From NCBI GenBank assembly GCA_029821755.1, contig JALGSV010000018.1, positions 1-62,624 of the forward strand: a DNA stretch of 62,624 nucleotides. The letters are read 5' to 3'. This DNA is from Candidatus Zipacnadum vermilionense. Its GTDB lineage: Bacteria; Armatimonadota; Zipacnadia; Zipacnadales; Zipacnadaceae. Made by a program: the position numbers and the translations under genes. The notes beneath the pieces were generated by a model. It saw nothing but the letters and a program-made list of their open reading frames with translations, was not told the DNA's origin and searched no databases. Of this stretch, positions 1 through 62,624 are shown one piece after another; the stretch's first letter is position 1, and each line of letters opens with the position of its first letter.

Positions 1-113
1 GCCAGCGCGGCGTGGACCACCTTGCGCGCAAACAGCACAAAGAGCGCGGAAAACAGGATCACCGCGGCGACCAAGTAGAAGCCGATATCAGCGAAGATTT
101 GGACGTCGGTCAT
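1..113 (-). CDS. nuoJ: NADH-quinone oxidoreductase subunit J, N-terminal part (runs off the window)
   Basis: The reverse strand opens at ATG (111-113) and reads as one long hydrophobic helix followed by the FARKVVHAALA turn, which resembles the first membrane segment of NuoJ. NuoJ is a small membrane subunit of proton-pumping complex I, lying between the quinone module and the antiporter-like subunits. Only 37 residues are in the window. The call rests on this segment and on the position downstream of nuoABCDHI in the same orientation. No clear Shine-Dalgarno sequence is visible before this ATG. The remaining nuoJ and presumably nuoKLMN should lie to the left. Confidence 0.75.
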   Translation of the reverse strand, partial: MTDVQIFADIGFYLVAAVILFSALFVLFARKVVHAAL

Positions 114-142
114 GTTCGTTCACGGTGTCGCGGCGGCTGCCG

Positions 143-259
143 CTACCCGGGCCTTAGCCTGAGGCCTGCCCTCCGGTAGCCATCGAAATCAGGGCGACCC
201 AACTGCACGGCCCTGACCTCCCCGGCACGAAGGGCGTCCTCGCCCGCCGCTGTCGCCAT
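143..259 (-). CDS. possible 38-residue ORF between the unknown membrane gene and nuoJ
   Basis: A short reading frame begins with an ATG touching the TAG of the upstream membrane gene (TAGATG junction) and ends at TAG 143-145. A GAGGTG stretch lies about 8 nt before the ATG. The product would be basic, with no recognisable motif. It fills most of the 146-nt gap before nuoJ, so it could be a translated coupling peptide, but it could equally be a chance frame. I do not recognise it. Confidence 0.2.
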   Translation of the reverse strand: MATAAGEDALRAGEVRAVQLGRPDFDGYRRAGLRLRPG

Positions 260-1330
260 CTAGGCCGCACCTCGTACCGCTCTGAGTATCTCCCCTGCCA
301 ACCGCCACGGCCGCGCGTAATGCGGGTAGAGCGGCGTGATGCCCAGCCCGTACCCCGCCGCCAGAGCGCCGCTGGCCAGGCGCATCTGGGGCTCCTGGAG
401 CGGGAAGATCGCTACCAGCGCTGCGCCCAGGGCGACCAGAATCACCGTATAGCCCCACCAGTCCCAGAAGTAGAACGGGAACTCGCGCCGCTCCTTCAGG
501 ATGGCCCGCAGCGCAATCTGCACCTCCCGGCCGGGGCGGCGCAGTTGCCGCCACTCGTGCCAGACGCCCCACAGGCCGATCAGTACACCCCAGCCGCCGA
601 AGACCGCCACTTCCCACGGCAACCCGCCCCACAGGCGGTGCTCCTGGTTCCAGCCCAGGGCCAGCTGCCCCATCCCCACCAACAGCAGCGCCGCCTGGAT
701 GGTTCCCAGCAGCGCGGGCAAGTTGTAGAACCAACGCGGCGCCTTCCGCAGGTCCTCCGGGCGCAGGTCGGCTACCTCCGGGAGCAGACGGGCCGCCTCC
801 AGTTCGGGCGACAGCGTCACCGGCTCGCCGGTCATCTCGCGGATGATGCGCTCGGCCTCGCGCCGCAGGCGGCGCAGGTCAAACATCATCACCGCCATGG
901 CGATATCCAGCGACACCGCCGCGAGCGCTCGTCCCGCCGGCCCCTCCGGCAGTACCAGAATCACCGGCAGGAAGGTCACCGCATACAGCAGCGAGACGGA
1001 CAACACTCCCAGCCAGTTGACGAGGCGGAAGCGAGGCCGCCCCTGGATGAAGCGCTCCAGCGCGGGGCGCATGTCGCGGCTGCTGGCCCAGAACCACGCG
1101 CCGGTGAGGGCCATGGCCATGATGAGCCCCAGCGCAATCTCGCCCTCGATGCGCAGCACCAGGTCGGGCGTGAGCTTGACCCCTTCGTGGGCCATCCCGG
1201 CGAACCAGTTCAAGGCATAGATCAAGTCAAAGAGCGCGAGCCCCACAAATACGAAACCGAAGGCCGGATGCGGCAGCCGCGGCCAGCGCAGGAGGTCGGG
1301 TGGCTTGAGTTGATGACTATCAGTCTCCAC
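260..1330 (-). CDS. unknown polytopic membrane protein inside the nuo operon
   Basis: The 356-residue product has about eight hydrophobic segments (near residues 25-45, 62-82, 105-125, 130-150, 198-220, 238-258, 290-310 and 318-335). It has charged cytoplasmic-type loops rich in Arg and Glu, including a long one at about residues 150-195. It starts at GTG 1330, overlapping the end of nuoI by 11 nt, so it is probably translated by coupling. It sits exactly between nuoI and nuoJ, where these genes are normally adjacent. I do not recognise a family. It is too long for NuoK or NuoJ and lacks the motifs of NuoH, L, M or N. An accessory complex I subunit or assembly factor is an inference from position only. 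Confidence 0.8.
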   Translation of the reverse strand: METDSHQLKPPDLLRWPRLPHPAFGFVFVGLALFDLIYALNWFAGMAHEGVKLTPDLVLRIEGEIALGLIMAMALTGAWFWASSRDMRPALERFIQGRPRFRLVNWLGVLSVSLLYAVTFLPVILVLPEGPAGRALAAVSLDIAMAVMMFDLRRLRREAERIIREMTGEPVTLSPELEAARLLPEVADLRPEDLRKAPRWFYNLPALLGTIQAALLLVGMGQLALGWNQEHRLWGGLPWEVAVFGGWGVLIGLWGVWHEWRQLRRPGREVQIALRAILKERREFPFYFWDWWGYTVILVALGAALVAIFPLQEPQMRLASGALAAGYGLGITPLYPHYARPWRLAGEILRAVRGAA

Positions 1331-1871
1331 GACGCTCAGTAGGGGCGACGCTGGTGGCGTCCGCCCTTGCCATCTCCACCTTCAGCGGCTCGGGGTACTC
1401 CTTGCCGCGCTCCCGCAACTGCTCCAGCGTGCGGATCAGCTTCTCCGGGCGGTCGGTGCTGGTCTCGTAGTCGGGCGTCATGGTGAGCGCCGCGACCGGG
1501 CAGACCTCCACGCACAGCCAGCAGTACATGCACAGGCCGGCGTCAATCAGGAACTGCTTCGGGTGGCGCTCCTTGCCCTTGCCGGTGGGGGTGATGTGAA
1601 TGCACTTGTCCGGGCAGATATTCTGGCACTGCAGGCAAGCGATGCAACGCAGCCCCCCGGGACGCTCGGCGTCGCTGATGAGGGCGAAGTCCCCGCGATA
1701 CCCCGGCCGCGGCTGCCAGTCCGGCTTCCCATCCCGCCGGGGATAGCGCTCGCACACCGACGGCCGGAAGAAGTTGATCGCGGTGATGTGCAGGCCCACG
1801 CAGATGGACCGGGCGCCCTCGGCGATCAGGCCGAGGAGGGCTAGGAAGGTTGTGTCGTCTTGTTTGCGCAT
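1320..1871 (-). CDS. nuoI: NADH-quinone oxidoreductase subunit I (2x[4Fe-4S] ferredoxin-like)
   Basis: NuoI carries electrons through two [4Fe-4S] clusters (N6a and N6b) towards NuoB and the quinone site. The 183-residue product shows both cluster motifs in the CxxCxxCxxxCP form: CIACLQCQNICP near residue 67 and CMYCWLCVEVCP near residue 106. An N-terminal hydrophobic stretch is typical for the subunit that contacts the membrane arm. ATG at 1869-1871 is the natural start. It follows nuoH across a short gap holding a family H palindrome and overlaps the next gene by 11 nt. Length and motifs are normal. Confidence 0.96.
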   Translation of the reverse strand: MRKQDDTTFLALLGLIAEGARSICVGLHITAINFFRPSVCERYPRRDGKPDWQPRPGYRGDFALISDAERPGGLRCIACLQCQNICPDKCIHITPTGKGKERHPKQFLIDAGLCMYCWLCVEVCPVAALTMTPDYETSTDRPEKLIRTLEQLRERGKEYPEPLKVEMARADATSVAPTERRGD

Positions 1872-1881
1872 AGCTAACGGC

Positions 1882-1901
1882 GGGCGGCGCAGGCGCCGCC
1901 C
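1882..1901. repeat. family H palindrome (GGGCGGCGCAGGCGCCGCCC)
   Basis: A short GC-rich inverted repeat in the 33-nt gap between nuoH and nuoI, inside the operon. It directly abuts the nuoH stop codon. Related copies lie at 22523-22549 and 24295-24320, both inside the dnaE reading frame. Confidence 0.8.
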
Positions 1902-1904
1902 CTA

Positions 1905-2984
1905 CTATAGGTACAGCCCCACGATCGAAACAATCACCAAGCTCACAAACGCCGCGGGGAGGAGCAGCTTCCAGCAGAGGGCCATGAGCTGGTCTACCCG
2001 GAGGCGCGGTAACGTCCACCTCACCCACATCAGGAACAGGACCACCACCATCGCCTTGCCCACCAGCCAGAGGAACTCCGGCAGGTAGAGCGGGTCAGGG
2101 TGGCCGAAGGGTGAACTCCAGCCGCCCAGAAACAGGACGGCGAAGATGAGGCCCACCAGGAAGTTGTTGGAGAACTCCGCCAGGAAGTACAGGGCGAACT
2201 TCATCCCCGAGTACTCGGTGTGGTAGCCGGCTACCAGCTCGCTCTCGGCCTCCGGGATGTCGAAGGGCGTGACATTGATCTCGGCGGCGGCGGTGATGAG
2301 GAACAGGATCATCGGCAGCCATAGCCAGGGCTTCCAGAGGTTCCAGGACAACAGGCCGAGGGCTTTCTGCTGCTCGGTGATGACCTCCAGAGACAGGGAC
2401 CCGGCCATCAGGACCACGCAGACCAGGGCGAGGAGCATGGGAATCTCGTAGGAGATCATCTGCGCCGCGCCACGCAGCGCGCCCAACAGCGACCACTTGT
2501 TGTTCGACCCCCAGCCGCCCATCAGCACGCCGATGACCCCCAGCGAGGAGAAGGCCAACAGGAAGAGCACGCCGATGTTGAGGTCCACCTGCCGGGCGAT
2601 GGTGGCCTGGCTCTCCCAGGGGATAACCAGATAGCCCATAGTGCAGACGAAGAAGAAGACGACTGGCCCCAGGGTGTGCAGGATCTTGTCGGCGCCGGCG
2701 GGGACGATGTCCTCCTTCTGCAGGAGCTTGAGGGCGTCCATCACCGTCTGGAAGAGCCCATAGGGGCCGACGCGTTCCGGGCCGATCCGGCCCTGGATGT
2801 ACGCGGCGACCTTGCGCAGCACGTAGATCAGGATCAGCGCGATCAGCGTGATCATCAGCAAGATGACCACACCGCCGACGATCCAGGCCAGGATGTCCAC
2901 AAAGACGGCCGGGATATGCCAGGCCCGGAACCAGCCGGTCAGCAGAGCGCGGAGCCAGGTTGCGATTAGGCCGATTGGACTCAT
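1905..2984 (-). CDS. nuoH: NADH-quinone oxidoreductase subunit H
   Basis: NuoH is the membrane subunit that forms much of the quinone chamber and couples it to the proton channels. The product has about eight transmembrane segments. It carries the family hallmarks GPERVGPYGLFQTVMDALKL and PFDIPEAESELVAGYHTEYS, followed by KFALYFLAEFSN. I place the start at ATG 2982-2984 (359 residues). The frame stays open upstream to GTG 3035, but there the AGGAG directly abuts the GTG, leaving no spacing, and the extra 17 residues look unlike a family N-terminus. It lies directly after nuoD, with no nuoE, F or G between them. Confidence 0.95.
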   Translation of the reverse strand: MSPIGLIATWLRALLTGWFRAWHIPAVFVDILAWIVGGVVILLMITLIALILIYVLRKVAAYIQGRIGPERVGPYGLFQTVMDALKLLQKEDIVPAGADKILHTLGPVVFFFVCTMGYLVIPWESQATIARQVDLNIGVLFLLAFSSLGVIGVLMGGWGSNNKWSLLGALRGAAQMISYEIPMLLALVCVVLMAGSLSLEVITEQQKALGLLSWNLWKPWLWLPMILFLITAAAEINVTPFDIPEAESELVAGYHTEYSGMKFALYFLAEFSNNFLVGLIFAVLFLGGWSSPFGHPDPLYLPEFLWLVGKAMVVVLFLMWVRWTLPRLRVDQLMALCWKLLLPAAFVSLVIVSIVGLYL

Positions 2985-3041
2985 GATCCGATGGTGGCAC
3001 CGGCTTCTGGCCGATCCGGGCGGCGTGGGCGCCACTCCTAA

Positions 3042-4154
3042 CTAGCGGTCAACGTCTCCTAACATAATATCGACGCTCCCCAGGATCGCCACCAGGTCGG
3101 CTATCCAGGCGTCCGTGCACATCTCCGGATAGGCCTGGAGGTTGTAGTAACTGGGGGTGCGCATGTGCAGGCGGTACGGATGGTCGCTGCCGTCGGAGAC
3201 CAGGTAGCAGCCCAGCTCTCCGCGCGGCGACTCCACCCGCGCGTAAACCTCGCCGGGGTCCGGCTTGAGCCGGCGGGGGACCTTCACGTTGACCTCGCCG
3301 CCAGGCAGGTGGTCCAGGCACTGCTCCAGAATGCGCACGCTCTGGAGCATCTCCTCCTGGCGGACCAGGTGCCGGGCCATGGAGTCGCTCTCGGTGTAGG
3401 TGGGGACGTCGAACTCCAGCTCCGGGTAGACGTAGTACGGGTCAGCCCGGCGCACGTCGTAGGGCACCCCGGCCCCGCGCAGGCAGGGGCCGGTCACCCC
3501 GTAGGCCAGCGCCGTCTCCGGGCTGAGGTACCCCACGCTTTCGGTCCGGCTCCTGAAGATACGGTTCTTGGTGAGCAGCTTGTCGTACTCCGCGACCATC
3601 CTGGGGAAAACCTTGCAGAAGGCGCGCAGGCCCTCGCAGAAGTCGGGCGGCAGGTCGTTGCGCAGGCCCCCGACGCGGAAGTAGTGGTACATCAGGCGCT
3701 GGCCGGCGGCGGCCTCGAAGAGGTTGAGGAGCATCTCGCGCTCGCGGAAGCAGTAGAGCAGGACGGTGGTGGCGCCGGTGTCGATGGCGAGGGCGCCGTA
3801 GTAGACCAGGTGCGAGGCGATGCGGTTCATCTCCGCCATCATCACGCGGATCCACTGGCAGCGCGGCGTGGGCTCGATCCCCAGCAGCGTCTCCACCGCC
3901 CGCACGTAGCACAGCTCATTGCCCATCGCGTTGAGATAGTCGTAGCGGTCGGCGTAGGGCAGGTACTGGCGGTAGTCAAGCTGCTCGGCGATCTTCTCCA
4001 GCGAGGAGTGCAGGTAGCCGATGTCGGGGACGACCGAGCGCACCTTCTCGCCGTCAATGGTCAGGATGAGACGCAGCACGCCGTGGGTGGACGGGTGCTG
4101 CGGCCCCATGTTGATCATGAGCTCTTCAGTTGCGCAGGCAGGATCAAAGGCCAT
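3042..4154 (-). CDS. nuoD: NADH-quinone oxidoreductase subunit D (49 kDa)
   Basis: NuoD is the hydrogenase-like subunit of the peripheral arm that lines the quinone-binding pocket with NuoB. The 370-residue product begins with the family signature NMGPQHPSTHGVLRL near residue 15, and the rest is collinear with the family. It ends with an LGSVDIMLGDVDR tail, where the family has its conserved C-terminal FGSVDFVMGEVDR-type end. The start is ATG 4152-4154. NuoC is a separate upstream gene here, not fused to nuoD as in E. coli. A family A palindrome separates the two genes. Confidence 0.97.
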   Translation of the reverse strand: MAFDPACATEELMINMGPQHPSTHGVLRLILTIDGEKVRSVVPDIGYLHSSLEKIAEQLDYRQYLPYADRYDYLNAMGNELCYVRAVETLLGIEPTPRCQWIRVMMAEMNRIASHLVYYGALAIDTGATTVLLYCFREREMLLNLFEAAAGQRLMYHYFRVGGLRNDLPPDFCEGLRAFCKVFPRMVAEYDKLLTKNRIFRSRTESVGYLSPETALAYGVTGPCLRGAGVPYDVRRADPYYVYPELEFDVPTYTESDSMARHLVRQEEMLQSVRILEQCLDHLPGGEVNVKVPRRLKPDPGEVYARVESPRGELGCYLVSDGSDHPYRLHMRTPSYYNLQAYPEMCTDAWIADLVAILGSVDIMLGDVDR

Positions 4155-4188
4155 GTTTGCTACTGTTCGCGTGGCGCGGGCTTCGCGT

Positions 4189-4270
4189 TCCGCGTGGCGC
4201 GGGCTTTCTAGCCCGCGCAGAGCGGGGAACTGCCTCCCGCGCGCGGGCTAGAAAGCCCGCGCCACGCGGA
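4189..4270. repeat. family A palindrome, copy 1 (inside the nuo operon)
   Basis: The left arm (4189-4217) and right arm (4242-4270) are near-perfect inverted repeats with the core GCGGGCTTTCTAGCCCGC and its complement, flanked by CGTGG/CCACG. A partial extra arm lies just to the left, near 4169-4184. It sits between nuoC and nuoD and would be transcribed as a strong hairpin in the operon mRNA. Confidence 0.9.
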
Positions 4271-4278
4271 GGTTGCTT

Positions 4279-4866
4279 CTACTCGGAGTCTTCCTCTTCC
4301 AACCCCAACGCCTGCTCCGGGTCCTCCCGCATCGGGTCCGGGCGCGTCCACTCGTGCTCGCGGTCGTAGACGTAATCCTTGCGCAGGGGGTAGCCGACCC
4401 AGCCCTCGGGGAGCAGCAGGTGGGCGGGTTCCGGGTGGCCGGTGAAGGTCATCCCGAACATCTCCATGATCTCCCGCTCCGGCCAGTTAGCGACCGGCCA
4501 CAGCCCGGTCGCGGTCGGTACCTCCCCGTCCCGCGCGAGGTTGACCTTCACCACCAGCAGCTTGCCGGTGTAGCCTTGGCAGAGGAAGTACAGCACCTGC
4601 AGATGGTCGCCCAGGTCAGCGCCACACATGTCGGTGAGGCGGTTGTAGGGCTCGTCCAGGGACCGGAGGCGCTCCAGCAGGCCGAGGACCTGGTCGGGCG
4701 TGGTGACCAATTCCGGCACACCCCGGCGCAGGCCGCCCTGGTCAACCGAGTTGCCCTCGGCCAGCAGATCGCCGACCACAGCCTGCCACTCGTCGGGCAG
4801 CGGCACGACGGCGGGGGTCTCCTCTACCTCTTCGGGAGCTTGCGGCTCCTGGCTTTGGTCACTCAC
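4279..4866 (-). CDS. nuoC: NADH-quinone oxidoreductase subunit C (30 kDa)
   Basis: NuoC is a peripheral-arm subunit packed against NuoD. The 195-residue product carries the family signature region [17 protein letters not shown], then [17 protein letters not shown], near residues 130-165. The N-terminal 30 residues and C-terminal 15 are acidic and of low complexity. It starts at GTG 4864-4866, whose GTGA overlaps the nuoB stop codon by 4 nt, which is a coupling arrangement. Length is normal for an unfused NuoC. Confidence 0.95.
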
Positions 4867-5483
4867 GGCAGTTCTCGCTTGCGGAAATACTCCTCCGGCG
4901 GCTCTCCCCCGCGGGCGGGGGCGTCGGCCAGCGACTCCTTGCGGATCAAGTCGTGCAGCTTGCGCAGGCCGTCGATGAAGGACTCGGGCCGGGGCGGGCA
5001 GCCGGGGATGTAGATGTCCACGGGGATGACGCGGTCGATGCCCCTGACCACGCTGTACGCGTGGTGGTAGAAGCGGCCACCACTGATCGCGCAGTTGCCG
5101 ACCGCAATGACGTAGCGCGGCTCGGACATCTGGTCGTAGAGGCGCTTGATCACCGGCGCCATCTTGATGGTCACCGTGCCCGCCACCAGCATGGCGTCGG
5201 CCTGGCGGGGCGTGGCGCGGTGGAAGATGCCGAAGCGGTCCAGGTCGTAGCGGCTGGCCCCGACGGCCATGGACTCAATGGCGCAGCAGGCCAGCCCGAA
5301 CTGCAGCCACCATAGGGAGCAGGCGCGGGCGGTATCCAGGACCTTGTCGGCGACATTGATGAAGGCCACCGGCAGCCCGCCCTGTTGGTGCCGGCGCGCC
5401 CATTGGCGCAGGGGCTCGTCAGGCGGACGGGGCAGGCGCTCGGGCAGGTGGCGCAGGCTCTCCTCCAGCTCTCTCAGGCCCAT
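4863..5483 (-). CDS. nuoB: NADH-quinone oxidoreductase subunit B (20 kDa, [4Fe-4S] N2)
   Basis: NuoB holds cluster N2, the final electron donor to quinone. The cluster cysteines are visible: the CC pair in FGLACCAIE, the Cys of VGNCAISGG and the Cys of IPGCPPRPE. The frame is open far upstream, but ATG 5481-5483 fits the family N-terminus and gives 206 residues. The longer frame is a shadow of nuoA. The start overlaps the end of nuoA by 10 nt and the stop overlaps nuoC by 4 nt. The N-terminus (about 35 residues before the fold) is slightly extended. Confidence 0.96.
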
Positions 5484-5854
5484 TCCAGGTCCCCCTTCCG
5501 CCAGGCGTAGGCCAGCCCCAGCAGCAGGATCACCAGGAAGATGCCCATCTCCACGGCCGGGAAGAGGTGGATCTCGCCACCGGCGGTGCTCAGCTTGCGA
5601 TACACCACGGCCCAGGGGATCAGGAACATAACCTCGATGTCGAACAGGACGAAGATGAGCGCGATGATGTAGTAGCGGACAAAGAAACGGCTCCAAGCCT
5701 CACCCCAGGGGATCAGGCCGCACTCGTAGGTGAGGAGCTTCGCTTCATACATATCCACCGGCCGCAGGAGGTACGCCAGGGCCAGCGACACGACGGCGAA
5801 GGCGACGCTGAGGACAACCATGGTGGCCACAGGGCCGTAGTAGATGGCAAGCAT
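5474..5854 (-). CDS. nuoA: NADH-quinone oxidoreductase subunit A
   Basis: NuoA is a small three-helix subunit next to NuoH. The product has 126 residues, with transmembrane segments near residues 8-30, 65-88 and 97-117. It carries the family motif [19 protein letters not shown] and the [15 protein letters not shown] helix. The ATG at 5852-5854 is preceded by GGGAG at a spacing of 9 nt, so the 26-codon upstream extension is rejected. It is the first gene of the nuo operon, about 155 nt downstream of the promoter at 6016-6044. Confidence 0.96.
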
Positions 5855-6015
5855 GGATGGGGGCTCCCGAAGAGACCACCGGGGCGGTCTCACAGTGGCG
5901 CAGGTCTCCAGACCTGGGGTCCACGCGGACACACAAACAGGGGCTCAAGCAATCATGCCCCGAGCCCGAATAGAGTAGCTCGTTACTACCCCACCACCAC
6001 CCCGAATCTCGGTAA

Positions 6016-6044
6016 AGTATATCCCGACAACCTGGCCCTGTCAA
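6016..6044 (-). promoter_or_regulatory. sigma70-type promoter of the nuo operon
   Basis: On the minus strand there is a perfect TTGACA at 6044-6039, a 17-nt spacer, and TATACT at 6021-6016. The predicted transcript starts near 6009 and has a leader of about 155 nt before nuoA. Confidence 0.8.
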
Positions 6045-6099
6045 CGGGCCTTGTGCCCGGAGTCACAAGGCAAGTGGGGACATGGTGGGGCCGATCCGC

Positions 6100-6307
6100 G
6101 GAGGGGCGGTGTCGAGTGGCGTTCGCGCAGCGAACGACGGGAGGCCAGCCCCCGAGTGTTGACAGCCGCCGCCCTATCGCCGTGGCCGCCAACTCACCGG
6201 GAGCGGAGTTGCCCGAAGGCTGAGGTTGGGGCGAGACACCGGTAAGCTACACGCGGGGGGGGCCGGCCTCCCCGCGCACTCCGCGCGCGGCTCGACGCGG
6301 CCCCTCC
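6100..6307. repeat. family G nested cruciform element, copy 1
   Basis: A 208-bp element with outer arms GGAGGGGCGGTGTCGAG and CTCGACGCGGCCCCTCC. Inside these lie two short hairpin arms, an inner stem of the type GGAGGCCAGCCCCCG / CGGGGGGGCCGGCCTCC, and a core of about 90 nt containing CCGAAGGCTGAGGTTGGGGC. It lies between the nuo promoter and the GH20-like gene. Its right end is 6 nt from that gene's stop codon. The other full copies are at 11639-11855 and 13358-13573. Confidence 0.85.
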
Positions 6308-6313
6308 GGGGGC

Positions 6314-8254
6314 TCAGGCCAACGTGACCGTCAGCCGGGCCCGCGCGTCGGCCAACTGCGGATCGTGGATGGCCCGCAGCACGTCGCGCTCGCCCAGGTA
6401 CGCGGCCCGCGAATCATCCCGCAGTAGCGCCTGCGGATCGCGGACCTCGCCCGACTCAACCCGGACCGCCCGCGGGGTAACGCGCACCTCCGGGTTGTAC
6501 GCCTCCAGGTAGCAGACGCCCTCTCCCCCATAGCCCCATACCTCCAGCGTGATCTCGTCCGGCGGCGCGGGCGAGGCAAAGGGAATCTGCAGCGTGTGGA
6601 AGGCCATCCGGTCCATCTCGGCCTGCTTGAAGATGCCGCTCGCCAACTCGCGCTGCTCGCGCTCGAAGACCCCGTAGATAGTGAGCACCGGGCAGCCGGT
6701 GGGGTCGGGGAGGTACAGCCGCAGTTGCAGCAGCCAATCTTCCGGCGTCGGGTCCCGGTCGAGGCGCTCATCGGCGTCGACTAAGGCTTCGCGCAATGCC
6801 CACAAGTGGGTCACGGCGCCGCTCTCAGGGAACATCCCCGGCCGCTTGCGGTTGTGCAGGGGCTCGCGCAGCGCGATCAGGGCGTCCAGCCCCTCCTCCG
6901 CAGCGCGCAGTCTCTCCTGCACCTCGGCCGCCTCGGCCTCCGTCCGGCGGGGGTCGTAGATGACTGGCAGTACGTCCCGCAGGGACAGGCGCAGCGACTC
7001 CAGTCGCGCCGTGGCTGCCAAATCTTCCAGCACCTCCTCGCCCGGACCGGCGTAGTCCTCCCGCGCCAGCCGCAACAGCGCCAGGCCGGTTTCGAGGGCC
7101 GATTGCTGCACCCGGTCGGCCTTGCTCAGCGGCCCGTGCAGGTACTGCTGCATGTCGCTCCGGGGATAAGTCTTGGGTATGCGCGCCAACTCCCGCACGG
7201 CCAGGCCGAGCGTCCGACTCGCGCCCGGCACCGTCGCCTCCACTCCCGCTCGCCAAGCCCGCTCCACCGGCATGGTCGGGTCGCTCCACAGGCGGCCGGT
7301 CATAGCCACGACCGGCAGGCTCTCCTCGTGGAACCGGTGCGACATCTCCCACTGCGTCAGCAGCCCGCCTCGCACCCGGTGTCGACGGCCGTAGGCGGTG
7401 ATGGTCTCCACATTCCACGGGTACCACGCCCACGGGCAGACGAGCGCCTCCAGGCCCAGTCGCTCGTATTCCGCCAGCCAGTCCTGTCGGAAACGGTTGA
7501 CGAAGTGCGCCGGTCCGCCGCCAGGCTCCATGACCTCCTCGTAGTTCCAGTGGCACATCACCACGGACTTCGGGGTCTCCTCCAGTTGCTCGGGGAACAT
7601 TTCGTAGAAGTCGTCCCACATCCACATCCGCTTGCCCAGGCTCTCGGCGAGGGCGTGCATGCGCTGGATGTGCTGGGTGAACAGCCCGCCCAGTCCCTCG
7701 CTTTGCCACACGGAGCGGCAGCTAGGGCAGTAGCCCAGGTTCCAGGCCTCATCGCAGCCGACGTGGATATCCGGCCCGGTGAAGACCTGCGCCAGCTCCG
7801 TCCAGTAGGCACGCCAGAATTCTTGTACGTCGGGTGAGGAGGGACAGAAGGTGTTGGTACCGGGGTACATGCGGTAGCCGCCCTGCGCCTCTTCCGCCAG
7901 GTGCGCCAGCTCCGGACAGGAGACAAAGTGCTCGCAGTGTGCCAGCGAGGGCACCGCCGGCACCACCGCCAGGCCCGCCTGGTTGGCGTGGGCCACGATC
8001 GCGGCCATGTCCTCGAGAGTGTAGGACTCCGCCGCCGGCCGGAAGGGGAAGGTCTCCGTCCGCACGCGGCCCTCGAGGTAAAGCACCAGCGTATTGAAGC
8101 CCTGCTCGCGGGCGAAATCGCAGTACCAGCGGATAAAGTCCAGGGTCTCCATCTGGCGAGCCAGGTCCAGTTGCACCGCCCGCACCGCCCACGGCTCGGG
8201 GGCCTCCAGGGACCCCAGCACCCAATCCGATAGCTTGGGCCAAACGATGGCCAT
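6314..8254 (-). CDS. GH20-like (beta-N-acetylhexosaminidase family) glycoside hydrolase
   Basis: The product has 646 residues. The first roughly 350 form a TIM-barrel-like region carrying HVGCDEAWNLG (Asp168-Glu169), the catalytic Asp-Glu pair of family 20 hexosaminidases. There the Asp orients the substrate acetamido group and the Glu acts as acid/base. HSLAHCEHF-type and LWSDPT segments fit the same fold. The C-terminal third is helical, then beta-rich, and unassigned. No signal peptide is visible, so it probably acts in the cytoplasm on imported amino-sugar oligosaccharides. The ATG at 8252-8254 has AGGGAGG 8 nt upstream. It is monocistronic, with a family G element just past the stop. Substrate is inferred from the family. 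Confidence 0.8.
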   Translation of the reverse strand: MAIVWPKLSDWVLGSLEAPEPWAVRAVQLDLARQMETLDFIRWYCDFAREQGFNTLVLYLEGRVRTETFPFRPAAESYTLEDMAAIVAHANQAGLAVVPAVPSLAHCEHFVSCPELAHLAEEAQGGYRMYPGTNTFCPSSPDVQEFWRAYWTELAQVFTGPDIHVGCDEAWNLGYCPSCRSVWQSEGLGGLFTQHIQRMHALAESLGKRMWMWDDFYEMFPEQLEETPKSVVMCHWNYEEVMEPGGGPAHFVNRFRQDWLAEYERLGLEALVCPWAWYPWNVETITAYGRRHRVRGGLLTQWEMSHRFHEESLPVVAMTGRLWSDPTMPVERAWRAGVEATVPGASRTLGLAVRELARIPKTYPRSDMQQYLHGPLSKADRVQQSALETGLALLRLAREDYAGPGEEVLEDLAATARLESLRLSLRDVLPVIYDPRRTEAEAAEVQERLRAAEEGLDALIALREPLHNRKRPGMFPESGAVTHLWALREALVDADERLDRDPTPEDWLLQLRLYLPDPTGCPVLTIYGVFEREQRELASGIFKQAEMDRMAFHTLQIPFASPAPPDEITLEVWGYGGEGVCYLEAYNPEVRVTPRAVRVESGEVRDPQALLRDDSRAAYLGERDVLRAIHDPQLADARARLTVTLA

Positions 8255-8346
8255 ACGACAGGCCTCCCTTGCGGAGTATCGTCCGCCCCCGCTGCGCGTG
8301 GCACAAGCCTAGCAGACCGCGCGCACCAGAGGTTACCAACGCGGCG

Positions 8347-8375
8347 ATTATACTATGGAGGACCCGCACTTGCCA
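8347..8375 (-). promoter_or_regulatory. possible promoter of the GH20-like gene
   Basis: The minus strand has TATAAT at 8352-8347, with a poor -35 (TGGCAA-like) about 17 nt upstream. It lies 93 nt before the GH20-like start codon. The -10 is convincing and the -35 is weak. Confidence 0.4.
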
Positions 8376-8400
8376 CTGCCACGACCCCGGCGCAAAGAAT

Positions 8401-8520
8401 AAGGGGCGTGCTGAATCACCTGCCCAGGTAGATGACCGCACTCCCCTTAAACCGTAACGATAGGTTGTAGATGTCGGGGGAGGACCGCCATCTGCCCAGA
8501 TAGACGGCGACCCTCCCCGA
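8401..8520. other. tandem pair of structured hairpins in the 8255-8540 gap
   Basis: Two related hairpins follow each other. One has outer arms 8401-8411 and 8438-8448. The other has outer arms 8474-8483 and 8512-8520. Each contains an inner stem around CTGCCCAG followed by a TAGAtGACcG-like segment. They lie downstream of the LTPEQR-repeat gene and upstream of the GH20-like promoter. A double terminator is possible: a T-rich stretch (TTATTCTTT) follows the second one on the minus strand. The shared internal sequence suggests a duplicated RNA motif. Confidence 0.55.
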
Positions 8521-8540
8521 GCCCTGTTCAGGCGTTGGCG

Positions 8541-9446
8541 TCAGTCGTGGGTGGAGCAGGAGCCGCAATCTGCGGGAGGCTCGATGCCCCAGCCCTTCAG
8601 CATCTCTGCGATCGCGGCGTGGACCTCCTCCGGTGTCTTGCCCGCTTGCTCCAGCTCCTGGTGCTCGGCCATGACTTGCTGGCGCTGCTCCGGGGTCAAC
8701 TGGGCGAAAAAGCCGCCACCTTGGCCTAGCCCGCCACCTTTGCCTAGGCCGCCGCCGCCGCGAGCGGGAGGCTCGATGCCCCAGCCCTTCAGCATCTCTA
8801 TGATCGCGGCGTGGCTCTCCTGCGGTGTCTTGCCCGCTTGCCTCAGCTCCTCGCGCTCGGCCATGACCTGCTGGCGCTGCTCCGGGGTCAACTGGGCGAA
8901 GAAGCCGCCACCTTGGCCTATCCCGCCACCTTGGCCTATCCCGCCACCTTGGCCTAGCCCACCACCTTGGCCTAGCCCGCCGCCGTGAGCGGGAGGCTCG
9001 ATGCCCCAGCCCTTCAGCATCTCCATGATCGCGGCGTGGATCTCCTGCGGTGTCTTGCCCGCCTGACTCAACTCCTGGTGCTTAGCCATCACCTGCTGGC
9101 GCTGCTCCGGGGTCAGCATCTTCATCCAGTTGGGGTCTGCCGCATGCCCAGGGCCTCCGGCCTGACCGGGATCCACGCCCCAGACCTTAAACATGGTGAA
9201 GACTGCCTCCCGGATCTGATCGGGGGTCGCCTCCGCCGCCTTCATCTCCCCCAGCTTGGCGCGCAGTTGCGCCCGCTGCTCGGGGGTGAGTAACTTCATC
9301 CAGTTGGCGGCCCTAACGGGCTCCGTGGCGCAGTGGTCAGCCGGCGCGCCCGGGGCCGGTCCCGCCGCGCCCTCCGCCCAGATCAGGGCAGTAGCGCCTA
9401 GTGCCATTGTGGTAACTAACCCGATTGTGAGCCACTTGTGTTTCAT
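8541..9446 (-). CDS. exported LTPEQR tandem-repeat protein
   Basis: The product has 301 residues. Residues 1-25 form a signal peptide. Four repeats of about 45 residues follow, each LTPEQRQQVMAxxxEL...GKTPxEx(H)AAIxEMLKGWGI(E/D)P. The first is the most divergent (MFKVWGVDP). Three are joined by Gly-rich linkers built of GGGLGQ/GGGIGQ units. The C-terminus CGSCSTHD could bind metal. The LTPEQ motif recalls the LTxxQ motif of periplasmic CpxP/Spy chaperones, but the repeat array is not that fold and I do not recognise a family. The last three repeats are nearly identical, which points to recent amplification. The ATG at 9444-9446 has a weak GAAGG site. It is monocistronic. Confidence 0.85.
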   Translation of the reverse strand: MKHKWLTIGLVTTMALGATALIWAEGAAGPAPGAPADHCATEPVRAANWMKLLTPEQRAQLRAKLGEMKAAEATPDQIREAVFTMFKVWGVDPGQAGGPGHAADPNWMKMLTPEQRQQVMAKHQELSQAGKTPQEIHAAIMEMLKGWGIEPPAHGGGLGQGGGLGQGGGIGQGGGIGQGGGFFAQLTPEQRQQVMAEREELRQAGKTPQESHAAIIEMLKGWGIEPPARGGGGLGKGGGLGQGGGFFAQLTPEQRQQVMAEHQELEQAGKTPEEVHAAIAEMLKGWGIEPPADCGSCSTHD

Positions 9447-9474
9447 AGTACCTTCATCCTCGCTTCATCATTCT

Positions 9475-9495
9475 CCGTCGCATGTCTTTCGACGG
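9475..9495. promoter_or_regulatory. inverted repeat upstream of the LTPEQR-repeat gene
   Basis: CCGTCG (9475-9480) and CGACGG (9490-9495) form a 6-bp palindrome, with arms separated by 9 nt. It lies 29 nt upstream of the start codon, a plausible operator or leader hairpin position. Beyond it, the 9447-9661 gap holds no clear -35/-10 pair for either divergent gene. Confidence 0.3.
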
Positions 9496-9661
9496 CGCTG
9501 GACTATTCTCTACCTTCACCCGTTAGACGCCAACTCCTCGCTGCTGATTCCTGGTATTCCGGGGCACTCGTGCCGAGAAGGTCCCTCATTCCCGGAGGCG
9601 AAGTTATATTTCCTTGCCGCCCCTACCGGCGGCGCAATCCCCACCCAAGGAGACTTGTCCC

Positions 9662-10636
9662 ATGTCTTCCGAACGCAAAGTGAAAGTCGCCCTCATCGGC
9701 GCTGGCGGCATGGCCAATAATGTCCACTACCCCTCCCTCGTCCAGTTCGACGACGTGGAGCTGGTCGGCCTGTGCGACCTAGTAGAGGACAAGTGTGCGG
9801 CCACCGCCGACAAGTTCGGCATCGAGAAGCGCTACACTGATTACCGGGAGATGCTGGACGAGGTGGAGGCCGAAGCGGTTTACATCCTTATGCCTCCGCA
9901 CCATCTGTACGATCTAGTCATTGACTGCCTGGAGCGCAAGCTGCACGTCTTCATCGAGAAGCCGCCCGGCGTCACCACCCACCAGATCACCTGGATGGCC
10001 AAGTGGGCCGAGAAGAACGAAGTGCTGGGTATGGTCGGCTTCAACCGCCGCTACATCCCCCTGATGCGGCTGTGCCGGGAGAAGGTCCTGGCCCACGGCG
10101 GGCCGATGCACCAGGCGGTAGCCACGTTCTATAAGTGGATGGACGAACCGATGCACCCCTACTACCGGGGCGCCATTGACATCCTCACCAGCGACTGCAT
10201 CCACGCCGTGGACACGCTGCGCTTCATGGGCGGCGACGTGGCCCGGGTGGTTGGCTCGGTCAAGCCCCTGGGCGAAAACTACGACATGGCCTTCAACGCC
10301 CTGATGGAGTTCGAGGGCGGGGGAACGGGGGTTCTCCTAGGCAACTGGCGCACCGGTGGGCGCATCCACCAGTTCGAGATGCACTCGCGGGCCATCTCGG
10401 CCTTCGTCAATCCGGACTTCGACGCCAGCATCCACCAAGACGGCAACCTGTTCACCGAGCGCCTGGACAGCAAGGAAGTGGCCGGCAGCGACCAGCTCTA
10501 CAAGTACTACGGCTTCTGGCACCAGAGCCGACACTTCATAGACTGCATCAAGTCCGGCGCCGAACCGGAGACCTCGTTCCAGAGCGCCATCAAGACGATG
10601 CAGTTGGTGGATCAGATCTACCAAAATCAGCTGTAG
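9662..10636 (+). CDS. Gfo/Idh/MocA-family oxidoreductase (first of a pair)
   Basis: An NAD(P)-dependent sugar or inositol-type dehydrogenase of 324 residues. The N-terminal Rossmann fold opens with KVALIGAGGMA near residue 7. The family EKP motif (FIEKPPGV) is near residue 100. Of the C-terminal alpha/beta domain, the DCIHAVDTLRFMGG segment supplies the catalytic-type Asp-xxx-His. The ATG at 9662 has AAGGAG 9 nt upstream; the in-frame extension to 9614 lacks one. It is followed after 14 nt by a second member of the same family, so the two are probably co-transcribed. The substrate cannot be read from sequence. Confidence 0.92.
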   Translation: MSSERKVKVALIGAGGMANNVHYPSLVQFDDVELVGLCDLVEDKCAATADKFGIEKRYTDYREMLDEVEAEAVYILMPPHHLYDLVIDCLERKLHVFIEKPPGVTTHQITWMAKWAEKNEVLGMVGFNRRYIPLMRLCREKVLAHGGPMHQAVATFYKWMDEPMHPYYRGAIDILTSDCIHAVDTLRFMGGDVARVVGSVKPLGENYDMAFNALMEFEGGGTGVLLGNWRTGGRIHQFEMHSRAISAFVNPDFDASIHQDGNLFTERLDSKEVAGSDQLYKYYGFWHQSRHFIDCIKSGAEPETSFQSAIKTMQLVDQIYQNQL

Positions 10637-10650
10637 CAGGAGCCCTAACC

Positions 10651-11637
10651 ATGATCCCTCTTCGCTTCCTCATCGTCGGCCCCGGCGGGATGGGCGCTGG
10701 GCATGTTGCTGCCTTGCAGACCCTTCCGGACGCCACCCTCGTCGGCGTATGCGATGTCAACCCCGAGGTCCGCCAGCTCTTCACGGACCAGGGGCTCCCT
10801 GCTTTCGAGAAGTGGGACGACCTGTACGCCTCGGTGGAGGCCGACTGTGCGCTGATCAACCTGCCGCACTACTTGTACCCCGAGGCGGTCATCGCCGGGC
10901 TGGAGCGCGGGCTGCACGTGCTCAAGGAGAAGCCCTTCGCCCGGAACCTGCCCGACGCCGAGCGCATGGCCGCGGCCGCGGAGGCAACGGGGCGTGTCTT
11001 GATGGTCGCGGGGCAGACCAAGTTCCTGCCCGCTTTCCAGAAGGCCCACGAGCTGATCGCGACCGGGGCGCTGGGCAATATCTTCCTGGCGCGCTACAGC
11101 ATCATCTACTACTGGGGCGGAGCGCGGGAGAACAAGTGGTCGTGGCGGGGGAAGCAGGAGTTGTCGGGCGGGGTGGCGATCATCGACTCCGGCTACCATC
11201 CGCTCGACCAGATGCAATGGTTCCGGGGACTGCCCGAGGCGGTCTACGCGGTGACGGGGAAGATGAAAGCGGCGCCGGGGACTGACTACGACGTGGACGA
11301 CAAGGCGGTGGTGACGCTGGAGTACCCGGACGGAGGGATCGGCGTGGTCACCATCTGCTTCGTGACCGAGCCCGGCGAGAACCACCTGCTGCTGCACGGC
11401 ACGAACGCCTCGCTGGACGTGCAGGGCCAGTGCGCCACGCTCCTCCCGCAGGAGGGCGCGGCGGAGGAGTTCACCTTTGCCGAGACCGACGCCCTGGCCG
11501 CCGAGCAGCGGGAGTTCATGGCGGCGATCCGCGAGCACCGCGCCCCCCTCGGCGCCCCGGACCACGCGCTGCAGGTCCAGCGGGTAATCGAGGCGGCGTA
11601 TCAGTCGGCGGAGACGGGGCGCAGGGTGATGCTCTGA
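10651..11637 (+). CDS. Gfo/Idh/MocA-family oxidoreductase (second of a pair)
   Basis: The product has 328 residues. The Rossmann start is FLIVGPGGMGAGH, the EKP motif (KEKPFARN) is near residue 90, and IDSGYHPLDQMQWF is the C-domain catalytic region. AGGAG precedes ATG 10651. It is distantly related to the gene just upstream, so this is a paralogous pair rather than a recent duplication. Paired Gfo/Idh/MocA genes often act in one carbohydrate pathway; that is family knowledge and the substrate is unknown. A family G element begins 2 nt after the stop codon. Confidence 0.92.
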   Translation: MIPLRFLIVGPGGMGAGHVAALQTLPDATLVGVCDVNPEVRQLFTDQGLPAFEKWDDLYASVEADCALINLPHYLYPEAVIAGLERGLHVLKEKPFARNLPDAERMAAAAEATGRVLMVAGQTKFLPAFQKAHELIATGALGNIFLARYSIIYYWGGARENKWSWRGKQELSGGVAIIDSGYHPLDQMQWFRGLPEAVYAVTGKMKAAPGTDYDVDDKAVVTLEYPDGGIGVVTICFVTEPGENHLLLHGTNASLDVQGQCATLLPQEGAAEEFTFAETDALAAEQREFMAAIREHRAPLGAPDHALQVQRVIEAAYQSAETGRRVML

Positions 11638-11638
11638 A

Positions 11639-11855
11639 GGAGGGGCCGTGTCGAGTGGGCGCGCGACGCAGTCGCGGGGCAGGAGGCTGGCCTCCGCCTA
11701 TACGTCTAGCGCCGCCGCGGCGCCGTAGCCGCGAATCCCCCGGAAACGAAGCATGCCGAAGGGCTGCGGCTGGGGCGAGGCGACGGTGACCGTCAACGCG
11801 CGGGGGCCGGCCTCCTCCCGCGCAAACGACGCGCGGGACTCGACCCAGCCCCTCC
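11639..11855. repeat. family G nested cruciform element, copy 2
   Basis: A 217-bp element with outer arms GGAGGGGCCGTGTCGAG and GACTCGACCCAGCCCCTCC. It has variable hairpins (GCGCGACGCAGTCGCG; CGCGCAAACGACGCGCG), inner stem CGGGGGCCGGCCTCC, and a core with CCGAAGGGCTGCGGCTGGGG. It fills the whole gap between two convergent genes, starting 2 nt after one stop and ending 21 nt from the other. Confidence 0.88.
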
Positions 11856-11876
11856 GTTGCTTCCGTTCAGCTGCCC

Positions 11877-13259
11877 TCAGCTTCCGTACTTCCGGTAGTA
11901 CGGATTCCTCTCAAACCCCGCGTCCAGGTCCCCCACTAGCGGCTGCACGTCCAGCGGGAGGGTGTTGTAGACGAACAGGTCCTTCCCGTCCTTCCAGAAG
12001 CCGTCCTCCACCACCGCGTACAGTGTGGGGAAGACCGGCTCGCCCCGGTGCTCAAAGCCGAGCAGGGCCACGTCAATCATCAGCGCCACCTTGTCCGCCA
12101 TGGGATAGGCCGTGTGCGGGGTGACCGCGCCGAAGCCCTCCTGGCACTCCGAGCAGCCGGTGTTGTGGATGAAGGTGTACGGCTCCTTGGGCGTGATGGT
12201 CTCGCCCGCTACCGTGGTCAGGCGCAGGTCCTCCAGGTAGGCCTTGCCCGCCTGGTCGATGGTGTTGGTGTTGAGGTTCTGTGCCGCGGCCTGCTGCGAC
12301 GCCTCGATAACCGTCCGGTACAGCCCCTCCACCGCGGCGATTAGCTCCCGCTGGCCCGCGGCGGGAGGCGCGCCTATCCGAATGGTCCGGCGCAGGATGC
12401 CGTGGTAGCCGTGCCAGGTGGGGCTCAGACCCATCGAGACCATATCCCCTTCCTCGAGGACCTTGTCGGTGGCCGGGCCGATGACGGTGTAGTTGCGTAG
12501 GCCGGAGGTCACGATGGTCGGGAAGCCCAGGCGGTGCGAGCCGAGCTGTTTGAAGATGAACTCGCCCACCCCGGCCACGTCGGTCTCCCGCGCCCCCGGC
12601 ACCGCCGCCGCCAGCATCCCGCGGAAGGCGGCGTCGGCCGCGAGGTTGGCCTGTTGCATAATGGCCAGTTCCTTGGCGGTCTTGGCGTATTTGATCTTCT
12701 GGAGCAGGTCCTCGGCAAAGACCACGTTCTCCGCTCCGAACTTGCCGACCAGCAACTGATAGTGCACCAGCGGCAGGAACTCCGCGCTGGAGCAGATCGC
12801 CACCTTCTGCGCCCCGGCCGGCAGGTCCAGCCGCCGGATGATGTCGTCGAGGTTCTCGAAGTGGGCGTGCCGATACTCCTCGTCGGAGATCTGGAACTCC
12901 TCCATCAGCGCGATGTCCGCACCGGAGGACTCGGCGGCCTCCTCCAACACGTGCCCGCCCTCGGAGCCGGCCAGGATGATGGGCCGTCCCGCCACCGGCA
13001 GCAGCAGCCCGTAGCGCTCGATGATGGGGTCATACACCCCGGCCAGCCAAGCGATGTCGCTGCGGTCCAGCTCCGATCCGCAGACGTACAGCACCGTGTA
13101 CCCCTGCGCCCGCATCGCCGCCTGCACCGTTTGCCAGCGCACGGCGTACTCCTCTCGCGTGATCCGCAGCGAGAAATCCATCTGCGGGTAGGCTTCCTCC
13201 ACCAGCCGCGCGGCAACCTCGGCGCGGTACTGCGGGGTGTTGCGATTTGCCTTGCTCAT
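11877..13259 (-). CDS. M24-fold (aminopeptidase P / creatinase-like) protein
   Basis: The product has 460 residues in two parts: an N-terminal creatinase/prolidase-type domain (about 1-170) and a C-terminal pita-bread domain. The usual metal ligands are not all there. Where peptidases have xDxG and GYxxDxxRT, this protein reads MVSMGLSPTWHGYHGILRRT, so both Asp positions appear lost, while HNTGCS keeps the His region. It may therefore be a metal-free hydrolase, as creatinase is, or a non-catalytic homologue. The ATG at 13257-13259 has GGGAGG 8 nt upstream, so the 37-codon extension is rejected. It stands alone between two family G elements. Confidence 0.82.
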   Translation of the reverse strand: MSKANRNTPQYRAEVAARLVEEAYPQMDFSLRITREEYAVRWQTVQAAMRAQGYTVLYVCGSELDRSDIAWLAGVYDPIIERYGLLLPVAGRPIILAGSEGGHVLEEAAESSGADIALMEEFQISDEEYRHAHFENLDDIIRRLDLPAGAQKVAICSSAEFLPLVHYQLLVGKFGAENVVFAEDLLQKIKYAKTAKELAIMQQANLAADAAFRGMLAAAVPGARETDVAGVGEFIFKQLGSHRLGFPTIVTSGLRNYTVIGPATDKVLEEGDMVSMGLSPTWHGYHGILRRTIRIGAPPAAGQRELIAAVEGLYRTVIEASQQAAAQNLNTNTIDQAGKAYLEDLRLTTVAGETITPKEPYTFIHNTGCSECQEGFGAVTPHTAYPMADKVALMIDVALLGFEHRGEPVFPTLYAVVEDGFWKDGKDLFVYNTLPLDVQPLVGDLDAGFERNPYYRKYGS

Positions 13260-13277
13260 GGTATGTCCTCCCAGCTG

Positions 13278-13303
13278 TAGGGCGCGGACTCGTGCCGCGC
13301 CCT
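13278..13303. repeat. family C palindrome (GTAGGGCGCGG..CCGCGCCC)
   Basis: A short inverted repeat 19 nt upstream of the M24-like start codon. Relatives are at 24191-24217 (inside dnaE) and 28668-28700. A second small hairpin (GCGCAGGCTTTGTCGCCTGCGC, arms 13320-13326 and 13335-13341) follows before the family G element. Confidence 0.75.
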
Positions 13304-13357
13304 GTCCCGACGAATGATGGCGCAGGCTTTGTCGCCTGCGCTCCCTACGGTCCCGAC

Positions 13358-13573
13358 GGAGGGGCCGCATCGAGTGGGCGCGTGCCGTTCACGCGCCTAG
13401 GAGGCCGGCCCCCGCGTGTGGAAAGCCACCGCCGTATGGCCTGAGCCTCAAGCTGTACACAAGCTCCACTCCCGGAGGGTTCGCGACTACGGCGTCAGGG
13501 CGGCGTTGAGGGTCAGGTCGGGGGCCGGCCTCCTTGCGCTTGCTCCGCAAGCGCCACTCGACACGGCCCCTCC
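13358..13573. repeat. family G nested cruciform element, copy 3 (inverted)
   Basis: A 216-bp element in the opposite orientation to copies 1 and 2. Its outer arms are GGAGGGGCCGCATCGAG and CTCGACACGGCCCCTCC, with inner stem GGAGGCCGGCCCCCG and variable hairpins GCGCGTG..CACGCGC and GCGCTTGCGGAGCAAGCGC. Together with the family C repeat it accounts for the 317-nt gap 13260-13576. Its right end is 3 nt from the next gene's stop codon. Confidence 0.88.
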
Positions 13574-13576
13574 GCC

Positions 13577-14815
13577 CTACTGCCACTTCACACTGGCCAG
13601 GAGCGGCCCCAACGCCTTCTGGGCGTCGTCTACCGCCGTGGCCGGGGCTACCGCCGTCAGGACGATCCCCTTGCCATCCTTCACGATGCAGTGCATCAGG
13701 TACGCCTGGCCCTCCTTGACCATCTCGAGATACCAGGCCTCCGCTCCGCCCAGTTTGGCGGCCTGGCCGCGATTGGGGGTAGCTTGCCGCCAGCGGTCCG
13801 CGACAACGGAGACGAAGTCAGTCAAGGCGACCTGCCCGGCGAGCGTCTCCTCCTCGACGGTGAAGACCAAGGGGGCCCCGCCGACCTCCGGCCCGTTAAG
13901 CACCAGCTTGAGGTGCTCACTACCCTCGATGATCCCTTCCGCTTGGGACCAGTCTGGCGGGAGAATGAGGGACAAGGCACCTAGATCGAGGGGGGTAGCG
14001 ACCTCCGGACCAGCCGGGGTCGCGGGGGTCACCGGCGTCGCGGGAGTTCCCGGAGCCTCCGGCGTACCGGGGGCCGGGGGCTTGGTCGTCACCGCAGTGG
14101 TGTTCTCCCGCGCGATCTTGTAGAGCTGCCCGTCGCGATAGCGTTTGAGGTCGTTGAGCAGGTTCTCCAGACGGATGATCAACTCACTGAGCTGCTCGCC
14201 GGGGATGATGGCCTCGTAAACCTCGAACTCGCCCATCTCCACACAGCGATCGGAACCGTGGTTGGAGGTGATCAGCACGCGTACGTAGCGCGCCTCGGTG
14301 GGCGGGAAGTCGAAGGTCTGCTTCACCGCCCGGTTGACTACCAGGTACCGGCCCACGGTGGCCCAGGGCCCCTTGTCGCTGGTGACGGAGACCTGCACGG
14401 TGATGCCCTGCACCCACCGGCCAATGAAGAGCGGGTCGTCGGTAGTCGGATCAATGACCACGCGACTGATCAGGTGCGTGATATCCTTGCCGGTATCGGG
14501 GTTGGTGAAGCCCACGGTGAACCATTCCGGCTTCTCGTCCGAGGGAGGCGCGGCCGAGGACCAGCCGTAGGAATCGGCTGGCGTGCTGTTGCCCACCACG
14601 TATCTACCGTCGAGCAGGTTGTTGATCTGCCACTCGGGGATGGGCCGCTTATTTTCGTCGAGGGCCTCGCTGGAGAAACCCACAATCTTGCCGCCGTTGG
14701 CCGCCGCCGCGATGTTCACGGTACTGGCGACCGTGGACACTGACGCCGACGCGCCACTTGCGGCCACCAAACCCCCCAGCACTATCCCCAGCATAAGAAG
14801 CATAGGTTTCGTCAT
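13577..14815 (-). CDS. exported discoidin-like (F5/8 type C) protein
   Basis: The product has 412 residues. The N-terminal signal peptide is MTKPMLLMLGIVLGGLVAAS. Residues of about 35-205 form an F5/8 C-type beta sandwich: LLDGRYVVGNSTPADSYGWS, then WFTVGF, RWVQGITVQVS and TEARYVRVLITSN. A short helical segment follows, then a Pro/Thr-rich linker (APGTPEAPGTPATPVTPA), and a C-terminal domain of about 145 residues. The discoidin fold usually binds carbohydrate or lipid at the surface. The ATG at 14813-14815 has GAGGAG about 11 nt upstream; an in-frame TTG at 14851 lacks support. It follows pknB on the same strand and may be a late gene of that operon. Confidence 0.75.
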   Translation of the reverse strand: MTKPMLLMLGIVLGGLVAASGASASVSTVASTVNIAAAANGGKIVGFSSEALDENKRPIPEWQINNLLDGRYVVGNSTPADSYGWSSAAPPSDEKPEWFTVGFTNPDTGKDITHLISRVVIDPTTDDPLFIGRWVQGITVQVSVTSDKGPWATVGRYLVVNRAVKQTFDFPPTEARYVRVLITSNHGSDRCVEMGEFEVYEAIIPGEQLSELIIRLENLLNDLKRYRDGQLYKIARENTTAVTTKPPAPGTPEAPGTPATPVTPATPAGPEVATPLDLGALSLILPPDWSQAEGIIEGSEHLKLVLNGPEVGGAPLVFTVEEETLAGQVALTDFVSVVADRWRQATPNRGQAAKLGGAEAWYLEMVKEGQAYLMHCIVKDGKGIVLTAVAPATAVDDAQKALGPLLASVKWQ

Positions 14816-14930
14816 TTGTCGCGTCACTCCTCGAAAGACATCGATAATCAAAACCGGGGAGCGGGAACGACCTAGCTGAGACGGGACGGGCCGTTCCCCG
14901 ATTATCGTTTATCGTTTATCAATTCCCCTC

Positions 14931-16772
14931 CTACCCCGGCGGCGGCAGACCTCGCTCACTCGCGGGCACGTCCAGAGGTATTTCCTGTATCTCCTCACCG
15001 TCCTGGTACAGCTTGAGGTTCGCGTTGCCCTGGGTGGTGAAGGTCCGCTTGGCCGTCTGGCCCGGATCCAGCTCGCCCTCATACACCACGGACGAGGCGT
15101 CTTCGTCCCGCTTTACCACCTTGATCTGCTGCCCCTTAACCTCCCCGGTGGCGGTAATGGTGAGCGTGTAGCGGCGCTCGCGCGGGTCAGAGCCCTGGAA
15201 AGTATCGTCGGGCGCGCAGGCCACTATCGGTGCGCTGGGCACTGGCTCTTCCACCGGCTCTTCCACTGACGGCGGCTCCACCGGCGGCGGCGGGCCCTTG
15301 CTGACCTCTATGTCAATCGAGGTCCCCTTACTGACCGTCACCCCCCGTTTGAGGCCCTGATCGATGATCTGCCCCTCGGGAATCATCTCACTGACTACCT
15401 GGGTAACCTTGCCTACTACCAGCCCTACCTGGCTGAGTGCTCTAGTCGCTTCCGAGATGGACAAGCCCTCCAGGTCCGGGACCGGCGCCGTATCGAGGCC
15501 CAGGTTGACGACCACGTTGATGGCCATGCCCGCCACCACGGACTGCCCTTCCGCCGGGGTCTGGCTCAGGATCGTCCCCTTGGGGGCACTGGTGTCCTCG
15601 CGATAGTCCACCTTCCCCAGCTTCAGCCCGGCCGTCTGCAGCTCCAACTTCGCGGTTTCCTGCGTGCGCCCCTTGAGCGCCGGCACCTGGACCATCCTCG
15701 GCGTGTTGCTGGGGTAGAAAGCCACCTTGACCAGCCAGGCCGTGGCCACCAGGGCGACGATGGCGACCAGGATGGCCAGTACTGTCCCCCAGACCAGCGA
15801 CCCATCGTGGCTCTCGGGCAGGGGCCGCGCCGCGGCCGGGCGCGCCGACAAGGGCACGGGCGCCGGCGCGGTGACGGGAGCCGGAGTCACCCGCAGGGGT
15901 ATCGTCCGCTCGTCCGTCCGCGCAATCACCCCGGTCCGATCCAGCTCCTCCCCGACCGCCAGCTTGGTCAGGTCCGCGAGCATCTGCTCGGCCGCTTGGT
16001 AGCGCCGTCCCGCCTCGCGGGCCAGCGCCTTCATCAGCACGAACTCCTCCGCCGTCGTCACCGTGGGGTTGAGGGTCCGCGGCGAAGGCACCCGTTCGTG
16101 CACATGCATCGCCGCCACCGCCGCCGCGCTGTCTCCGAGGAAGGGCGGCCGTCCGGTGAGGGCCTCGAACATCACGCAGCCCAGGGAGTACAGGTCCGAT
16201 TGGGGGCCCACCGGCTTGCCCTGCGCCTGCTCCGGTGACATGTAGGCCGCGCTGCCCACGATCATCCCCGGCGAGATGGTTCCGGTCTCCCCCACCGCCG
16301 CGGCGATCCCGAAGTCGGAGAGCTTGGCGATGCCCTCGTCGGTGAAGAGGATGTTGTGGGGCTTGACGTCGCGGTGGACGATCCCCTGCCGGTGCGCGTA
16401 GGCCAGCGCCCGACAGCACTGGACTGCCACCTCGATCACCTTACGGCTGGGCAGGGGGGCGTAGTCATCGATGATGTGCTTGAGGTCCGGCTCGGGCAAC
16501 AGCTCCATCACGATGAAGTACAGGCCCTGCGCCTCGTCCTGGCCGGTGTCGTAGATCTGGACGATGTGGGGATGGTTGAGCTTGGCGGCGGCATGGGCCT
16601 CTCGCCGGAAGCGCGCCACCACGCCGGCATCGCGCGCCAGTTCCGGCCGCAAGAGCTTGACCGCCACCGGCCTGTCCAGCACCGTATCCCACGCGCGCCA
16701 GACGGTGGCGAGCCCCCCTTCGCCGATCTTCTGCTCCAGTCGGTATCGTCCCGCGAGCTGAGATGGTTCCAT
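14931..16772 (-). CDS. pknB: PASTA-domain Ser/Thr protein kinase (PknB type)
   Basis: A membrane eukaryotic-type kinase that senses peptidoglycan fragments or lipid II and phosphorylates FHA and cell-wall proteins. In the 613 residues I see a P-loop (IGEGGLATVW, 17-26), Lys39, HRDVKPHN (133-140), DFG (153-155) and the SPEQ activation segment (about 179-182). One transmembrane helix lies at about 327-350. Two PASTA repeats follow (about 357-490), then a Pro/Glu linker and a C-terminal beta domain. ATG 16770-16772 is the start. It is last in fhaA-fhaB-rodA-pbpA-pknB. Known actinobacterial homologues have three or four PASTA repeats, so two is short. Confidence 0.94.
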   Translation of the reverse strand: MEPSQLAGRYRLEQKIGEGGLATVWRAWDTVLDRPVAVKLLRPELARDAGVVARFRREAHAAAKLNHPHIVQIYDTGQDEAQGLYFIVMELLPEPDLKHIIDDYAPLPSRKVIEVAVQCCRALAYAHRQGIVHRDVKPHNILFTDEGIAKLSDFGIAAAVGETGTISPGMIVGSAAYMSPEQAQGKPVGPQSDLYSLGCVMFEALTGRPPFLGDSAAAVAAMHVHERVPSPRTLNPTVTTAEEFVLMKALAREAGRRYQAAEQMLADLTKLAVGEELDRTGVIARTDERTIPLRVTPAPVTAPAPVPLSARPAAARPLPESHDGSLVWGTVLAILVAIVALVATAWLVKVAFYPSNTPRMVQVPALKGRTQETAKLELQTAGLKLGKVDYREDTSAPKGTILSQTPAEGQSVVAGMAINVVVNLGLDTAPVPDLEGLSISEATRALSQVGLVVGKVTQVVSEMIPEGQIIDQGLKRGVTVSKGTSIDIEVSKGPPPPVEPPSVEEPVEEPVPSAPIVACAPDDTFQGSDPRERRYTLTITATGEVKGQQIKVVKRDEDASSVVYEGELDPGQTAKRTFTTQGNANLKLYQDGEEIQEIPLDVPASERGLPPPG

Positions 16773-16779
16773 AATCGTT

Positions 16780-16853
16780 TGGTACGACGGGCGTCTCGCC
16801 CGGCGCGGAGCCTCACCCCCTGCCCCCTGTCCTTGCAGGAGAGGGGGTAACAG
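16780..16853. repeat. family B (partial) plus family F repeats between pbpA and pknB
   Basis: GGTACGACGGGCGTCTCGCC (from 16781) matches one arm of family B. It is followed by a family F palindrome (16811-16853, core CCTTGCAGGAGAGGGGG). Both lie in the 123-nt gap inside the operon. Confidence 0.75.
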
Positions 16854-16895
16854 AGCAGGCCACTTGAGGCAGGGGGCCGTTCAGCGGCCGTTCAG

Positions 16896-18335
16896 CTATC
16901 CCCCCAGCAGCGCCCTGAGTACCTCCCGCGCTATCGGCCCGGCTGTCTCACTCCCCGAGACCCCGGCTTCCACCACGACCGCTATCGCCACCACCGGCTG
17001 GTCAGCAGGCGCAAAGGCCAGCATCCACACATCCGGCCTGCCCGCTCCCTTCTGCGCCGTCCCGGTCTTGGCCGCCACCTTCACGCCACGTATGGCCATA
17101 ATACCTGCAGTACCGTTTTCCACGGCCTGGACCATCATACCTGCTACCTCCCGCGCCGTCTGCGGGCTGCAGGCCCGCCCCAAGTCCTTGCCGACGCCCG
17201 TGGTCAGCACCCGCCCCTTGGTGTCGCGCACCTGGGCCACCAGGTACGGTTGGATGACCTCTCCCCCCTCGGCAATAGTCGCCACCAGCCGCGCCATGGC
17301 CAGCGGGGTGACGCGTGTCTCCCCCTGCCCGTAGGCGGTGTGCGCCAGCAGGATCGGCCCCTTCGGACCGGTCAGGTCGGCCATCCCGCCGCTCTTGCTG
17401 GGCAGCGGCAGATCCGCCCGATCCAGCAGGTGGAAAGCCTTGACGCCCTCTCGGTAGCGCGTACCGCCAATCGCCCTTCCCAGCTTGGCGAAGGAGATGT
17501 TGCACGACTGGGCCAGCGCCTGAATCAGCGTGAGCTTGCCGTGCGCTTTGCCCTCCGGGCAGATCACCCGGGTATGCGCGATCTCCTCCTCACCCCGGCA
17601 GGTGAACTGGCCATAGGGCCGGACTATCCCGTCCTGCAAGCCAATGGCCGCCGTCAGCACTTTGAGCGCCGATCCCGGTGTGTACAGACCCTGCAGAGCC
17701 CGGTCAAGTTCCGGTGAGAAGGGGTGAGTACGGAATACTTCGTACTCTTCCTGGTTGTGGATGATCTCCGGATCGTAGTTGGGGCCGCTTACCAGCACCC
17801 GGAGGGCTCCGTCGCGCGGGTCGATGGCGACCACCGCGCCGCGCCTGCCCTGCATGGCCTGGGTCGCCGCGCGCTGGGCCGCGGCGTCGATGGTCAGGAC
17901 CACGTCGTCCCCGCGCAGGCGCCCCTGGATCAGCGTCTGCCAAGCGTTGGCATACGGTCCTAGCCCCAGCAGCGCGTCCCGCATCCCCGCCTGCAGCCCG
18001 GTCTTGGCGTTGTAGCCGGTCAGGTGGCAGAAGGTGGTCGGCTCCGGGTAGACCTGCTCCCAGCCCTCCGCCTCCTTCTTGGCGCCCATGATCAGCGTTC
18101 CGTCGGACGCAAACACGCTGCCCGGCTCGGTGAGGCTCACGCGCTCCGCGGCGCGGGTGTTGTGGGGGTCGGCCTGCAACGCCGGGGCGGCTATCACTTG
18201 CCAGTACCCAGCCACCAGCGCCAGCAAGGCAAACGCACCCAGCCCCAGCATCGCCAACCCCCGGATTTGTGGAGATAATTCTCTCAATGTGTCACCCACT
18301 GGATTCCGCACGCTCGCATGTACGCCTCCGGCCAC
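16896..18335 (-). CDS. pbpA: class B penicillin-binding protein (transpeptidase)
   Basis: Cross-links peptidoglycan stem peptides at the outer face of the membrane, working with the SEDS glycosyltransferase RodA encoded just upstream. One N-terminal transmembrane helix (about 27-48) and a short dimerisation-type region precede the transpeptidase domain. Active-site motifs are SALK (222-225), SCN (277-279) and KTGT (near 430). At up to 479 residues it is close to actinobacterial PbpA. The start is uncertain: GTG 18335 opens the frame, but GTG codons at residues 9 and 13 or TTG at 17 are possible, and no site is clearly supported by a Shine-Dalgarno. A family F repeat overlaps the upstream region. 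Confidence 0.92.
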   Translation of the reverse strand: MAGGVHASVRNPVGDTLRELSPQIRGLAMLGLGAFALLALVAGYWQVIAAPALQADPHNTRAAERVSLTEPGSVFASDGTLIMGAKKEAEGWEQVYPEPTTFCHLTGYNAKTGLQAGMRDALLGLGPYANAWQTLIQGRLRGDDVVLTIDAAAQRAATQAMQGRRGAVVAIDPRDGALRVLVSGPNYDPEIIHNQEEYEVFRTHPFSPELDRALQGLYTPGSALKVLTAAIGLQDGIVRPYGQFTCRGEEEIAHTRVICPEGKAHGKLTLIQALAQSCNISFAKLGRAIGGTRYREGVKAFHLLDRADLPLPSKSGGMADLTGPKGPILLAHTAYGQGETRVTPLAMARLVATIAEGGEVIQPYLVAQVRDTKGRVLTTGVGKDLGRACSPQTAREVAGMMVQAVENGTAGIMAIRGVKVAAKTGTAQKGAGRPDVWMLAFAPADQPVVAIAVVVEAGVSGSETAGPIAREVLRALLGG

Positions 18336-18339
18336 GGAG

Positions 18340-18541
18340 CCTCACCCCCCTGCCCCCTCTCCTTGCAGGAGAGGGGGTAGCCCGTAGGGGCGAATGTCTC
18401 GCGGGGGGCATTTCCCGCGAAACATCCGCCCGCGCGGGGGGTGGACCATCCGGATAGTCGAGATTCGGCGCCTCCGGTGCCTTGCTCTCGACAGTCGCGG
18501 GCGGATGTTGCGGCTCCCGAAGCCGCAATATCCGTCCCTAC
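18340..18541. repeat. family F, D and E palindromes between rodA and pbpA
   Basis: Three different palindromes lie in a row in the 255-nt gap: F at 18340-18379, D at 18384-18437 (GTAGGGGCGAATG..CATCCGCCC type arms) and E at 18498-18541 (GGCGGATGTTGCGGC, then GCCGCAATATCCG). Copies of D and E recur in the same order at 27110-27265. From 18542 to 18590 I see only AT-richer sequence ending with CTTATCAATTCCCC, also found before the pknB stop at 14918-14930. Confidence 0.8.
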
Positions 18542-18590
18542 GGACTCCCCACTCTCCGCTCCCCATTCATCATTCATTACCTATCGCTTA

Positions 18591-19853
18591 TCAATTCCCC
18601 GCCTCTTCCCTCGACACCGCCAGCAACAGCCCCAGCCCAATACAATTCGCCAGCATCGAGGTCCCGCCGTAGCTCACCAGCGGCATCGGCAGCCCAGTCA
18701 GGGGAATCACCCGCAACACCCCGCCCACGATGATGAAGGCCTGTAGCGCGAACATCGCCGTCAGCCCCGCGGCCAGGAGCCCGTTGAACGTGTCCCGCGA
18801 TCGCCAGGCAATGCGGAAACCAGCTACGGTGAACAGCGCGTATAGCAGCAGCACCCCGACGCTCCCGGCCAGCCCCAGGTCCTGCCCCAGGACCGCAAAG
18901 ATCATGTCCGTGCTGGCGACCGGCAGGTTCGTAGCGGTCACCGGCATCAACCCCAGCCCGGCCCCGCCCACGCCGCCCTCCGCCAGTGCATACATCCCCT
19001 GCGCCGGCTGGTACCCTACGCCGGTGATACTAGCCCAGGGGTTGAGCCACGCCGCGAACCGGTGCTGCAAATGCGGAAAGACGTGGTACGCCGCCACAAT
19101 CCCCACCACAAACAGCACCAGGCTCCCGATCGCGTGCACGCTGCGCCCGGTGGCGAGGTAGAGCATCACCACGCACAACCCGAAGAACAGGGCCGCCGTC
19201 CCCAGGTCCCGCTGCCCCACGAACAACCCCAGGCACAGCACCACCATCAGCAGCATGGGCGCGAGGTAGCGGTACTGCAGGCTCGGCCCGCCCCGCCGGC
19301 GCTGCAGTTGCCGGAGCAGATGCCCCCGCTCGGCCACATACCCCGCCAGGAAGATGACCATGAGCAGCTTGGCCAACTCGCTCGGCTGCAGGCTGAAGCG
19401 TCCCCCGAGGCTCAGCCACAGCCGCGCCCCATTCTTCTCCGGTGCCAGGATGACGGTCAGCACCATCAGCGCCACCGCACCTACCCCGGCCAAGTACTTC
19501 CAGTTGCTCAGGTTGAAGACGGGGTCCACCAGGTAGTAGGTGCCGATCAATCCCGCGCACCCCACCAGCACCCACAGGATCTGCTTGGAGCCCAGGTAGC
19601 CGTCAATGCGGAAGATGAGGATGACGCCGAGGGAAATCAGGAGGGTGGCGACGGGCAGGAGGATGCGATCCCGGCGCGCTCCGCCGAGGTCCAGGATCAG
19701 CGCGGTAGCCATCAGCGCGCCGACCACCGCCAGGATACGGATAGCGCGCGCCGCCTCTTCCCCTTGCCCCAGCGAAGCCAGCACCATACCTCCCAGCGCA
19801 ATGGCCGAGGCAAAGACCAACAGCCCAAGTTCCCAACGGCGTGAGGCGGAAAT
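18591..19853 (-). CDS. rodA: SEDS-family peptidoglycan glycosyltransferase (RodA/FtsW)
   Basis: Polymerises lipid II into glycan strands. The product has about ten transmembrane segments. Family motifs include SLGGRFSLQPSELAKLLMVI, VGQRDLGTAALF, GYQPAQGMYALAEGG and TGLPMPLVSYGGTSM. I start the gene at ATT 19851-19853 (420 residues). AAGGAG lies 10 nt upstream, an in-frame TAG sits between the two, and the resulting ISASRRWELGLLVF matches a normal SEDS N-terminus. The first conventional codon, TTG 19820, has no ribosome-binding site and would delete the first helix's cap. Order with pbpA and the FHA genes matches the actinobacterial cluster. Confidence 0.93.
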   Translation of the reverse strand: MSASRRWELGLLVFASAIALGGMVLASLGQGEEAARAIRILAVVGALMATALILDLGGARRDRILLPVATLLISLGVILIFRIDGYLGSKQILWVLVGCAGLIGTYYLVDPVFNLSNWKYLAGVGAVALMVLTVILAPEKNGARLWLSLGGRFSLQPSELAKLLMVIFLAGYVAERGHLLRQLQRRRGGPSLQYRYLAPMLLMVVLCLGLFVGQRDLGTAALFFGLCVVMLYLATGRSVHAIGSLVLFVVGIVAAYHVFPHLQHRFAAWLNPWASITGVGYQPAQGMYALAEGGVGGAGLGLMPVTATNLPVASTDMIFAVLGQDLGLAGSVGVLLLYALFTVAGFRIAWRSRDTFNGLLAAGLTAMFALQAFIIVGGVLRVIPLTGLPMPLVSYGGTSMLANCIGLGLLLAVSREEAGN

Positions 19854-19870
19854 GAGGGGCTACTCCTTGG

Positions 19871-19951
19871 TCCGCGTGGCGCGGGCTTTCTAGCCCGCGC
19901 GGACGGTGCTTACCCAGCCGAGGGCGGGCTAGAAAGCCCGCCCCACGCGGA
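19871..19951. repeat. family A palindrome, copy 2 (between fhaB and rodA)
   Basis: The left arm TCCGCGTGGCGCGGGCTTTC begins at 19871 and the right arm ends at 19951. It lies inside the operon, just upstream of the rodA ribosome-binding site at 19869-19864 on the minus strand. A transcript hairpin here could affect rodA translation. Confidence 0.88.
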
Positions 19952-19984
19952 AACGACTCTTCTAACACAACCCGAAACGCGCCC

Positions 19985-20857
19985 CTACTCCGGTTCCACG
20001 TACCTTAGCATCGTCGTCCCCACCATGATCTGATCGCCGTCGCGCAGGATATGATCCCCGCTGATCCGATGCCCATTGACCAGGGTCCCGTTAGTCGAGC
20101 CCCGGTCGCGCAACACCCGGCGACCCTCCTTCAGGAAGATCAGGGCGTGTTGGGACGATACGAACGTGTCCGTCAGTACCACCAGGCTATGCCCGGCCCG
20201 GCCGATGGTCGCCGCGGCCAGCAGGGGGAACTCGCGGCCTGGGGCCAGGTCCGGACTCTCCGAATGCAGCACCACCAACCGCGGCGTGGAGGGGCTGACT
20301 ACCAGCGTACCCGGCTCCGGCCCAGGAGTCGGGGCGAGGGGAACCACCGGGGCCGGGGGCGACTCGGGGCGCGGCTTCGGCTCCGGCTCGCCTAGCGCCT
20401 CCATGACCGACTCCGCCGCGGTGGCGGGGACCGGTTCTTCCGGGGCCAGACCCTCCGCTGCCGCTATTTCCGACGGCAGTTCTTTCGCCAGCAGCGCCGG
20501 CACATGCGGCTCCTCGCGCACCGGCTCCTCTTTCGCCGTATCCTCCGTCAGCGCCGACCGCACCGATTCCGCGCTGGAGCCCACCGGCATCGGCGGAGGC
20601 ATGGGCGCCACCGGGGCGGAGGGCGCTGGCGCTGGGATTGCCGCCGGTACCGCCGGAGCAGGCGTCGGAGCTGTGCGCCGGGGCGTCGTGACCGGCGCCG
20701 GCCCGGTCATCCGTGGCATCTCCGCCCGCGCCTGTCGCGCCGACTCCTCCTCCCGATCCGCCCGCGCCTGTGCGATCAGGCCCCTGTAGACCATCCAGAC
20801 AAATACGTAGATCAGGGCCACCAGCACGTATTTTCCGGCCAGGAGTGCTATTTCCAT
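19985..20857 (-). CDS. fhaB: membrane-anchored FHA-domain protein (FhaB/FipA-like)
   Basis: The product has 290 residues. An N-terminal transmembrane helix (about residues 6-26) is followed by about 165 residues of Pro/Ala/Glu-rich linker. A C-terminal FHA domain (about 200-288) shows the phosphothreonine-binding signature: TIGRAGHS, SSQHALI and RGSTNGTLVNG. FHA domains recruit proteins phosphorylated by Ser/Thr kinases; here the likely partner is the PASTA kinase four genes on. In Mycobacterium the equivalent FhaB regulates division. The ATG at 20855-20857 lies 3 nt after the fhaA stop, so translation is probably coupled. Confidence 0.9.
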   Translation of the reverse strand: MEIALLAGKYVLVALIYVFVWMVYRGLIAQARADREEESARQARAEMPRMTGPAPVTTPRRTAPTPAPAVPAAIPAPAPSAPVAPMPPPMPVGSSAESVRSALTEDTAKEEPVREEPHVPALLAKELPSEIAAAEGLAPEEPVPATAAESVMEALGEPEPKPRPESPPAPVVPLAPTPGPEPGTLVVSPSTPRLVVLHSESPDLAPGREFPLLAAATIGRAGHSLVVLTDTFVSSQHALIFLKEGRRVLRDRGSTNGTLVNGHRISGDHILRDGDQIMVGTTMLRYVEPE

Positions 20858-20860
20858 GGT

Positions 20861-21532
20861 TCAGTCTCCGCGGTAGGCAAACCGCAACTGCACCAGCCCC
20901 AACTCGATGATATCGCCCTCCTGCAGCAGCGTCTGCTGCGCCGACCTCCCGCCGACGAAGGTGCCGTTGCTGCTGCCCAGGTCCTCGATCATGTAACCTG
21001 CGTAGGTCCAGAAGAGGCGCGCATGGCGGCGAGAGATCGCCGCCTCCTCCAGGCAGACCTGACACATATCTACCCGCCCCAGCACCGCTTCGCCCCAGAC
21101 CTCCCACGTCTGCGGCGGCAGCCCGGCGATGACGCTCAGCGTCGCTCCCACCGGTTGGTTGCGGAATTCCGCCTGCGTCTGGGTGCGGCCGGAAGTGACT
21201 TTCTCGTCCGCTTCCAGACCCACCGTCAGCCGCGGCCCGTGCAGGTAGCCTTGCTCGGCGGCATACTCACGCAGTTCCGCCGCAAATTCTGCCTCTAGTT
21301 CAACACGCAGGCTCGCGAACAGTTCCAGATCAGCGGGAGCAAGCAGGAGGCGATAGTGGTTGGCGACCAGGGTTCCTTCGGTCCCGAGGGTACGACTGTG
21401 GTCGAGGGCGCGGCGCAGCTCATCGGCCAACTCCAGCGGCTGCAAGCGTCCAGGAAGCAGACGGCCCACGCCTTCCACGGCCGTCCTTAGGGAGTCCTCC
21501 AGCCGTTGCAGAACTTGGCGCGCCGCCTTCAT
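20861..21532 (-). CDS. fhaA: FhaA-like protein (DUF3662 plus FHA domain)
   Basis: The product has 223 residues. The N-terminal roughly 115 match the DUF3662 domain that precedes FHA in actinobacterial FhaA (LEDSLRTAVEGVGRLLPGRL, then ELADELRRALD). The C-terminal FHA domain has AISRRHARLFW and LGSSNGTFVGG. The mycobacterial relative is longer, because a linker of some 200 residues between the two domains is missing here. FhaA binds the phosphorylated pseudokinase MviN to restrain cell-wall synthesis in mycobacteria; that role is family knowledge. The ATG at 21530-21532 has no Shine-Dalgarno, and the promoter's predicted start point is within about 3 nt of it, so the transcript may be leaderless. 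Confidence 0.9.
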   Translation of the reverse strand: MKAARQVLQRLEDSLRTAVEGVGRLLPGRLQPLELADELRRALDHSRTLGTEGTLVANHYRLLLAPADLELFASLRVELEAEFAAELREYAAEQGYLHGPRLTVGLEADEKVTSGRTQTQAEFRNQPVGATLSVIAGLPPQTWEVWGEAVLGRVDMCQVCLEEAAISRRHARLFWTYAGYMIEDLGSSNGTFVGGRSAQQTLLQEGDIIELGLVQLRFAYRGD

Positions 21533-21541
21533 GACACCGGA

Positions 21542-21570
21542 ATTATAGCAGAATCACCAAGTGATGTCAT
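21542..21570 (-). promoter_or_regulatory. strong promoter of fhaA-fhaB-rodA-pbpA-pknB, near-leaderless
   Basis: On the minus strand there is ATGACA at 21570-21565, a 17-nt spacer, and TATAAT at 21547-21542. The fhaA ATG begins at 21532, only 10 nt past the -10 box, so the mRNA probably starts at or within a few nt of the start codon. Confidence 0.75.
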
Positions 21571-21671
21571 CCAATCTTCCCTTAGGGGCACCAGTCTCCA
21601 GATCGGTGCCCGCAAGACGAGACTAGGAGGGCAGGCTTTTCAGCCTGTTTATTTCCCCAGAAAAATTCCCC

Positions 21672-21700
21672 TTGACATAAGAACGAACGTTTCATATACT
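21672..21700 (+). promoter_or_regulatory. promoter of the DUF6504-zinc ribbon-dnaE cassette with embedded LexA-like box
   Basis: TTGACA (21672-21677), a 17-nt spacer and TATACT (21695-21700) form a near-consensus sigma70 promoter. The spacer contains GAACGAACGTTT at 21681-21692, which fits GAAC-N4-GTTY, the core of the Gram-positive/actinobacterial LexA operator (CGAAC-N4-GTTCG). A repressor bound there would block polymerase. SOS control is inferred from this match and from the genes downstream. Confidence 0.65.
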
Positions 21701-21750
21701 CCACCTCACCACTTAGAACCCATGTTCCATTTTATCAAAGGGGAAAAGAC

Positions 21751-22002
21751 ATGAGCAAACTAATTATCGAACCGATCCGGCTGGAGCTAGTCCAGGAAAC
21801 CCGGACGCCGCGGGCCTTTCACTGGCGGGGAAGGTCCTACCGCGTCGCCGAGATCGGTGGCAAATGGGCCGAGACAGGGCACTGGTGGGAGGGCCAGGGC
21901 GAGTGCAAGTTCTGCCGCGTCCTCACCGACCGCAACCTCGTCGCCGACCTGTGCTTCGAGCCCCAGTATGGCCAGTGGTGGCTGTATCGGGTGTACGACT
22001 GA
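21751..22002 (+). CDS. small DUF6504-like protein
   Basis: An 83-residue soluble protein with the pattern PRAFHWRGRSYRVAEI, two closely spaced Trp (GHWWEG), a CKFC pair and the ending QWWLYRVYD. From memory this resembles the DUF6504 family of about 80-100 residues, which I associate with actinobacterial mutagenesis genes (ImuB/DnaE2); the function is unknown. AGGGG lies 7 nt before ATG 21751. It is the first gene after a promoter carrying a LexA-like box and is followed by a zinc-ribbon gene and a DnaE-type polymerase, which supports a DNA-damage role by context. Confidence 0.75.
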   Translation: MSKLIIEPIRLELVQETRTPRAFHWRGRSYRVAEIGGKWAETGHWWEGQGECKFCRVLTDRNLVADLCFEPQYGQWWLYRVYD

Positions 22003-22087
22003 CTCCCCTTACGCGTGACGCGGGCTTCCCGCCTGCGTCCCGTCGGACTGGTTCCAGCACTATACGCACCAAAGCGAGGAAATACAA

Positions 22088-22192
22088 ATGCACTACCAAT
22101 CAGACCTCTGTCCGGACTGTGGCATGCCCTTATTCGCCGAGGAAGGCTGCTACCTCTGCCGCTACTGCGGCTGGTGCGCCTGTGAGCTGTAG
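22088..22192 (+). CDS. 34-residue zinc-ribbon protein
   Basis: ATG 22088 is preceded by GAGGA at 7 nt. The peptide carries CPDCG near residue 8, then EEGCYLCRYCGWCAC, giving a pattern CxxC-x11-CxxCxxCxxCxC rich in metal ligands. The sequence strongly resembles the C-terminal Cys-rich tail of class II (B12-dependent) ribonucleotide reductases, which reads CPDCG..EGC..C..CGxSxC. Here it is a free-standing gene with its own start, between the DUF6504-like gene and dnaE on the same strand. It could be a separated RNR tail, a redox carrier, or a small regulator. No RNR gene is seen in the window. Confidence 0.65.
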   Translation: MHYQSDLCPDCGMPLFAEEGCYLCRYCGWCACEL

Positions 22193-22294
22193 GGGGAAGT
22201 GGCGAGTGGCAAGTAGGGAACGGGTTAGTCCTACTCCCGGCTTCCGTATCGCTGTCGTTGTGCCTGCCTCTGTGCCTGACGTTTTGCCTGTCTT

Positions 22295-25200
22295 ATGTTC
22301 ATTCATCTTCATGTTCATTCCAACTTTTCTTTCTACGACGGGGCGGCTCCCCTGACCGACCTGGTGGAGGCGACGGCGCACCTGGAGATGCCGGCCCTGG
22401 CCGTCACCGACCACAACAGCCTCGCCGGCGCCGTCCGCTTCTACCAGGCTGCCCGTAAGGCGGGGATCAAGCCGATCATCGGGGTGGAGTTTGACTGCGA
22501 ATCAGTTATGGGGAGCGAATCTGTAGAGGCGGCGCCTGCGCCGCCCGCCGTTTCGGCCTTCCCCACCCGACTCCTCCTCCTCGCCCTCGACAATACCGGC
22601 TACTCCCATCTCTGCCGCCTGGTGACCTGTGCCCATCTCGGCGAGGCCCGCTCCGCCGGTCCCTTCGCCCCGCAGTACCACGAGGTGGACCGCAAGCACC
22701 CTCTCCTGCACCAGGAGCATCTGCGCGAGTATGCCTCCCACCTGCTGGCCCTCTCCCCCGCCGGCGCCGGCGAGATCGCCACCCTCCTCCAGGCCGGCGA
22801 CTACCGCACCGCCGCCGCGGTGGCCCGCTACTACGCCGACCTCTTCGGCCCCGGCAACTTCTACCTGGAACTTCAGCACCATCTGAATCAGCCCGAGGGC
22901 GTCCGCCGTCCTAATCCCCCCTCTCCTGCAAGGAGCGGGGGGCCGGGGGGTGAGGTTCGCCACCGCCTTGCTCGCCTCGCCCACAACCTCTCCCTACCCC
23001 TCGTCGCCTCCAACGACGTCCACTACGTCACGCCCGACCATGCGCCGCTGCAGGATGCGCTGTTCTGCCTGGGGCAGGGGATCTCCGTCCGCGACGCCCA
23101 TCCGGGGCGCAAGCCCAATGCCGAGTACTACCTCAAATCCCCGGCCCAGATGGGCAAGCTCTTCGCTGACTATCCTGAGGCTCTCGCCGCCACCGAGGAG
23201 ATCGCCGGGCGCTGCTCCTGGGAGTTGGACCTGGACACCATCCACCTCCCCCGCTTCGACGCCGCCTCAGCCGACGCTTTCAGCGGTGACCCGGATTCCC
23301 CCGCCGACCGCGCCGCCTTTCTGGAGAGGCTCTGCCGCCAAGCCTTGCCGCGCAAATATGGTCTCGACTCCTATCCCCCCTCTCCTGCAAGGAGAGGGGG
23401 GCAGGGGGGTGAGGCGTCCCTGCGCGCCCCTGCCGAGCGCCAGTTGGAGCACGAGCTGGCCGTCATCAACCAGCGCGGCCTGGCCGACTACTTCCTGATC
23501 GTCTGGGACCTGGTCCGTTTCGCCGAGTCCCGCGGCATTCGCCACAGCGGCCGCGGCTCCGCCGCCGACTCGATTGTCTGCCACCTGCTGGATATCACCC
23601 AGCCCGAACCGCTCGCCAACGACCTGCTCTTCGAGCGTTTCCTCAACCCTGAACGCCGCGACCTGCCCGACATTGATCTCGACTTCGACACCCGCCGCCG
23701 CAACGAGGTGGTGGCCTACGTCTACCACAAGTACGGCCCCGAGCATGTCGCCGCCGTCGGCACCGTCAACACCTTCCGCGCTCGCGCGGCGGTGCGCGAG
23801 TTGGGCAAGGTCCTGGGCCTGAGCGAAGGCCAGATCAGCCGCGTGGCCTGCAACTTCGCCTACGTGGACCTGCACCAACTCCCCGCCATGCTGGAGGCGC
23901 TCCCCGAGGCGCGCGGCGTGGCGGGCGATCTGGCCTACGAGCAGACCCTCCTGCGTCTGTGCGAGCAGGTGGGCGGCTACCCCCGCCATATCGCCGTCCA
24001 CGTCGGCGGGCTAATCATCAGCGAGCGCCCCCTAACCGACCTCGTTCCCCTGCAACTGGCCAACAAGGGCATCGTTGTCGCCCAGTACGACAAGGACGAC
24101 GTCGAGGCCCTGGGTCTACTGAAGATGGACCTCCTGGGCCTGCGCATCCACACGGCGATTGAGCACTGCCTGGGGTTGATAAACCGTCCTGTAGGGCGCG
24201 GGCTCGTACCGCGCCCCTCCCGCCACCGTTTCGCCGGTCGAAGCCGGAGATCGATTCGGTATCACCGCCGGCGTTTCTTCCTCCGTAGCCCAAAGCGGGC
24301 GGCGCAGGCGCCGCCCCTACAAAAACTCCCCCTCCCCTGCCAAGGGCGTCAGCGCCCAGGGAGGGGGCAGGGGGTGGGGCTCCGAGCGGCGGGGCACGTA
24401 GGCCCCGTCCTACATGAAATACCCCTCGACGACCCCGCCGCCTATGCCTTGATCCGCTCCACCCACACCCTCGGTCTCTTCCAACTGGAGAGCCCCGGTC
24501 AGCGCAACCTGCAGGGGAGGCTGCTGGCTGAGAAGTTCGAGGACATCATCGCCGGCATCTCTCTCTTTCGCCCCGGGCCGGTGCAGGCGGACATGATCAC
24601 GCCTTTCATCGCCCGCCGTCGGGGCCAGGAGCCGGTCACCTACCTACACCCCGTCCTCGAGCCCATCCTGGAGCGCACTTACGGCGTGATGATCTACCAG
24701 GAGCAGGTGATGCGCGTCGCCGCAGCCATCGGCGGCTTCACCCTCGGGCAGGCTGACCGCCTGCGTAAGGCCATGAACTTCGACTCCCCCACCGAGGCGA
24801 TGCAGCGCCTGCACGACAGCTTTATGGAGGGCGCCCGCCGTCAGGGGATTGACGAGGCCGTAGCCGAGCAGATCTTCTCCCAGGTCGCTGCCTTCGCGGC
24901 ATTCGGCTTCAACAAGGCCCACGCGGCCAGCTTCGCCCGCATCTCCTACGAAAGCGCCTATCTCAAGGCCCACTACCCGGCCGAATTCTTCGCCGGCCTG
25001 CTCACCGCCCAGCCCATGGGCTTCTACCCCCCGCGCACCCTCGCCGAGGAGGCCAAGCGCCTGGGGATTGCGATGCTTCCGCCGTGCGTAAATCGGAGCG
25101 AGGGGGATTATACGGTGGAGAGGACCCCTCCCGGTACGACGGGCGTCTCGCCCGTCGTCGGCGGGAGGGACGGGCGAGACGCCCGTCCTACCGGCCTTCG

Positions 25201-25972
25201 CACCGGCCTCCGTTTCCTCCGGGATATGTCCGGCTCTGCCCTGGAGCAGATCCTCGCCGCTCGCGCCGCCGGGGGGCCCTTTCTGTCCCTGCGCGACTTC
25301 CTCACCCGCGCCAACCCACCTTATCCCATCGTGGAGAACCTCATCCTGGCCCGCGCCTTTGACTGGACCGGCCGGAGCATCCCGCAACTACTCGGCCTGC
25401 TCGCCTCCTTGCACCAGCGCACCGGGAAGGCCGCCCTCACCCTCGACCTGGAGGAACCGCAACTGGAGATGTCCGCGCGGGTCTTCGGCGAGGAGATCAC
25501 GCCCTACCAGCGCCTGCAACTCGACTTGCACCTGCTGGGTCTGAGCACTGAGCTAAACCCCTTCGCGCCGTGGGTGGAGATGTCCGCGCGGCAGGGGGTC
25601 ATCCCCACGGCGCGGCTGCTGGAGTATCCGGACAAGGCGAAGGTGAAGGTAGCGGGAATCGTGGTGGCGCGCGCCCGCCCGCCGGTGCGCAGTGGCCGGA
25701 CGACGCTGTTCATCTGCCTGGAGGACCACACCGGCCTCGTGGACATCACCATCTTCTCGGAGGCCTACCAGCGCTACGGGGAATTCCTGTACACCGCGCC
25801 GGTGCTGCTGGCCGAGGGAGAGCTGACCCGCCGGGGTGAGCGCGACGTAGCGGTAACGGTCAAGCGGGTCCAACCCCTCCCCATGCCCCAGGCGAGAAAG
25901 AAGGCACCGGTCCCCGCCGACGAACTAGCGGAGATCTACCGCCAGACAGGGCCGGGGAGCTATGGGGGGTGA
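22295..25972 (+). CDS. dnaE: DnaE-family DNA polymerase III alpha subunit with in-frame repeat insertions
   Basis: A C-family replicative-type polymerase of 1225 residues. The PHP domain at the N-terminus keeps metal-site residues (HLHVHS at 4-9, TDHN at 38-41, Glu65, DVHY near 245), so proofreading by PHP is possible. The palm shows PDIDLDFD near 458 and KMDLLGLR near 610, supplying the three catalytic Asp. HhH-type and OB-fold regions follow (GIVVARARPPVRSGRTTLF near 1120). About 170 residues are low-complexity segments that correspond exactly to intergenic repeats: near 70-90, 205-222, 360-376, 628-708 and 940-968. Without them the length is about 1055, normal for the family. There is no clear Shine-Dalgarno before ATG 22295. 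Context suggests an SOS mutagenic polymerase (DnaE2/ImuC role), but the window lacks imuA and imuB. Confidence 0.93.
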   Translation: MFIHLHVHSNFSFYDGAAPLTDLVEATAHLEMPALAVTDHNSLAGAVRFYQAARKAGIKPIIGVEFDCESVMGSESVEAAPAPPAVSAFPTRLLLLALDNTGYSHLCRLVTCAHLGEARSAGPFAPQYHEVDRKHPLLHQEHLREYASHLLALSPAGAGEIATLLQAGDYRTAAAVARYYADLFGPGNFYLELQHHLNQPEGVRRPNPPSPARSGGPGGEVRHRLARLAHNLSLPLVASNDVHYVTPDHAPLQDALFCLGQGISVRDAHPGRKPNAEYYLKSPAQMGKLFADYPEALAATEEIAGRCSWELDLDTIHLPRFDAASADAFSGDPDSPADRAAFLERLCRQALPRKYGLDSYPPSPARRGGQGGEASLRAPAERQLEHELAVINQRGLADYFLIVWDLVRFAESRGIRHSGRGSAADSIVCHLLDITQPEPLANDLLFERFLNPERRDLPDIDLDFDTRRRNEVVAYVYHKYGPEHVAAVGTVNTFRARAAVRELGKVLGLSEGQISRVACNFAYVDLHQLPAMLEALPEARGVAGDLAYEQTLLRLCEQVGGYPRHIAVHVGGLIISERPLTDLVPLQLANKGIVVAQYDKDDVEALGLLKMDLLGLRIHTAIEHCLGLINRPVGRGLVPRPSRHRFAGRSRRSIRYHRRRFFLRSPKRAAQAPPLQKLPLPCQGRQRPGRGQGVGLRAAGHVGPVLHEIPLDDPAAYALIRSTHTLGLFQLESPGQRNLQGRLLAEKFEDIIAGISLFRPGPVQADMITPFIARRRGQEPVTYLHPVLEPILERTYGVMIYQEQVMRVAAAIGGFTLGQADRLRKAMNFDSPTEAMQRLHDSFMEGARRQGIDEAVAEQIFSQVAAFAAFGFNKAHAASFARISYESAYLKAHYPAEFFAGLLTAQPMGFYPPRTLAEEAKRLGIAMLPPCVNRSEGDYTVERTPPGTTGVSPVVGGRDGRDARPTGLRTGLRFLRDMSGSALEQILAARAAGGPFLSLRDFLTRANPPYPIVENLILARAFDWTGRSIPQLLGLLASLHQRTGKAALTLDLEEPQLEMSARVFGEEITPYQRLQLDLHLLGLSTELNPFAPWVEMSARQGVIPTARLLEYPDKAKVKVAGIVVARARPPVRSGRTTLFICLEDHTGLVDITIFSEAYQRYGEFLYTAPVLLAEGELTRRGERDVAVTVKRVQPLPMPQARKKAPVPADELAEIYRQTGPGSYGG
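22523..22549. repeat. family H repeat inside dnaE (PHP domain loop)
   Basis: GTAGAGGCGGCGCCTGCGCC.. is read in frame as VEAAPAPPA, between the strand ending IIGVEFDC and RLLLLALDN of the PHP domain. Confidence 0.8.
22912..22955. repeat. family F repeat inside dnaE, first copy
   Basis: CCCCCCTCTCCTGCAAGGAG.. followed by GGTGAGG is translated NPPSPARSGGPGGEV. It is the complement-orientation of the intergenic F repeats (for example 18340-18379). Confidence 0.88.
23375..23416. repeat. family F repeat inside dnaE, second copy
   Basis: The same repeat, orientation and reading frame as the previous copy, translated YPPSPARRGGQGGEA. The matching frame of two copies about 155 codons apart is strong evidence that they arrived as mobile or copied repeats. 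Confidence 0.88.
24187..24420. repeat. composite C, H and F repeats inside dnaE
   Basis: A block of roughly 80 codons contains family C (24191-24217), family H (24295-24320) and an F-like palindrome (24328-24382), all in frame. It separates EHCLGLINR from HEIPLDDPAAYALI, which should be near neighbours in DnaE, just after the third catalytic Asp region. Confidence 0.85.
25133..25192. repeat. family B palindrome inside dnaE
   Basis: GGTACGACGGGCGTCTCGCC and its inverted copy ending at 25192 are translated as TTGVSPVVGGRDGRDARPTG. The intergenic counterpart is at 53053-53136. Confidence 0.88.
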
Positions 25973-26057
25973 ACAGCGCTGATGGGGGGGTCGGACTCCT
26001 GGTCCGCAAACGGCGCAGGCCACCCGGTCGGCCCCTCCACGAATGACCTACCCCTCC

Positions 26058-26999
26058 CTACCCCACCACCGCCTCCTCCCGTTCCCTCCAGTACCGCACC
26101 GACTGCTGCACCAGTTCCTCCAGGGCCTCCGGATCGGGATTGCCGTACATCGCCGGGTAGGGATCGCCGCCGGGGCCGAGGGGTTCGAAGGTCACGTACC
26201 TGCTCTCGGTGTTGTAGCCGATCACGTACAGCGCGCGGATGATCGTGTCTATGTCCAGCGACCCTAGGCCCTGCGCGCAGCGGTTGCTGTCGGCCATGTG
26301 CAGGTTGGTCAGGCACTCCCCCGCCGCCACCAGCGCCTCCCCGATGTGGCTCTCCTCCACCTGCATGTGGTAGACATCGCCGTTGATATACTGCACGCCG
26401 GGATGGTCCACCGCCGCGATGTACGCCTGCGCGTCGGCGATGGTGTGAACCAGGCTCACCTCCGCGGAGCGGATCGGCTCGATCGCCGCCCGCACCCCGT
26501 GCTGGACGAAGAGGTCCGCCACCAGCTTGAGCGTCTGGACCGAGCGGTGCAACTCCATGCCGTCGTAAGGGGCAGGGCGGCCGACCGCGCCGGGGACGAC
26601 CAGTATGTACCCCGCGCCGACCGCCTCGGCGAAGGGGACCTCGCGTTTGAGGTAGTCAATCGCCGCCTGCTGGTGCACCGGATGGTTGCTGGACAGGTCG
26701 TTGTCGGCGCTGAACATGCCGCAGATACCCGCCACCCGCAGGCCGTGGTCGCCCAGGATACGCAGGGCCTCGTCCACGTCGTAGCCCAGGTCCGGCCCGT
26801 AGTGATTGCCGTGCAACTCAATGAACTCCAGCCCGGCCCGCTCCAGCCGCGCCGCCGACGCCTCCAGCGTCTCCACCCCGAAGCCCCAGTTGGACCAGGC
26901 CAGATTCAGCCGCCGGTCCAGCCGGCCCGGAATGGCGCGCAGGGCCTCGAACTGGTCAAGGATCTGGTCGTTCTTAACCTGGAAGTTCTGCATGGACAT
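26058..26999 (-). CDS. sugar phosphate isomerase/epimerase-like TIM-barrel protein
   Basis: The product has 313 residues of the AP-endonuclease-2/xylose-isomerase-like TIM-barrel family. Typical segments are LEFIELHGNHYGPD, HGLRVAGICGMFS, AIEPIRSAEVSLVHTI and NLHMADSNR, whose Glu, His and Asp side chains would form the divalent metal site. The family isomerises or epimerises sugars or inositols. The ATG at 26997-26999 has GGGAGG about 6 nt upstream, so the long upstream extension is a repeat shadow. It is the last gene of a minus-strand cluster with a glucuronate-isomerase-like gene and two unknown genes. The stop is convergent with dnaE across an 85-nt gap containing a small hairpin. Confidence 0.88.
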   Translation of the reverse strand: MSMQNFQVKNDQILDQFEALRAIPGRLDRRLNLAWSNWGFGVETLEASAARLERAGLEFIELHGNHYGPDLGYDVDEALRILGDHGLRVAGICGMFSADNDLSSNHPVHQQAAIDYLKREVPFAEAVGAGYILVVPGAVGRPAPYDGMELHRSVQTLKLVADLFVQHGVRAAIEPIRSAEVSLVHTIADAQAYIAAVDHPGVQYINGDVYHMQVEESHIGEALVAAGECLTNLHMADSNRCAQGLGSLDIDTIIRALYVIGYNTESRYVTFEPLGPGGDPYPAMYGNPDPEALEELVQQSVRYWREREEAVVG

Positions 27000-27014
27000 G
27001 GGATACCTCCCTTT

Positions 27015-27265
27015 GGGTAGCGCAGGCCTCCAAGCCTGCACCGGCGGCGCGGGCGTCTCGCCGGTGCGCCGTGTGGCGCGGGCTTTCCTGCCCGCGCTCT
27101 CCTCCGCGTAGGGGCGAGTGTTCCGCGGGGCCGTATCCCGCGGAACACCCGCCCGCGGGAGCGGCATACCTACCGGACGCCGGCCTCCGCCACCTCAGTG
27201 CCTCGCTCGCGACAGCCGCGGGCGGATGTTGCGTCTCAGAAGCCGCAATATCCGCCCCTACCCGA
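27015..27265. repeat. cluster of partial A and B plus D and E palindromes
   Basis: The 294-nt gap 27000-27293 is almost all repeat. It holds a GCAGGCCTCCAAGCCTGC palindrome (27018-27035), a family B-like arm near 27047-27066, a family A half-copy (27071-27100), family D (27110-27155) and family E (27220-27263). The D-E order matches 18384-18541. I see no promoter or RNA gene here. Confidence 0.75.
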
Positions 27266-27293
27266 ACTCATCCGGGCATCACGAAAGCCGCCC

Positions 27294-28634
27294 CTACCAG
27301 AACTTCCCCGGCTCCATCCCGAGAGCCTGCTGCGGGGCCTCGTAAAGGATCGCCTCCGCCACGGCCAGTGCTTCCTCCTCGGTGTACTGGCCCCGCTGGA
27401 CCCGGCGGGCCAGGACCTCGGCCAGCTCCCGGCGGACCAGCACCGCCTTGGCGTAGGCCCACTCCACCGTGTAGGCGTCGCTGAAGAAGCCCATCTGCTT
27501 GTTGGTGGGCAGCATGTCCAGGCGCTCGTCCATGATCTGTTGGATGATGGAGGGGAAGAAGTTGTGCCACCAGTAGCCCGCTACGGTGAAGTTGGGCAGC
27601 TCCCGGGCCAGGGTGCACAGGCTCTGGTTAGCGTGTTGGCTGGACAGGAAGCACATGAACCGCACTCCCGGGTACCGCTCGACGATCTCCGCCACCTGCC
27701 CGATGGTGCGCTGCGACAGGCGGCTGGCGGTCTCGTAGGGCAGCGGCTCGGCGCCCAGAGAGAACTGAAAGACCATCCCGGCGCCACGGCGCTCCAGCTC
27801 GGCCAGGAAAGCGTTGAGCAGGTAGCTCGCGTAGACATCCCGCTCCGCCTCCGTCGCTTGGTCGCGCCGGGCCAGGGCGGCCTTCATCTCGGCGTCGCTT
27901 ACCTCGCGGTAGTCGATATCGGTGGACAGGTGCTGGGCGGTGGCAATGGCCTCCCCCCACGGCAGCAGATCGCAGTAGTGGCGGATGGCCTCCTGTGCGT
28001 CGGCCACCGAGCGAACAGGCCGCGCCACCGGCGGACGACTGCCCACGGTCACGGGAAGCGGCGGGGCGGGCCGGTCCTGGCCCCAGGTCGCCTCCAGCTC
28101 ATACAGGGGGATGTCGTTCACGCCCCACTGCGCCCGCGTGAAGAAGGCCCACTCCAGCGCATACTGCAGCGCGTCGTCGGCGCTCCCGTCGCCGCGCTTG
28201 ACGATCTCGGTGCAGGCGCGGCGGATGACCGCCTTGCGCAGGATCTCCCGGGCCCACTCGCCGTCGCCGGAGCGCTCGCGAATAATCCCGTCCAGCCGCC
28301 GCCAGTTGTCCGCGGTGATCGGCTCGGTCCAGTCGTACAGGTCCCGCAGGATGATCCGCACCCCCCAGAAGCAGGAGGTGTTGCGGATGAAGGACAGGTA
28401 GGGCAGCGCCTCAATGATCCGCCCGTGGGCCTCCGCCTCGTCCGGCTCGTCCGACAGCCGGGCCCCGGAGGGACATCCTGCCGCATACAGGTCACTGATG
28501 ACCATATGGTACAGCAGAATGTCGTGCAATCCCCGCGCCACCAGATGCGTCGCGTCAAGGTGGGTGTGGCAGTCCAGCAGCGGAATACGGCTTAGACCTT
28601 CCTCGATTGACGCCAGGACGTGGTGTCCGTGCAT
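27294..28634 (-). CDS. amidohydrolase-superfamily protein resembling glucuronate isomerase (UxaC)
   Basis: The product has 446 residues. LLDCHTHLDATHLVARG near residue 19 gives the N-terminal HxH metal motif. ADNWRRLDGIIRERS and YPGVRFMCFLSSQHANQSL, and the C-terminal sequence near WHNFFPSIIQQIMDERLDM, match the pattern of UxaC-type uronate isomerases, which convert glucuronate or galacturonate to the ketose form. It is more distant than a standard UxaC, so another uronate- or sugar-processing reaction is possible. AGAAGGAG lies 6 nt before ATG 28632-28634. Its neighbours are a sugar isomerase downstream and an unknown 631-residue gene upstream. Confidence 0.75.
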   Translation of the reverse strand: MHGHHVLASIEEGLSRIPLLDCHTHLDATHLVARGLHDILLYHMVISDLYAAGCPSGARLSDEPDEAEAHGRIIEALPYLSFIRNTSCFWGVRIILRDLYDWTEPITADNWRRLDGIIRERSGDGEWAREILRKAVIRRACTEIVKRGDGSADDALQYALEWAFFTRAQWGVNDIPLYELEATWGQDRPAPPLPVTVGSRPPVARPVRSVADAQEAIRHYCDLLPWGEAIATAQHLSTDIDYREVSDAEMKAALARRDQATEAERDVYASYLLNAFLAELERRGAGMVFQFSLGAEPLPYETASRLSQRTIGQVAEIVERYPGVRFMCFLSSQHANQSLCTLARELPNFTVAGYWWHNFFPSIIQQIMDERLDMLPTNKQMGFFSDAYTVEWAYAKAVLVRRELAEVLARRVQRGQYTEEEALAVAEAILYEAPQQALGMEPGKFW

Positions 28635-28667
28635 AGGTATCTCCTTCTGTTCTGGAAGCGCCCCCTT

Positions 28668-28700
28668 GTAGGGCGCGAGCTCATGCCGCGCCCTACAGGA
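28668..28700. repeat. family C palindrome, copy 3
   Basis: GTAGGGCGCGAGCTCATGCC.. forms an inverted repeat in the short gap between two cluster genes. It resembles 13278-13303 and 24191-24217. Confidence 0.75.
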
Positions 28701-28710
28701 CCATTCCCGC

Positions 28711-30606
28711 TCAGCTCCCGCTCTGCCCTGGCCGGTGGTCGCACTTGTCCGGGTTCTGGGTAGCTCGCACCACCGGCGGGGCGGGGTAGAGCTCGTTGTA
28801 GTCCTCCCAGCGGTCCAGCATGATCTCCGCCTTGCGGCGGAGTTGCGCCGCTACATCGGGGCCGAAGACGTAGGAGTCCTCTTCCGCCGGGTCGGTGACC
28901 GAGGCTATCACTGGGCAGGGGGCCTCGTCGATCAGGCGCGCTAACTCGTAGACGTTGTCCACCTCCGAGCGGGCGATGGTGCGCAGTTCTACGCCGCCGC
29001 GGTTGATGGTGTAGGTGCCGGTGTGGTCGCGCCAGACGACCTCGTTCTCTTCGGGTGCCATCTGGGCCAGGGCCTCCTCATACTGGACGAAGTTGCGGCA
29101 GGTGATGAAGAGGCAGGCCATCGCGTGCAGGCGGTAGCCGAGGGCCACCAGTTCCTCGCGCGGCACCGGGTCGGTCACCTTCTTCGCCAGCGCCTCGGTC
29201 TGCCGGGTGGCGCCCTCGGCGGCGGCGATGGCCTCGTTGAGGGAGTTGACGGCCATCCACACCGCGGCCGAGCCGGTGACGCCGCGGCGGCCCAGGAGGG
29301 CGTGGTAGCTGTCGGCCTCCACCGCGTCCTTCACTACCCGCCAGCGCTGGTACGTCACCTTGTCCTCGGCGGAGAGGAGGGACTGGTCGGGGACCAGCGG
29401 CATGGTCGCCCAGCGCATCATGGCCGTACCTACCAGCATGATGCTCATATAACCGTACCCGCGCACATGCCGTACGCAGTCAGCGGCCCGCTCGATAGTG
29501 GCCCAGACCTCCAGCAGCGCCTCCGCGTTGTCCTCGCCGACGAACTTCGCGGCCAGGTCGCGTAGGACCGCCATGCGTGAGGCAGGGCCGCTGGTGGGCC
29601 GGCCGCGCATGGCCCGGTAGACCTCGATCAGTAGCTTCTCCACCTGCGGCCCGAAGGTCACGCTCACCCGCTCGGTATCGGCGGCGAAGGCGCGCTCCAT
29701 CTCCGCCGCGAAGGCGAAGACCTTGGGCACACCCACGACCGGGTACAGGTGGTTGCCGAACCAACTGTTGGAGCCCATCCCGGAAGACCAGGGGTGATTC
29801 TGGGCGTCGCGGCCCTTGTAGTACTGGCCGGGCTGGAGCTGCGACCGCTCCAAGAGCGGGGCGGTGCCCTGAACGTCGAGGTCCACCTGCACCTCACTGC
29901 CACCCTCCCGCGCGCCCTCTTGGATGGCGGTGAGGAAACCGACTACCCGCTGGGTATGGGTGCGATGGCGGCACCAGTTGGGACCGTTGTCGCCGGGGTA
30001 GGAGCCCGACCAACACAGGGCGCCGCCGGAGTCGTTGGTGAAGGACCACCAGAAGTCCAGTTCCGGGACGTTGCGGCACAGCTCGGCCATAGACCAGCGG
30101 AACATGGCGAGTACCTCGGGGTTGTCCACGCAAGGGCTCCAGTAGGGCAGGCGCGTGATGCAGAGCAACTCGGCCTGGCCGCCGCGCCAGTCGGGATGGG
30201 CCCGGTAGGCGCCCTCGGGCAGCCACATGGGGTCGTTGCCGCTCCAGGCGACCCGCAGACCCAGGGGCCGCAAGACCTCCGCCCGCTCGCAGAGGAGGGC
30301 CATGTTCTCCGCTGCCTCTCCCGTAGGGAGCCATTCCTCCAATCCGGGCGGGACGGCGACCTTCCACAGCGTGGGTTGAATAATGGACCAGATGGGCCAG
30401 GAGGCCCACTCGGGATGCGGGTCACGAGGGTCCTGCATCTGCCACCAGGACTTAGGCAGCGCCGCGATGTTCATGTGGGTAGCGCCCAGTTCGGCGGCTT
30501 GCTCAGCGAATCGGCGGAAGACTCCCAGATCACGGTTGAGGGAGGGATCGTCCCGCTGGGACCAGATAATAGCGCGCTTCTCAGTTGTATCGGGGGCAGA
30601 TGACAT
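28711..30606 (-). CDS. unknown 631-residue protein, probably TIM-barrel glycoside-active
   Basis: I do not recognise a named family. The N-terminal two thirds alternate helices and strands as in a TIM barrel. They include ATHMNIAALPKSWW, LGLRVAWSGNDPMWLPEGAY, LDFWWSFTNDSGGALCWSG and EVQVDLDVQGTA, and are rich in Trp, Asn and Asp like carbohydrate-binding clefts. The C-terminal 200 residues are helical. There is no signal peptide. AAGGAG lies 7 nt before ATG 30604-30606. Co-directional sugar isomerase genes downstream suggest a role in degrading a saccharide; the reaction is unknown. Confidence 0.78.
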   Translation of the reverse strand: MSSAPDTTEKRAIIWSQRDDPSLNRDLGVFRRFAEQAAELGATHMNIAALPKSWWQMQDPRDPHPEWASWPIWSIIQPTLWKVAVPPGLEEWLPTGEAAENMALLCERAEVLRPLGLRVAWSGNDPMWLPEGAYRAHPDWRGGQAELLCITRLPYWSPCVDNPEVLAMFRWSMAELCRNVPELDFWWSFTNDSGGALCWSGSYPGDNGPNWCRHRTHTQRVVGFLTAIQEGAREGGSEVQVDLDVQGTAPLLERSQLQPGQYYKGRDAQNHPWSSGMGSNSWFGNHLYPVVGVPKVFAFAAEMERAFAADTERVSVTFGPQVEKLLIEVYRAMRGRPTSGPASRMAVLRDLAAKFVGEDNAEALLEVWATIERAADCVRHVRGYGYMSIMLVGTAMMRWATMPLVPDQSLLSAEDKVTYQRWRVVKDAVEADSYHALLGRRGVTGSAAVWMAVNSLNEAIAAAEGATRQTEALAKKVTDPVPREELVALGYRLHAMACLFITCRNFVQYEEALAQMAPEENEVVWRDHTGTYTINRGGVELRTIARSEVDNVYELARLIDEAPCPVIASVTDPAEEDSYVFGPDVAAQLRRKAEIMLDRWEDYNELYPAPPVVRATQNPDKCDHRPGQSGS

Positions 30607-30660
30607 GATGTTCTCCTTAGGTGGTGCGAGTCGGGAAGACTGGTTTGGGATTGCATCCCA

Positions 30661-30685
30661 TGAAACAATTGTTTCACGTGAAACA
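30661..30685. promoter_or_regulatory. perfect parS (ParB-binding) site with overlapping palindrome
   Basis: TGTTTCACGTGAAACA at 30670-30685 is identical to the bacterial chromosomal parS consensus bound by ParB/Spo0J. It overlaps a second palindrome, TGAAACAATTGTTTCA at 30661-30676, which reuses half of it. It lies in the intergenic region upstream of the 631-residue gene. parS sites usually cluster near the replication origin. No parA/parB or dnaA is in this window. Confidence 0.85.
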
Positions 30686-30716
30686 TTGCCGGTACGCCTG
30701 CGCCGGATGGGTAGTC

Positions 30717-30780
30717 CGTAGGGGCGGCCGTCGCGGTGGGGTCGCCGACGGCCGCTTAGGAGCCGCGAAGGCCGCCTCTA
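30717..30780. repeat. family E-like palindrome abutting a stop codon
   Basis: GTAGGGGCGGCCGTCG.. and its inverted partner ending CGCCTCTAC at 30781. The terminal GTAG of the element, on the minus strand, supplies the TAG stop of the neighbouring 242-residue gene. Confidence 0.7.
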
Positions 30781-31506
30781 CAGTGTCCCGTACTCCAGAT
30801 ACGGCTCCCCGATGAACTTCCCGTTTCGCTGGGCGCGGAATAATCCCTCCGACTGCATGTCCCAGAGGACGTCTACGCTGTGGTCGCCCCATTGGGCGGT
30901 GACGCGGCGCTCGCCTTCGTAGGTGCAATCGGTTACCTGCAGAGTCGCGCAGGCGGCGCAGAAGGCGGCGAAACTGCCGTATTCGCCCTCGGAGCCCATC
31001 AGGTAGACCAGGCCGCCGCAGGTTCGGCGGATCTCCGCGCCGAGGAAGTCGCCCGGCAGGCCCTCATAGTTGTAGAATGAAACTACCCGCGCCTTGCCGA
31101 CCGAGGTCACGGAGACCGTTTTCTCCCGACCATGGTCAGTAAGGGCGAGGGAACGCAAGGCTACGCAAGTGATCCCATCCTTGACGAAGACCCAGTCCTC
31201 GGCAGTACCGAGGCCGGTCAGGTCGGGGCAAAGCTGATCGCCGATCCAGACCTCCTCCACCGGACTGAAGTACTCGGAGATCAGGGCGCAGGTGCGCAGG
31301 GCAGTGATACCCTCGCGGATCACCTCGCCACCGGCGTACCAGGCGATGGCGAGGGGGCCGCTCTGCCGGGCACCGCCAGGGCCGACCCAGGCGCCGTCGG
31401 GGCAGAAACGGGGGAAGCTCACGGCGCGGCATTCGGTCATATAGGCGGTCTGCCGGGCGGCCTGGGCCTCGGGGGCAAGAGCGGCGGAAAGGGATTTGGG
31501 TGTCAT
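30778..31506 (-). CDS. unknown 242-residue protein of the sugar cluster
   Basis: I do not recognise it. The sequence is beta-rich (VEEVWIGDQLCPDL, DWVFVKDGITCVALRSLAL, TVSVTSVGKARVVSFYNYEG) with seven Cys. It reads like the C-terminal beta-sandwich found in heparinase- or lyase-type polysaccharide enzymes, standing alone without a catalytic domain; that is only a resemblance. The ATG at 31504-31506 has GGAGG 7 nt upstream, which rejects the 81-codon extension. It is the first gene of the minus-strand cluster and is divergent from htpX. The stop codon lies in a palindromic repeat. Confidence 0.7.
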   Translation of the reverse strand: MTPKSLSAALAPEAQAARQTAYMTECRAVSFPRFCPDGAWVGPGGARQSGPLAIAWYAGGEVIREGITALRTCALISEYFSPVEEVWIGDQLCPDLTGLGTAEDWVFVKDGITCVALRSLALTDHGREKTVSVTSVGKARVVSFYNYEGLPGDFLGAEIRRTCGGLVYLMGSEGEYGSFAAFCAACATLQVTDCTYEGERRVTAQWGDHSVDVLWDMQSEGLFRAQRNGKFIGEPYLEYGTL

Positions 31507-31686
31507 GGGGATGCCTCCGGCAAGGGGCCTGACAAGGAACAGCGGAAGACCTTTCGACGCGAGGGGGAGGAAGGCCTTCTCGGAACCACCCCCCCGCCGG
31601 CGCCCCCGTCGGCGGCGGCTGAGAGCGGAGGGTTGGGGTCGGTGGGGGTAGCCGCGAACCTCCGCTGCGGTGTGCGTGTCTAATAG

Positions 31687-31712
31687 GAGGGCGGTCTGGT
31701 GGAACCGCCCTC
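31687..31712 (+). promoter_or_regulatory. 9-bp hairpin in the htpX leader
   Basis: GAGGGCGGT (31687-31695) pairs perfectly with ACCGCCCTC (31704-31712), followed by TTATCG and then the htpX Shine-Dalgarno. It may be a leader attenuator or simply a repeat. The rest of the 31507-31739 gap holds no confident promoter. Confidence 0.5.
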
Positions 31713-31739
31713 TTATCGTGCCTGGAGGAAGACGGTTAC

Positions 31740-32579
31740 ATGAATGCATTCAAGACGTTTCTGTTGATGGCGACACTGACCGGACTGTTCCTGCTAGTGG
31801 GGTACCTGGCCGGAGGGACGCGGGGGATGATCATCGCCCTGGGGCTAGCGGCGGTGCTGAACGTGGGGAGCTACTGGTTCTCGGACAAGATTGTCCTGAT
31901 GATGTACCGGGCGCAGGAGGCGAGCGAGAGCCAGGCGCCGGAGTTGCATGCGACAGTGCGGAAGCTGGCGGAGCGGGAGGGGCTGCCCATGCCGCGGGTG
32001 TTCATCATCCCGGAGGAGTCGCCCAATGCTTTCGCTACGGGGCGCGACCCGCAACACGCGGTGGTGGCCTGCACGGTGGGGTTGCTGCGGATCCTCAACC
32101 AGGAGGAGCTGGAGGGAGTGCTGGCGCATGAGCTGTCACATGTGCAACACCGGGATCTGCTGATCGGGGCCTTCGCGGCGACATTGGCCGGGGCGCTGAT
32201 GATCCTGGCGCGGCTGGCGCTCTTCTTCGGCGGGGGACGGGACCGAGAGGGGGGCGTGATCGGGTGGCTGTTGCTGCTGATCCTCGCGCCGATTGCGGCG
32301 CTGCTGATCCGCCTGGCAATTTCGCGCTCGCGGGAGTATGCCGCGGATGCGGGCGGGGCGGCGCTGGCGAGGAATCCGCTGGGGCTGGCGCACGCGCTGG
32401 CGAAGCTGGAGCGGGCCTCAGAGGCGGTGCCGATGACCAAAGCCGAGCCTAACACCTCGCACCTATTCATCGTCAATCCGCTGCGGGGAAACTGGATGGG
32501 GAGACTGTTCAGCACGCATCCGCCGGTTGCGAAGCGGATTGAGCGGCTGGAGGAGATGGCGAGAGAGAAGGGGAGGTAG
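31740..32579 (+). CDS. htpX: HtpX-type membrane zinc metalloprotease
   Basis: An integral membrane M48 protease that degrades damaged membrane proteins. In the 279 residues, two N-terminal transmembrane helices (about 5-24 and 29-48) precede the catalytic domain with HELSH (His130, Glu131, His134). Two more hydrophobic segments follow (about 141-163 and 172-192), and the third zinc ligand Glu is in SREYAADAGG. The C-terminal FSTHPPVAKRIERLEEM is a family signature. GGAGG lies 9 nt before ATG 31740. It is monocistronic on the plus strand, opposite the sugar cluster. Confidence 0.95.
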   Translation: MNAFKTFLLMATLTGLFLLVGYLAGGTRGMIIALGLAAVLNVGSYWFSDKIVLMMYRAQEASESQAPELHATVRKLAEREGLPMPRVFIIPEESPNAFATGRDPQHAVVACTVGLLRILNQEELEGVLAHELSHVQHRDLLIGAFAATLAGALMILARLALFFGGGRDREGGVIGWLLLLILAPIAALLIRLAISRSREYAADAGGAALARNPLGLAHALAKLERASEAVPMTKAEPNTSHLFIVNPLRGNWMGRLFSTHPPVAKRIERLEEMAREKGR

Positions 32580-32733
32580 AGGGGTCGCCGTCTCTGGCAA
32601 CTCGCCAAGGAGAAACCCGCCGCCGGCCCGGCGAAGTGCCCCTGGCGAAGCCGGGCATAATTCTGTATTATCCCCCCAGTGGAAAGTAGACGCAAAGAGG
32701 ACCGGGTAGCCCCTAGCGGCCAGAGGTTCACAG

Positions 32734-32739
32734 TATAAT
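32734..32739 (+). promoter_or_regulatory. -10 element upstream of the small lipoprotein gene
   Basis: TATAAT at 32734-32739, 22 nt before ATG 32762, gives a very short leader containing AAGGAGG. No good -35 is visible 16-18 nt upstream, so an activator may be needed. Confidence 0.45.
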
Positions 32740-32761
32740 ACTACCCCAAGGAGGCAGAAAG

Positions 32762-33388
32762 ATGAGCAGTAGACAGTTCAAGTGGGCTTTGCTGGTGTTG
32801 GCAATAGTAGGCTTGGTAGGAGCGGCCGTCCTTCTGGCCGGGTGTCCGAAGCCTGAGCAGACCGAGGTAACTACCTCACCGAGACAAGGAGTCGCGGTAC
32901 CTGCACAGCCAATTCAGGCTCCTCAACCGCAACTTACCTACCGTGAAAGAAAAGCGCGAGGGCTGCTGACGCCGGAAGAACTCCAGAGCGAGAGGCAGGC
33001 GAAGCAACAAGAGCAATCCCCGCCAGCCAAGGAGACAGCGAGCATAGCCGCGGAGACGTCTATAGCAATACCTCCGATACGAGAAGAATGTCCCCGCTCA
33101 ACTAAGCTGATAGAGAAGGTATTAGCTAAGGGCGGGACATTGCAGGTTACCGAAGCCGACGCTTCTGCTATGTGGGCAGAGTGGGGTAAGCCGCCCGGAA
33201 AGGCAAAGGCCTCCGATGGAGATGTTTTTATGTGGGATTTGTATAAAGATGGTGATGGAAATTTTAGCCGAGCCATTCCTGGGGATGAGAGTTGGTGCTT
33301 CGCTATTCTCACTGTCCCCGATAGTCCCGAGGCGCCGTTGGTGCTAACTGCAGATAAGAGAGACAATCCCGCAGTTATAAAGCAATAA
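32762..33388 (+). CDS. small predicted lipoprotein of unknown function
   Basis: The product has 208 residues. The signal sequence starts MSSRQFKWALLVLAIVGLVG and ends in a lipobox (VLLAGC, Cys at about residue 28), so it is probably lipid-anchored. A Gln/Pro-rich linker (about 30-95) follows, then a compact domain of about 100 residues (CPRSTKLIEKVLAKGGTLQV..). I do not recognise the domain. AAGGAGG precedes ATG 32762. GC content is clearly lower than in neighbouring genes. The first roughly 40 nt plus ribosome-binding site are almost identical to those of the next gene at 33452. Confidence 0.78.
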   Translation: MSSRQFKWALLVLAIVGLVGAAVLLAGCPKPEQTEVTTSPRQGVAVPAQPIQAPQPQLTYRERKARGLLTPEELQSERQAKQQEQSPPAKETASIAAETSIAIPPIREECPRSTKLIEKVLAKGGTLQVTEADASAMWAEWGKPPGKAKASDGDVFMWDLYKDGDGNFSRAIPGDESWCFAILTVPDSPEAPLVLTADKRDNPAVIKQ

Positions 33389-33393
33389 AGGCC

Positions 33394-33412
33394 TCGCCTT
33401 AAATGAAGGCGA
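33394..33412 (+). terminator. hairpin after the lipoprotein gene
   Basis: TCGCCTT (33394-33400) and AAGGCGA (33406-33412) form a perfect 7-bp stem, 5 nt after the stop codon. There is no U-tract, so termination by this hairpin alone is uncertain. Confidence 0.4.
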
Positions 33413-33451
33413 CGTGCCGGACATACTGACGGGTAAGCAGGAGGCAGAACG

Positions 33452-33982
33452 ATGAGCAGTAGACAGTTCAAGTGGGCGTTGTTAGTGTTGGCAGTATCAG
33501 GCTTGGTAGGAGGCGCCCTGAGCAGTTGGCTTCTGCCGGGGAGGGCAGCTTTTGCCCGGGAGGAAGCCTTGCAGGTCGTAACTGCCAGAGCGTTCCGGTT
33601 GGTAGACGAGGCCGACCAGCAGCGGGCGGTGCTGGACCTGAGGGACAACGGACAGCCGAATCTGGCCTTCTTCGATGCGGCTGGGGCGGCCCCTCTGGGA
33701 GGCACCGTGAAGGCCAGGCGGCAAGATGACGCGGGAAGGCGAGCCGGCGTTCTACAGCGCCAGGAGCGCCGGAGGGTACTCGGGTCGGCGGAGGCCGAGT
33801 CGCCCTACCCGGACGAGAATCAGACGTACCCCATGCGGGCGGGGATGTGCGTCAACTCCGACATCAGCCTGTGGGGCGCGCTAGCGGGGTCTAACCGGAT
33901 TGAGGAAGGCTTCGTGATCGGGGAGACCGGACCGGAGTCGGTGACGCCGCTGATTCGGGAGTTGGCGGCGAGGGGAGTGTAG
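33452..33982 (+). CDS. exported protein sharing its signal sequence with the upstream gene; possibly frameshifted
   Basis: The product has 176 residues. The N-terminus MSSRQFKWALLVLA copies that of the preceding lipoprotein, but the lipobox Cys is missing and an SSWLLPGRAAFA cleavage-type region follows. Residues 45-75 (VVTARAFRLVDEADQQRAVL, then NGQPNLAFFDAAG) match a short repeat motif common in bacterial exported proteins. Between about 33710 and 33760 the motif continues better in the +1 frame (MTREGEPAFYSA), then returns to the original frame (RRRVLGSAEAE). This looks like two compensating indels, real or sequencing-derived. Function is unknown. Confidence 0.6.
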   Translation: MSSRQFKWALLVLAVSGLVGGALSSWLLPGRAAFAREEALQVVTARAFRLVDEADQQRAVLDLRDNGQPNLAFFDAAGAAPLGGTVKARRQDDAGRRAGVLQRQERRRVLGSAEAESPYPDENQTYPMRAGMCVNSDISLWGALAGSNRIEEGFVIGETGPESVTPLIRELAARGV

Positions 33983-34023
33983 AGGGCTTGGCGGGTTGGC
34001 GAGCACACCGCCGGCCGTAAGGC

Positions 34024-34060
34024 CTCACCTCCTACCCCATATCCTTGCAGGAGAGGGAGC
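34024..34060. repeat. family F repeat, copy at 34024
   Basis: CCTCACCTCCTACCCC..CCTTGCAGGAGAGGG is a degenerate member of family F in the gap 33983-34233. Confidence 0.7.
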
Positions 34061-34146
34061 AGGACGGCCACGTACGGGAGCCGCAGGGGACGGGCATCAC
34101 CATTACGAGGCGGGTAACGGCCATCGAGAACGTGTACGGTCGGTAG
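34051..34146 (+). pseudogene. possible C-terminal coding remnant after the family F repeat
   Basis: An open frame right after the repeat reads QDGHVREPQGTGITITR, then ends VTAIENVYGR and TAG 34144-34146. It has a protein-like composition and no start or Shine-Dalgarno, as if a gene end had been cut off by the repeat. It may be the lost tail of the gene at 33452. Weak evidence. Confidence 0.25.
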
Positions 34147-34233
34147 CAGTTGGCTCTAATAAACGCGGGGGAGTTACAGCCTTCAAGCCCGCGAGGGCGG
34201 ATACTCCGCGGAACCGAACCTAGGAGATGCATC

Positions 34234-37200
34234 ATGTCCAAAGGCAGCTTCACCTTGCTTGCCGGAATCTTGCTGGCGCTGGCGGTGGCTACTGTCGGCT
34301 TCGCCGCTAATCCCTCGGTGCTCGTCTGCTCCCCGCAGGGGCCGACGATGGGGTGGTTGGATCTGGACTATGCTCAGGAACTGGTCAAGGCCGGCATCGA
34401 GGTAGACTACACCAACAACCTGGGGGAGGTTACTTGGGACCGGGTCAAGCAGTACAACGTGCTGTTGCTCTACCTGACGCCGGGTGGGTGGTACAACCCG
34501 GACATGAACGCGGAGCCCGGCTTCGTTGAGACCGTCAACCGCTTCGTACAAGCGGGGGGCGGGGTGTTCCTGTGGGCGCCGGAGAACAACCTGGTCCGGC
34601 AGGTGCTGGAGCCCTTTACCGAACAGTGGGGGGCCAAGCTGCCGGCGGAGAACCTCATCGAGGACGACGAGGAGCGCCAGGGGAATCTGACCCAGAGTGT
34701 CCAAGCGGACGCTCTGGCCTACACCGACACCATTCTCCCCTCGCCGGTCAGCGAGGGCGTCAAGGGGATCTGGTATCCCTACCGCCCTGCCTACAACGGC
34801 GGGATGGCCGGACCGCTGCTGGTGGATGACAATTGGACCGTGGTGGTCAAGGCCTCGCCGACCACGACCACCAAGCCGGTGGACATGAGCAATTCGCCGA
34901 GAGCGATCCCCAACCCCTTTTCGCGGCCCGGGGGTGTGACAGCGCCGCCGCTGTTCGCCATCCGCAGCGTGGGACCGGGGCGGGTGGCGCTGATCAACCA
35001 GTGGCAGCAGTTCTCGATGGGCTCGGGGACCAAATTCATCTTCAATCGCGAGGTGTTGGACCGGGGCGTGAAGGGCAAGCCCAGCGACTTTGGGAAGCTG
35101 CTGCAGAACACCTTCCGCTGGCTGGCGGAGCCCTCGCTCCAGAGCGGGGCGGTGGGCGGGTTCGTCACCGTAGCGGAGCGACTGGAGCCACCCAATGCGC
35201 GGGAAGAGGTGAAGGAGACGTACCGGGAAAAGCCGGTGGCGTACAATCCGGCCACGCTGGGGACGGTCGAAATTCCCCAGCAATGGAAGCTGTATCGCGG
35301 GCTCATCGGGGCCAAATCGGCGTATAGCTCAGGAACCGGGACCGTGGCCGAGTACGCCGCGGCGGCCAAGCAGGCGGGCCTGGACTTCGTCGTTTTCTTC
35401 GAGGACTTCGATAAGCTGACCCAGGAGAAGTTCGAGCAGCTCAAGGCCGACTGCGTGGCCAATTCCGACGACAAGCTGCTGCTCCTGGCCGGCTTCAACG
35501 TCATGAACAACATCGGGAACCACATGTTCTTCTATGGCCCCGATCCCGTCTGGCCGCGCGAGGACAAGCCCCTGCTGACCCCGCCGGACAAGAAGACCCT
35601 CTACATCACCGAGGAGGACGGCCAGGGGGGCTTCACCGGCTACATCAACAACACGGCCTTCCTCGACTGGGTCCTGGGGGCCTACCACGTAGAGAAGGGG
35701 CAAGTGGGGTACTACAACTTCAAGGACAGCCCCCACGGGATGCAGATGCCGGATCTACGGCTGTACGCGATGGCCGCGACCCGCTACTACAAGGACGGGA
35801 AGCTGGTCGAGGACATGACCGACCAGTACCTGATCACGGCCGAGTCGACCATCCCGCCAGCGCCCGCGGCGGTAAACGAGGTGACCTCGCCGCAGCAGCT
35901 TATCGCCGAGGCCAACAGCGGCCATGCGCTGATGTACGCCCAGGCGGAGAACCTGGACCGCAACCACCCGCGGGGCGTGTTCATGGCCGCCCTGCGCTGG
36001 ACGCACCAGTACGACGGGCTGAACGTGGGCAACACGGACGGGCCGACAGTGCTGGCCTGGCCCAGTTGCTTCCGGGTATGGACCTACGGCGCCGAGGAGT
36101 TCGTGACCAGCAAGAACGTCATGATGGCCCCGCTGTCGGTGACCTCGGATAAGGGGCTCAAGTCGGTGAGCCTGTACAACGGGCGGCAGCTCTTCCGGCG
36201 GTTCCTGTGCAACGGGGAGAAGCAGTTCGCGCAGACGCTGGTGCTGGATGGGACCATTCAGCGGAATATCGTGCTGATCGCCGAGGACGTGGCGGGCGGG
36301 AAGGCCCTTACCTTCGCGCACCGCAACTGGAAGGACGGAGCGCTGTCGCCGTCGTTCTGCAGCGACCATGTCAACGACGGGCCGATGAAGCTGGCTCACG
36401 GGCCGTACTGGTACCCTTTCATCATGGTCCCCGCGCTGTCGCCGAACGTCGCCGGCGACACCTGGGACGGGGGGCCGCCGGCGGTGATGCCCTTCGTCCG
36501 CTACCAGGGCACCAACCCCACCCTGGACAGCGAGCAAGGCCTGGGCGACGCCAACCGGATGGAGCAGTGGCCCTCGTTGGAGCTCGCCGACGAGGGGGCT
36601 CTCGCCGTCCGCACCCAACGCGATCGGCTGTACGACGACCGCATCAAGACCATCGTCAACCCCTGGCACACCTACGGCCCGATCGCCGGGCCGGCCAAGC
36701 TGTTCACGCTCACGCAGCAGTACCGGGAGTGGGTGACGCCGACGGTGGGGGCGTGGAACTCCTACTGGGCGGCTATCGGGGAGCGCGCGGGGGCCAATGC
36801 GGCGCTGCTCACCAACACCTTCCGCTTCCAGACGGAGATTACGCCCAAGTCACTCCTGGCCGGGTTCATGCCCATCAAGGATGGTGCGGTGCTGGTGGTG
36901 GGCACTCCGGAGGGGGCCAAAGCCATCGAGTGGGGCACCTACCCCACGCTGTCCCTCAGAACCGGCGACTGGTTCGGCTTCACGGGCCCGGGGCTGGGGA
37001 ATAGCTTCATCTTCTTCAACCGCGGACCAGATATGAAGCTGGTGGTCGGCGCGCAGTTGGAGTTGCGGGGGAACGTGGAGGGGCTGCAGTTCAAGCAGGA
37101 TGACACTTACCGGACGGAGATCGCCAGCTTCGCGTTCCCGCTGGACGTGCCGGTGCATACGCCGGAGGAGCTGCAGAGGTACGTGGACTACCTCAAGGAG

Positions 37201-37719
37201 CCCGCCGGCCTGGAGGTGCAGCGGGGCAAGCGAGTGGTCTCGCCCGGGCTGCTGGAGATCCAGCCCTTCAATAGCGCGGTAGAGGTGACTCTGCCCCGGC
37301 CGGGCGAGGAGACGAACCTGACGGTGCCGCTGCTGGTGCCGGGGCTCAACCCGCGCTGGTCAGTGGGACTATTCCAGTGGACGGGCTACAGTAAGGGCTT
37401 CTACGGGCCGGGGGAGAATCGCTACCGGCCGGTGGGACTGGACTGGGCGGGGAGCGCCTACGTGCCGCTGTACCCAAACCTGGCAGAGAGCACGCATGTG
37501 CAGGTGGGGCACCCGATCGTGGCCGGAGCCGCGGGGCAGGACGTCTTCATCCAGGTCACCAAGGTGAGCGACAACCCCGATCAGTGGCACGTATCGGTGA
37601 ACAACCCGACCGACCAGCCGGTGACAGTGGTACTGCACCAGGCTATGGAGCTGCCGGGGCTAAACTTCCCCGACCAGAGGATCACGCTGAAGGCGGGGGA
37701 GTATCGGGTGCTGAGGTAG
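34234..37719 (+). CDS. large exported protein with GATase1-like and degenerate PHP-like domains
   Basis: The product has 1161 residues with an N-terminal signal peptide ending near VGFAANP. Residues of about 25-160 look like a ThuA/GATase1-type domain (PSVLVCSPQGPTMGW, then VKQYNVLLLYLTPGG and VQAGGGVFLW). Residues of about 350-450 follow the PHP metal-phosphoesterase pattern (SSGTGTVAEYAAAAKQAGLD, then DDKLLLLAGFNVMNN). The metal His are replaced, with IGAKSAYSSG where HxHT is expected and FFEDFD where TDHD is expected. The rest is beta-rich, unassigned and Trp-rich. AGGAG lies 8 nt before ATG 34234. It was probably a carbohydrate-related surface enzyme or binding protein; catalysis by the PHP part is unlikely. 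Confidence 0.72.
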   Translation: MSKGSFTLLAGILLALAVATVGFAANPSVLVCSPQGPTMGWLDLDYAQELVKAGIEVDYTNNLGEVTWDRVKQYNVLLLYLTPGGWYNPDMNAEPGFVETVNRFVQAGGGVFLWAPENNLVRQVLEPFTEQWGAKLPAENLIEDDEERQGNLTQSVQADALAYTDTILPSPVSEGVKGIWYPYRPAYNGGMAGPLLVDDNWTVVVKASPTTTTKPVDMSNSPRAIPNPFSRPGGVTAPPLFAIRSVGPGRVALINQWQQFSMGSGTKFIFNREVLDRGVKGKPSDFGKLLQNTFRWLAEPSLQSGAVGGFVTVAERLEPPNAREEVKETYREKPVAYNPATLGTVEIPQQWKLYRGLIGAKSAYSSGTGTVAEYAAAAKQAGLDFVVFFEDFDKLTQEKFEQLKADCVANSDDKLLLLAGFNVMNNIGNHMFFYGPDPVWPREDKPLLTPPDKKTLYITEEDGQGGFTGYINNTAFLDWVLGAYHVEKGQVGYYNFKDSPHGMQMPDLRLYAMAATRYYKDGKLVEDMTDQYLITAESTIPPAPAAVNEVTSPQQLIAEANSGHALMYAQAENLDRNHPRGVFMAALRWTHQYDGLNVGNTDGPTVLAWPSCFRVWTYGAEEFVTSKNVMMAPLSVTSDKGLKSVSLYNGRQLFRRFLCNGEKQFAQTLVLDGTIQRNIVLIAEDVAGGKALTFAHRNWKDGALSPSFCSDHVNDGPMKLAHGPYWYPFIMVPALSPNVAGDTWDGGPPAVMPFVRYQGTNPTLDSEQGLGDANRMEQWPSLELADEGALAVRTQRDRLYDDRIKTIVNPWHTYGPIAGPAKLFTLTQQYREWVTPTVGAWNSYWAAIGERAGANAALLTNTFRFQTEITPKSLLAGFMPIKDGAVLVVGTPEGAKAIEWGTYPTLSLRTGDWFGFTGPGLGNSFIFFNRGPDMKLVVGAQLELRGNVEGLQFKQDDTYRTEIASFAFPLDVPVHTPEELQRYVDYLKEPAGLEVQRGKRVVSPGLLEIQPFNSAVEVTLPRPGEETNLTVPLLVPGLNPRWSVGLFQWTGYSKGFYGPGENRYRPVGLDWAGSAYVPLYPNLAESTHVQVGHPIVAGAAGQDVFIQVTKVSDNPDQWHVSVNNPTDQPVTVVLHQAMELPGLNFPDQRITLKAGEYRVLR

Positions 37720-37726
37720 AGGAGAT

Positions 37727-37798
37727 TCCGCATGGGGCGGGCTTTTTAGCCCGCCCTCCCCACCGAGAGCGCGGGCTAGAAAGCCCGCGCCACGCGAG
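37727..37798. repeat. family A palindrome between convergent genes
   Basis: A left arm with GGGCGGGCTTTTTAGCCCGCCC and a right arm with GCGGGCTAGAAAGCCCGC. It occupies the gap between two convergent stop codons and probably acts as a bidirectional terminator. Confidence 0.85.
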
Positions 37799-37806
37799 AG
37801 GCGCTC

Positions 37807-38400
37807 CTACCTCCCGTACAGACCCTCCAGCATGGTCTTCCCCAGAATCTTCCCCTCTATGGCGTGCAGGATCTGCGCTTTTTCTGCCCCCGCGGGTAGG
37901 TCCGTCTGGGCGCGGAGGGCGTAGAGGGTGAACTGGTAGCGGTGGGGCTTGCCGGGCGGGGGCGTGGGGCCGAAGTAGCCCGTTTGGCCCGCGGAGTTCG
38001 TGCCCTGCAGACAGGTGGGATCAGCGAGGGTCGCCTGCCGGGGGAGATCCTCCGGCAGGGCGGTGAGTTGGGGTGACAGGCCGTAGAGGAGCCAGTGGGT
38101 GAAGGCGCCGCGGGGGGCGTCGGGGTCGTTGCAGATCAGGACCAACTCCTGCGTGCCCTCCGGCGGGGCGGTCCAGGCCAGGGGCGGCGAGGCGTCGGCC
38201 CCGTCGCCGGTGTACTTGGCGGGCAGGCGCTGCCCGTGGGTGAAAGCGCTGCTGGTCAGTTCCCAATCCATGGTGAATTCCTCCGGGGGGACGGCGGTGG
38301 CGGCCGGCGGCGGGCCGGGAGGGGGAGGCGGCTGCTGCCGCGGGCAGCCAGTGAGCGCCAGCAGAACAGCGATCAAGCAGAGACGGAAGCTAACGGGCAT
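37807..38400 (-). CDS. PEBP-family (YbhB/YbcL-like) lipoprotein
   Basis: The product has 197 residues. The signal peptide ends in a lipobox (LLALTGC, Cys near residue 19), followed by a Pro-rich linker (QQPPPPPGPPPAATAVPP). The rest is a phosphatidylethanolamine-binding-protein fold with the hallmark DPDAPRGAFTHWLLYGL, GYFGPTPPPGKPHRY and FTLYAL. The bacterial role is unclear; ligand binding at the envelope is likely. ATG 38398-38400 is the start. It is convergent with the large exported gene and divergent from the esterase gene. Confidence 0.9.
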   Translation of the reverse strand: MPVSFRLCLIAVLLALTGCPRQQPPPPPGPPPAATAVPPEEFTMDWELTSSAFTHGQRLPAKYTGDGADASPPLAWTAPPEGTQELVLICNDPDAPRGAFTHWLLYGLSPQLTALPEDLPRQATLADPTCLQGTNSAGQTGYFGPTPPPGKPHRYQFTLYALRAQTDLPAGAEKAQILHAIEGKILGKTMLEGLYGR

Positions 38401-38538
38401 CTGGGTTCACCTCAGAGCGTGTGGTACAATGGACGGCGCCTCGCCTCCTGCCCCCTCGCTGCGCACGGACGCGCTCGACAGGAGGGGGGAGACAGGGCGG
38501 CCACAGGAAGACCCTCATTCGTTCCCTCGCCATCGGAG

Positions 38539-39354
38539 GTGGCTCACACGCAACCCTCAACGGATATCCCCTACAGCGAACGTTTTCCCGACGCCTGCCG
38601 GATAGACCTCTACCTGCCGGGGCCGCCCGCCAACGGAGCCGCGCTGCTGTTCATCCACGGCGGCGGCTGGAGCACCGGGGGGCGCAAGCAGTGGCGATCA
38701 GTGGCCGAGTTTAGCGCCGGGCAGGGGCTGTTCTGCGCTTCGCTCAGTTACCGGCTGGCCCCCGCGCATCGCTTCCCCGCCGCGCTGGAGGATGTCCGCC
38801 TGGGTATGGCATGGCTACGCGCGCGGGCGGAGGAGTACGGATTCGCCCCCGACCGGATCGGGGCCGTGGGCTCCTCGGCGGGCGGGCACCTGGTGGCGAT
38901 GCTGGCTACCCTCGGCCCGGATGACCCGCTGGGGGTGACCCCGGAACTGCCTAGCACCGATACCCGACCCAACGCCGCGTTGTGCTACTGCCCCGTGGTC
39001 TCGCTGCACTCCGGTCGCCCGGAGTCAGCGCCGCTGGAGGACTGCTACCGGGAGTTCCTCGGCGCGACGGAAGAGGAGGCGTCGGCGCTATACGCGCTGG
39101 CCTCGCCCCTGGATCGCATCACGGGGCAGGAGCCGCCCTTCCTGTTCCTGCATGGCGACGCTGATATGGACGTACCGCCGGCCCAGTCGGTTCTGATGGC
39201 CGAGCGCTTGCGGGCGGTGGAGGTGCCAGCGGAGGTGGTGCTGCTGCCGGGCGTGGAGCATGGTTTCGGATACGGGATGAAGACGGAGGCACAGCAGAGG
39301 GCGGCAACGGAGGTGGTGAGGTCCGCGAGGGAGTGGCTGGTGGGGATGGAGTAG
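38539..39354 (+). CDS. alpha/beta hydrolase, HSL/BD-FAE type esterase
   Basis: A serine esterase of about 271 residues. The oxyanion motif HGGGW is near residue 38, the nucleophile is in GSSAGG, Asp is in HGDADMDVP and His in EHGFGYG, which gives the full catalytic triad in order. There is no signal peptide, so it probably removes acyl groups from small or imported substrates. The start is uncertain. GTG 38539 is the best-placed codon, but GGAG abuts it without normal spacing and the frame is open far upstream. The stop is 17 nt from the convergent transglycosylase stop. Confidence 0.85.
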   Translation: MAHTQPSTDIPYSERFPDACRIDLYLPGPPANGAALLFIHGGGWSTGGRKQWRSVAEFSAGQGLFCASLSYRLAPAHRFPAALEDVRLGMAWLRARAEEYGFAPDRIGAVGSSAGGHLVAMLATLGPDDPLGVTPELPSTDTRPNAALCYCPVVSLHSGRPESAPLEDCYREFLGATEEEASALYALASPLDRITGQEPPFLFLHGDADMDVPPAQSVLMAERLRAVEVPAEVVLLPGVEHGFGYGMKTEAQQRAATEVVRSAREWLVGME

Positions 39355-39371
39355 GGGCGGGAGGCGGCGGG

Positions 39372-40469
39372 TTAGGGGTACCCAGCCTTGACCAGCTCGG
39401 AGAACTGCTTGCTGACCTTGACCACGTATCTCTGGGTTTCCTTGTAGGGGGGGACGCCGCCGTACTTCTTGACCGCGCCAGGGCCGGCGTTGTAGCAGGC
39501 CAGGCCTAGTATGCACTGGTCGTAGTTGGAGCGGTCGGAAAAGCGACGGAGGTCCTCCGACAACTCGCCGAGGCCGGCGCGGATGTTCTGCTGGACGTTC
39601 CAGGGGTTGCTGCAGCCGAGATCCTCCAGCTCGTTGTGCATGATCTGGGTCATCCCCAGGGCTCCGGCGGAGGAGCGGCACAGGGGGCGGAAGTCCGACT
39701 CGGCGCGGATCATGGCGAAGCTAAGCCGATGGTCGATACCGTGGATGGCCGAGTAGGCGATGATCCAACGGACGGTCAGCTCGAGCTGCAGGTCGGTCAG
39801 CCGGGAATTGTGCTTCGTCACCCAAGCCTTCCACTTGTTGATCCCCTCCTGAGGCATGCCCACGTCGGGCAATTCCGGATTGGCGGGGGCAGTCTCCGGA
39901 GTGGCGGTGAGACCGCCCCAGACCGCTACGGTGGGCGAGGGAGGCCCGGTCGGAGAGGGCTTCACGGACCCGGTGGGAGTTGGTGGCGGGGTGGGCGGAG
40001 CCGCAGCCGTTGCGGGCGGCGGAGGCGCGGGCGGGAAGTCGGACTCGCGCAGGATACCGTGCAAGCAAAACTCGCTGCCGGTGTAGTCGGCCGGCAGTGA
40101 GGCCAGCACGCGCACCGGCTCATCCAGGCGAATGCCCACCAGCGGCTCGGAGGACGTGAGGGTGATCGAGACCCCCTCCGGCGTCTGTAGGAGCAAGAGG
40201 TGGGTGGTCTGCTCGCCTTCTTGCCAGGTGAGCATGGACTGGAATCGGCCGCAGATCTCCACGGCCTTGCCGCGCAAAGACTGGTCGGCGGCGGCCAGGT
40301 TGGGGGCCGGAATGTCGGACTCGGCGCGCAAGGCCACCTTGAGCTGGTTGTACTGCGCCAGGGCCTGGAGAGGGTCGGCGGGGTAGGTGAGGGCCGCAAT
40401 GGGGCTGCCGGCCGCCAGCAGGGCAACCAGTAGGGGTGACAACAAGAAAAGCGGAGCGCGGAGGGGCAT
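39372..40469 (-). CDS. exported SLT-type lytic transglycosylase
   Basis: Cleaves peptidoglycan glycan strands. The product has 365 residues: a signal peptide (1-26), an OB-like or unassigned domain (about 30-150), a Pro/Thr linker (about 150-190), and a C-terminal SLT lysozyme-like domain. This shows the catalytic Glu in FAMIRAESDFRP (near 255), SAGALGMTQIM, and the ACYNAGPGAVKKYGGVPPY signature. ATG 40467-40469 directly follows the TAG of a short macrodomain remnant, so translation may be coupled. No strong Shine-Dalgarno is visible. Four Cys in the SLT domain could form disulfides. Confidence 0.92.
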   Translation of the reverse strand: MPLRAPLFLLSPLLVALLAAGSPIAALTYPADPLQALAQYNQLKVALRAESDIPAPNLAAADQSLRGKAVEICGRFQSMLTWQEGEQTTHLLLLQTPEGVSITLTSSEPLVGIRLDEPVRVLASLPADYTGSEFCLHGILRESDFPPAPPPPATAAAPPTPPPTPTGSVKPSPTGPPSPTVAVWGGLTATPETAPANPELPDVGMPQEGINKWKAWVTKHNSRLTDLQLELTVRWIIAYSAIHGIDHRLSFAMIRAESDFRPLCRSSAGALGMTQIMHNELEDLGCSNPWNVQQNIRAGLGELSEDLRRFSDRSNYDQCILGLACYNAGPGAVKKYGGVPPYKETQRYVVKVSKQFSELVKAGYP

Positions 40470-40607
40470 CTAGGCACCCACCCCCGCCATCCACAACCGG
40501 CTGTTGGCGGCATTAGCTACCGCAACGGTGTCCGCACGGGTGAGATCACCCTCCCGGACTCCCAACCGCACGCCACCTAGTTCCACGGCTAGGTCTGGCT
40601 CGGCCAT
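40470..40607 (-). pseudogene. truncated macrodomain (ADP-ribose-binding) gene
   Basis: A 45-codon frame from ATG 40605-40607 encodes VREGDLTRADTVAVANAANS and RLWMAGVGA before TAG. This matches the first third of macrodomain proteins, which have GDIT..DAIVNAAN..L..GGGV at the ADP-ribose site. The rest of the domain (about 120 residues) is missing. A GGAAGAA stretch precedes the ATG. It lies between tRNA-Glu and the transglycosylase. It may still be translated as a leader for the next gene. Confidence 0.65.
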
Positions 40608-40653
40608 GATGCCGCTTCTTCCGGTACGACACCCCATCCGCAGAGACGGAGAA

Positions 40654-40728
40654 TGGTACCCCCACGGGGAGTCGAACCCCGGCCATCGGACTGAGAATCC
40701 GGTATCCTAACCACTAGACGATGGGGGC
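40654..40728 (-). tRNA. tRNA-Glu (anticodon CTC)
   Basis: The minus strand folds as a 75-nt tRNA including CCA. It has acceptor GCCCCCA/TGGGGGT, a D-arm with the TCGTCTAGTGGTTAGGA sequence typical of tRNA-Glu, anticodon loop TTCTCAG with CTC at positions 34-36, and a T-arm GGGGTTCGACTCCCC. CCA is encoded. One C-A mismatch closes the anticodon stem. A consensus promoter lies 14 nt upstream. Confidence 0.95.
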
Positions 40729-40741
40729 ACCAGCGAGAGGA

Positions 40742-40771
40742 ATTATAGCGGGAGGGTGCGGGGCGTGTCAA
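40742..40771 (-). promoter_or_regulatory. consensus promoter of tRNA-Glu
   Basis: On the minus strand there is TTGACA at 40771-40766, an 18-nt spacer and TATAAT at 40747-40742. Both boxes are perfect. The predicted start is about 7 nt before the mature tRNA 5' end. Confidence 0.85.
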
Positions 40772-40794
40772 TACCCCGGTCGGGGCGCGGTGGG

Positions 40795-40980
40795 CCCTGC
40801 GACTGTCGGTGGGTTGCCGCGGGCGCCCAAGGGGGGCGCGGATGAACTGCACGCAGACGCCCTTGGCGCGCTTGCGGACGGAGTGAATCCGGCCTGCCGA
40901 CTGTTTGGCGCAGCTACGCCGCGCCGGGGAACGGGCCGGATTCGCCGCGCACTCCGTGCACCGCTCATCGCGGCCCCTCC
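40795..40980. repeat. degenerate family G-like element
   Basis: The right end (CGGCCCCTCC at about 40971-40980, with GCGCACTCCGTGCAC before it) matches family G. Inverted arms near GAATCCGGCC / GGCCGGATTC (40887-40896 and 40933-40942) form the inner stem. The left end is not recognisable. It lies between tRNA-Glu and the stop of the next gene. Confidence 0.5.
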
Positions 40981-40987
40981 GGAGAGC

Positions 40988-41818
40988 CTACCCCTCCACT
41001 TTGCGCAAGAGGCTACGGATGGCTGTGAATTCGTGGCGGGCAATGTCGACGGCGCTCATCTTATTGTCCGGTTCGCGGTGGCATTCCGCGGAGACGAAAC
41101 CCTCGTATTCCTCACCTAACAGCCAGGCAAAGATGGTCTCGTAGTCCACCTGGCCCTCGCCGAGTAGGCATTGGTAGAGGTCCTCGCCGGTGGATTTGTC
41201 AGCGTCCTTTACCTGCACGTTCCAGACCAGCTCGCCGAAGCGCTCCAGGGCCTCGACGCCGTAATACTGGCCCATGCGGTAGAGGTTGCCGGGGTCGTAG
41301 TTTATCCCCAGGTTGGGCCGGTCGACCTGGGCGACCAGGTCGAGGGTGGAATCGACCGTAATGCTCAGGCCCCAGTTGTTCTCCACGATAATCCCCACAC
41401 CTCGGGAGAGGGCGCGGTCGCAGCACTCGGCGAGGTAGTGGACGGCGCGGCCCCAGTGGTCCTCCCGGGCGTCGCGCACGTCCCGCGGGCCGCCGGGCAT
41501 GACCCGGATCATATCGCAATCCAGCTCCTCAGCGATGTCCATGTAGCGCAGCAAGGTGTCGCAGTCGGCCTGGCACTCGGCGTCGCTTTTCTCGGCGAAG
41601 CTCCCGAGGTAGGTGCAGAGGGTGACGCACTCCATGCCGGACTGGTCGAGGGCGCGGGCCGTCTGGGCGACCAGGGCGTCATCGGCGTCGGCGGGGAGAT
41701 GGTTGGGCACGCCGAAGATCTCCATCCCGGTGTAGCCGATATCGGCGGCGAGGCGAATGGCCTCGACCATAGGATGATCCTGCAGCAGTTTCGAGCAGAG
41801 GGCGAGAGGAAGGGGCAT
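40988..41818 (-). CDS. sugar phosphate isomerase/epimerase-like TIM-barrel protein
   Basis: The product has 276 residues. The family pattern is AADIGYTGMEIFGVPNHLPAD, ALDQSGMECVTLCTYLG, IIVENNWGLSITV, and the metal-site segments NLGINYDPGNLY, VQVKDADKS and GFVSAECHRE with Glu, Asp and His ligands. The substrate is unknown. AGGAGG lies 7 nt before ATG 41816-41818. It is distinct from the paralogue at 26058. It stands at the end of a minus-strand run after uvrD. Confidence 0.9.
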   Translation of the reverse strand: MPLPLALCSKLLQDHPMVEAIRLAADIGYTGMEIFGVPNHLPADADDALVAQTARALDQSGMECVTLCTYLGSFAEKSDAECQADCDTLLRYMDIAEELDCDMIRVMPGGPRDVRDAREDHWGRAVHYLAECCDRALSRGVGIIVENNWGLSITVDSTLDLVAQVDRPNLGINYDPGNLYRMGQYYGVEALERFGELVWNVQVKDADKSTGEDLYQCLLGEGQVDYETIFAWLLGEEYEGFVSAECHREPDNKMSAVDIARHEFTAIRSLLRKVEG

Positions 41819-41928
41819 GTTAGGGTCCTCCTGGGGGACTGACGCTGCCGCGTCGGGGCGGAAGGGTCTGTCCCCTGAGGACCAGCCCCCGCCGTGAGTC
41901 TTTTCCTCCGTCGCCTCTCCCCTACCTC

Positions 41929-44205
41929 CTACAGCTTCTCCAGCTTGGCATAGCGGGCGTCCAGCTTCTTGACGCCCTGGCCGGGGAAGGCGACGGTGAT
42001 CTCGGTGGTGTCCTCTTGCGGCGTGAGCTGAACGATGATCCCCTTGCCGAACTTGGGGTGCTGGATGCGCTCGCCCTCGCGGAAGTCGCAGGCCGGACAG
42101 GCCGGGGCGGGCTGGGCGGCGGCCCGCGGGGCGGGCTTGCGTTTCTCAGCGGCCCCGCTCAGGCGCGCGCGGGAGAGCATCCGGGGCAGGTCCAGCGGCT
42201 TGCCGGACATGGCCATCTCCGGCTGCTCACTGTCCGGCACGTCCATCAGCCGGGGACCGCCGCCGGGGGCGGGTCGGCCGCGATGGACCACGCAATCCTT
42301 CGGCAGGTCCTTCAGGAAGCGCGAAGGATCGTTCTGGCGCACCTCCCCGAACTGCATCCGCCGCTGGGCGCGGCTGAGCCACAGGCGGCGCTGGGCGCGG
42401 GTCATCCCCACGTACAGCAGACGCCGTTCCTCGGCGACCTCCGTGTCGTCGTCCTCGCCGAGGCTGCGGTAGTGGGGCAGGATGTTCTCCTCCAGGCCGA
42501 CCAGAAAGACGAAGGGGAACTCCAGGCCCTTGGCGCTGTGTAGGGTGAGCAAGGAGACCTTCTCGCCGAGGGCCTCGGCCTTGTCGATGTCGGCGGAGAG
42601 GGCGAGGTATTCCAGGAACTCCAGCAGGCCGGTGCCCTCGCCGCGCCGGGCGACAAAGCGGGCGGCGACGCTGACGAACTCCTGGACGTTCTCCGCCCGA
42701 CGGGCGTCGTCGGCCTTGGCGCTGGCCTGGAGGCGCGCCAGGTAGCCGGTACGTCGAATCATCTCGCGGGCGAGGGTGGGTAAGTCCACCTCCGAAGCCA
42801 GGCGGACCAGACCGTCGATGAGCTCTACGAAGGCCTGGAAGGCGTGCAGCATACGGGCGGGAAGGTCCTCGTCCTGCAACGCCAAGCGGGCGGCCTCGAA
42901 GAGAGAGATTTCTTGAGTCATCGCCAGGCGGTCGAGGATGGAGAGGGCCGAGTCGCCAATGCCGCGGGTGGGGGTGTTGATGATCCGCCGCAGGGCCAGA
43001 GAGTTGCTGGGATTGTGGAGGATCTGCAGATAGGCGACGACGTCCTTGATCTCCGCCCGGTCGAAGAAGCGCATGCCCCCGACCACCTCGTAGGGGACAC
43101 TGGCCGCCATCAACGCTTCCTCGAAGACACGCGACATGGCGTTGATACGGTAGAGCACCGCAAAGTCGCCGTAGTTACCATCGCCGCAGACCACCAGCCG
43201 CTGGACGGTATCCACCATCCACTCGGCTTCCTCCTCCTCGTTGACGGCGGCGTACAGGACGATGTTCTCACCCGGCTCGTTCTCGGTCCACAGCTTCTTC
43301 GGCGCGCGCAGGGGATTCTCGCTGATGATGGCGTTGGCGCAATCGAGGATCTTCTGGGTGGAGCGGTAGTTGCGCTCCAGGCGGAAGATCTGAGCCTGGG
43401 GGAAGTGCTCGCGGAAGGCCAAAATCAGGCCCACATCCGCACCGCGCCAGCCGTAGATGGACTGGTCGTCGTCGCCCACCACGCACAGGTTGCTACGTTC
43501 GCCGGCCAGGAGTTGCAGCAAGCGGAACTGGGCGAAGTTGATGTCCTGGTACTCATCCACCAGCAGGTACGGGAAGCGGTCCTGGTACTTGCGCCGCACC
43601 TCGGGGTGCTCGTCGAGCAGTTGCACGGCCACCATCAGGAGGTCATCGAAGTCGAGGGCGTTGTTCTGGCGCAGTTGGTCCTGGTAGACGCGGTAGACCT
43701 GGCGGGCGGCCTGCTCCAGGGGGCTGTTGCGGTGGGCGCGGTACTCGCTGACGGTGAGGAGCTGGTTCTTGGCCTGGCTGATCTCGTTGAGCACCGCCGG
43801 CGGCTTGGTCAGTTCGGTGTCGATGTTGAGGGCGGACAGGGCATGCTTGACGACGGTGAGCGAGTCGGACTCGTCGTAGATGGTGAAGTCGGGCGTGACG
43901 CCGATGCCCTGGCCCTCGGCCCGCAGGAGGCGGACGCAGAACCAGTGGAAGGTGCCGGCCCAGACCTTCTGCGCCTGGTCGCCGATGAGCAGGCGGATGC
44001 GCTCCTTCAGCTCATTGGCGGCCTTGTTGGTGAAGGTGACGGCGAGTATCTGGGAAGGCGCCACGCCGCACTCCTGGATCATGTGGGCGATGCGATGGGT
44101 GAGGGTGCGCGTCTTGCCGGAGCCGGCGCCAGCAAAGATAAGTACCGGCCCCTGGATGGCGCAAGCGGCCTCGCGTTGTTCGGGATTGAGCTTGTCGAGA
44201 AGAAT
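41929..44205 (-). CDS. uvrD: UvrD/PcrA-type superfamily 1A DNA helicase
   Basis: An ATP-dependent 3'-5' helicase of nucleotide excision repair and replication restart. Motifs seen are Walker A GAGSGKT, TFTNKAANELKERI, DEYQDINFAQ (motif II), VGDDDQSIYGWRGAD (motif III), RNYRST (IV), LTLHSAKGLEF (V) and YVGMTRAQRRLWLSRA (VI). The C-terminal 60 residues form the Tudor-like RNAP-binding fold (GERIQHPKFGKGIIVQL). I place the start at ATT 44203-44205 (758 residues). AAGGA lies 9 nt upstream and the product then begins ILLDKLNPEQREA, as in the family. The next upstream option, TTG 44271, has no ribosome-binding site and adds an unusual 22 residues. Confidence 0.94.
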   Translation of the reverse strand: MLLDKLNPEQREAACAIQGPVLIFAGAGSGKTRTLTHRIAHMIQECGVAPSQILAVTFTNKAANELKERIRLLIGDQAQKVWAGTFHWFCVRLLRAEGQGIGVTPDFTIYDESDSLTVVKHALSALNIDTELTKPPAVLNEISQAKNQLLTVSEYRAHRNSPLEQAARQVYRVYQDQLRQNNALDFDDLLMVAVQLLDEHPEVRRKYQDRFPYLLVDEYQDINFAQFRLLQLLAGERSNLCVVGDDDQSIYGWRGADVGLILAFREHFPQAQIFRLERNYRSTQKILDCANAIISENPLRAPKKLWTENEPGENIVLYAAVNEEEEAEWMVDTVQRLVVCGDGNYGDFAVLYRINAMSRVFEEALMAASVPYEVVGGMRFFDRAEIKDVVAYLQILHNPSNSLALRRIINTPTRGIGDSALSILDRLAMTQEISLFEAARLALQDEDLPARMLHAFQAFVELIDGLVRLASEVDLPTLAREMIRRTGYLARLQASAKADDARRAENVQEFVSVAARFVARRGEGTGLLEFLEYLALSADIDKAEALGEKVSLLTLHSAKGLEFPFVFLVGLEENILPHYRSLGEDDDTEVAEERRLLYVGMTRAQRRLWLSRAQRRMQFGEVRQNDPSRFLKDLPKDCVVHRGRPAPGGGPRLMDVPDSEQPEMAMSGKPLDLPRMLSRARLSGAAEKRKPAPRAAAQPAPACPACDFREGERIQHPKFGKGIIVQLTPQEDTTEITVAFPGQGVKKLDARYAKLEKL

Positions 44206-44243
44206 GGCGGATCGTCCTTCGTATGGCGCTAGGAAACAGGGAA

Positions 44244-44265
44244 GGGCGGAACCGGAGTTCCGCCC
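44244..44265. other. 9-bp hairpin in the uvrD leader
   Basis: GGGCGGAAC (44244-44252) and GTTCCGCCC (44257-44265) form a perfect stem with a 4-nt loop, just upstream of the uvrD ribosome-binding site. It is similar in build to the htpX leader hairpin. Confidence 0.5.
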
Positions 44266-44325
44266 GGGCAATCGGTGACGGCAGTTGCGGACTCTCGCAG
44301 CCGGGAAGTACGGCGCGGCCGCGGA

Positions 44326-44447
44326 GCCTCACCCCCTGCCCCCTCTCCTTGCAGGAGAGGGGGGAGAATCGCAGCTAGGGAGGCCAATAGCTCCCCGAGG
44401 CGAAAACGCCGGGAAGGGCGGGCTGGAAAGCCCGCTCCACGCGGAAG
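44326..44447. repeat. family F and half family A repeats between pyrG and uvrD
   Basis: F at 44329-44371 (CCTTGCAGGAGAGGGGG core) and one arm of A at 44416-44443 (GCGGGCTGGAAAGCCCGC). The left arm of A is missing. Together with the uvrD leader hairpin they explain the 254-nt gap. Confidence 0.78.
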
Positions 44448-44459
44448 GGGGTGCCGTGG

Positions 44460-46103
44460 CTAGGCGATCTCCCCTGCGGGTTCGGCGGCGGTCCGCTCCC
44501 CCCGCTCCAGGGCCGCGGCGATGAAGCCGCGGAAGAGTGGGTGGGGGCGGTTGGGGCGCGACTTGAACTCCGGGTGGAACTGGCTGGCGATGAAGAAGGG
44601 GTGATCCGGCAACTCGATGATTTCCACCAGGTCGCCCTGAGGCGAGGTGCCGGAGAAACGCAGGCCGCCCTCCTCCATCCGCGCCCGATAGGCGTTGCTC
44701 ACCTCGTAGCGGTGGCGGTGGCGCTCGGAGATCTCCTGGCTGCCGTAGAGCTGCTCGGCCAGCGAGCCGGGCTGGAGCGCGCAGGGGTAGGCCCCCAGGC
44801 GCATCGTCCCGCCCAACTCGGTGACGTACTCCTGCTCCTTGAGGTAGATCACCACCGGGTGCGGCGTGTCCTCGTCGAACTCCTTGGAGTTGGCGTCCTC
44901 CAGCTGGCAGACATCGCGGGCGAACTCGATGATCGCGGTCTGCAACCCCAGACACAGCCCCAGGAAGGGAATGCCGTTTTCGCGCGCATGACGGATGGCT
45001 TGGATCTTCCCCTCGATCCCGCGGTTCCCAAAGCCGCCGGGGACCAGGACGCCATTGACGCCCTCCAAGAGCGAGGCGGCGCCGTGCTTCTCGATGGATT
45101 CGGAGTCCACGTAGTCCACGATGACCTCGGCGTCGTTGGCCCCGCCAGCGTGCTTGATGGCCTCGGTGACCGACAGGTAGGAGTCGTGCAGGTCCATGTA
45201 CTTGCCGACCATGGCGATGCGGACCTGTCGCGAGGGATGGGCCAGGGGCTTGACGATCTCGCGCCAGTCCGCCAGGTCGGGTTCCCGGTCCTCCAGGTGC
45301 AGCACCTTCCCGGTCAGGTCAGCGATGCCTTGCGCCTCCATGGCCAGCGGTATGTCGTAAAGTGTGTTCTGCATGTCCTTGGCCTCGATGACGTTCTCCA
45401 CCGGGATGTCACAGAAGAGCGCGATCTTGGCGCGGATGTCCTTGGTCAGGGTCGCGGTGGTGCGGCAGACGAGCAGGTCGGGCTGGATGCCCATGCTGCG
45501 TAGCTCGCGGACGCTGTGCTGAGTGGGCTTGGTCTTCAGCTCGCCGACCGTGCCCAGGAAGGGCACCAGGGTTACGTGGACAAAGCAGACATTCTCCCGG
45601 CCTTCGTCGGTGCGCATCTGCCGGATGGACTCGAGGAAGGGTTGGCTCTCGATGTCGCCGACGGTGCCGCCGACCTCCACGAGGCAGATATCGGCCTGGT
45701 GGTGCTTGGCGCATTTGCGAATGCGCTCCTTGATTTCGTCGGTGACGTGGGGGATGACCTGGATGGTGGCGCCCAGGTAGTAGCCGCCATCGCGCTCTTT
45801 GCGGATGACCTCGGCGTAGACCTGCCCGGTGGTCACGTTGGCGAGGTCACTCATCGACTCATCGACGAAGCGTTCGTAGTGGCCCAGGTCCAGGTCGGTC
45901 TCGGCGCCGTCGTCGGTGACGTAGACCTCGCCGTGCTGGAAGGGATTCATCAGCCCCGCATCGGTGTTGAGGTACGGGTCGGCCTTGAGCAGGGCCACCT
46001 TGTAGCCTCGGCGCTTGAGCAGCATCCCGAGGGACGCAGTGGTAATGCCCTTGCCGATTGCGGAAACGACGCCGCCGGTTACGAATACGTACTTCGTGTC
46101 CAT
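44460..46103 (-). CDS. pyrG: CTP synthase
   Basis: Makes CTP from UTP, ATP and glutamine. In the 547 residues, the synthase domain begins [20 protein letters not shown] and has the [14 protein letters not shown] loop and [11 protein letters not shown]. The glutaminase domain has [13 protein letters not shown], the nucleophile Cys in FLGLCLGLQ and the His-Glu pair in [13 protein letters not shown] 46101-46103 fits the family start, with GGGAGG 12 nt upstream. A 71-codon upstream extension is a repeat shadow. Length is normal. It lies downstream of a coiled-coil gene with a family A repeat between. Confidence 0.97.
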
Positions 46104-46149
46104 CTGTGAGTGTGGCCTCCCGTTGTGGCAGGGAAGGCTTCCCAGCCTG

Positions 46150-46232
46150 TCCGCGTGGTGCGGGCTTTCTAGCCCGCACCGGCTATGCGCCGTCCTTCCC
46201 GAGCGCGGGCTAGAAAGCCCGCGCCACGCGGA
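46150..46232. repeat. family A palindrome upstream of pyrG
   Basis: The left arm TCCGCGTGGTGCGGGCTTTC begins at 46150 and the right arm GCGGGCTAGAAAGCCCGC ends with CCACGCGGA at 46232. Full-length copy. Confidence 0.88.
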
Positions 46233-46239
46233 GGCACAC

Positions 46240-46782
46240 TTACAGCCCCGCGGGCTCCCCCGCTCCGTCTCCTTTGCTGCTCTCGGCCTCGTCGACCTCC
46301 GGCGCCGGCTCGACACAGGGAGCCTCCTCCGGGGCCGGGCCCTCGGCTTCCTCCTGCGTCATCTCCTCGGCTTCTTCCTCGAAGGTCTCCGTCTCGGCCG
46401 GGGCCTCGCTGGCCGACTCCTCCTCGTCCAGTAGGGACTCATCCTCCAGATCCATCTCCGGCATGTCCTCGACCGCGGCCAGACGGATCTCCTCGATCTT
46501 GCGCTTGAGGTCTTCAATCTCCGCGCGGATCTGGTCGATGCGGAGGCAATCGCCCAGCACGTCGCGATTCTTGACCTTCCCGCGGTTGTGGAGGGCGTAG
46601 ACCTTCTTCCCGATGGTGGTGACTAGGTTGTTGCGCTCGCGCACGAGCGCTCGCGCCTGTCCGGCCAGCCGCTGGATCCGAGCCTGGCGGTCCAAGCTCT
46701 CGGAGAGCGTCTCCACGCCATGCCGGCCGCGCCTGAACAGCCGAGCACAGAAATCCTTGATCTGCTCCCAGTTACTACTCAT
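46240..46782 (-). CDS. coiled-coil protein with acidic tail, unknown function
   Basis: The product has 180 residues. Residues of about 30-105 are strongly helical and coiled-coil-like ([20 protein letters not shown], then [20 protein letters not shown]). The last 70 are a disordered Glu/Ala/Pro tail. There is no membrane segment or catalytic motif. AGGAGGG lies 10 nt before ATG 46780-46782. It lies between the radical SAM gene and pyrG in the same direction. The general build recalls small cytoskeletal or envelope scaffolds, but I do not recognise a family. Confidence 0.75.
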
Positions 46783-46824
46783 GATGGTTTCTCCCTCCTG
46801 ATGGGTGACCTCCGCGTCACGCGG

Positions 46825-47745
46825 TCAGGCCCGGTCCAGCCTCTGCAACCCCGCCTCCCGGGCGGCCCGCAGGGCTACCGCGTACTCCGCCAGCGTGACC
46901 CGCCGGCCCAGCGCCAGCTCCTGACCGGCTCGATAGCACGGCCGGTACTGCGCCATCACGTTCACGTAAGTGCCGGGGCTTAGTTCCGCAAGGCACCTCA
47001 TGATTCCTGCCGTGCCCGCCAGGTTTTCTGGGAGGACCAGATGCCGCACCAACAAGCCGCGCACGGCTATCCCGCGCTCGTCCAGCACTAGGTCCCCCAC
47101 CTGCCGGTGCATCTCCGCCAGGGCCGCGCGGTTGACGGCCGGGTAGTCCGGCACCCCTGACAGCCTCGCCCCCACCCCCGGGTCGTCGTACTTGGCGTCG
47201 GGCATGTAGAGGTCCACCACGCCGTCGAGAAGACGCAGGGCCGTCACGCTTTCGTAGCCGCCGCAGTTGTACACCAGTGGCAGGCGGAGGCCCTCGGCGG
47301 CCGCAATCTCCAGCGCCTCCAGGATCTGCGGTACGACGTGCGTGGGCGTGACAAAGTTGAGGTTGTGGCAGCCCTGGCGCTGCAGGTCGAGCAGCATCCC
47401 GGCGAGGCGCTCCGGAGAGACCACCGTGCCCTCGCGTGAGTGGCTGATACGGGCGTTCTGGCAGAAGATGCAGGCCAGGTTGCAGCCGCTGAAGAAGAGG
47501 GTCCCCGAGCCGCGACTGCCGACCAGGGGTGCTTCCTCGCCGAAGTGAGGGCCGTAGCTGGCGACCACCGCGCAGCGGCCGATCCGACAGGCACCCACCT
47601 CCCCGGCCGGACGGTCTACCCCACACTCCCGGGGGCAGAGGCGGCAGGGGCTGAGCAAAGCCAGCGCCGCTTCCGCCCGGCGGCGGAGCTCGCCGCGGCG
47701 GGCGAGGGCAACGTATCCAGGCTCAGCGGGGGCCGATTCCCTCAT
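46825..47745 (-). CDS. radical SAM protein, pyruvate-formate-lyase-activase-like (PflX type)
   Basis: The product has 306 residues. The radical SAM cluster motif is CNLACIFCQN (CxxxCxxC) near residue 90, preceded by an N-terminal four-Cys module (CRLCPRECGVDRPAGEVGAC, near 36-55). ISHSREG and PTHVVPQILEALEIA follow the PflA-like pattern. Proteins of this type activate glycyl radical enzymes or serve in AmmeMemoRadiSam-like systems; the target is unknown. ATG 47743-47745 overlaps the end of surE by 23 nt, so the two genes are coupled. Confidence 0.88.
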   Translation of the reverse strand: MRESAPAEPGYVALARRGELRRRAEAALALLSPCRLCPRECGVDRPAGEVGACRIGRCAVVASYGPHFGEEAPLVGSRGSGTLFFSGCNLACIFCQNARISHSREGTVVSPERLAGMLLDLQRQGCHNLNFVTPTHVVPQILEALEIAAAEGLRLPLVYNCGGYESVTALRLLDGVVDLYMPDAKYDDPGVGARLSGVPDYPAVNRAALAEMHRQVGDLVLDERGIAVRGLLVRHLVLPENLAGTAGIMRCLAELSPGTYVNVMAQYRPCYRAGQELALGRRVTLAEYAVALRAAREAGLQRLDRA

Positions 47746-48502
47746 TCAGTACCCTCGCCGCCTCCTCCAAACGGGGCCCCGTCTCGTGACTGGTCAGGTC
47801 GAAATGCACCGGCGTGATGGAGACGCGGCCGGCGTTGACGGCACCGATGTCGGTGCCGGCGCCGCTGCGGGACTCGCGCGGCTCGCCGGTGAACCAGTAG
47901 TAGGGTCGCCCGCGGGGGTCCTCGCGGCGGTCCACGGCGTTGATGTAGGCCCGCCGCCCCAGATGGGTGATCTCCACGCCGGTCAGCTCGTTCCACGGCA
48001 CTGCCGGGACGTTCACGTTGAGGAAGCAGTCGTCAGGCAGGACGGCCTCCAGCACCGGCCCGGCCAGCAGCACGGCGGCTCGCGCCGGGGCGGAGAAGTC
48101 CTCGGTGTCGTAAGAGCAAATCGACACGGCCATCGCCCGCAGTCCCTGCAGCGCCGCCTCCATCGCCGCGGAGACGGTGCCGGAGTAGAGCACTTCCTCG
48201 CCCAGGTTGGCGCCCTTGTTGATCCCCGACACCACCAGGTCCGGCCGGGTCGCGGCGGTCAGGCACCCCAGGATCACGCAATCGGCCGGCGTGCCGTTGC
48301 TGGAGTAGGCCTCCACGCCGAGACCGTTGAGCTGGACCGGGTCCATGCGCAGGGGCTTGTGGAGAGTAATGGCATGACCCGCCGCGCTCTGCTCGCGTTC
48401 GGGCGCCACGACCCAGACGGTGCCGAGCGGGAGGAGCGCCTCCACCAGCGCGCGCAGGCCGGGAGCGAAGAGGCCGTCGTCGTTAGTTACTAGGATGTTC
48501 AT
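47723..48502 (-). CDS. surE: 5'/3'-nucleotidase SurE
   Basis: A metal-dependent nucleoside monophosphate phosphatase of 259 residues. The N-terminal signature is MNILVTNDDGLFAPGLRAL, with the Asp-Asp metal ligands. VAPEREQSAAGHAIT carries the phosphate-site Ser region, and SSNGTPADCVILG and SGINKGANLGEEVLYSGTVSAA follow. ATG 48500-48502 is the family start; the frame extends upstream through repeats. Length is normal. It overlaps the downstream radical SAM gene. Confidence 0.96.
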   Translation of the reverse strand: MNILVTNDDGLFAPGLRALVEALLPLGTVWVVAPEREQSAAGHAITLHKPLRMDPVQLNGLGVEAYSSNGTPADCVILGCLTAATRPDLVVSGINKGANLGEEVLYSGTVSAAMEAALQGLRAMAVSICSYDTEDFSAPARAAVLLAGPVLEAVLPDDCFLNVNVPAVPWNELTGVEITHLGRRAYINAVDRREDPRGRPYYWFTGEPRESRSGAGTDIGAVNAGRVSITPVHFDLTSHETGPRLEEAARVLNEGIGPR

Positions 48503-48717
48503 GGTGATTGGCGCACCCCCGAGGGGCGCGTTCTGTGGCGGCTGCGCTGCAACGCGCGCCCGTTCGGTGACCCTAGCCCAGCGAACGGGCGGCTGTCGGG
48601 CTGCGGTTGCGGACGACCGCCTAACGCCCGAAAGCCGCCCCCACGCGGAGCACCGGCGAGACGCCGGTGCCACCCGGAGCGGACGCAGGCTTGGAAGCCT
48701 GCGCTACCGGGAGCGGA
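48503..48717. repeat. palindrome-rich gap between serA and surE
   Basis: This 215-nt gap contains a CGCCCGTTCG / CGAACGGGCG hairpin (arms about 48557-48566 and 48582-48591), a family B-like arm (CACCGGCGAGACGCCGGTG, 48650-48668) and a GCAGGCTTGGAAGCCTGC palindrome (48685-48702). I see no promoter. Confidence 0.7.
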
Positions 48718-50310
48718 TCAGAACGCCACCCACTCGATTCGCGCTACGCCGGGTAGCTGAGCCAGGTCGGCGGCGAGGGCGGGGCTTACGTCGTTCTCTA
48801 CCTGCGCGAGCAGCAGGCCCTGGCCGTTGACCAGATTGGAGGCTACCTGGATGCCGCGCAAGGAGACCTCGGCGTCGCCCAACAGGCAGCCGAGACGGCC
48901 GATGAAGCCGGGCTGGCCGGGTTGGTCGTTCCACAGCAGCAGGACCTTGCCCGCCATCTCCAGGTCACAGCGGAAGCCGGCCACCTCCACCAGGCGCACA
49001 CTGCCGTCGTCGAGCAGCAGGGCACCGGCGGTGCGGGGGCCGGAGTTGTCGGTGACGATGCATTCCAGGCACTGGCCGTAGGGGGCGGCGCTGCCGCCGG
49101 CGCTCTCGCCCAGCTCCAGACCCCGCTCGCGCGCCAGGGCCGCGGCGTTGATGAAGTTGAGTGTCTCCTCCGTCTGGCCCTCCATCAGCGAGGCCAGGAG
49201 GTGATGCAGGAGCACGTGCAGCTTCTCGGTGGTCAGGTCGCCACTGCCGCGCAGCTCCACTCGGCGCAGGCCGCTGCCGAGCAGCGCCTGTTGCAGCCGC
49301 CCCAGGCCCCGCACGACCGGTAGGAAGCGGGCCACGTCTGCCGCCAACTCCGCCGGGAGCGTCGGCGCATTCACGGGCCAGCGCGGCATCTCTCCGCGCA
49401 GGACCGCCGCGACCTGCTCGGCGACGTCCACGGCCACGACCTCCTGGGCCTCCTGGGTGGAGGCGGCCAGGTGCGGGGTGGCGACCACGCTCGGCAGTTG
49501 CACTAGAGCGAAGTCCTCCGGGGGCTCCTTGACGAAAACGTCCAGCGCCGCGCCGGCGAGTTGGCCGCTGTCCAGCGCCACCTTCAGGTCTGCCTCGTCG
49601 ATCAGCCCACCGCGGGCGCAGTTGATCAGGCAGGCGGTGGGCTTCATTAGCACCAACTGCTCGGTCCCGATCAGCCCGCGAGTGTCGTCAGTGAGCGAGG
49701 CGTGCAGGGTGACGTAATCACTGGTGCGCAGGAGCGTGTCCATGTCCACCAGGGTCACCCCGGAGGCCGCCGCGTAGTCCTGAGAGACGAAGGGATCGCA
49801 GGCCTGGACGTTCATCTCCAGGCCCCGGGCACGTCGGGCGACCTCGCTGCCGATGCGGCCCAGGCCCACCACGCCGAGGGTCTTGCCGGTGACCTGGTGA
49901 CCCATGAAGGACTTGCGGTCCCACTTGCCGGCGACCAGGGAGGCGTTGGCCTGCGGGATCTTACGGGCCAGGGCCAGCATCAGGGCGATGGCGTGCTCGG
50001 CGGTGGAGAGCGTATTGCCGCCGGGCGAGTTGACGACGACGATACCCTTGTGGGTGGCGGCGGCGACGTCGATGTTGTCGACGCCCACCCCGGCGCGAGC
50101 GATCACGCGCACGGAATCGGCCACGGCGATGATGGGCGCGGTAATCTTGACGCCGCTGCGCACCACTAGCGCGTCGTAGCCGGGTACCTTCGCGATGAGT
50201 TCGGCCTCGCCAAGGCCGGGGATGACGTCCACCTCGCCGGCCTGCCGGAGGATCTCCAGGCCGTCCTCAGCGAGGGGGTCACATACCAGGATTCTGGGGC
50301 GGTCGGTCAT
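48718..50310 (-). CDS. serA: D-3-phosphoglycerate dehydrogenase (long form)
   Basis: First step of serine synthesis, oxidising 3-phosphoglycerate with NAD+. The product has 530 residues in the order substrate-binding domain, NAD fold (GKTLGVVGLGRIGSEVARR), catalytic Arg (INCARGGLIDE), Glu (EPPEDF) and His (VVATPHLAAST), then the extra ASB domain (about 315-450) and a C-terminal ACT regulatory domain (about 455-530). The ATG at 50308-50310 has GAGGGAGGG upstream; the ATG 18 nt earlier lacks one. The next gene upstream is a class V aminotransferase, the expected partner. Confidence 0.96.
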   Translation of the reverse strand: MTDRPRILVCDPLAEDGLEILRQAGEVDVIPGLGEAELIAKVPGYDALVVRSGVKITAPIIAVADSVRVIARAGVGVDNIDVAAATHKGIVVVNSPGGNTLSTAEHAIALMLALARKIPQANASLVAGKWDRKSFMGHQVTGKTLGVVGLGRIGSEVARRARGLEMNVQACDPFVSQDYAAASGVTLVDMDTLLRTSDYVTLHASLTDDTRGLIGTEQLVLMKPTACLINCARGGLIDEADLKVALDSGQLAGAALDVFVKEPPEDFALVQLPSVVATPHLAASTQEAQEVVAVDVAEQVAAVLRGEMPRWPVNAPTLPAELAADVARFLPVVRGLGRLQQALLGSGLRRVELRGSGDLTTEKLHVLLHHLLASLMEGQTEETLNFINAAALARERGLELGESAGGSAAPYGQCLECIVTDNSGPRTAGALLLDDGSVRLVEVAGFRCDLEMAGKVLLLWNDQPGQPGFIGRLGCLLGDAEVSLRGIQVASNLVNGQGLLLAQVENDVSPALAADLAQLPGVARIEWVAF

Positions 50311-50397
50311 GTTGTGTCCCTCCCTCATGTATGGCGGGGCGGGCCCCGCCGCGACTGGGGAAGGCGGGGGCCGTAGCCCCCGCCCTACAGCGGACGA

Positions 50398-51531
50398 CTA
50401 GTACGCCTCTTCCGCCGCTTTCACTGCGGCCGCCGGGTCGCAGGCATAGCCCATGTCGATCAGGACCGCGGCTACGGCCTGGACCGTCTGCCGCACTTGC
50501 TCCAACTGGCACGTGCCCATGTGGCCGATACGGAAGATCTTGTCTTTGAGTTCGTCCTGCCCGCCAGCAATGATGATCTGGTGCTCCTCCCGGACCCGCT
50601 TGGTGAGCTCCCCGGAGGCGACCGGCGAGGTGACCGAAGTGACGGTGTCAGAGAGGACGTCCTCGGCGGCGAAAAGGCTCAGGCCGAGGGCCTGCATTGC
50701 CGCGCGGGTGGCCCGGGCCAGGCGGTGGTGCCGCTCCCAGCGCTGCTCCAGGCCCTCTTCCCAGATGAGGTTGAGCACGACCTCCAGGGCCACGAAGAGG
50801 CTGGTGTTAGGCGTATAGGGCGTCTCGCCGCCCTTCTCCAGGGAGTTGCGGGCCTTGGTCAGATCGAAGTAGAACTTCGGCATCTTGGATTCGGCCGCCG
50901 CCTCCCAGGCCCGCTCGCTGAAGGCCACGAAGCCCAGGCCCGGTGGGAGCATCAGCGTCTTCTGGGAGCCGGCGATGACGGCGTCCAGGCCCCACAGGTC
51001 CATCTGCAGCGGGTAACCGCCCAGGCTACTAACGGCGTCCACTACCGACAGCGCCTTGTAGGAACGGGCGATCTCGGACAGCGCCGCCACGTTCTGGGAA
51101 ACGCCGGTGGCGGTCTCGTTTTGTACCATCAGCACGGCCTTGGGTCGGATAATCGCACAGGCCTCGCCGAGCTCGGCCTCGGAGACGCCGTGCCCGCGCT
51201 CCACCTTGAGCCAGTGTACCCGGGCGCCGTAGACCTCGGCGATCTTCCCCAAGCGGTTGCCGAACTTACCGGTGTCGACGCAGATCACCGGATCGTCGGG
51301 CGAGAGCAGATTGACGATGGCGGCCTCCATGGCCCCGGTGCTGCTGCTGGTGAGGGTCAGCACCGGCTGGCTAGTCATGAGCAGGGCCTGTAGGCCCTCG
51401 GAGATGCGGCCTACCAGGCCCTTGAACTTGCTCACGCGGTGCGATATCTGTGGTCTACCTAGCGCCTCCCGTACCTGGTCGGGCAGGTTGGTCGGCCCCG
51501 GAATCATCAACAATTCGTAGTCATCGGCCAT
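50398..51531 (-). CDS. class V aminotransferase (serine/alanine-glyoxylate type)
   Basis: A PLP-dependent enzyme of 377 residues. It begins with IPGPTNLPDQVREALGRPQI and carries VLTLTSSSTGAMEAAIVNLL, VDAVSSLGGYPLQMD and the PLP lysine in AGSQKTLMLPPGL. This subfamily includes serine-glyoxylate and alanine-glyoxylate aminotransferases and the serC-substitute phosphoserine aminotransferases of many non-proteobacteria. Being next to serA favours the last role. It starts at ATG 51529-51531, overlapping the nucleotidyltransferase gene by 11 nt. Confidence 0.92.
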   Translation of the reverse strand: MADDYELLMIPGPTNLPDQVREALGRPQISHRVSKFKGLVGRISEGLQALLMTSQPVLTLTSSSTGAMEAAIVNLLSPDDPVICVDTGKFGNRLGKIAEVYGARVHWLKVERGHGVSEAELGEACAIIRPKAVLMVQNETATGVSQNVAALSEIARSYKALSVVDAVSSLGGYPLQMDLWGLDAVIAGSQKTLMLPPGLGFVAFSERAWEAAAESKMPKFYFDLTKARNSLEKGGETPYTPNTSLFVALEVVLNLIWEEGLEQRWERHHRLARATRAAMQALGLSLFAAEDVLSDTVTSVTSPVASGELTKRVREEHQIIIAGGQDELKDKIFRIGHMGTCQLEQVRQTVQAVAAVLIDMGYACDPAAAVKAAEEAY

Positions 51532-52549
51532 AGATCACGCCTCCTAGTTGCTGGTGGCCCGGCGGCACCGTCTCCCCGGCGCCCACGACCACCTTCTCCA
51601 GACGTGCCCTGCTTCCTATCTGCGCTCCCGCCAGTACCACACTCTCGGCGAGGGTCGCCCCGTCTCCGACGACCACGCCGCGTCCCAGCGACACGTACGG
51701 CCCCACTTGCGCCCCGGTGCCTAGCACGACCTCCTCGGCCACGCTGCACGGAGGGAGGACTCTCGTTCCCGCGACCTGCGCGGACCCCGCTACTTGCGGC
51801 TTCACCCAGTCCAGCGCGCCGTCCAGCAGGTCGTGGTTGGCCTGCAGGTAGGTCTCCAGCCGCCCCACGTCGGCCCAGTAGGCCATGTTCGGAGGCAGGT
51901 AGCCCAACACCGTCGCGCCGCTGTCCACGAGCCCCGGGAAGAGCTGGCGCTCGTTGGAGTACGGCACATCCGGCGGGATGGCCGCGAGGGCCTCCGGCTC
52001 CATCAGGTAGACCCCGGCATTGACGCTGTTCTGCCCCGTCGGATCCTCGCTGACCTTCTCGAGGAAGGCTACCACGCGTCCGCGCTCGTCGCGCTGGATG
52101 AGGCCAAAGGGCGTGATATCCTCCACCCGACGGAGGGTCTGGCTCAGGAGGGCCCCTTGGGCCACATGGTTCGCGACCATCGGCGCAGGGTCGAAGTCAA
52201 AGACCAGGTCGCCATTGAGCGCCCAGAAACGGCCGTGGAGGTGCGGCTCGCAGTTCTTGAGCGCTCCGGCAGTGTCCAGGCGCTCGCGCTCGGCGACGTA
52301 GACCAACTCCAGGCCCCACTCGGATCCGTCGCCCAGGCCCGCCTGGAGCGCCTCGGCCTGATGGGATACCGCCAGGATCACCTGCCGCACTCCAGCCCGG
52401 CGCAACCACTCCAGCTCGTACGACAGCAGCGGCCGGTTGACCACCGGCAGTAGCGCCTTGGGCATCTGATAGGTCAGGGGCCGCAGCCGGGTGCCCAGCC
52501 CACCGACGAGGACGATGGCTTGTTGTGGAGGTGAGTTGCCTATGGCCAT
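51521..52549 (-). CDS. NDP-sugar pyrophosphorylase (mannose-1-phosphate guanylyltransferase-like)
   Basis: Activates a sugar-1-phosphate with NTP. The product has 342 residues. The nucleotide-binding signature is GGLGTRLRPLTYQMPKALLP, followed by ALNGDLVFDFD with the metal Asp, and SVNAGVYLM. Residues of about 250-330 show hexapeptide-like repeats of a left-handed beta helix (AEEVVLGTGAQVGPYVSLG). The best guess is a GDP-mannose or glucose-1-phosphate type; the sugar is not certain. ATG 52547-52549 is the start. It heads the run that contains the aminotransferase and serA. Confidence 0.9.
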   Translation of the reverse strand: MAIGNSPPQQAIVLVGGLGTRLRPLTYQMPKALLPVVNRPLLSYELEWLRRAGVRQVILAVSHQAEALQAGLGDGSEWGLELVYVAERERLDTAGALKNCEPHLHGRFWALNGDLVFDFDPAPMVANHVAQGALLSQTLRRVEDITPFGLIQRDERGRVVAFLEKVSEDPTGQNSVNAGVYLMEPEALAAIPPDVPYSNERQLFPGLVDSGATVLGYLPPNMAYWADVGRLETYLQANHDLLDGALDWVKPQVAGSAQVAGTRVLPPCSVAEEVVLGTGAQVGPYVSLGRGVVVGDGATLAESVVLAGAQIGSRARLEKVVVGAGETVPPGHQQLGGVIYGR

Positions 52550-52552
52550 GCC

Positions 52553-52633
52553 TCGGGTGGCGCGGGCCTTCTAGCCCGCGCTCCGGTGTTCATGCGGCGG
52601 GCTGCGCGGGCTAGAAAGCCCGCGCCACGCGGA
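52553..52633. repeat. family A palindrome upstream of the nucleotidyltransferase gene
   Basis: Left arm GTGGCGCGGGCCTTCTAGCC and right arm ending GCGCCACGCGGA (52633). It begins 4 nt from the start codon of the gene, so it occupies the place where a ribosome-binding site would be expected. Confidence 0.85.
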
Positions 52634-52639
52634 GGGCCC

Positions 52640-53038
52640 CTACGCCTCCGCCAGCACCGCCACGGTCACCCGTCTCGTTCTGGGACCGTCCAACTCCACC
52701 AGCAGCACCCGCTGCCAGGTGCCCAGTTCCAATCTCCCCATCTTCACCGGTACCAGCGCCGAACTGCCCAGCAGGCTAGCGGCCAAGTGGGCGCCGGCGT
52801 TGTTGTCGATGATGTCGTGCCGCCAACGCTGCAGCCGGCCCAGAAACCCCAGGGCGGTCAGGGTGTCATCCAACAGGCCGCTCTCGTTCTCGTTGAGGTA
52901 CACCGCGCAAGTGCAGTGAGGAACGCTCACCAGCGCCACGCCCTCAGTAGCACCCAGTTCGGACAATGCCTCCTGGACCCGTTCGGTCAGGTCGCGGATT
53001 TCCTCGCGGCGGCTGGTAGAGATGGTAAAGGTGAGCAA
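52640..53038 (-). CDS. YjbQ/UPF0047-family protein
   Basis: The product has 132 residues. The family signature is SVPHCTCAVYLNENESGLLDD, in which the His and Glu-Asn-Glu are the conserved pocket. RWRHDIIDNNAGAHLAASLL and LELGTWQRVLLVELDGPRTR follow. YjbQ proteins have been described as secondary thiamine-phosphate synthases; physiological function is uncertain. I start at TTG 53036-53038, with GGGAGG 6 nt upstream. The frame runs on upstream only through a family B repeat. Length is then normal for the family. Confidence 0.92.
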   Translation of the reverse strand: MLTFTISTSRREEIRDLTERVQEALSELGATEGVALVSVPHCTCAVYLNENESGLLDDTLTALGFLGRLQRWRHDIIDNNAGAHLAASLLGSSALVPVKMGRLELGTWQRVLLVELDGPRTRRVTVAVLAEA

Positions 53039-53052
53039 GCGGTCCCTCCCCT

Positions 53053-53136
53053 GGTACGACGGGCGTCTCGCCCGTCGAGGCTCCAGCAGACCAGAAGGTA
53101 AGCGGCATGCGCGACGGGCGAGACGCCCGTCGTACC
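53053..53136. repeat. family B palindrome (full copy)
   Basis: GGTACGACGGGCGTCTCGCC at 53053 onward and its inverted copy ending at 53136, with a spacer of about 35 nt. It lies between recJ and the YjbQ gene. The same repeat occurs in frame within dnaE. Confidence 0.9.
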
Positions 53137-53156
53137 GGGAGCGCCCGCCCCCACGG

Positions 53157-54872
53157 TCACGCTGCCGACCGCACCGCCTCCAGCCGCAACTGGAGGCTGC
53201 GGTTGCCCTGATAATCATTGATCTCCGGCGTATAGCACAGGTCCAGGCGCGTCCCCGATTTGATCCAGGAAAGTTCCGCGCCCATGCCGAAGCCGATGCA
53301 GTCAACGGTGCGCCCGGCGGCCCGGACGAACAGCTTCAGGTGCCGCCCCTCCTGGCCCACCCCACGACATTCCAGCACCTCTAGATCACGCGTGAGCAGC
53401 AGCGGCTCAGGATTGGAGTGGCCGTAGGGCTCCAGACGTTGCAGGGCCGTGATCAGGTCCATGTCTAGCTCAGCTAGCCGCACCTCAGCGTCGATCCGCA
53501 CCTCCGCGACCAGGTCCTCGTCCGTCAGGACCTCGGAGGCGAGCAGGTTCAGGCGCTGGCGGAATTCGTCGAGGTCCTCCGGCTGGAGGGTCAAGCCGGC
53601 CGCGAGGGCATGACCTCCATAGCGCAGCAAGCAACTAGAGCATTCCCCCAACGCCGCAGTAATGTCGAAGCCGCCCACGCTCCGGGCCGACCCGCGCAGC
53701 TGCTCACCCTCCTGGACCAGCACGATGGCGGGGCGATTGTACTGCTCCAGCAGCTTGGAGGCCACGATCCCCACGACGCCGACATGCCAGTGGGAGGAGG
53801 CCAGGACGATCACCCGGTCGCTGTCTAGGTCCACCTGGTCGCGGACCATACGCAGGGCGTCGCTGTACACCAGCTCCTGCTCGCGCTGGCGGTCGCGGTT
53901 CATGCTGTCCAGATGCAAGGCCAGCCGACGTGCTTCCTGGGGGTCGTTGGTCAGCAGCATTTCCAGACCGTCGGTGCCGTCGCCCACGCGGCCCACAGCG
54001 TTCAGCCGCGGGGCTACGCGGAAGGCGATGTCCGAAGCGCGCACCATTCCGGTCACGCCGCAGATGTCCAGCAGGGCGCGCAGGCCCGGAGAACGCGTCT
54101 GGGCCAGCAGCTCTAGGCCCGCCGCGGCCATAAGCCGGTTCTCACCGCGTAGGGGCACCACGTCAGCAATCGTGCCCACCGCGGCCAGGTCCAGAAAGTT
54201 GCGCTGCAGGGAAGCTTCCGACACGCGCTCGTGGATACACAGCGCCGAGGCCACTTTGAAGGCCAGCCCCACCGCGGCCAAATCCCGCTGGGGGTAACGC
54301 GAGTCGACCCGCTTGGGATCGACCACCCAGGCACCCTCGGGGAGCGTGGCCCCGGGCTCGTGGTGATCGATGACGATGACGTCCATCCCGCAGCGGCGGG
54401 CGACGGCGATGGCCTCGTGATCCGAGACGCCGCAGTCCACCGCCACCAGCAGTCCTGCGCCCAGCTCGGAGGCGCGCTCGATCGCCGCCGCGCTCAGACC
54501 ATACTGCTCCCGCACCCGGTGCGGGATGTAGAACTGCACCTGGCAGCCGAACTTGGCCAGAACCCGGGACAGCAGCGCTGTCCCGGTCAGGCCGTCGGCA
54601 TCGTAATCGCCGTGGATGAGTACCGCTTCGCGCGCGCGGATGGCCTGGCTGAGCCGCGCCACCGCCGGCTCAATGTCAGGCAGCAGCGAGGGGTCGTGCA
54701 GCCGGTCCAGCGACGGCGCCAGGAAATCCGCGATCTCCCCGGTGTCCTTCAGCCCGCGATTGCGCAGGACAGCGACGACCAAGGGATGAGTTTCTAGTTC
54801 AGCGGCAATCTCAGTCTCGGCGAGGGCGTCACGCGGCGCTAGCAGCCACCGGCAAGCCTCACTCCCCGTCAT
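53157..54872 (-). CDS. recJ: single-stranded-DNA exonuclease RecJ
   Basis: A 5'-3' ssDNA exonuclease of recombination and mismatch repair. The product has 571 residues. DHH-family metal motifs are present: HGDYDADGLTGTALL, AVDCGVSDHEA and VIDHHEPG, then the DHHA1 region (SSHWHVGVVGIVASKL, CLLRYGGHALAAG) and a C-terminal OB fold. Length is typical. The ATG at 54870-54872 has AAGGG 7 nt upstream; the in-frame GTG 54878 is less well placed. Its own promoter lies at 54910-54938. Confidence 0.95.
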   Translation of the reverse strand: MTGSEACRWLLAPRDALAETEIAAELETHPLVVAVLRNRGLKDTGEIADFLAPSLDRLHDPSLLPDIEPAVARLSQAIRAREAVLIHGDYDADGLTGTALLSRVLAKFGCQVQFYIPHRVREQYGLSAAAIERASELGAGLLVAVDCGVSDHEAIAVARRCGMDVIVIDHHEPGATLPEGAWVVDPKRVDSRYPQRDLAAVGLAFKVASALCIHERVSEASLQRNFLDLAAVGTIADVVPLRGENRLMAAAGLELLAQTRSPGLRALLDICGVTGMVRASDIAFRVAPRLNAVGRVGDGTDGLEMLLTNDPQEARRLALHLDSMNRDRQREQELVYSDALRMVRDQVDLDSDRVIVLASSHWHVGVVGIVASKLLEQYNRPAIVLVQEGEQLRGSARSVGGFDITAALGECSSCLLRYGGHALAAGLTLQPEDLDEFRQRLNLLASEVLTDEDLVAEVRIDAEVRLAELDMDLITALQRLEPYGHSNPEPLLLTRDLEVLECRGVGQEGRHLKLFVRAAGRTVDCIGFGMGAELSWIKSGTRLDLCYTPEINDYQGNRSLQLRLEAVRSAA

Positions 54873-54909
54873 AGCCACGCCCTTTCGCGGTCTTATTCAA
54901 CTTGAAGGC

Positions 54910-54938
54910 AGTATACTCAGGGGGCAGCAGGGCGTCAA
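54910..54938 (-). promoter_or_regulatory. promoter of recJ
   Basis: On the minus strand there is TTGACG at 54938-54933, a 17-nt spacer and TATACT at 54915-54910. The predicted start is about 30 nt before the recJ ATG. Confidence 0.78.
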
Positions 54939-54960
54939 CTTGAGGGAACGGCCGGACCGT

Positions 54961-55110
54961 GGATCGTGGCCGGTGGAACGGATCCCCGAGGAGACATCGA
55001 GGGGGACCGCGAGGAGCTGCCCCGCGAAGCTGGGCCAAGCGAATCCGACCGGTCCGCGACGGCCGCCGGGCCGGGCGCACTCCGCTGCGCTGTGTTCATC
55101 CGGCCCCTCC
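54961..55110. repeat. degenerate family G-like element overlapping the rqcH stop
   Basis: The right end GGCCCCTCC (to 55110), with a GCGCACTCCGCTGCGC hairpin before it, matches the family G right half. The left half is not conserved. The minus-strand GGAGGGGCCGGATGA at the end encodes the last residues (GGAG) and the stop codon of rqcH. Confidence 0.5.
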
Positions 55111-56835
55111 TCCTAGCACCAGCGGTTCGACGGCCTCCGTCACGTAATCATCGTACAGCACAAAGCCCGGCGGGGTACCCTTGGGCTTGCGGACGTGCTT
55201 GGCAAGGGTATGGGCTACCTCCACGCTGCCACTGGTACGCTGGCGGCTGAGGCCGGCGGCGATCCGGGCGGCGAGGTGCAGGGTCTCGGGAGGGACGGAT
55301 TCCGGGCGGCCGCCGGTGCGGATGAGCACATGCCCGCCCGTAGCGTCCCGCACGTGCAGCCAGACATCCTCCGGCGCGGACTCCCGCACCAGGCGGTCAT
55401 TCTGCAGGCCGGTCTTGCCGTACCAGATCGTCCAGCCGCGCTCGTCGACCAGCCGCGGCAGTTCCCGGCGAGCGGGTGGCGAAAGGGCCCGCTTGCGCTT
55501 GCGCTTGAAATGGCCCCGACGGGTCAGTTCCTCCTCCAGGTCCTGCAGGTCCGCCTCGTCACCCCGCTCGATCTCGTCCGTCACTTCCTCCAGGTACTGC
55601 CCCTCCCGGCGGTCGACGCGCAGAAGGGTGGGGATGGTCCTGACGGCGCGCTGGGCCTTCTTGTAGCGCTCGAAGTAGCGCTGCGCGTTGTCCTGGGCGG
55701 GGTAGTTGGGGTTGAGGGCCACGGTCACCAGGCACTCGCCCTGCTCGGTGTACAGCGGCACCTGCACCTCTCGCGCCCCGGCCGGGATGCGCCAGAGGTT
55801 GGCCAGAAGCGCCTGACCGTAGTCGCGCCAGCGGCCGGCCTCCCGCGCGGTCCGCAGGGCCTGCTCGCGCGCCCGACGGCGGCGGCGCACCTGCTCCTGC
55901 CCCCGCTCCACCGCCGCGTGCAAGCGCTGCCGCTGCTGCGCCAGGCGGTTGGCGGTGGTCTCCCCGGCCGCCACCTGGTTCAGGGCGAGGCTAAGCGATT
56001 CCGCACGTTCCACGGGCTCGCCCTCACGACTGCGCAGGCACACCGGGTAGACCAGCGGCCGGCCCTGGCGTGGACGGTAGACCCAGGCTCCCCCCGCGGA
56101 GGCCTCTTCCAGCAAACTGCCCATGGTTACCGCCAGCGTCTCCGCCCAACTGCTGGGCCGGTCGTCCGGGAGGCTCTGGGGATCGAGGCCGGTGCGGGCC
56201 CATAGCTCGAACAGCAGGAGCGGGCTGCCCCCCTGGAAGCGGCGTTGGAGGAAGGCCTTGAGGGAGGTCTGCGATTCCTGGCCGGCGGCCGCGCGGAGGG
56301 CCTCGGCGCTGACGCCGGCCAGGGGGGGCAGCTCTGCGCCGGGCGGGGGCCGGTAGGGTTCGCCAGGGAGGAGTTGACGGTGGCGATTGACGGCGGCGGG
56401 GACGTGGTGGGCGGTCTCGCGAATTTCCCCGTCGGGGTCCAGCAGCGCCGCGTTGGCCCAGCGACCGATGGGCTCAATGACGACGCTGCAGCGCGCGGCG
56501 GGGCCGAGGTTCTCGACGTTGGAGAACTCCAACCACAGCACCCGGTCAAAGCCTACCTGGCGCGCCGCGTCCAGCCTCGCCCCGCGTAGGTAGCGCCGCA
56601 GGACGTCGACGAAGGCGCACCCCAGACCCGGGGCCGGGACCTGCTCGGCGGCGGGGTGCGCCCGGGCCTGCCCCGGCTGCCAGCTCAGCAGCAACTGCGG
56701 CAGCGGCGCCCGCATCGAGAAGTCCAGGACGGCCGTGTCCTTGGCGGGCATGAAGACGCGGCTGGCCCTGGCTCCCACCAGGCCCGCCTCGATCTCGCGG
56801 ACTACCGCATGGAGGAGGAAGCTGTCGTAGATCAT
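55096..56835 (-). CDS. rqcH: RqcH/FbpA-like ribosome quality-control protein (NFACT family)
   Basis: Homologue of eukaryotic NEMF/Rqc2. In bacteria it binds obstructed 50S subunits and directs alanine tailing of stalled peptides. The product has 579 residues: an NFACT-N domain (LLHAVVREIEAGLVGARASRV near 7-27, LLLSW), a HhH and coiled-coil middle (about 270-420, RLAQQRQRLHAAVERGQEQV), and an NFACT-R domain with WTIWYGKTGLQNDRLV, PEDVWLHVRDATGGHVLIRT and KHVRKPKGTPPGFVLY. ATG 56833-56835 is the start. The end (LGGGAG) is encoded by a repeat element. Confidence 0.93.
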   Translation of the reverse strand: MIYDSFLLHAVVREIEAGLVGARASRVFMPAKDTAVLDFSMRAPLPQLLLSWQPGQARAHPAAEQVPAPGLGCAFVDVLRRYLRGARLDAARQVGFDRVLWLEFSNVENLGPAARCSVVIEPIGRWANAALLDPDGEIRETAHHVPAAVNRHRQLLPGEPYRPPPGAELPPLAGVSAEALRAAAGQESQTSLKAFLQRRFQGGSPLLLFELWARTGLDPQSLPDDRPSSWAETLAVTMGSLLEEASAGGAWVYRPRQGRPLVYPVCLRSREGEPVERAESLSLALNQVAAGETTANRLAQQRQRLHAAVERGQEQVRRRRRAREQALRTAREAGRWRDYGQALLANLWRIPAGAREVQVPLYTEQGECLVTVALNPNYPAQDNAQRYFERYKKAQRAVRTIPTLLRVDRREGQYLEEVTDEIERGDEADLQDLEEELTRRGHFKRKRKRALSPPARRELPRLVDERGWTIWYGKTGLQNDRLVRESAPEDVWLHVRDATGGHVLIRTGGRPESVPPETLHLAARIAAGLSRQRTSGSVEVAHTLAKHVRKPKGTPPGFVLYDDYVTEAVEPLVLGGGAG

Positions 56836-56884
56836 GGCGATGCGTCCGCGTGGAGCGGGCCTCGTAGGGGCGCAACATCCGCCC

Positions 56885-57283
56885 CTAGGTGACCAGCATG
56901 AACTTCCCTTGCCCCGAGGCTACCAGCGTTCCTTCGGCCGTCCGCATTTCGCTCTCCACGCGCACCAGCTTGCCCCGTCGCTCCGTTTCGTGGGCGCGGG
57001 CCTCCACCGTTGATCCGGTGGGCAGGGGGTGGTGGTAGCGCACGGTGAGTTCGGCGGTCACGGCGTCCTGGTCGCGGGAGCGGACTAGCCGTGTCATCAC
57101 CTCGTCCAGGAGCGTGGCCACGATGCCGCCATGGGTGACCCCCTGCCAGCCCTGGTGGTGGCGCTCCGGAGTGAAGCGCACTACGTGGTCATCACCCTCG
57201 TCATGGAAATCTGCCAGGTGCAGACCGTGCGGGTTCTGCGGCCCGCAGGCGAAGCACCACTGGTCGTCCTTGACTCCCGACAT
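56885..57283 (-). CDS. hotdog-fold thioesterase (PaaI-like)
   Basis: The product has 132 residues. It begins DDQWCFACGPQNPHGLHL, typical of the acyl-CoA thioesterase group with the CFACG start. WQGVTHGGIVATLLDEVMTRL is the hotdog catalytic helix, where HGG and Asp/Glu form the active site. A ...LTVRYHHPLPTG strand follows. The ATG at 57281-57283 has GGGAGG 9 nt upstream. It probably hydrolyses a cytosolic acyl-CoA; substrate is unknown. It lies between ssb and rqcH on the same strand. Confidence 0.92.
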   Translation of the reverse strand: MSGVKDDQWCFACGPQNPHGLHLADFHDEGDDHVVRFTPERHHQGWQGVTHGGIVATLLDEVMTRLVRSRDQDAVTAELTVRYHHPLPTGSTVEARAHETERRGKLVRVESEMRTAEGTLVASGQGKFMLVT

Positions 57284-57424
57284 GTCCGTCAACCTCCCTG
57301 CAGAAGCCAAAGCAGCCGTCCTCCGAGAAGAGACGGCTGCTCGCGCCCGCCCGCTCGGGCCGGCGCCGGTGCTTCATTGTTGCGCTCGTCGAGCTGAGCG
57401 CGGACGCTCTTAGCGCGGACGCCC

Positions 57425-57862
57425 TTAGACGACGCTCTCTTCGCGCAGTGCCCCCTCCACGATCTGGACCGCCTCGTGCAGCAGCTCCTGGGACCAGGTG
57501 TCCTCCTTGAGCGCTTCCACGTCGATCTGCCCGTCGAGAATGTCGCTGTCGAGCCGGCGGATGTACTTGGCCTTGACGATGGTCAGGTGCTCGCGACCGC
57601 CGCGGGTGTTGTACGACTCCTTGTTGAGCGTACCCACGATGAAGAGGCGCTGCCCCTCCTTGATGGTTTCCGCCGTCCACTTACCCAGGTCCTGCCAGAC
57701 GTCCACCAGGAACAGGTCGGAGACCGGCTCCCCAGTGGTGCGCATGAAGGGCCGCTCCACCTCGAAACTGAACTCCGCTTTCACCTGTCCTGAGGATTTC
57801 TCCCTGAGAGTCGCGTCTCTGGTTGCTACCCCCGTCAAGGCCACAAAATTAAGATCTGCCAA
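57425..57862 (-). CDS. ssb: single-stranded DNA-binding protein-like OB-fold protein
   Basis: The product has 145 residues. Starting at TTG 57860-57862 it begins LADLNFVALTGVATRDATLR, the normal SSB N-terminus. GGAGG lies 8 nt upstream. The GTG at 57937 would add 25 atypical residues. The OB fold continues with FSFEVERPF, FLVDVWQDLGKWTAETIKEG and LFIVGTLNKESYNTRGGREH. The C-terminus ends EGALREESVV, without the acidic DDDxPF tip that recruits replication partners. It may therefore be a secondary SSB or PriB-like protein. It has a perfect promoter and a hairpin in its leader. Confidence 0.82.
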   Translation of the reverse strand: MADLNFVALTGVATRDATLREKSSGQVKAEFSFEVERPFMRTTGEPVSDLFLVDVWQDLGKWTAETIKEGQRLFIVGTLNKESYNTRGGREHLTIVKAKYIRRLDSDILDGQIDVEALKEDTWSQELLHEAVQIVEGALREESVV

Positions 57863-57979
57863 CGCCCACACCTCCAAAGTGCTTTCCCCCGCCAGTTCGG
57901 TCGCCGCACCCCGGAGCGTACCCGTGCGCAACGGCACTTGACCAAGTCGGGGAAGTTTCCGGCCGCGCGCGCGACCGCA

Positions 57980-58000
57980 CGCTGGGCTCTATGCCCAGCG
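57980..58000 (-). promoter_or_regulatory. hairpin in the ssb leader
   Basis: CGCTGGGC (57980-57987) and GCCCAGCG (57993-58000) pair perfectly over 8 bp with a 5-nt loop, starting within a few nt of the predicted ssb transcription start. It is likely a 5'-end stabilising structure. Confidence 0.5.
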
Positions 58001-58010
58001 CCGACGTGAT

Positions 58011-58038
58011 ATTATAGTCGGGGAAGGGTCATTGTCAA
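58011..58038 (-). promoter_or_regulatory. consensus promoter of ssb
   Basis: On the minus strand there is TTGACA at 58038-58033, a 16-nt spacer and TATAAT at 58016-58011. The leader to the TTG start is about 140 nt. Confidence 0.85.
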
Positions 58039-58154
58039 GCGCGGTGGGCGGTTTTATAATGCGGCTTGCGCGGAACCGGACGTTCGGGTATGGCGCGAGG
58101 GGCGTAGGGATCTCCAACACAGCGAGTATAGTCATTAGTATCACCATGTGTGCA

Positions 58155-58160
58155 TATAAT
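58155..58160 (+). promoter_or_regulatory. -10 element for the exported papain-like gene
   Basis: TATAAT at 58155-58160 is followed 36 nt later by ATG 58196. No good -35 is seen. The 333-nt gap 57863-58195 therefore holds two divergent promoters and the ssb leader hairpin. Confidence 0.5.
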
Positions 58161-58195
58161 CGGAGCGCAGGAACTCCCCTCCCGGTGGAGGCCCC

Positions 58196-58912
58196 ATGCT
58201 CTGCGCGGCCATGAACACCTCCCGGCAGCGGAAGTGGGTGGCGGGGTGGTTGCTGGCGTCACTGCTATTCGCCGGAGCCCTGGCAGGTGTATCGTACTGG
58301 CGCACGGGGCGCGTGCGCCCCCATTCCCTTACCCACCTGCTGTCCCCGGAGGAGTACGAACGCTGGGCGCGGGCGGAGTTCGCCCGCCGGCATCCCGGCG
58401 AGAAGCCACTCAACTGGCGCCTGGCCGAGACCGCGGTGACCTTCCATCGTGTAAAGCCCATGGGCAAGTTCGTGCTGGGGGTGAAGCCGGGGGTGTGGGG
58501 GAATGACTGCTCTGACTTTCTGGACTGCATCGCCGACGAGACGCTGGGCGCCCGCGTGCGCTGCTTCCGGGGCTCGCGCGAGCACCAGCTGGGCACGAGC
58601 CCCGCTTACTTCGCGTACTTCTACTGGGACGGCCGCTCGCCGATCCAGCCGGGCGACCTGGTGGCGGTGCGGCATTCGCCCTGGTATGACCCGGACCCGG
58701 ACGCGGCCTGGCACATCGGCATGCTGGGTCCCGACGGCATGGTCTACGACTTCGTCAAGCTGCGGCGCTGGTCGGAGGCGCGCTACGGCCGCAACTCCCT
58801 GCAGTGGTTCGTGCGGCAGTCGCGCGATCCCCGGGAGGTGCTCCTGGGCAGGCTGCGGCCCCAGTACCGGTACATGATGAAAGCGATGCCGGTGGCGCAG
58901 AGGGCGGGGTAG
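58196..58912 (+). CDS. membrane-anchored papain-like (NlpC/P60-type) putative hydrolase
   Basis: The product has 238 residues. One N-terminal hydrophobic helix (about 13-35) acts as signal or anchor. The soluble part contains GNDCSDFLDCIADETLG with a candidate nucleophile Cys (near 108), PIQPGDLVAVRHSP, and AWHIGMLGPDGMVYDF with a candidate His (near 178). This is the Cys-then-His order of NlpC/P60 or CHAP-type cell-wall amidases. The family call is by motif only. GGAGG lies 4 nt before ATG 58196, which is short; ATG 58211 is a possible alternative. Confidence 0.72.
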   Translation: MLCAAMNTSRQRKWVAGWLLASLLFAGALAGVSYWRTGRVRPHSLTHLLSPEEYERWARAEFARRHPGEKPLNWRLAETAVTFHRVKPMGKFVLGVKPGVWGNDCSDFLDCIADETLGARVRCFRGSREHQLGTSPAYFAYFYWDGRSPIQPGDLVAVRHSPWYDPDPDAAWHIGMLGPDGMVYDFVKLRRWSEARYGRNSLQWFVRQSRDPREVLLGRLRPQYRYMMKAMPVAQRAG

Positions 58913-58916
58913 GCGC

Positions 58917-59004
58917 TCCGTGTGGCGCGGGCTTTCTAGCCCGCGCTGTCGGTCTGGGCGGGCTAGAAAGCCCGCCCCACGCGGAGGGGGCCCGCCCCAC
59001 GCGG
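58917..59004. repeat. family A palindrome with a partial extra arm
   Basis: Left arm TCCGTGTGGCGCGGGCTTTC and right arm ending CCACGCGGA at 58986, then a repeated CCCGCCCCACGCGGA up to 59004. This suggests a local tandem duplication of one arm. It lies between the convergent genes, and nothing else is evident up to 59111. Confidence 0.82.
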
Positions 59005-59111
59005 ACGCGCCTCAGTCCAGGCTCATCATTTTCGCCTGCACACGCTTGTCCCAGCGCAGACCCATGGTCGAGCGGCAGGCTTCCCTCCCCACTGCCACTT
59101 GCCACCTGCCG

Positions 59112-61370
59112 TTACCTGACAATCACCCAGTCCAGCTTTGCCCCGGCGGGGGCCGGGGTTGCGAACTGTACGGTGAAGCCCTTGTCGGTCTTGGTCGGCA
59201 CGCACAACGCGGTCATCCAACTGGGAGTCACGCTCACCGCGTAGGCCGCATCGGTCTCGGGGGTGGGGAAGGCGAGGGCGAACTCGGTCGCCCCGGCGGG
59301 TATCGCGATATCCATCCCGCGCAAGTTGGCGGCCGGCTTGTCCGTCGCCGACAGGCCCCGTATGCCCTGCACCGCCCGATTGTTGACGTCCACGTCGCCG
59401 TTGGCCAGCTCGAAGGTGCCGGTCTTGGGGTCGACGGAGAGCTGGCTGGAGCCGTTGACGTTGTTGCGCCAGCGAATAGGCTGCACCTGGTCGTTGGGCT
59501 GCACGAAGAACATGGCAGCGTCAAGGACCTCGCCGCTGAAGCGAATGCCCTCATTGGCCAGGGAGCCCAGGTTGATCATGGTGCGGTAGGGAGGCTTGCG
59601 GTCCTTGCGGTTGGGCAGGCCGTCGCGGCCGCTGATGATGCCGTTGATGTTGATACCGATGGGCACCTGGACGCGGCCCAGTTGCTCCATCTCGATGGTG
59701 GCGTTGCCCATGGTGGTCGGAATCTGGTCAAACTGGCGGATGCGGACAGGACGCGGATGCCAGGGGTCAGAGCCGATGGCCTGCTCCACCGGGTCGCCGG
59801 GGGCGAAGTCGAAGCGGGTGCCCCGGTCGCCGTTGGGAGTGAGCTTGAGCTGGCGGGGAGAATCGCCGGCGTCAATATAGCCGCCGGTGCTGACCGCGTT
59901 GACCCAGGCCTGGCTGATGTCGTAGACCCAGGCGCCGGGGGCGATGGCGTAGCGCAGCGGCTTGACGTGGCCGTCGTAGGTGTAGTTCTCGTCGTCATAG
60001 AGCGTCGGCGCGCCGGCGGCCACCGCCGACCAGCGCACGCGGAGGATCTTGAGCACCTTGGTACCGTCGTCGTTGCGCTTGAACTCCTTGATCTCGTACC
60101 AGCGGTAGACCGGCCGGTCCGGGGAGTTGGCGTAGCCGCCGACCGAGGAGGGGTCGTTGGGGGTCAGGATCTCCGAGTCGTCGGTGAGCGCGAAGTAGCG
60201 GCCGATGATGCTCTCGTCCCAGGGGGCGTCGGGGGTGCTCTGGATCAGCCCGCCCTGGTAGTTGAAGACGTTGCCGGGGCCGCCGACGACACTGGGGTAG
60301 CTCTGGCCCTGATAGGTCTGCCCCGGCGCCACTACGAGTACGGTGCCCTGGGTGAGCCACTTGTCCTGATTGTAGTTGACCAGCGGCCGGGAGTTGCTCA
60401 GCGTGTGCGGATTGACCTTGCCCGGAGCATAGGTGAGGGTGTCGGTGCCCCAGTCTACAGACTCCACCTGCGAGTGGAAGCCGTCCACCTCGCCTACCGT
60501 CTCCGAGTTGATCACTATGGCACCCTCATCGCCGAAGCCGGAGAAGACATTACCCATATACTTCATCATGCCACTGATGGCGAAGGAATCCCCGACCGCG
60601 TAGTTATGGCGAGTGACCTGGAACTCCATGGACTGGTTGTCGCAGTTGGAGTAGCTCGTGATCTGCTGGCCGTTGACGACATGCTTGTTGTAGACCAGCG
60701 CGGCCAGGGGGTGGTCGTACTCGAGGTCAGCGGTGAAGTAGTTCTGGCGCTTCACCGGGTCCCAGCCGATGGACTTGACGGTGATGCGGTCAAAGGGTTC
60801 AGCGTAGCCCACGGCGCTGCCGGTGACATTGAGGAAGGCTCCCACCCAGATGCCACGGATGGTGTCCACGTACAGCTTGGCGTCGTTGCCCGCTTTGACC
60901 GGCTCGGTCAGCGTGAGCATATACGACGAGGCGCCGCTGGTAATGTAGTTGTGGATGGCCTGGTTGGAGTAGGTGCCGCAGTGCGGCAGGCTGTCCTGGC
61001 CCATATTGAGGTGCCGCTCGAGACGGAAGCCGCTCCAGACGCCGGCTTGCTCGCGACCGATGGGAGCCAGTTGGTAGTTGACGAAGCCCCAGCGGTAGTC
61101 GACGATAGTGACGCCGTGCCCCCATACATCGGTCTGCGAGGTGTTCTCGATCTTGAGTTCCTTAGGGGCATTCGTGGGAATCTCCAGGATGCCGCCGCCC
61201 TCGGCCATGAGCTTCTGCACGGCAATCTTGAGGGTGGCCGCGGCCGCGGCAGGGGTGGCGATATCACCATAGTCGGCCAGGGAACGGACGGTGGTGTCCG
61301 CCGCCAGGGGCGCGACCAGCAGGACGAGCAAGCACAGGGTGAGCAGGAAACCGGCGAAGTGACGGGGCAT
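59112..61370 (-). CDS. large exported protein, pectate-lyase-like beta-helix type, unknown function
   Basis: The product has 752 residues. The signal peptide (1-24) ends VAPLAADT. Directly after it, VRSLADYGDIATPAAAAATL is the D(Y/F)G..T start seen in pectate-lyase-3/GH28-type beta-helix proteins. The middle is rich in Asn, Gly and aromatic residues with irregular beta repeats. The last roughly 90 residues (ATEFALAFPTPETDAAYAVS, then GFTVQFATPAPAGAKLDWVI) form a small beta module that I have seen at the end of other exported carbohydrate-type proteins. No catalytic residues can be assigned. GGGAGG lies 6 nt before ATG 61368-61370. Confidence 0.72.
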   Translation of the reverse strand: MPRHFAGFLLTLCLLVLLVAPLAADTTVRSLADYGDIATPAAAAATLKIAVQKLMAEGGGILEIPTNAPKELKIENTSQTDVWGHGVTIVDYRWGFVNYQLAPIGREQAGVWSGFRLERHLNMGQDSLPHCGTYSNQAIHNYITSGASSYMLTLTEPVKAGNDAKLYVDTIRGIWVGAFLNVTGSAVGYAEPFDRITVKSIGWDPVKRQNYFTADLEYDHPLAALVYNKHVVNGQQITSYSNCDNQSMEFQVTRHNYAVGDSFAISGMMKYMGNVFSGFGDEGAIVINSETVGEVDGFHSQVESVDWGTDTLTYAPGKVNPHTLSNSRPLVNYNQDKWLTQGTVLVVAPGQTYQGQSYPSVVGGPGNVFNYQGGLIQSTPDAPWDESIIGRYFALTDDSEILTPNDPSSVGGYANSPDRPVYRWYEIKEFKRNDDGTKVLKILRVRWSAVAAGAPTLYDDENYTYDGHVKPLRYAIAPGAWVYDISQAWVNAVSTGGYIDAGDSPRQLKLTPNGDRGTRFDFAPGDPVEQAIGSDPWHPRPVRIRQFDQIPTTMGNATIEMEQLGRVQVPIGININGIISGRDGLPNRKDRKPPYRTMINLGSLANEGIRFSGEVLDAAMFFVQPNDQVQPIRWRNNVNGSSQLSVDPKTGTFELANGDVDVNNRAVQGIRGLSATDKPAANLRGMDIAIPAGATEFALAFPTPETDAAYAVSVTPSWMTALCVPTKTDKGFTVQFATPAPAGAKLDWVIVR

Positions 61371-61403
61371 GGGGGTTCCTCCCTTATCTTCCGCGGAAAG
61401 CGC

Positions 61404-62099
61404 TTAGGCCAGGCCGTATTCCCGCACCGCCGCCTCGTCGTACTCGGCGTGGCGGTTAGGGCAGGCCTCTCTAGGGCATAGACGACAGCTCTCGAAACTT
61501 GCCTCAGTGGGGAACAGCAGACCGGAAACGGACTTGACGGGAAACATGAGGAAGCTGTCACTGAGCCGCACTCCGAGCTGCCCCTCCACGTCCCCCAATA
61601 GCTCGAACAAAGGCGCCTGGGCGGGAAGGGGCCAGTCGTCCAGGCGGCCGGGGCTCAGCTTAGTGGTCTCCCCCAGGCCGAAGCGCGCCCGCAGGTGATC
61701 GAACAACTGCCCGGCGGCCGCACCTAGCGCCGCCATCTTGACCGCGTCCATGACGTAGGGGGCCATGAAGTCATCGGCCGGCAACGGTGCCTCCTCCAAC
61801 TCCCGGCCGCAGGTGGCGACGTAGGGGAAGACCCGCTGGACCTCGCCCAGGTTGATCCGCAGCACCCGACTTTCGAACCACATCCCGCCAATGCACAGCC
61901 GATCCCCCTCGCGCTGCTCGACATAGCGCACCGCATACAGGGCCCGAGGGCGGGCGACCGCGCGCGCAATTTCCACCACTCGCTCGACACCCCGGCGCAG
62001 GTCGGCGTCCTGCGGAGACATACGCATGTGCCTCATTACGTCGTCGACGGAGAAGGTGACGGGGAGATTGTCGAGGAGATAGGGGGGATCGTGGGGCAT
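61404..62099 (-). CDS. MetH-activation-domain-like protein with Cys-rich tail
   Basis: The product has 231 residues. Its main part follows the vitamin-B12-dependent methionine synthase activation domain: FPYVATCGRELEE, MDAVKMAALGAAAGQLFDHL, KLSPGRLDDWPLPAQAPLFE and SFLMFPVKSVSGLLFP. Stand-alone versions are thought to help reactivate corrinoid proteins; that is family knowledge. The C-terminus adds CRLCPREACPNRHAEY, a possible metal site. ATG 62097-62099 is the start. It is on the same strand and upstream of the large exported gene. No corrinoid protein is in the window. Confidence 0.85.
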   Translation of the reverse strand: MPHDPPYLLDNLPVTFSVDDVMRHMRMSPQDADLRRGVERVVEIARAVARPRALYAVRYVEQREGDRLCIGGMWFESRVLRINLGEVQRVFPYVATCGRELEEAPLPADDFMAPYVMDAVKMAALGAAAGQLFDHLRARFGLGETTKLSPGRLDDWPLPAQAPLFELLGDVEGQLGVRLSDSFLMFPVKSVSGLLFPTEASFESCRLCPREACPNRHAEYDEAAVREYGLA

Positions 62100-62149
62100 G
62101 GTATTCTCCGCATCAGGGGGCGGTTGGCTGGTCGTGTCGGGAAGGCCGT

Positions 62150-62215
62150 TTTGCGTGGCGCGGGCTTTGCGGCCCGCGCCGTCTGGGCGGGCTAGAAAGC
62201 CCGCCGCCCACGCGA
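62150..62215. repeat. family A palindrome, copy 8
   Basis: GCGTGGCGCGGGCTTTGCGGCC.. with right arm GCGGGCTAGAAAGCCCGC. The right end touches the stop codon of the synthetase fragment. Confidence 0.82.
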
Positions 62216-62434
62216 TCAGACCTGCTCCCCGCCCTGGTATTGGTCTCCCTCTCGGATCTGCACGCGACGGATCTTGCCACTGATGGTCTTAGGCAGCTCG
62301 GGCACGAACTCGATCACGCGCGGGTACTTGTAGGGGGCGATGACACGCTTGACGTGCTCCTGCAGTTCTGCCACCAGGGCGTCACTGGGGGTGTACTCTT
62401 TGGTGAGGACCACGGTGGCCTTGATGATCTGTAA
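62216..62434 (-). pseudogene. C-terminal fragment of an acyl-CoA/acetyl-CoA synthetase
   Basis: About 72 codons read [58 protein letters not shown]. This is the last subdomain of ANL-family AMP-forming ligases, including the catalytic and acylatable Lys in SGKI. The upstream side meets TAG at 62435-62437 and then repeat-like sequence, so the first roughly 500 residues are absent. It could be translated from GTG 62413 but cannot be a working ligase alone. Confidence 0.8.
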
Positions 62435-62505
62435 CTACTCACCTTCCCCGCCCTTCCCCGCGTGGGCGCGTAAGCGCCTGGGAATGCGGGTGAAGGCGTC
62501 ACACA

Positions 62506-62532
62506 ATTATCCCCCCCCCCCACGATTGTCAA
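62506..62532 (-). promoter_or_regulatory. promoter-like sequence with a G11 tract in its spacer
   Basis: On the minus strand there is TTGACA at 62532-62527, then ATCGT, then eleven G (62521-62511), the last of which starts GATAAT (62511-62506). The -35/-10 spacing is 15 nt if GATAAT is the -10. Adding or losing G residues would change spacing and promoter strength, the classical layout of slipped-strand phase variation. It points at the synthetase fragment. Confidence 0.5.
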
Positions 62533-62624
62533 GGCTTTTGAGAAACTTATTGAGGGTCAAATGCGTCTATAACAGCGGACGGTCGCCTCACACTCGCCAT
62601 CGCAGCCCAGGTCGCCACCGTGAC

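Follow-up and report, generated by a model that had tools for sequence, protein, structure and literature searches.

In the window, i.e. the whole stretch of 62,624 nucleotides of Candidatus Zipacnadum vermilionense DNA that was analysed, one polymerase gene (Table 1) is a single open frame of 1225 codons as judged from the ORF translation, and uninterrupted as the first-pass annotation had stated. Its product carries the Pfam domains PHP, DNA_pol3_alpha, DNA_pol3_finger, HHH_6 and OB, the catalytic motifs PDID (residues 458-461) and KMD (610-612) are present, and the active-site residues D459, D461 and D612 are invariant in the alignment of orthologues. On one flank, the neighbours scanned are of the FHA, RodA, penicillin-binding-protein and kinase types; on the opposite flank lies a TIM-barrel gene.

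The same genome has a second, intact DnaE gene on another contig (C69:80628-84254), the product of which scores 1317 bits against PRK06826 and 1306 bits against PRK05673, both above the DnaE1 cut-offs. The protein encoded in the window reaches 861 bits against the DnaE1 equivalog (cut-off 1002) and 772 bits against the error-prone family PRK05672 (NCBIfam, cut-off 939) and misses both; an orthologue free of inserts also stays under the latter cut-off (860 bits), and the orthologues scanned likewise score under both the DnaE1 and the error-prone cut-offs. A replicative DnaE1 identity was ruled out given the score under the DnaE1 cut-off and the DnaE1 paralogue on C69. The earlier designation as a DnaE-type polymerase stands; the replicative enzyme is the C69 copy. 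Like the DnaE2 error-prone polymerases, the protein is a second DnaE that lacks a C-terminal domain beyond the OB fold; unlike them, it falls under the NCBIfam cut-off, and no imuA/imuB-like gene was found among the neighbours scanned. We refer to it as accessory and DnaE2-like: both NCBIfam cut-offs are missed, and the term accessory is based on DnaE1 having a locus of its own, on the lack of the C-terminal domain and on the contrast with the paralogue. Its role is probably in repair or translesion synthesis.

Repeat blocks in the gene were called by matching its bases to 1.08 Mb of sequence from elsewhere in the genome, and seven blocks had at least two outside matches (Table 1). These correspond to five segments, of which the fourth is made up of four or more units, and altogether the gene contains about eight units from four or more families. 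The first-pass annotation had described the five segments as near-copies of palindromic repeats native to this genome, several families of which share one polymerase gene, and this was borne out: outside matches cover all five, dispersed copies of each were found when the segments were searched against the rest of the genome, and the two family F peptides quoted at the time are correct on translation. Family F has up to 31 copies outside the gene. Chance similarity between the segments and the repeats was ruled out by the outside matches and by the block statistics given below. The GC contents at the three codon positions are 0.78/0.70/0.69 in the inserts and 0.71/0.44/0.87 in the backbone, i.e. 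the inserts are missing the codon signature of the backbone.

Table 1. The DnaE2-like gene, the repeat units within it and two intergenic repeats of the same window, with the blocks called from matches outside the gene
Feature	Position	Strand	Matched block	Observations
DnaE2-like accessory DNA polymerase III alpha gene	22295..25972	+		1225 aa; domains, catalytic Asp, fold match
Unit 1, family H REP	22516..22554	+	22516-22554	GTAG(A)GGCGGCGCCTGCGCCGCCCGCCGTT, read as VEAAPAPPAV; 9 matches including itself
Unit 2, family F palindrome	22914..22955	+	22914-22965	peptide NPPSPARSGGPGGEV; +16 aa in a loop of 11 aa in 12 relatives
Unit 3, family F palindrome	23368..23414	+	23368-23427	peptide YPPSPARRGGQGGEA; +16-18 aa; absent from G001 and G002
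Unit 4a, family C GTAG REP	24189..24221	+	24189-24221	CTGTAGGGCGCGGGCTCGTACCGCGCCCC, read as VGRGLVPRP; 14 matches; hairpin z -3.6
Unit 4b, family H REP, reversed	24295..24320	-	24295-24320	CTAC end; repeat matches
Unit 4c, long F variant palindrome	24326..24380	+	24326-24414	14 matches; hairpin z -3.2
Unit 4d, GTAG REP of family D, reversed	24381..24414	-	24326-24414	TGTAGGACGGGGCC...; 5 matches
Unit 5, family B inverted REP dimer	25126..25194	.	25126-25194	peptide TPPGTTGVSPVVGGRDGRDARPTG; 60 genome-wide matches; hairpin z -6.5
Family C REP, intergenic, for comparison	28667..28693	+		repeat matches within the window
Family B inverted pair, intergenic, for comparison	53044..53141	.		repeat matches within the window

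Two same-genus genomes served as the closest controls, G002 (L114; full-length orthologue, 71% identity) and G001 (L005; partial orthologue, 77%), and loop lengths were counted between fixed anchors in the orthologue alignment. Loop 2 has 27 aa here versus 11 in G002 and eleven other relatives, loop 3 has 31 aa and is 13-15 aa long in the relatives except L012 (27), loop 4, to which units 4a-4d jointly add about 67 aa, has 79 aa versus 11-12 in all relatives except G001, and loop 5 has 28 aa, with 6-12 in nine relatives and 18-79 in five that have extra sequence. At these four of the five sites the repeats are clean insertions relative to the same-genus orthologue and the other relatives, and they show the features of intragenic REPs, i.e. 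they lie within the ORF, are in frame and are absent from shorter homologues. Loop 1 (23 aa here, 30 in G002 and 10-37 in other relatives) is not recognisable as a clean insertion since its length varies anyway among relatives; the clean loop insertions for which the first-pass annotation had suggested checking were seen at the four other sites. The total length added by the inserts is about 120 residues according to the alignment, and not about 170 as first estimated.

The units are open in many reading frames: out of six, five are open in families H and F, four in C, all six in B and four in D, the family of unit 4d. Read as units 2 and 3 are read, the common form of family F would run into TGA; these two are of the rarer six-G form, in which the TGA is moved out of frame. 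A strict scan placed 3 of 10 genic versus 1 of 23 intergenic copies of F in the six-G class, as would fit the survival of copies compatible with the frame. One of the units 2 and 3 may be derived from the other. Repeats are classic points of misassembly and the genome is a draft of 115 contigs, and repeat-mediated misjoins might thus have placed intergenic repeats within the gene; the frame is, however, kept at all five sites with both flanks in register with the orthologues, and G001, G026 and G040, which were separately assembled, have repeats of their own in the orthologue, which makes an assembly artefact extremely unlikely.

An AlphaFold model was built on an alignment of 15 locus-derived sequences (mean pLDDT 72.7). 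Values below 50 were obtained for residues 75-88 (unit 1), 198-217 (unit 2), 358-373 (unit 3), 632-704 (units 4a-4d) and 946-964 (unit 5), and also for six shorter stretches outside the inserts. Among solved DnaE structures the best match to the model is 7pu7 (TM 0.75/0.83), and the DnaE fold is kept in the model, as are the catalytic aspartates in the sequence.

The genome statistics are based on 37 merged stretches covering 1.85 Mb of 4.39 Mb, for which a simple codon-usage gene finder gave 1354 genes, 1089 of them of at least 600 nt. Outside this gene the window has 11 copies, of which 9 are intergenic; another touches a stop codon and the last is near a doubtful start. The repeats had been described as strictly intergenic outside the polymerase gene, which largely holds for the window but not genome-wide, where about 30% of the repeat bases are inside predicted genes while 86% of the 1.85 Mb is coding. 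In a first gene scan some of the interior matches were to a conserved oxidoreductase motif (AGKHV.CEKP) and to low-complexity stretches, and so not to mobile repeats; these dropped out when block depth was scored from intergenic partners only. With this scoring interior repeat blocks are present in 35 of the 1089 genes, 31 with one, two with two, one with three and the DnaE2-like gene with six (P = 8.6e-10 under uniform placement, and ~1e-6 corrected for 1089 genes). Among the decorated genes that Pfam identifies are a UvrA of double length, Pol III delta', MutS2, QueA, phosphoglucomutase, NuoF and sugar enzymes. Replication/repair genes with a repeat well inside account for 4 of the 35, a count taken within the decorated set; their presence there agrees with PMC3733652.

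Among the relatives, the G001 orthologue has other palindromes at loops 4 and 5 (26 and 14 further matches in G001), the G026 orthologue has repeats native to G026 at loop 5 (40 further places matched), and in G040 a GTAG REP is located at a different loop (21 further places matched). Separate elements thus entered the same permissive loops in different lineages, or ancestral ones were replaced. Insertions at the same loops in relatives are beyond the sight of a reading of one sequence. In DnaE1 from 14 genomes of the same set the sole extra run of at least 8 aa is 9 aa long and lies close to an N terminus, in contrast to 10 of the 15 DnaE2-like sequences that have such runs. A wider search of genome contigs gave mostly distant DnaE genes and only L050 was taken further; this DnaE locus has a different long insert.

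The recurrence of different repeats at shared loops in relatives, and of replication/repair genes among the decorated ones (DnaE2-like, UvrA, Pol III delta' and MutS2 here, and also in PMC3733652), might indicate that basic proline-rich loops or mRNA hairpins are retained because they tune a mutagenic polymerase. This is a quite improbable explanation, since the insert sequences vary among relatives, the inserts are absent from G002 and most of the order, their positions fit loop tolerance, and many unrelated genes are decorated too. It is likewise doubtful, albeit slightly less so, that REPs have a recurrent and selectively retained landing place in the loops of this accessory enzyme and of other repair proteins; if true, mobile palindromes keep remodelling an enzyme that sets the mutation rate.

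As to selection, pairwise codon models gave a backbone omega of 0.038 versus G001 and 0.025 versus G002 with dS >4, i.e. saturated, none of the Tajima relative-rate tests with four outgroups was significant, and the order-level orthologues are conserved at 52-57% overall. The backbone is under purifying selection with no sign of decay, in a comparison that is older than the insertions and saturated in dS, in which a relaxation confined to the time since the insertions might go unseen. The relaxed selection considered at first is not supported by these values. A redundant polymerase that gathers repeats en route to becoming a pseudogene could explain six repeat blocks in one gene, and the orthologue may be dispensable in the long term, as no match was found in the other genera of the family at the threshold used, several of these genomes being incomplete. 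Against such decay, 1225 codons are open with the catalytic aspartates kept, omega is low, relative rates do not differ significantly and the order relatives retain conserved orthologues, and we regard it as improbable.

The repeats have the properties of REP elements, with hairpins of 20-50 nt, many dispersed copies and about 70% of the repeat bases outside genes where 86% of the sequence is coding. A GTAG tag beside a hairpin is a mark of REP elements linked to RAYT transposases (PMC8266576, PMC3733652). GTAG directly precedes the palindrome in units 1, 4a, 4b and 4d and in the right arm of unit 5; the left arm of unit 5 is GTAC-tagged and so are most copies of family B. In family F (units 2, 3 and 4c) the palindrome is followed by GGGGGTGAGG and has no GTAG tag, and these units are therefore not filed as GTAG REPs. 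CT is the commonest dinucleotide 5' of GTAG in family C (9 of 20 copies, versus 76 of 1165 GTAGGG sites overall) and is a known cleavage dinucleotide of characterised TnpA-REP enzymes (PMC8266576). The genome has five Y1_Tnp matches, and a RAYT-like ORF at the start of contig C22 has family H on both sides (92-121 and 691-753), a REPtron for the family that is found twice in the DnaE2-like gene. No cognate transposase for families F, B and C was found in this genome.

Starting from what is seen directly, viz. the repeats, the insertion sites, the frame, the recurrence, the contrast with DnaE1 and the H-flanked RAYT gene, we consider it very likely that the DnaE2-like polymerase was repeatedly struck by the genome's own non-autonomous palindromes, that frame-keeping loop insertions survived and that the accessory enzyme tolerates them. 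For the GTAG-tagged REPs, the most likely movers are RAYT (TnpA-REP) transposases acting on hairpins of single-stranded DNA; target-site duplications are not expected for RAYT-type single-strand insertion. The GC-rich hairpins, open in most frames, would often be readable as protein, and the survivors would be those insertions that fell in surface loops, kept the frame and brought in no stop. They would be translated as disordered Pro/Arg/Gly-rich loops while the polymerase core presumably still works. An accessory enzyme would tolerate inserts because it is non-essential or little expressed, which the essential DnaE1 would not.

One gene here shows small mobile palindromes turning into protein sequence, and we found no earlier description of this for the lineage. 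A decorated accessory and an untouched replicative polymerase in the same genomes also provide a natural test of whether tolerance or selection lies behind the gathering of REPs in replication and repair genes. Insertion of REPs in frame is itself already known, and the gene is a dense example of it: Di Nocera et al. 2013 (PMC3733652) described intragenic, in-frame REPs with GTAG or CGTC tags, which occur singly, as dimers or in clusters that encode up to 82 residues. Many of these are in replication/repair genes, with DnaE2, uvrA, recB and R. conorii DnaE already listed, and the present case is not unprecedented; that such genes collect REPs is a pattern noted in 2013 for which we found no later explanation. 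As far as we found in the literature, it is new that inserts are so dense, that they recur at the same loops and that DnaE1 stands in contrast, and no described gene has some eight units from four or more families with differing insertions at the same loops in a sister genome and a clean DnaE1 contrast.

Compared with REP/BIME systems with RAYT (TnpA-REP), the repeats share the GTAG tag, the hairpin length, inverted dimers, a mostly intergenic location and a RAYT gene flanked by family H; here, F is untagged, B mostly has GTAC and copies occur inside coding sequence. The Rickettsia palindromic elements, to which the segments were first likened, are a fair analogy, since they too are palindromes that entered genes in frame, R. 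conorii DnaE among them (PMC3733652). The GTAG tag, overlooked in that comparison, makes RAYT-linked REPs the closer match: the Rickettsia elements are CGTC-tagged or longer and are set apart by the tag, the units here having GTAG, GTAC or none, and none of the units in the DnaE2-like gene bears the CGTC tag. GTAG repeats have been reported in Proteobacteria, Cyanobacteria, Chloroflexi and PVC (PMC3733652). With the intragenic REPs of Di Nocera et al. 2013 our units share tagged palindromes in ORFs, in frame, and DnaE2 and uvrA as carriers; they differ in their occurrence in Ca. Zipacnadia (Armatimonadota), in having roughly eight units, drawn from several families, within a single gene, and in that a sister genome has different insertions at the same loops.

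Strict copies of the architecture of the dispersed palindromic family F, CCCTCTCC..GGAGAGGG..GGGTGAGG, number 34-54 in the source genome (G000), G016 and G026, and single copies occur in genomes reached via Undibacterium, Alcanivorax and a Chloroflexi MAG; the reversed control pattern gave 0 copies.

Repeat inserts were also noted outside the polymerase gene: an ORF of 1856 aa, in which the UvrA interaction domain is matched twice, carries one at residues 1222-1259. A Ca. Zipacnadia polymerase homologue has a long insert of its own (~80 aa), which is unrelated and lies in another loop. Beside the polymerase gene, the predicted N terminus of a TIM-barrel gene runs through repeat-like sequence (RRTGETPAPP); the real start of this gene probably lies further on, at MSMQNF.

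Coordinates of the features discussed
Feature	Location	Details
Double-length UvrA	G000:C40:7430-13000	
Polymerase homologue, insert	L050:5913-6164	
TIM-barrel gene	window 26058-27167	
Tandem duplication	window 8572-8981	192-bp, 1.9 copies, match 91%; 18-bp repeats nested inside
RAYT-type ORF	L183:92-790 (G000:C22:1-4000)	
Third Y1_Tnp ORF	G000:C22:1919-2564 (L183)	bracketed by inverted copies of GTAG repeat GGTAGCACAGGCTTCCAAGCCTGTG
Second RAYT-like gene	L184:1584-2300 (G000:C71:181000-185000)	inverted repeat pairs on both sides

The repeat flanking the second gene of the TnpA-REP transposase (RAYT) kind, CGTGGGGCGGGCTTTCTAGCCCGCCC, is very abundant: the 1.08 Mb sampled from the source genome contains ~70 matches to it. 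On contig C22, the RAYT-type ORF bears REPs of family H (GTAG type) on both sides, the family H core being present in tandem with a 39-nt period upstream of its start; this ORF together with its REPs is a compact REPtron.

Follow-up and report, generated by a model that had tools for sequence, protein, structure and literature searches.

Phased tandem parS doublets at dispersed loci in Candidatus Zipacnadum vermilionense and their association with origin-type skew jumps

Results

A pair of phased parS units in the window

The window analysed here, a stretch of 62,624 nucleotides, is a complete contig (C58) of the 4.39-Mb, 115-contig assembly. Between two genes whose products have no family match (Table 1), positions 30661–30685 read TGAAACAATTGTTTCACGTGAAACA. 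A preliminary description made from the letters alone had noted here a perfect chromosomal parS site and, overlapping it, a second perfect palindrome. Both were confirmed. The parS 16-mer, TGTTTCACGTGAAACA, has no mismatch to the consensus and is the sole match in the window at up to three mismatches, with 0.02 expected (100 shuffles); the palindrome, TGAAACAATTGTTTCA, is likewise the sole match at up to three mismatches, with 0.01 expected.

The same description took the arrangement for one unknown from parS sites. The overlap of the two palindromes stands, but the second palindrome does not form an element of its own. It marks the place where two parS units, phased in an 18-bp register, join, and this tandem layout is why it has an inner half-site in common with parS. 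In the partner unit, TGCATCCCATGAAACA, the inner half-site is perfect and the outer half-site matches at 4 of 7 positions. The same junction, with the same AT spacer, recurs in a perfect doublet on another contig, C37. We consider it fairly likely that the window site is a chromosomal parS built as a phased tandem doublet, with half-sites every 9 bp, units every 18 bp and one outer arm decayed, and that it is recognised, as predicted, by the only ParB of the genome. An effect of ParB loading on the adjoining gene, raised in the preliminary description, is possible.

Table 1. Features at and around the window site (positions in the window)
Feature	Position	Strand	Remarks
Perfect parS 16-mer, TGTTTCACGTGAAACA	30670..30685	.	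Half-sites 3 and 4 of the doublet; 0 mismatches to consensus
Degenerate second parS unit, TGCATCCCATGAAACA	30652..30667	.	12/16 to consensus; 18 bp from first unit; mismatches counted on the sequence
Palindrome, TGAAACAATTGTTTCA	30661..30676	.	Junction of both units: inner half-sites and AT spacer
Whole phased parS doublet, 34 bp	30652..30685	.	Doublet weight-matrix score 55.7 (shuffled maximum 1.8), not independent, the matrix being built from 7 sites that include this one
Inverted repeat TGGGAT-TGC-ATCCCA	30646..30660	.	Read from the sequence; overlaps the degenerate outer arm
Gene for 631-aa protein, no family match	28711..30606	-	0 Pfam, 0 NCBIfam; start codon 45 bp from the doublet
323-aa ORF, no family match, on the doublet's other side	30778..31749	-	From the ORF list; Pfam and NCBIfam
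Origin-type GC3-skew jump (support interval)	25266..28971	.	-0.13 to +0.13; best estimate 27470

The largest step in four-fold-site skew within the window lies at 29.0 kb. A gene for DNA polymerase III alpha (DnaE-type; 22295–25972, plus strand) is located to the left of the window's skew jump. The inverted repeat listed in Table 1 is perfect and lies in the leader of the 631-aa gene; it could be another operator or a hairpin.

The ParB of this genome and its parS inventory

Searches of the whole genome with two family models retrieved one ParB-family protein and no second one that could serve dispersed sites; ParA is also present. The ParB protein aligns with those of Caulobacter and Bacillus over the parS-reading region. 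Its specificity residues are R/C/S/G, in which the equivalents of R173 and G201 (Caulobacter numbering) are of the parS type; the contact residues agree with parS recognition as well, position 171 being R instead of K. By score, its best NCBIfam match is the Noc model, under the cut-off (247.5 of 315). Noc is a ParB-family protein with NBS sites spread around the chromosome. The dispersal of the sites in the present genome is like that of Noc; unlike in Noc, the sites are parS and not NBS, and the ParB residues are parS-type and not QKKR, so that a Noc/NBS system was rejected. The R/G residue code that separates parS recognition from Noc-site recognition is described in a part of PMC7383237.

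The main locus is on contig C83, where dnaA is found at 18 kb and parAB at 35 kb, with the gene order mnmG-rsmG-parA-parB. Beside parAB, between it and mnmG and rsmG, seven single sites are clustered at 32.2–34.9 kb, six of them identical perfect 16-mers and one with a mismatch. We regard the window site as a ParB-type parS because the genome has one ParB with parS-type residues and six identical 16-mers beside parAB.

In the whole assembly, 20 parS-like places were found at up to two mismatches (13 perfect, 3 with one mismatch and 4 with two). Those outside the C83 cluster form nine loci on nine other contigs, one locus per contig. As the contigs are unordered, a minimum span can be given: all ten parS places together require at least 0.64 Mb of the 4.39-Mb genome (15%). 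The window site is on another contig than dnaA and parAB. The preliminary description had inferred an origin-proximal window, and had counted evenly scattered copies of the 16-mer, or a genome lacking ParB, against its reading. Its inference is not supported in that simple form, as dnaA and parAB are on C83 with parS on nine other contigs, while it is borne out to the extent that an origin-type skew jump (at about 25.3–29 kb) adjoins the site; its objection of scattered copies applies in part, given the nine loci outside C83, and a ParB gene is present. For the DnaA box, the single pattern tried, TTATNCACA, had no match in 7 of the 10 parS contigs, the window included, and none near the sites in the other three.

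An 18-bp register separates the dispersed loci from the cluster

We scored a locus as a phased doublet when the half-site TGTTTCA was matched at five or more of its seven positions at +18 (background, 0.005 per side). Eight of the nine dispersed loci qualified, as against none of the seven cluster sites (Fisher p=0.0014). The C37 locus is a perfect pair, and those of C33, C63 and C69 are pairs with totals of 2, 2 and 3 mismatches, respectively; weaker pairs are present on C32, C12, the window contig and C53, the last amounting to only about 1.5 units. C17 carries a single site. Within units, the spacer is CG or one step off in nearly all cases, whereas the two-base spacer between units is free. 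By a hand count, the inner half-sites have about 5 mismatches and the outer ones about 18; such better conservation of the inner arms would not be predicted for plain pairs of equal parS units and counts against such a reading. When the inner everted repeat, that is, the junction motif, was searched alone at up to two mismatches, exactly the same eight places were recovered, the reversed control pattern giving 4; at up to one mismatch, there were 7 matches in this genome and 0 for the reversed control.

The doublet, at up to three mismatches, was absent from 290 of 291 genomes of the phylum, the present genome being its sole carrier; it therefore arose, or survived, only here. At the orthologous loci of two congeners (G001 and G002), no parS with fewer than five mismatches was found where orthologues aligned; C32 and C12 had no convincing flank, and C58, C37 and C63 one flank only. 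Judging from these alignments, the dispersed set appears to have been gained here, or lost in the congeners, within the genus. The junction motif, at up to one mismatch, has 1 or 2 matches in 11 of 60 relatives, in line with the reversed controls.

Flanking genes and the possibility of a transcriptional operator

The doublets could instead be operators of another dimeric transcription factor, for example of the TetR family, whose half-site happens to equal the parS half-site; the PsrA-type box GAAAC-N4-GTTTC is a possible TetR-like parallel. Several doublets do lie upstream of start codons, and the one on C69 has a TetR gene on one side and a sugar-enzyme gene on the other. Conservation is highest in the inner everted repeat, and the set is confined to one species, as would be expected of a private regulon. 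Against this, the repeated unit equals the universal parS at 16 of 16 positions, including the CG centre, and six identical copies of it stand at parAB. The genes flanking the nine dispersed loci share no common function and form no coherent regulon. The C63 doublet fills a 61-bp gap between convergent genes, where there is no promoter, and the C17 site also lies between convergent genes. Nor would an operator predict the skew jumps at the sites described below. Taken together, we regard this explanation as rather unlikely.

For the C69 doublet, the reading as a TetR operator was rejected on the evidence of the congener G001, whose orthologous locus has the same gene order and keeps the TetR gene's own promoter and, over the start region, a palindrome different from the doublet, with the doublet absent. 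The likely operator of the C69 TetR regulator is a palindrome, AAGTAATC..TGATTACTT, that overlaps a conserved promoter in two congeners (L059, 10050–10116; L092, about 1090–1130).

GC skew rises at the dispersed loci

We measured the GC-skew step at each site as the value on its right minus that on its left, a quantity independent of contig orientation. At 10 kb, the step was positive at all nine dispersed loci. For the 8 of 9 loci testable with whole contigs (C32 is too short), the step averaged 0.126 at 10 kb and 0.133 at 20 kb; in 20000 random draws, no mean as large was obtained. The C12 step has the opposite sign at 2.5 and 5 kb. No effect was seen at 1 kb (p 0.64), and the signal is therefore regional.

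An upward change-point was located within 2.5 kb of 5 of the 8 testable dispersed sites, as compared with 36 of 600 random positions. The offsets were 3.2 kb for the window site, 5.4 kb for C12 and 10.4 kb for C69, and the jump on C33 is weak. For the parAB cluster on C83, the change-point fell 43 bp from the chosen cluster centre. Gene orientation was rejected as the origin of the steps, since coding sequence shows no outward orientation: within 10 kb of the sites, the fraction pointing away is 0.16 to 0.65. At most sites, the plus-strand third-position skew is negative to the left and positive to the right, whichever strand the genes are on; the exceptions are the left sides of C63 and C12, where genes are few or the jump is offset.

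In a comparison at aligned third positions that is weak and serves as a hint only, the skew of congeners on the right side was lower than here at C37 (two comparisons), C33, C63 and C53 (one comparison), about equal at C17 and opposite at C69, with mixed values on the left. In a genome of the same order, represented by one 316-kb contig, the skew is nearly flat, the one exception being a step at the parS pair of that contig. Skew is also slight in four 20-kb pieces from a genome of the same family (rms 0.064, versus 0.176 here).

A skew sawtooth, with jumps also on contigs lacking parS

Jumps were surveyed on 20 contigs totalling 1.73 Mb: the ten parS contigs, chosen for parS, and ten others (0.53 Mb) chosen blind to skew. 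At a threshold of 0.3, GC3 skew showed 14 upward jumps and 1 downward jump (p 0.001). The excess depends on the threshold, being 13 to 1 at 0.4 and 21 to 16 at 0.25 (15-kb windows); a sawtooth shape would give just such an excess at high thresholds and its loss at low ones. Averaged around the 14 jumps, which were picked by size so that their height is inflated, the four-fold-site GC skew goes from −0.08 at −60 kb to −0.32, rises to +0.29 and declines to about +0.1 at +60 kb. The sign of TA skew changes too. Plus- and minus-strand genes agree (−0.30 and −0.29 on the left, +0.28 and +0.27 on the right), an agreement unaffected by the way the jumps were picked. Sharp rises with slow declines characterise multi-origin genomes in which origins are fixed and termination is diffuse (N-domains), and the present profile has the sharp negative-to-positive jumps, the gradual declines and the independence of gene strand that define such domains. 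On the 387-kb contig C53, for instance, four sharp upward jumps at about 22, 170, 293 and 366 kb are separated by gradual declines, with parS only at the first.

Seven of the 14 jumps have parS within 5.5 kb. Strong jumps without it are found on C20, on C60, on C53 at 171, 293 and 366 kb and on C17 at 217 kb. As jumps are also present on C20 and C60, which belong to the ten contigs without parS, parS marks a subset of them. Within 8 kb of six parS-less jumps, we found no degenerate parS at up to four mismatches, and a search of the parS-less jumps for a common word, AT-rich dips and tRNA genes gave nothing convincing. The strongest upward jump of all is at about 43–47 kb on C20, a contig without any parS.

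The skew bears on a reading under which the dispersed sites are ordinary parS over the broad origin domain of one single-origin chromosome, the doublets being incidental duplications and the jumps products of rearrangement or chance. In other species, too, some parS are remote from the main cluster, the minimum span of 15% of the genome would fit a large origin domain, and some jumps are without parS. However, one origin gives one negative-to-positive jump, whereas 14 were counted here against a single fall in 1.73 Mb. Inversions would give equally sharp rises and falls, the effect is equal in both gene strands and in GC and TA skew, and chance fails for the 18-bp register. This alternative is accordingly unlikely in our estimation. 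It is highly improbable that the assembly consists of many replicons (chromids), each with an origin and a parS doublet of its own and all relying on a single ParAB in trans: the presence of one parS locus per contig on nine contigs, with skew minima at or near most, would suit such a set, and a shared ParB would account for perfect sites without a local parB, but C53 alone has four jumps on its 387 kb, one of them with parS, and circular contigs were rejected, overlapping ends being found in 0 of the 10 contigs.

Discussion

A working model for the dispersed doublets

For the parS doublets, we propose that ParB dimers would load cooperatively at the two adjacent units, and that the loaded ParB would then form closed CTP clamps, spread over the neighbouring DNA and bring in SMC. 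In this way, a doublet could load ParB as strongly at an isolated locus as the seven single sites do beside parAB. The dispersed sites are probably ParB/SMC entry points that segregate or organise secondary origin-like loci, because most of them sit at or within a few kb of origin-type jumps, as does the main cluster. The analysis establishes the sequence of the sites, their register, their number and dispersal, their lack in relatives and their association with the jumps; ParB occupancy of these sites, its cooperativity, the loading of SMC and the initiation of replication at the jumps are what we infer from these features. More tentatively, the bacterium may start replication at many fixed origins, spaced at about one per 125 kb over the part examined, with parS doublets beside many of them and each origin region segregated or loaded with SMC; we regard this as conceivable but doubtful. 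Loss of dnaA as the source of multiple origins was rejected, since dnaA was found in all 46 genomes searched, the present one included.

Relation to known systems

The system resembles the chromosomal ParABS systems with parS clusters near oriC, as in Caulobacter, Pseudomonas aeruginosa and Bacillus subtilis, in its 16-bp consensus, its ParB family and its cluster by mnmG-rsmG-parA-parB; it differs from them in having nine loci on other contigs, eight of which are 18-bp phased doublets. According to a portion of PMC5815017, parS is almost exclusively found near the origin, and sites elsewhere disturb segregation. The ParB of P. aeruginosa recognises single arms, GTTTCAC or GTTCCAC, at many dispersed places, as stated in parts of PMC10419367 and PMC7022226. 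Unlike these half-parS sites, the dispersed places here are few in number and intergenic, and they consist of nearly complete sites that pair in a fixed register.

Multi-origin replication independent of DnaA has been described in cyanobacteria, whose skew is irregular and in which dnaA is dispensable or missing (PMC7198777, in part); the letters 'pars' do not occur in the main text of that paper. Unlike in those cyanobacteria, as portrayed there, dnaA is present here, and the skew forms a regular sawtooth in which many jumps have parS next to them. Putative double origins are treated for a few bacteria in section 4 of Gao 2015 (PMC4403523), where they show as two local skew minima on one chromosome, one of which lies beside parB in Dehalobacter; the number of origins there is two at most, as opposed to about a dozen origin-like jumps in 1.73 Mb here. 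A 2023 review gives a single origin per chromosome for all bacteria (PMC10331603, in the passage concerned). Our searches of the open-licence literature turned up no description of parS doublets in a phased register, nor of parS at multiple origin-like skew jumps.

The eight dispersed phased doublets thus test the rule that parS stays in the origin region, and their coincidence with origin-type jumps that are independent of gene strand links ParB loading to possible extra origins. If real, this link raises the question of whether many origins can be used by a natural bacterial chromosome that has DnaA, and of how they are then segregated; if the many-origin reading is true, the chromosome would be a bacterial equivalent of those multi-origin chromosomes that carry several centromere-like sites. 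Even if the jumps arise otherwise, the 18-bp doublet offers a clean natural test of cooperative ParB loading.

Doublet-like sequences in other genomes

An independent doublet is present in Syntrophomonas UBA4911 (L065:3604–3637), just downstream of parB, which ends at 3601. This arrangement, as far as sequence can tell, indicates that the same register is in use by ParB systems elsewhere. Across about 85,000 genomes, phased pairs were found in 7 stretches, a number near chance, and the phased doublet as a general requirement of ParB was rejected on this count. We judged most of the 7 stretches to be conserved, Eggerthellaceae-type versions with three half-sites, and one to be a true doublet. 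Adlercreutzia, Enterorhabdus and one uncultured genome each have two places with the conserved three-half-site version of parS. There, the three-half-site parS (L064:260–330, L069:2280–2340, L066, L067, L068 and L063) adjoins a conserved element, ATACC...GGGGGTAT, which we take to resemble an operator of the CsoR/CstR type.

Matches to the doublet, mostly partial, were also obtained in 6 plasmid records and 88 phage records. An unannotated doublet-like stretch is carried by the Glutamicibacter phage Voltaire (OV696617.1:8742–8776) and by the Arthrobacter phages Racecar, Mimi and Talia1610 (91% over 34 bases; 90% over 30 bases). On an IMG/VR viral contig (L070:659–683), a three-half-site parS lies about 75 bp past the 3′ end of a 529-aa ORF, which we read as the large subunit of terminase.
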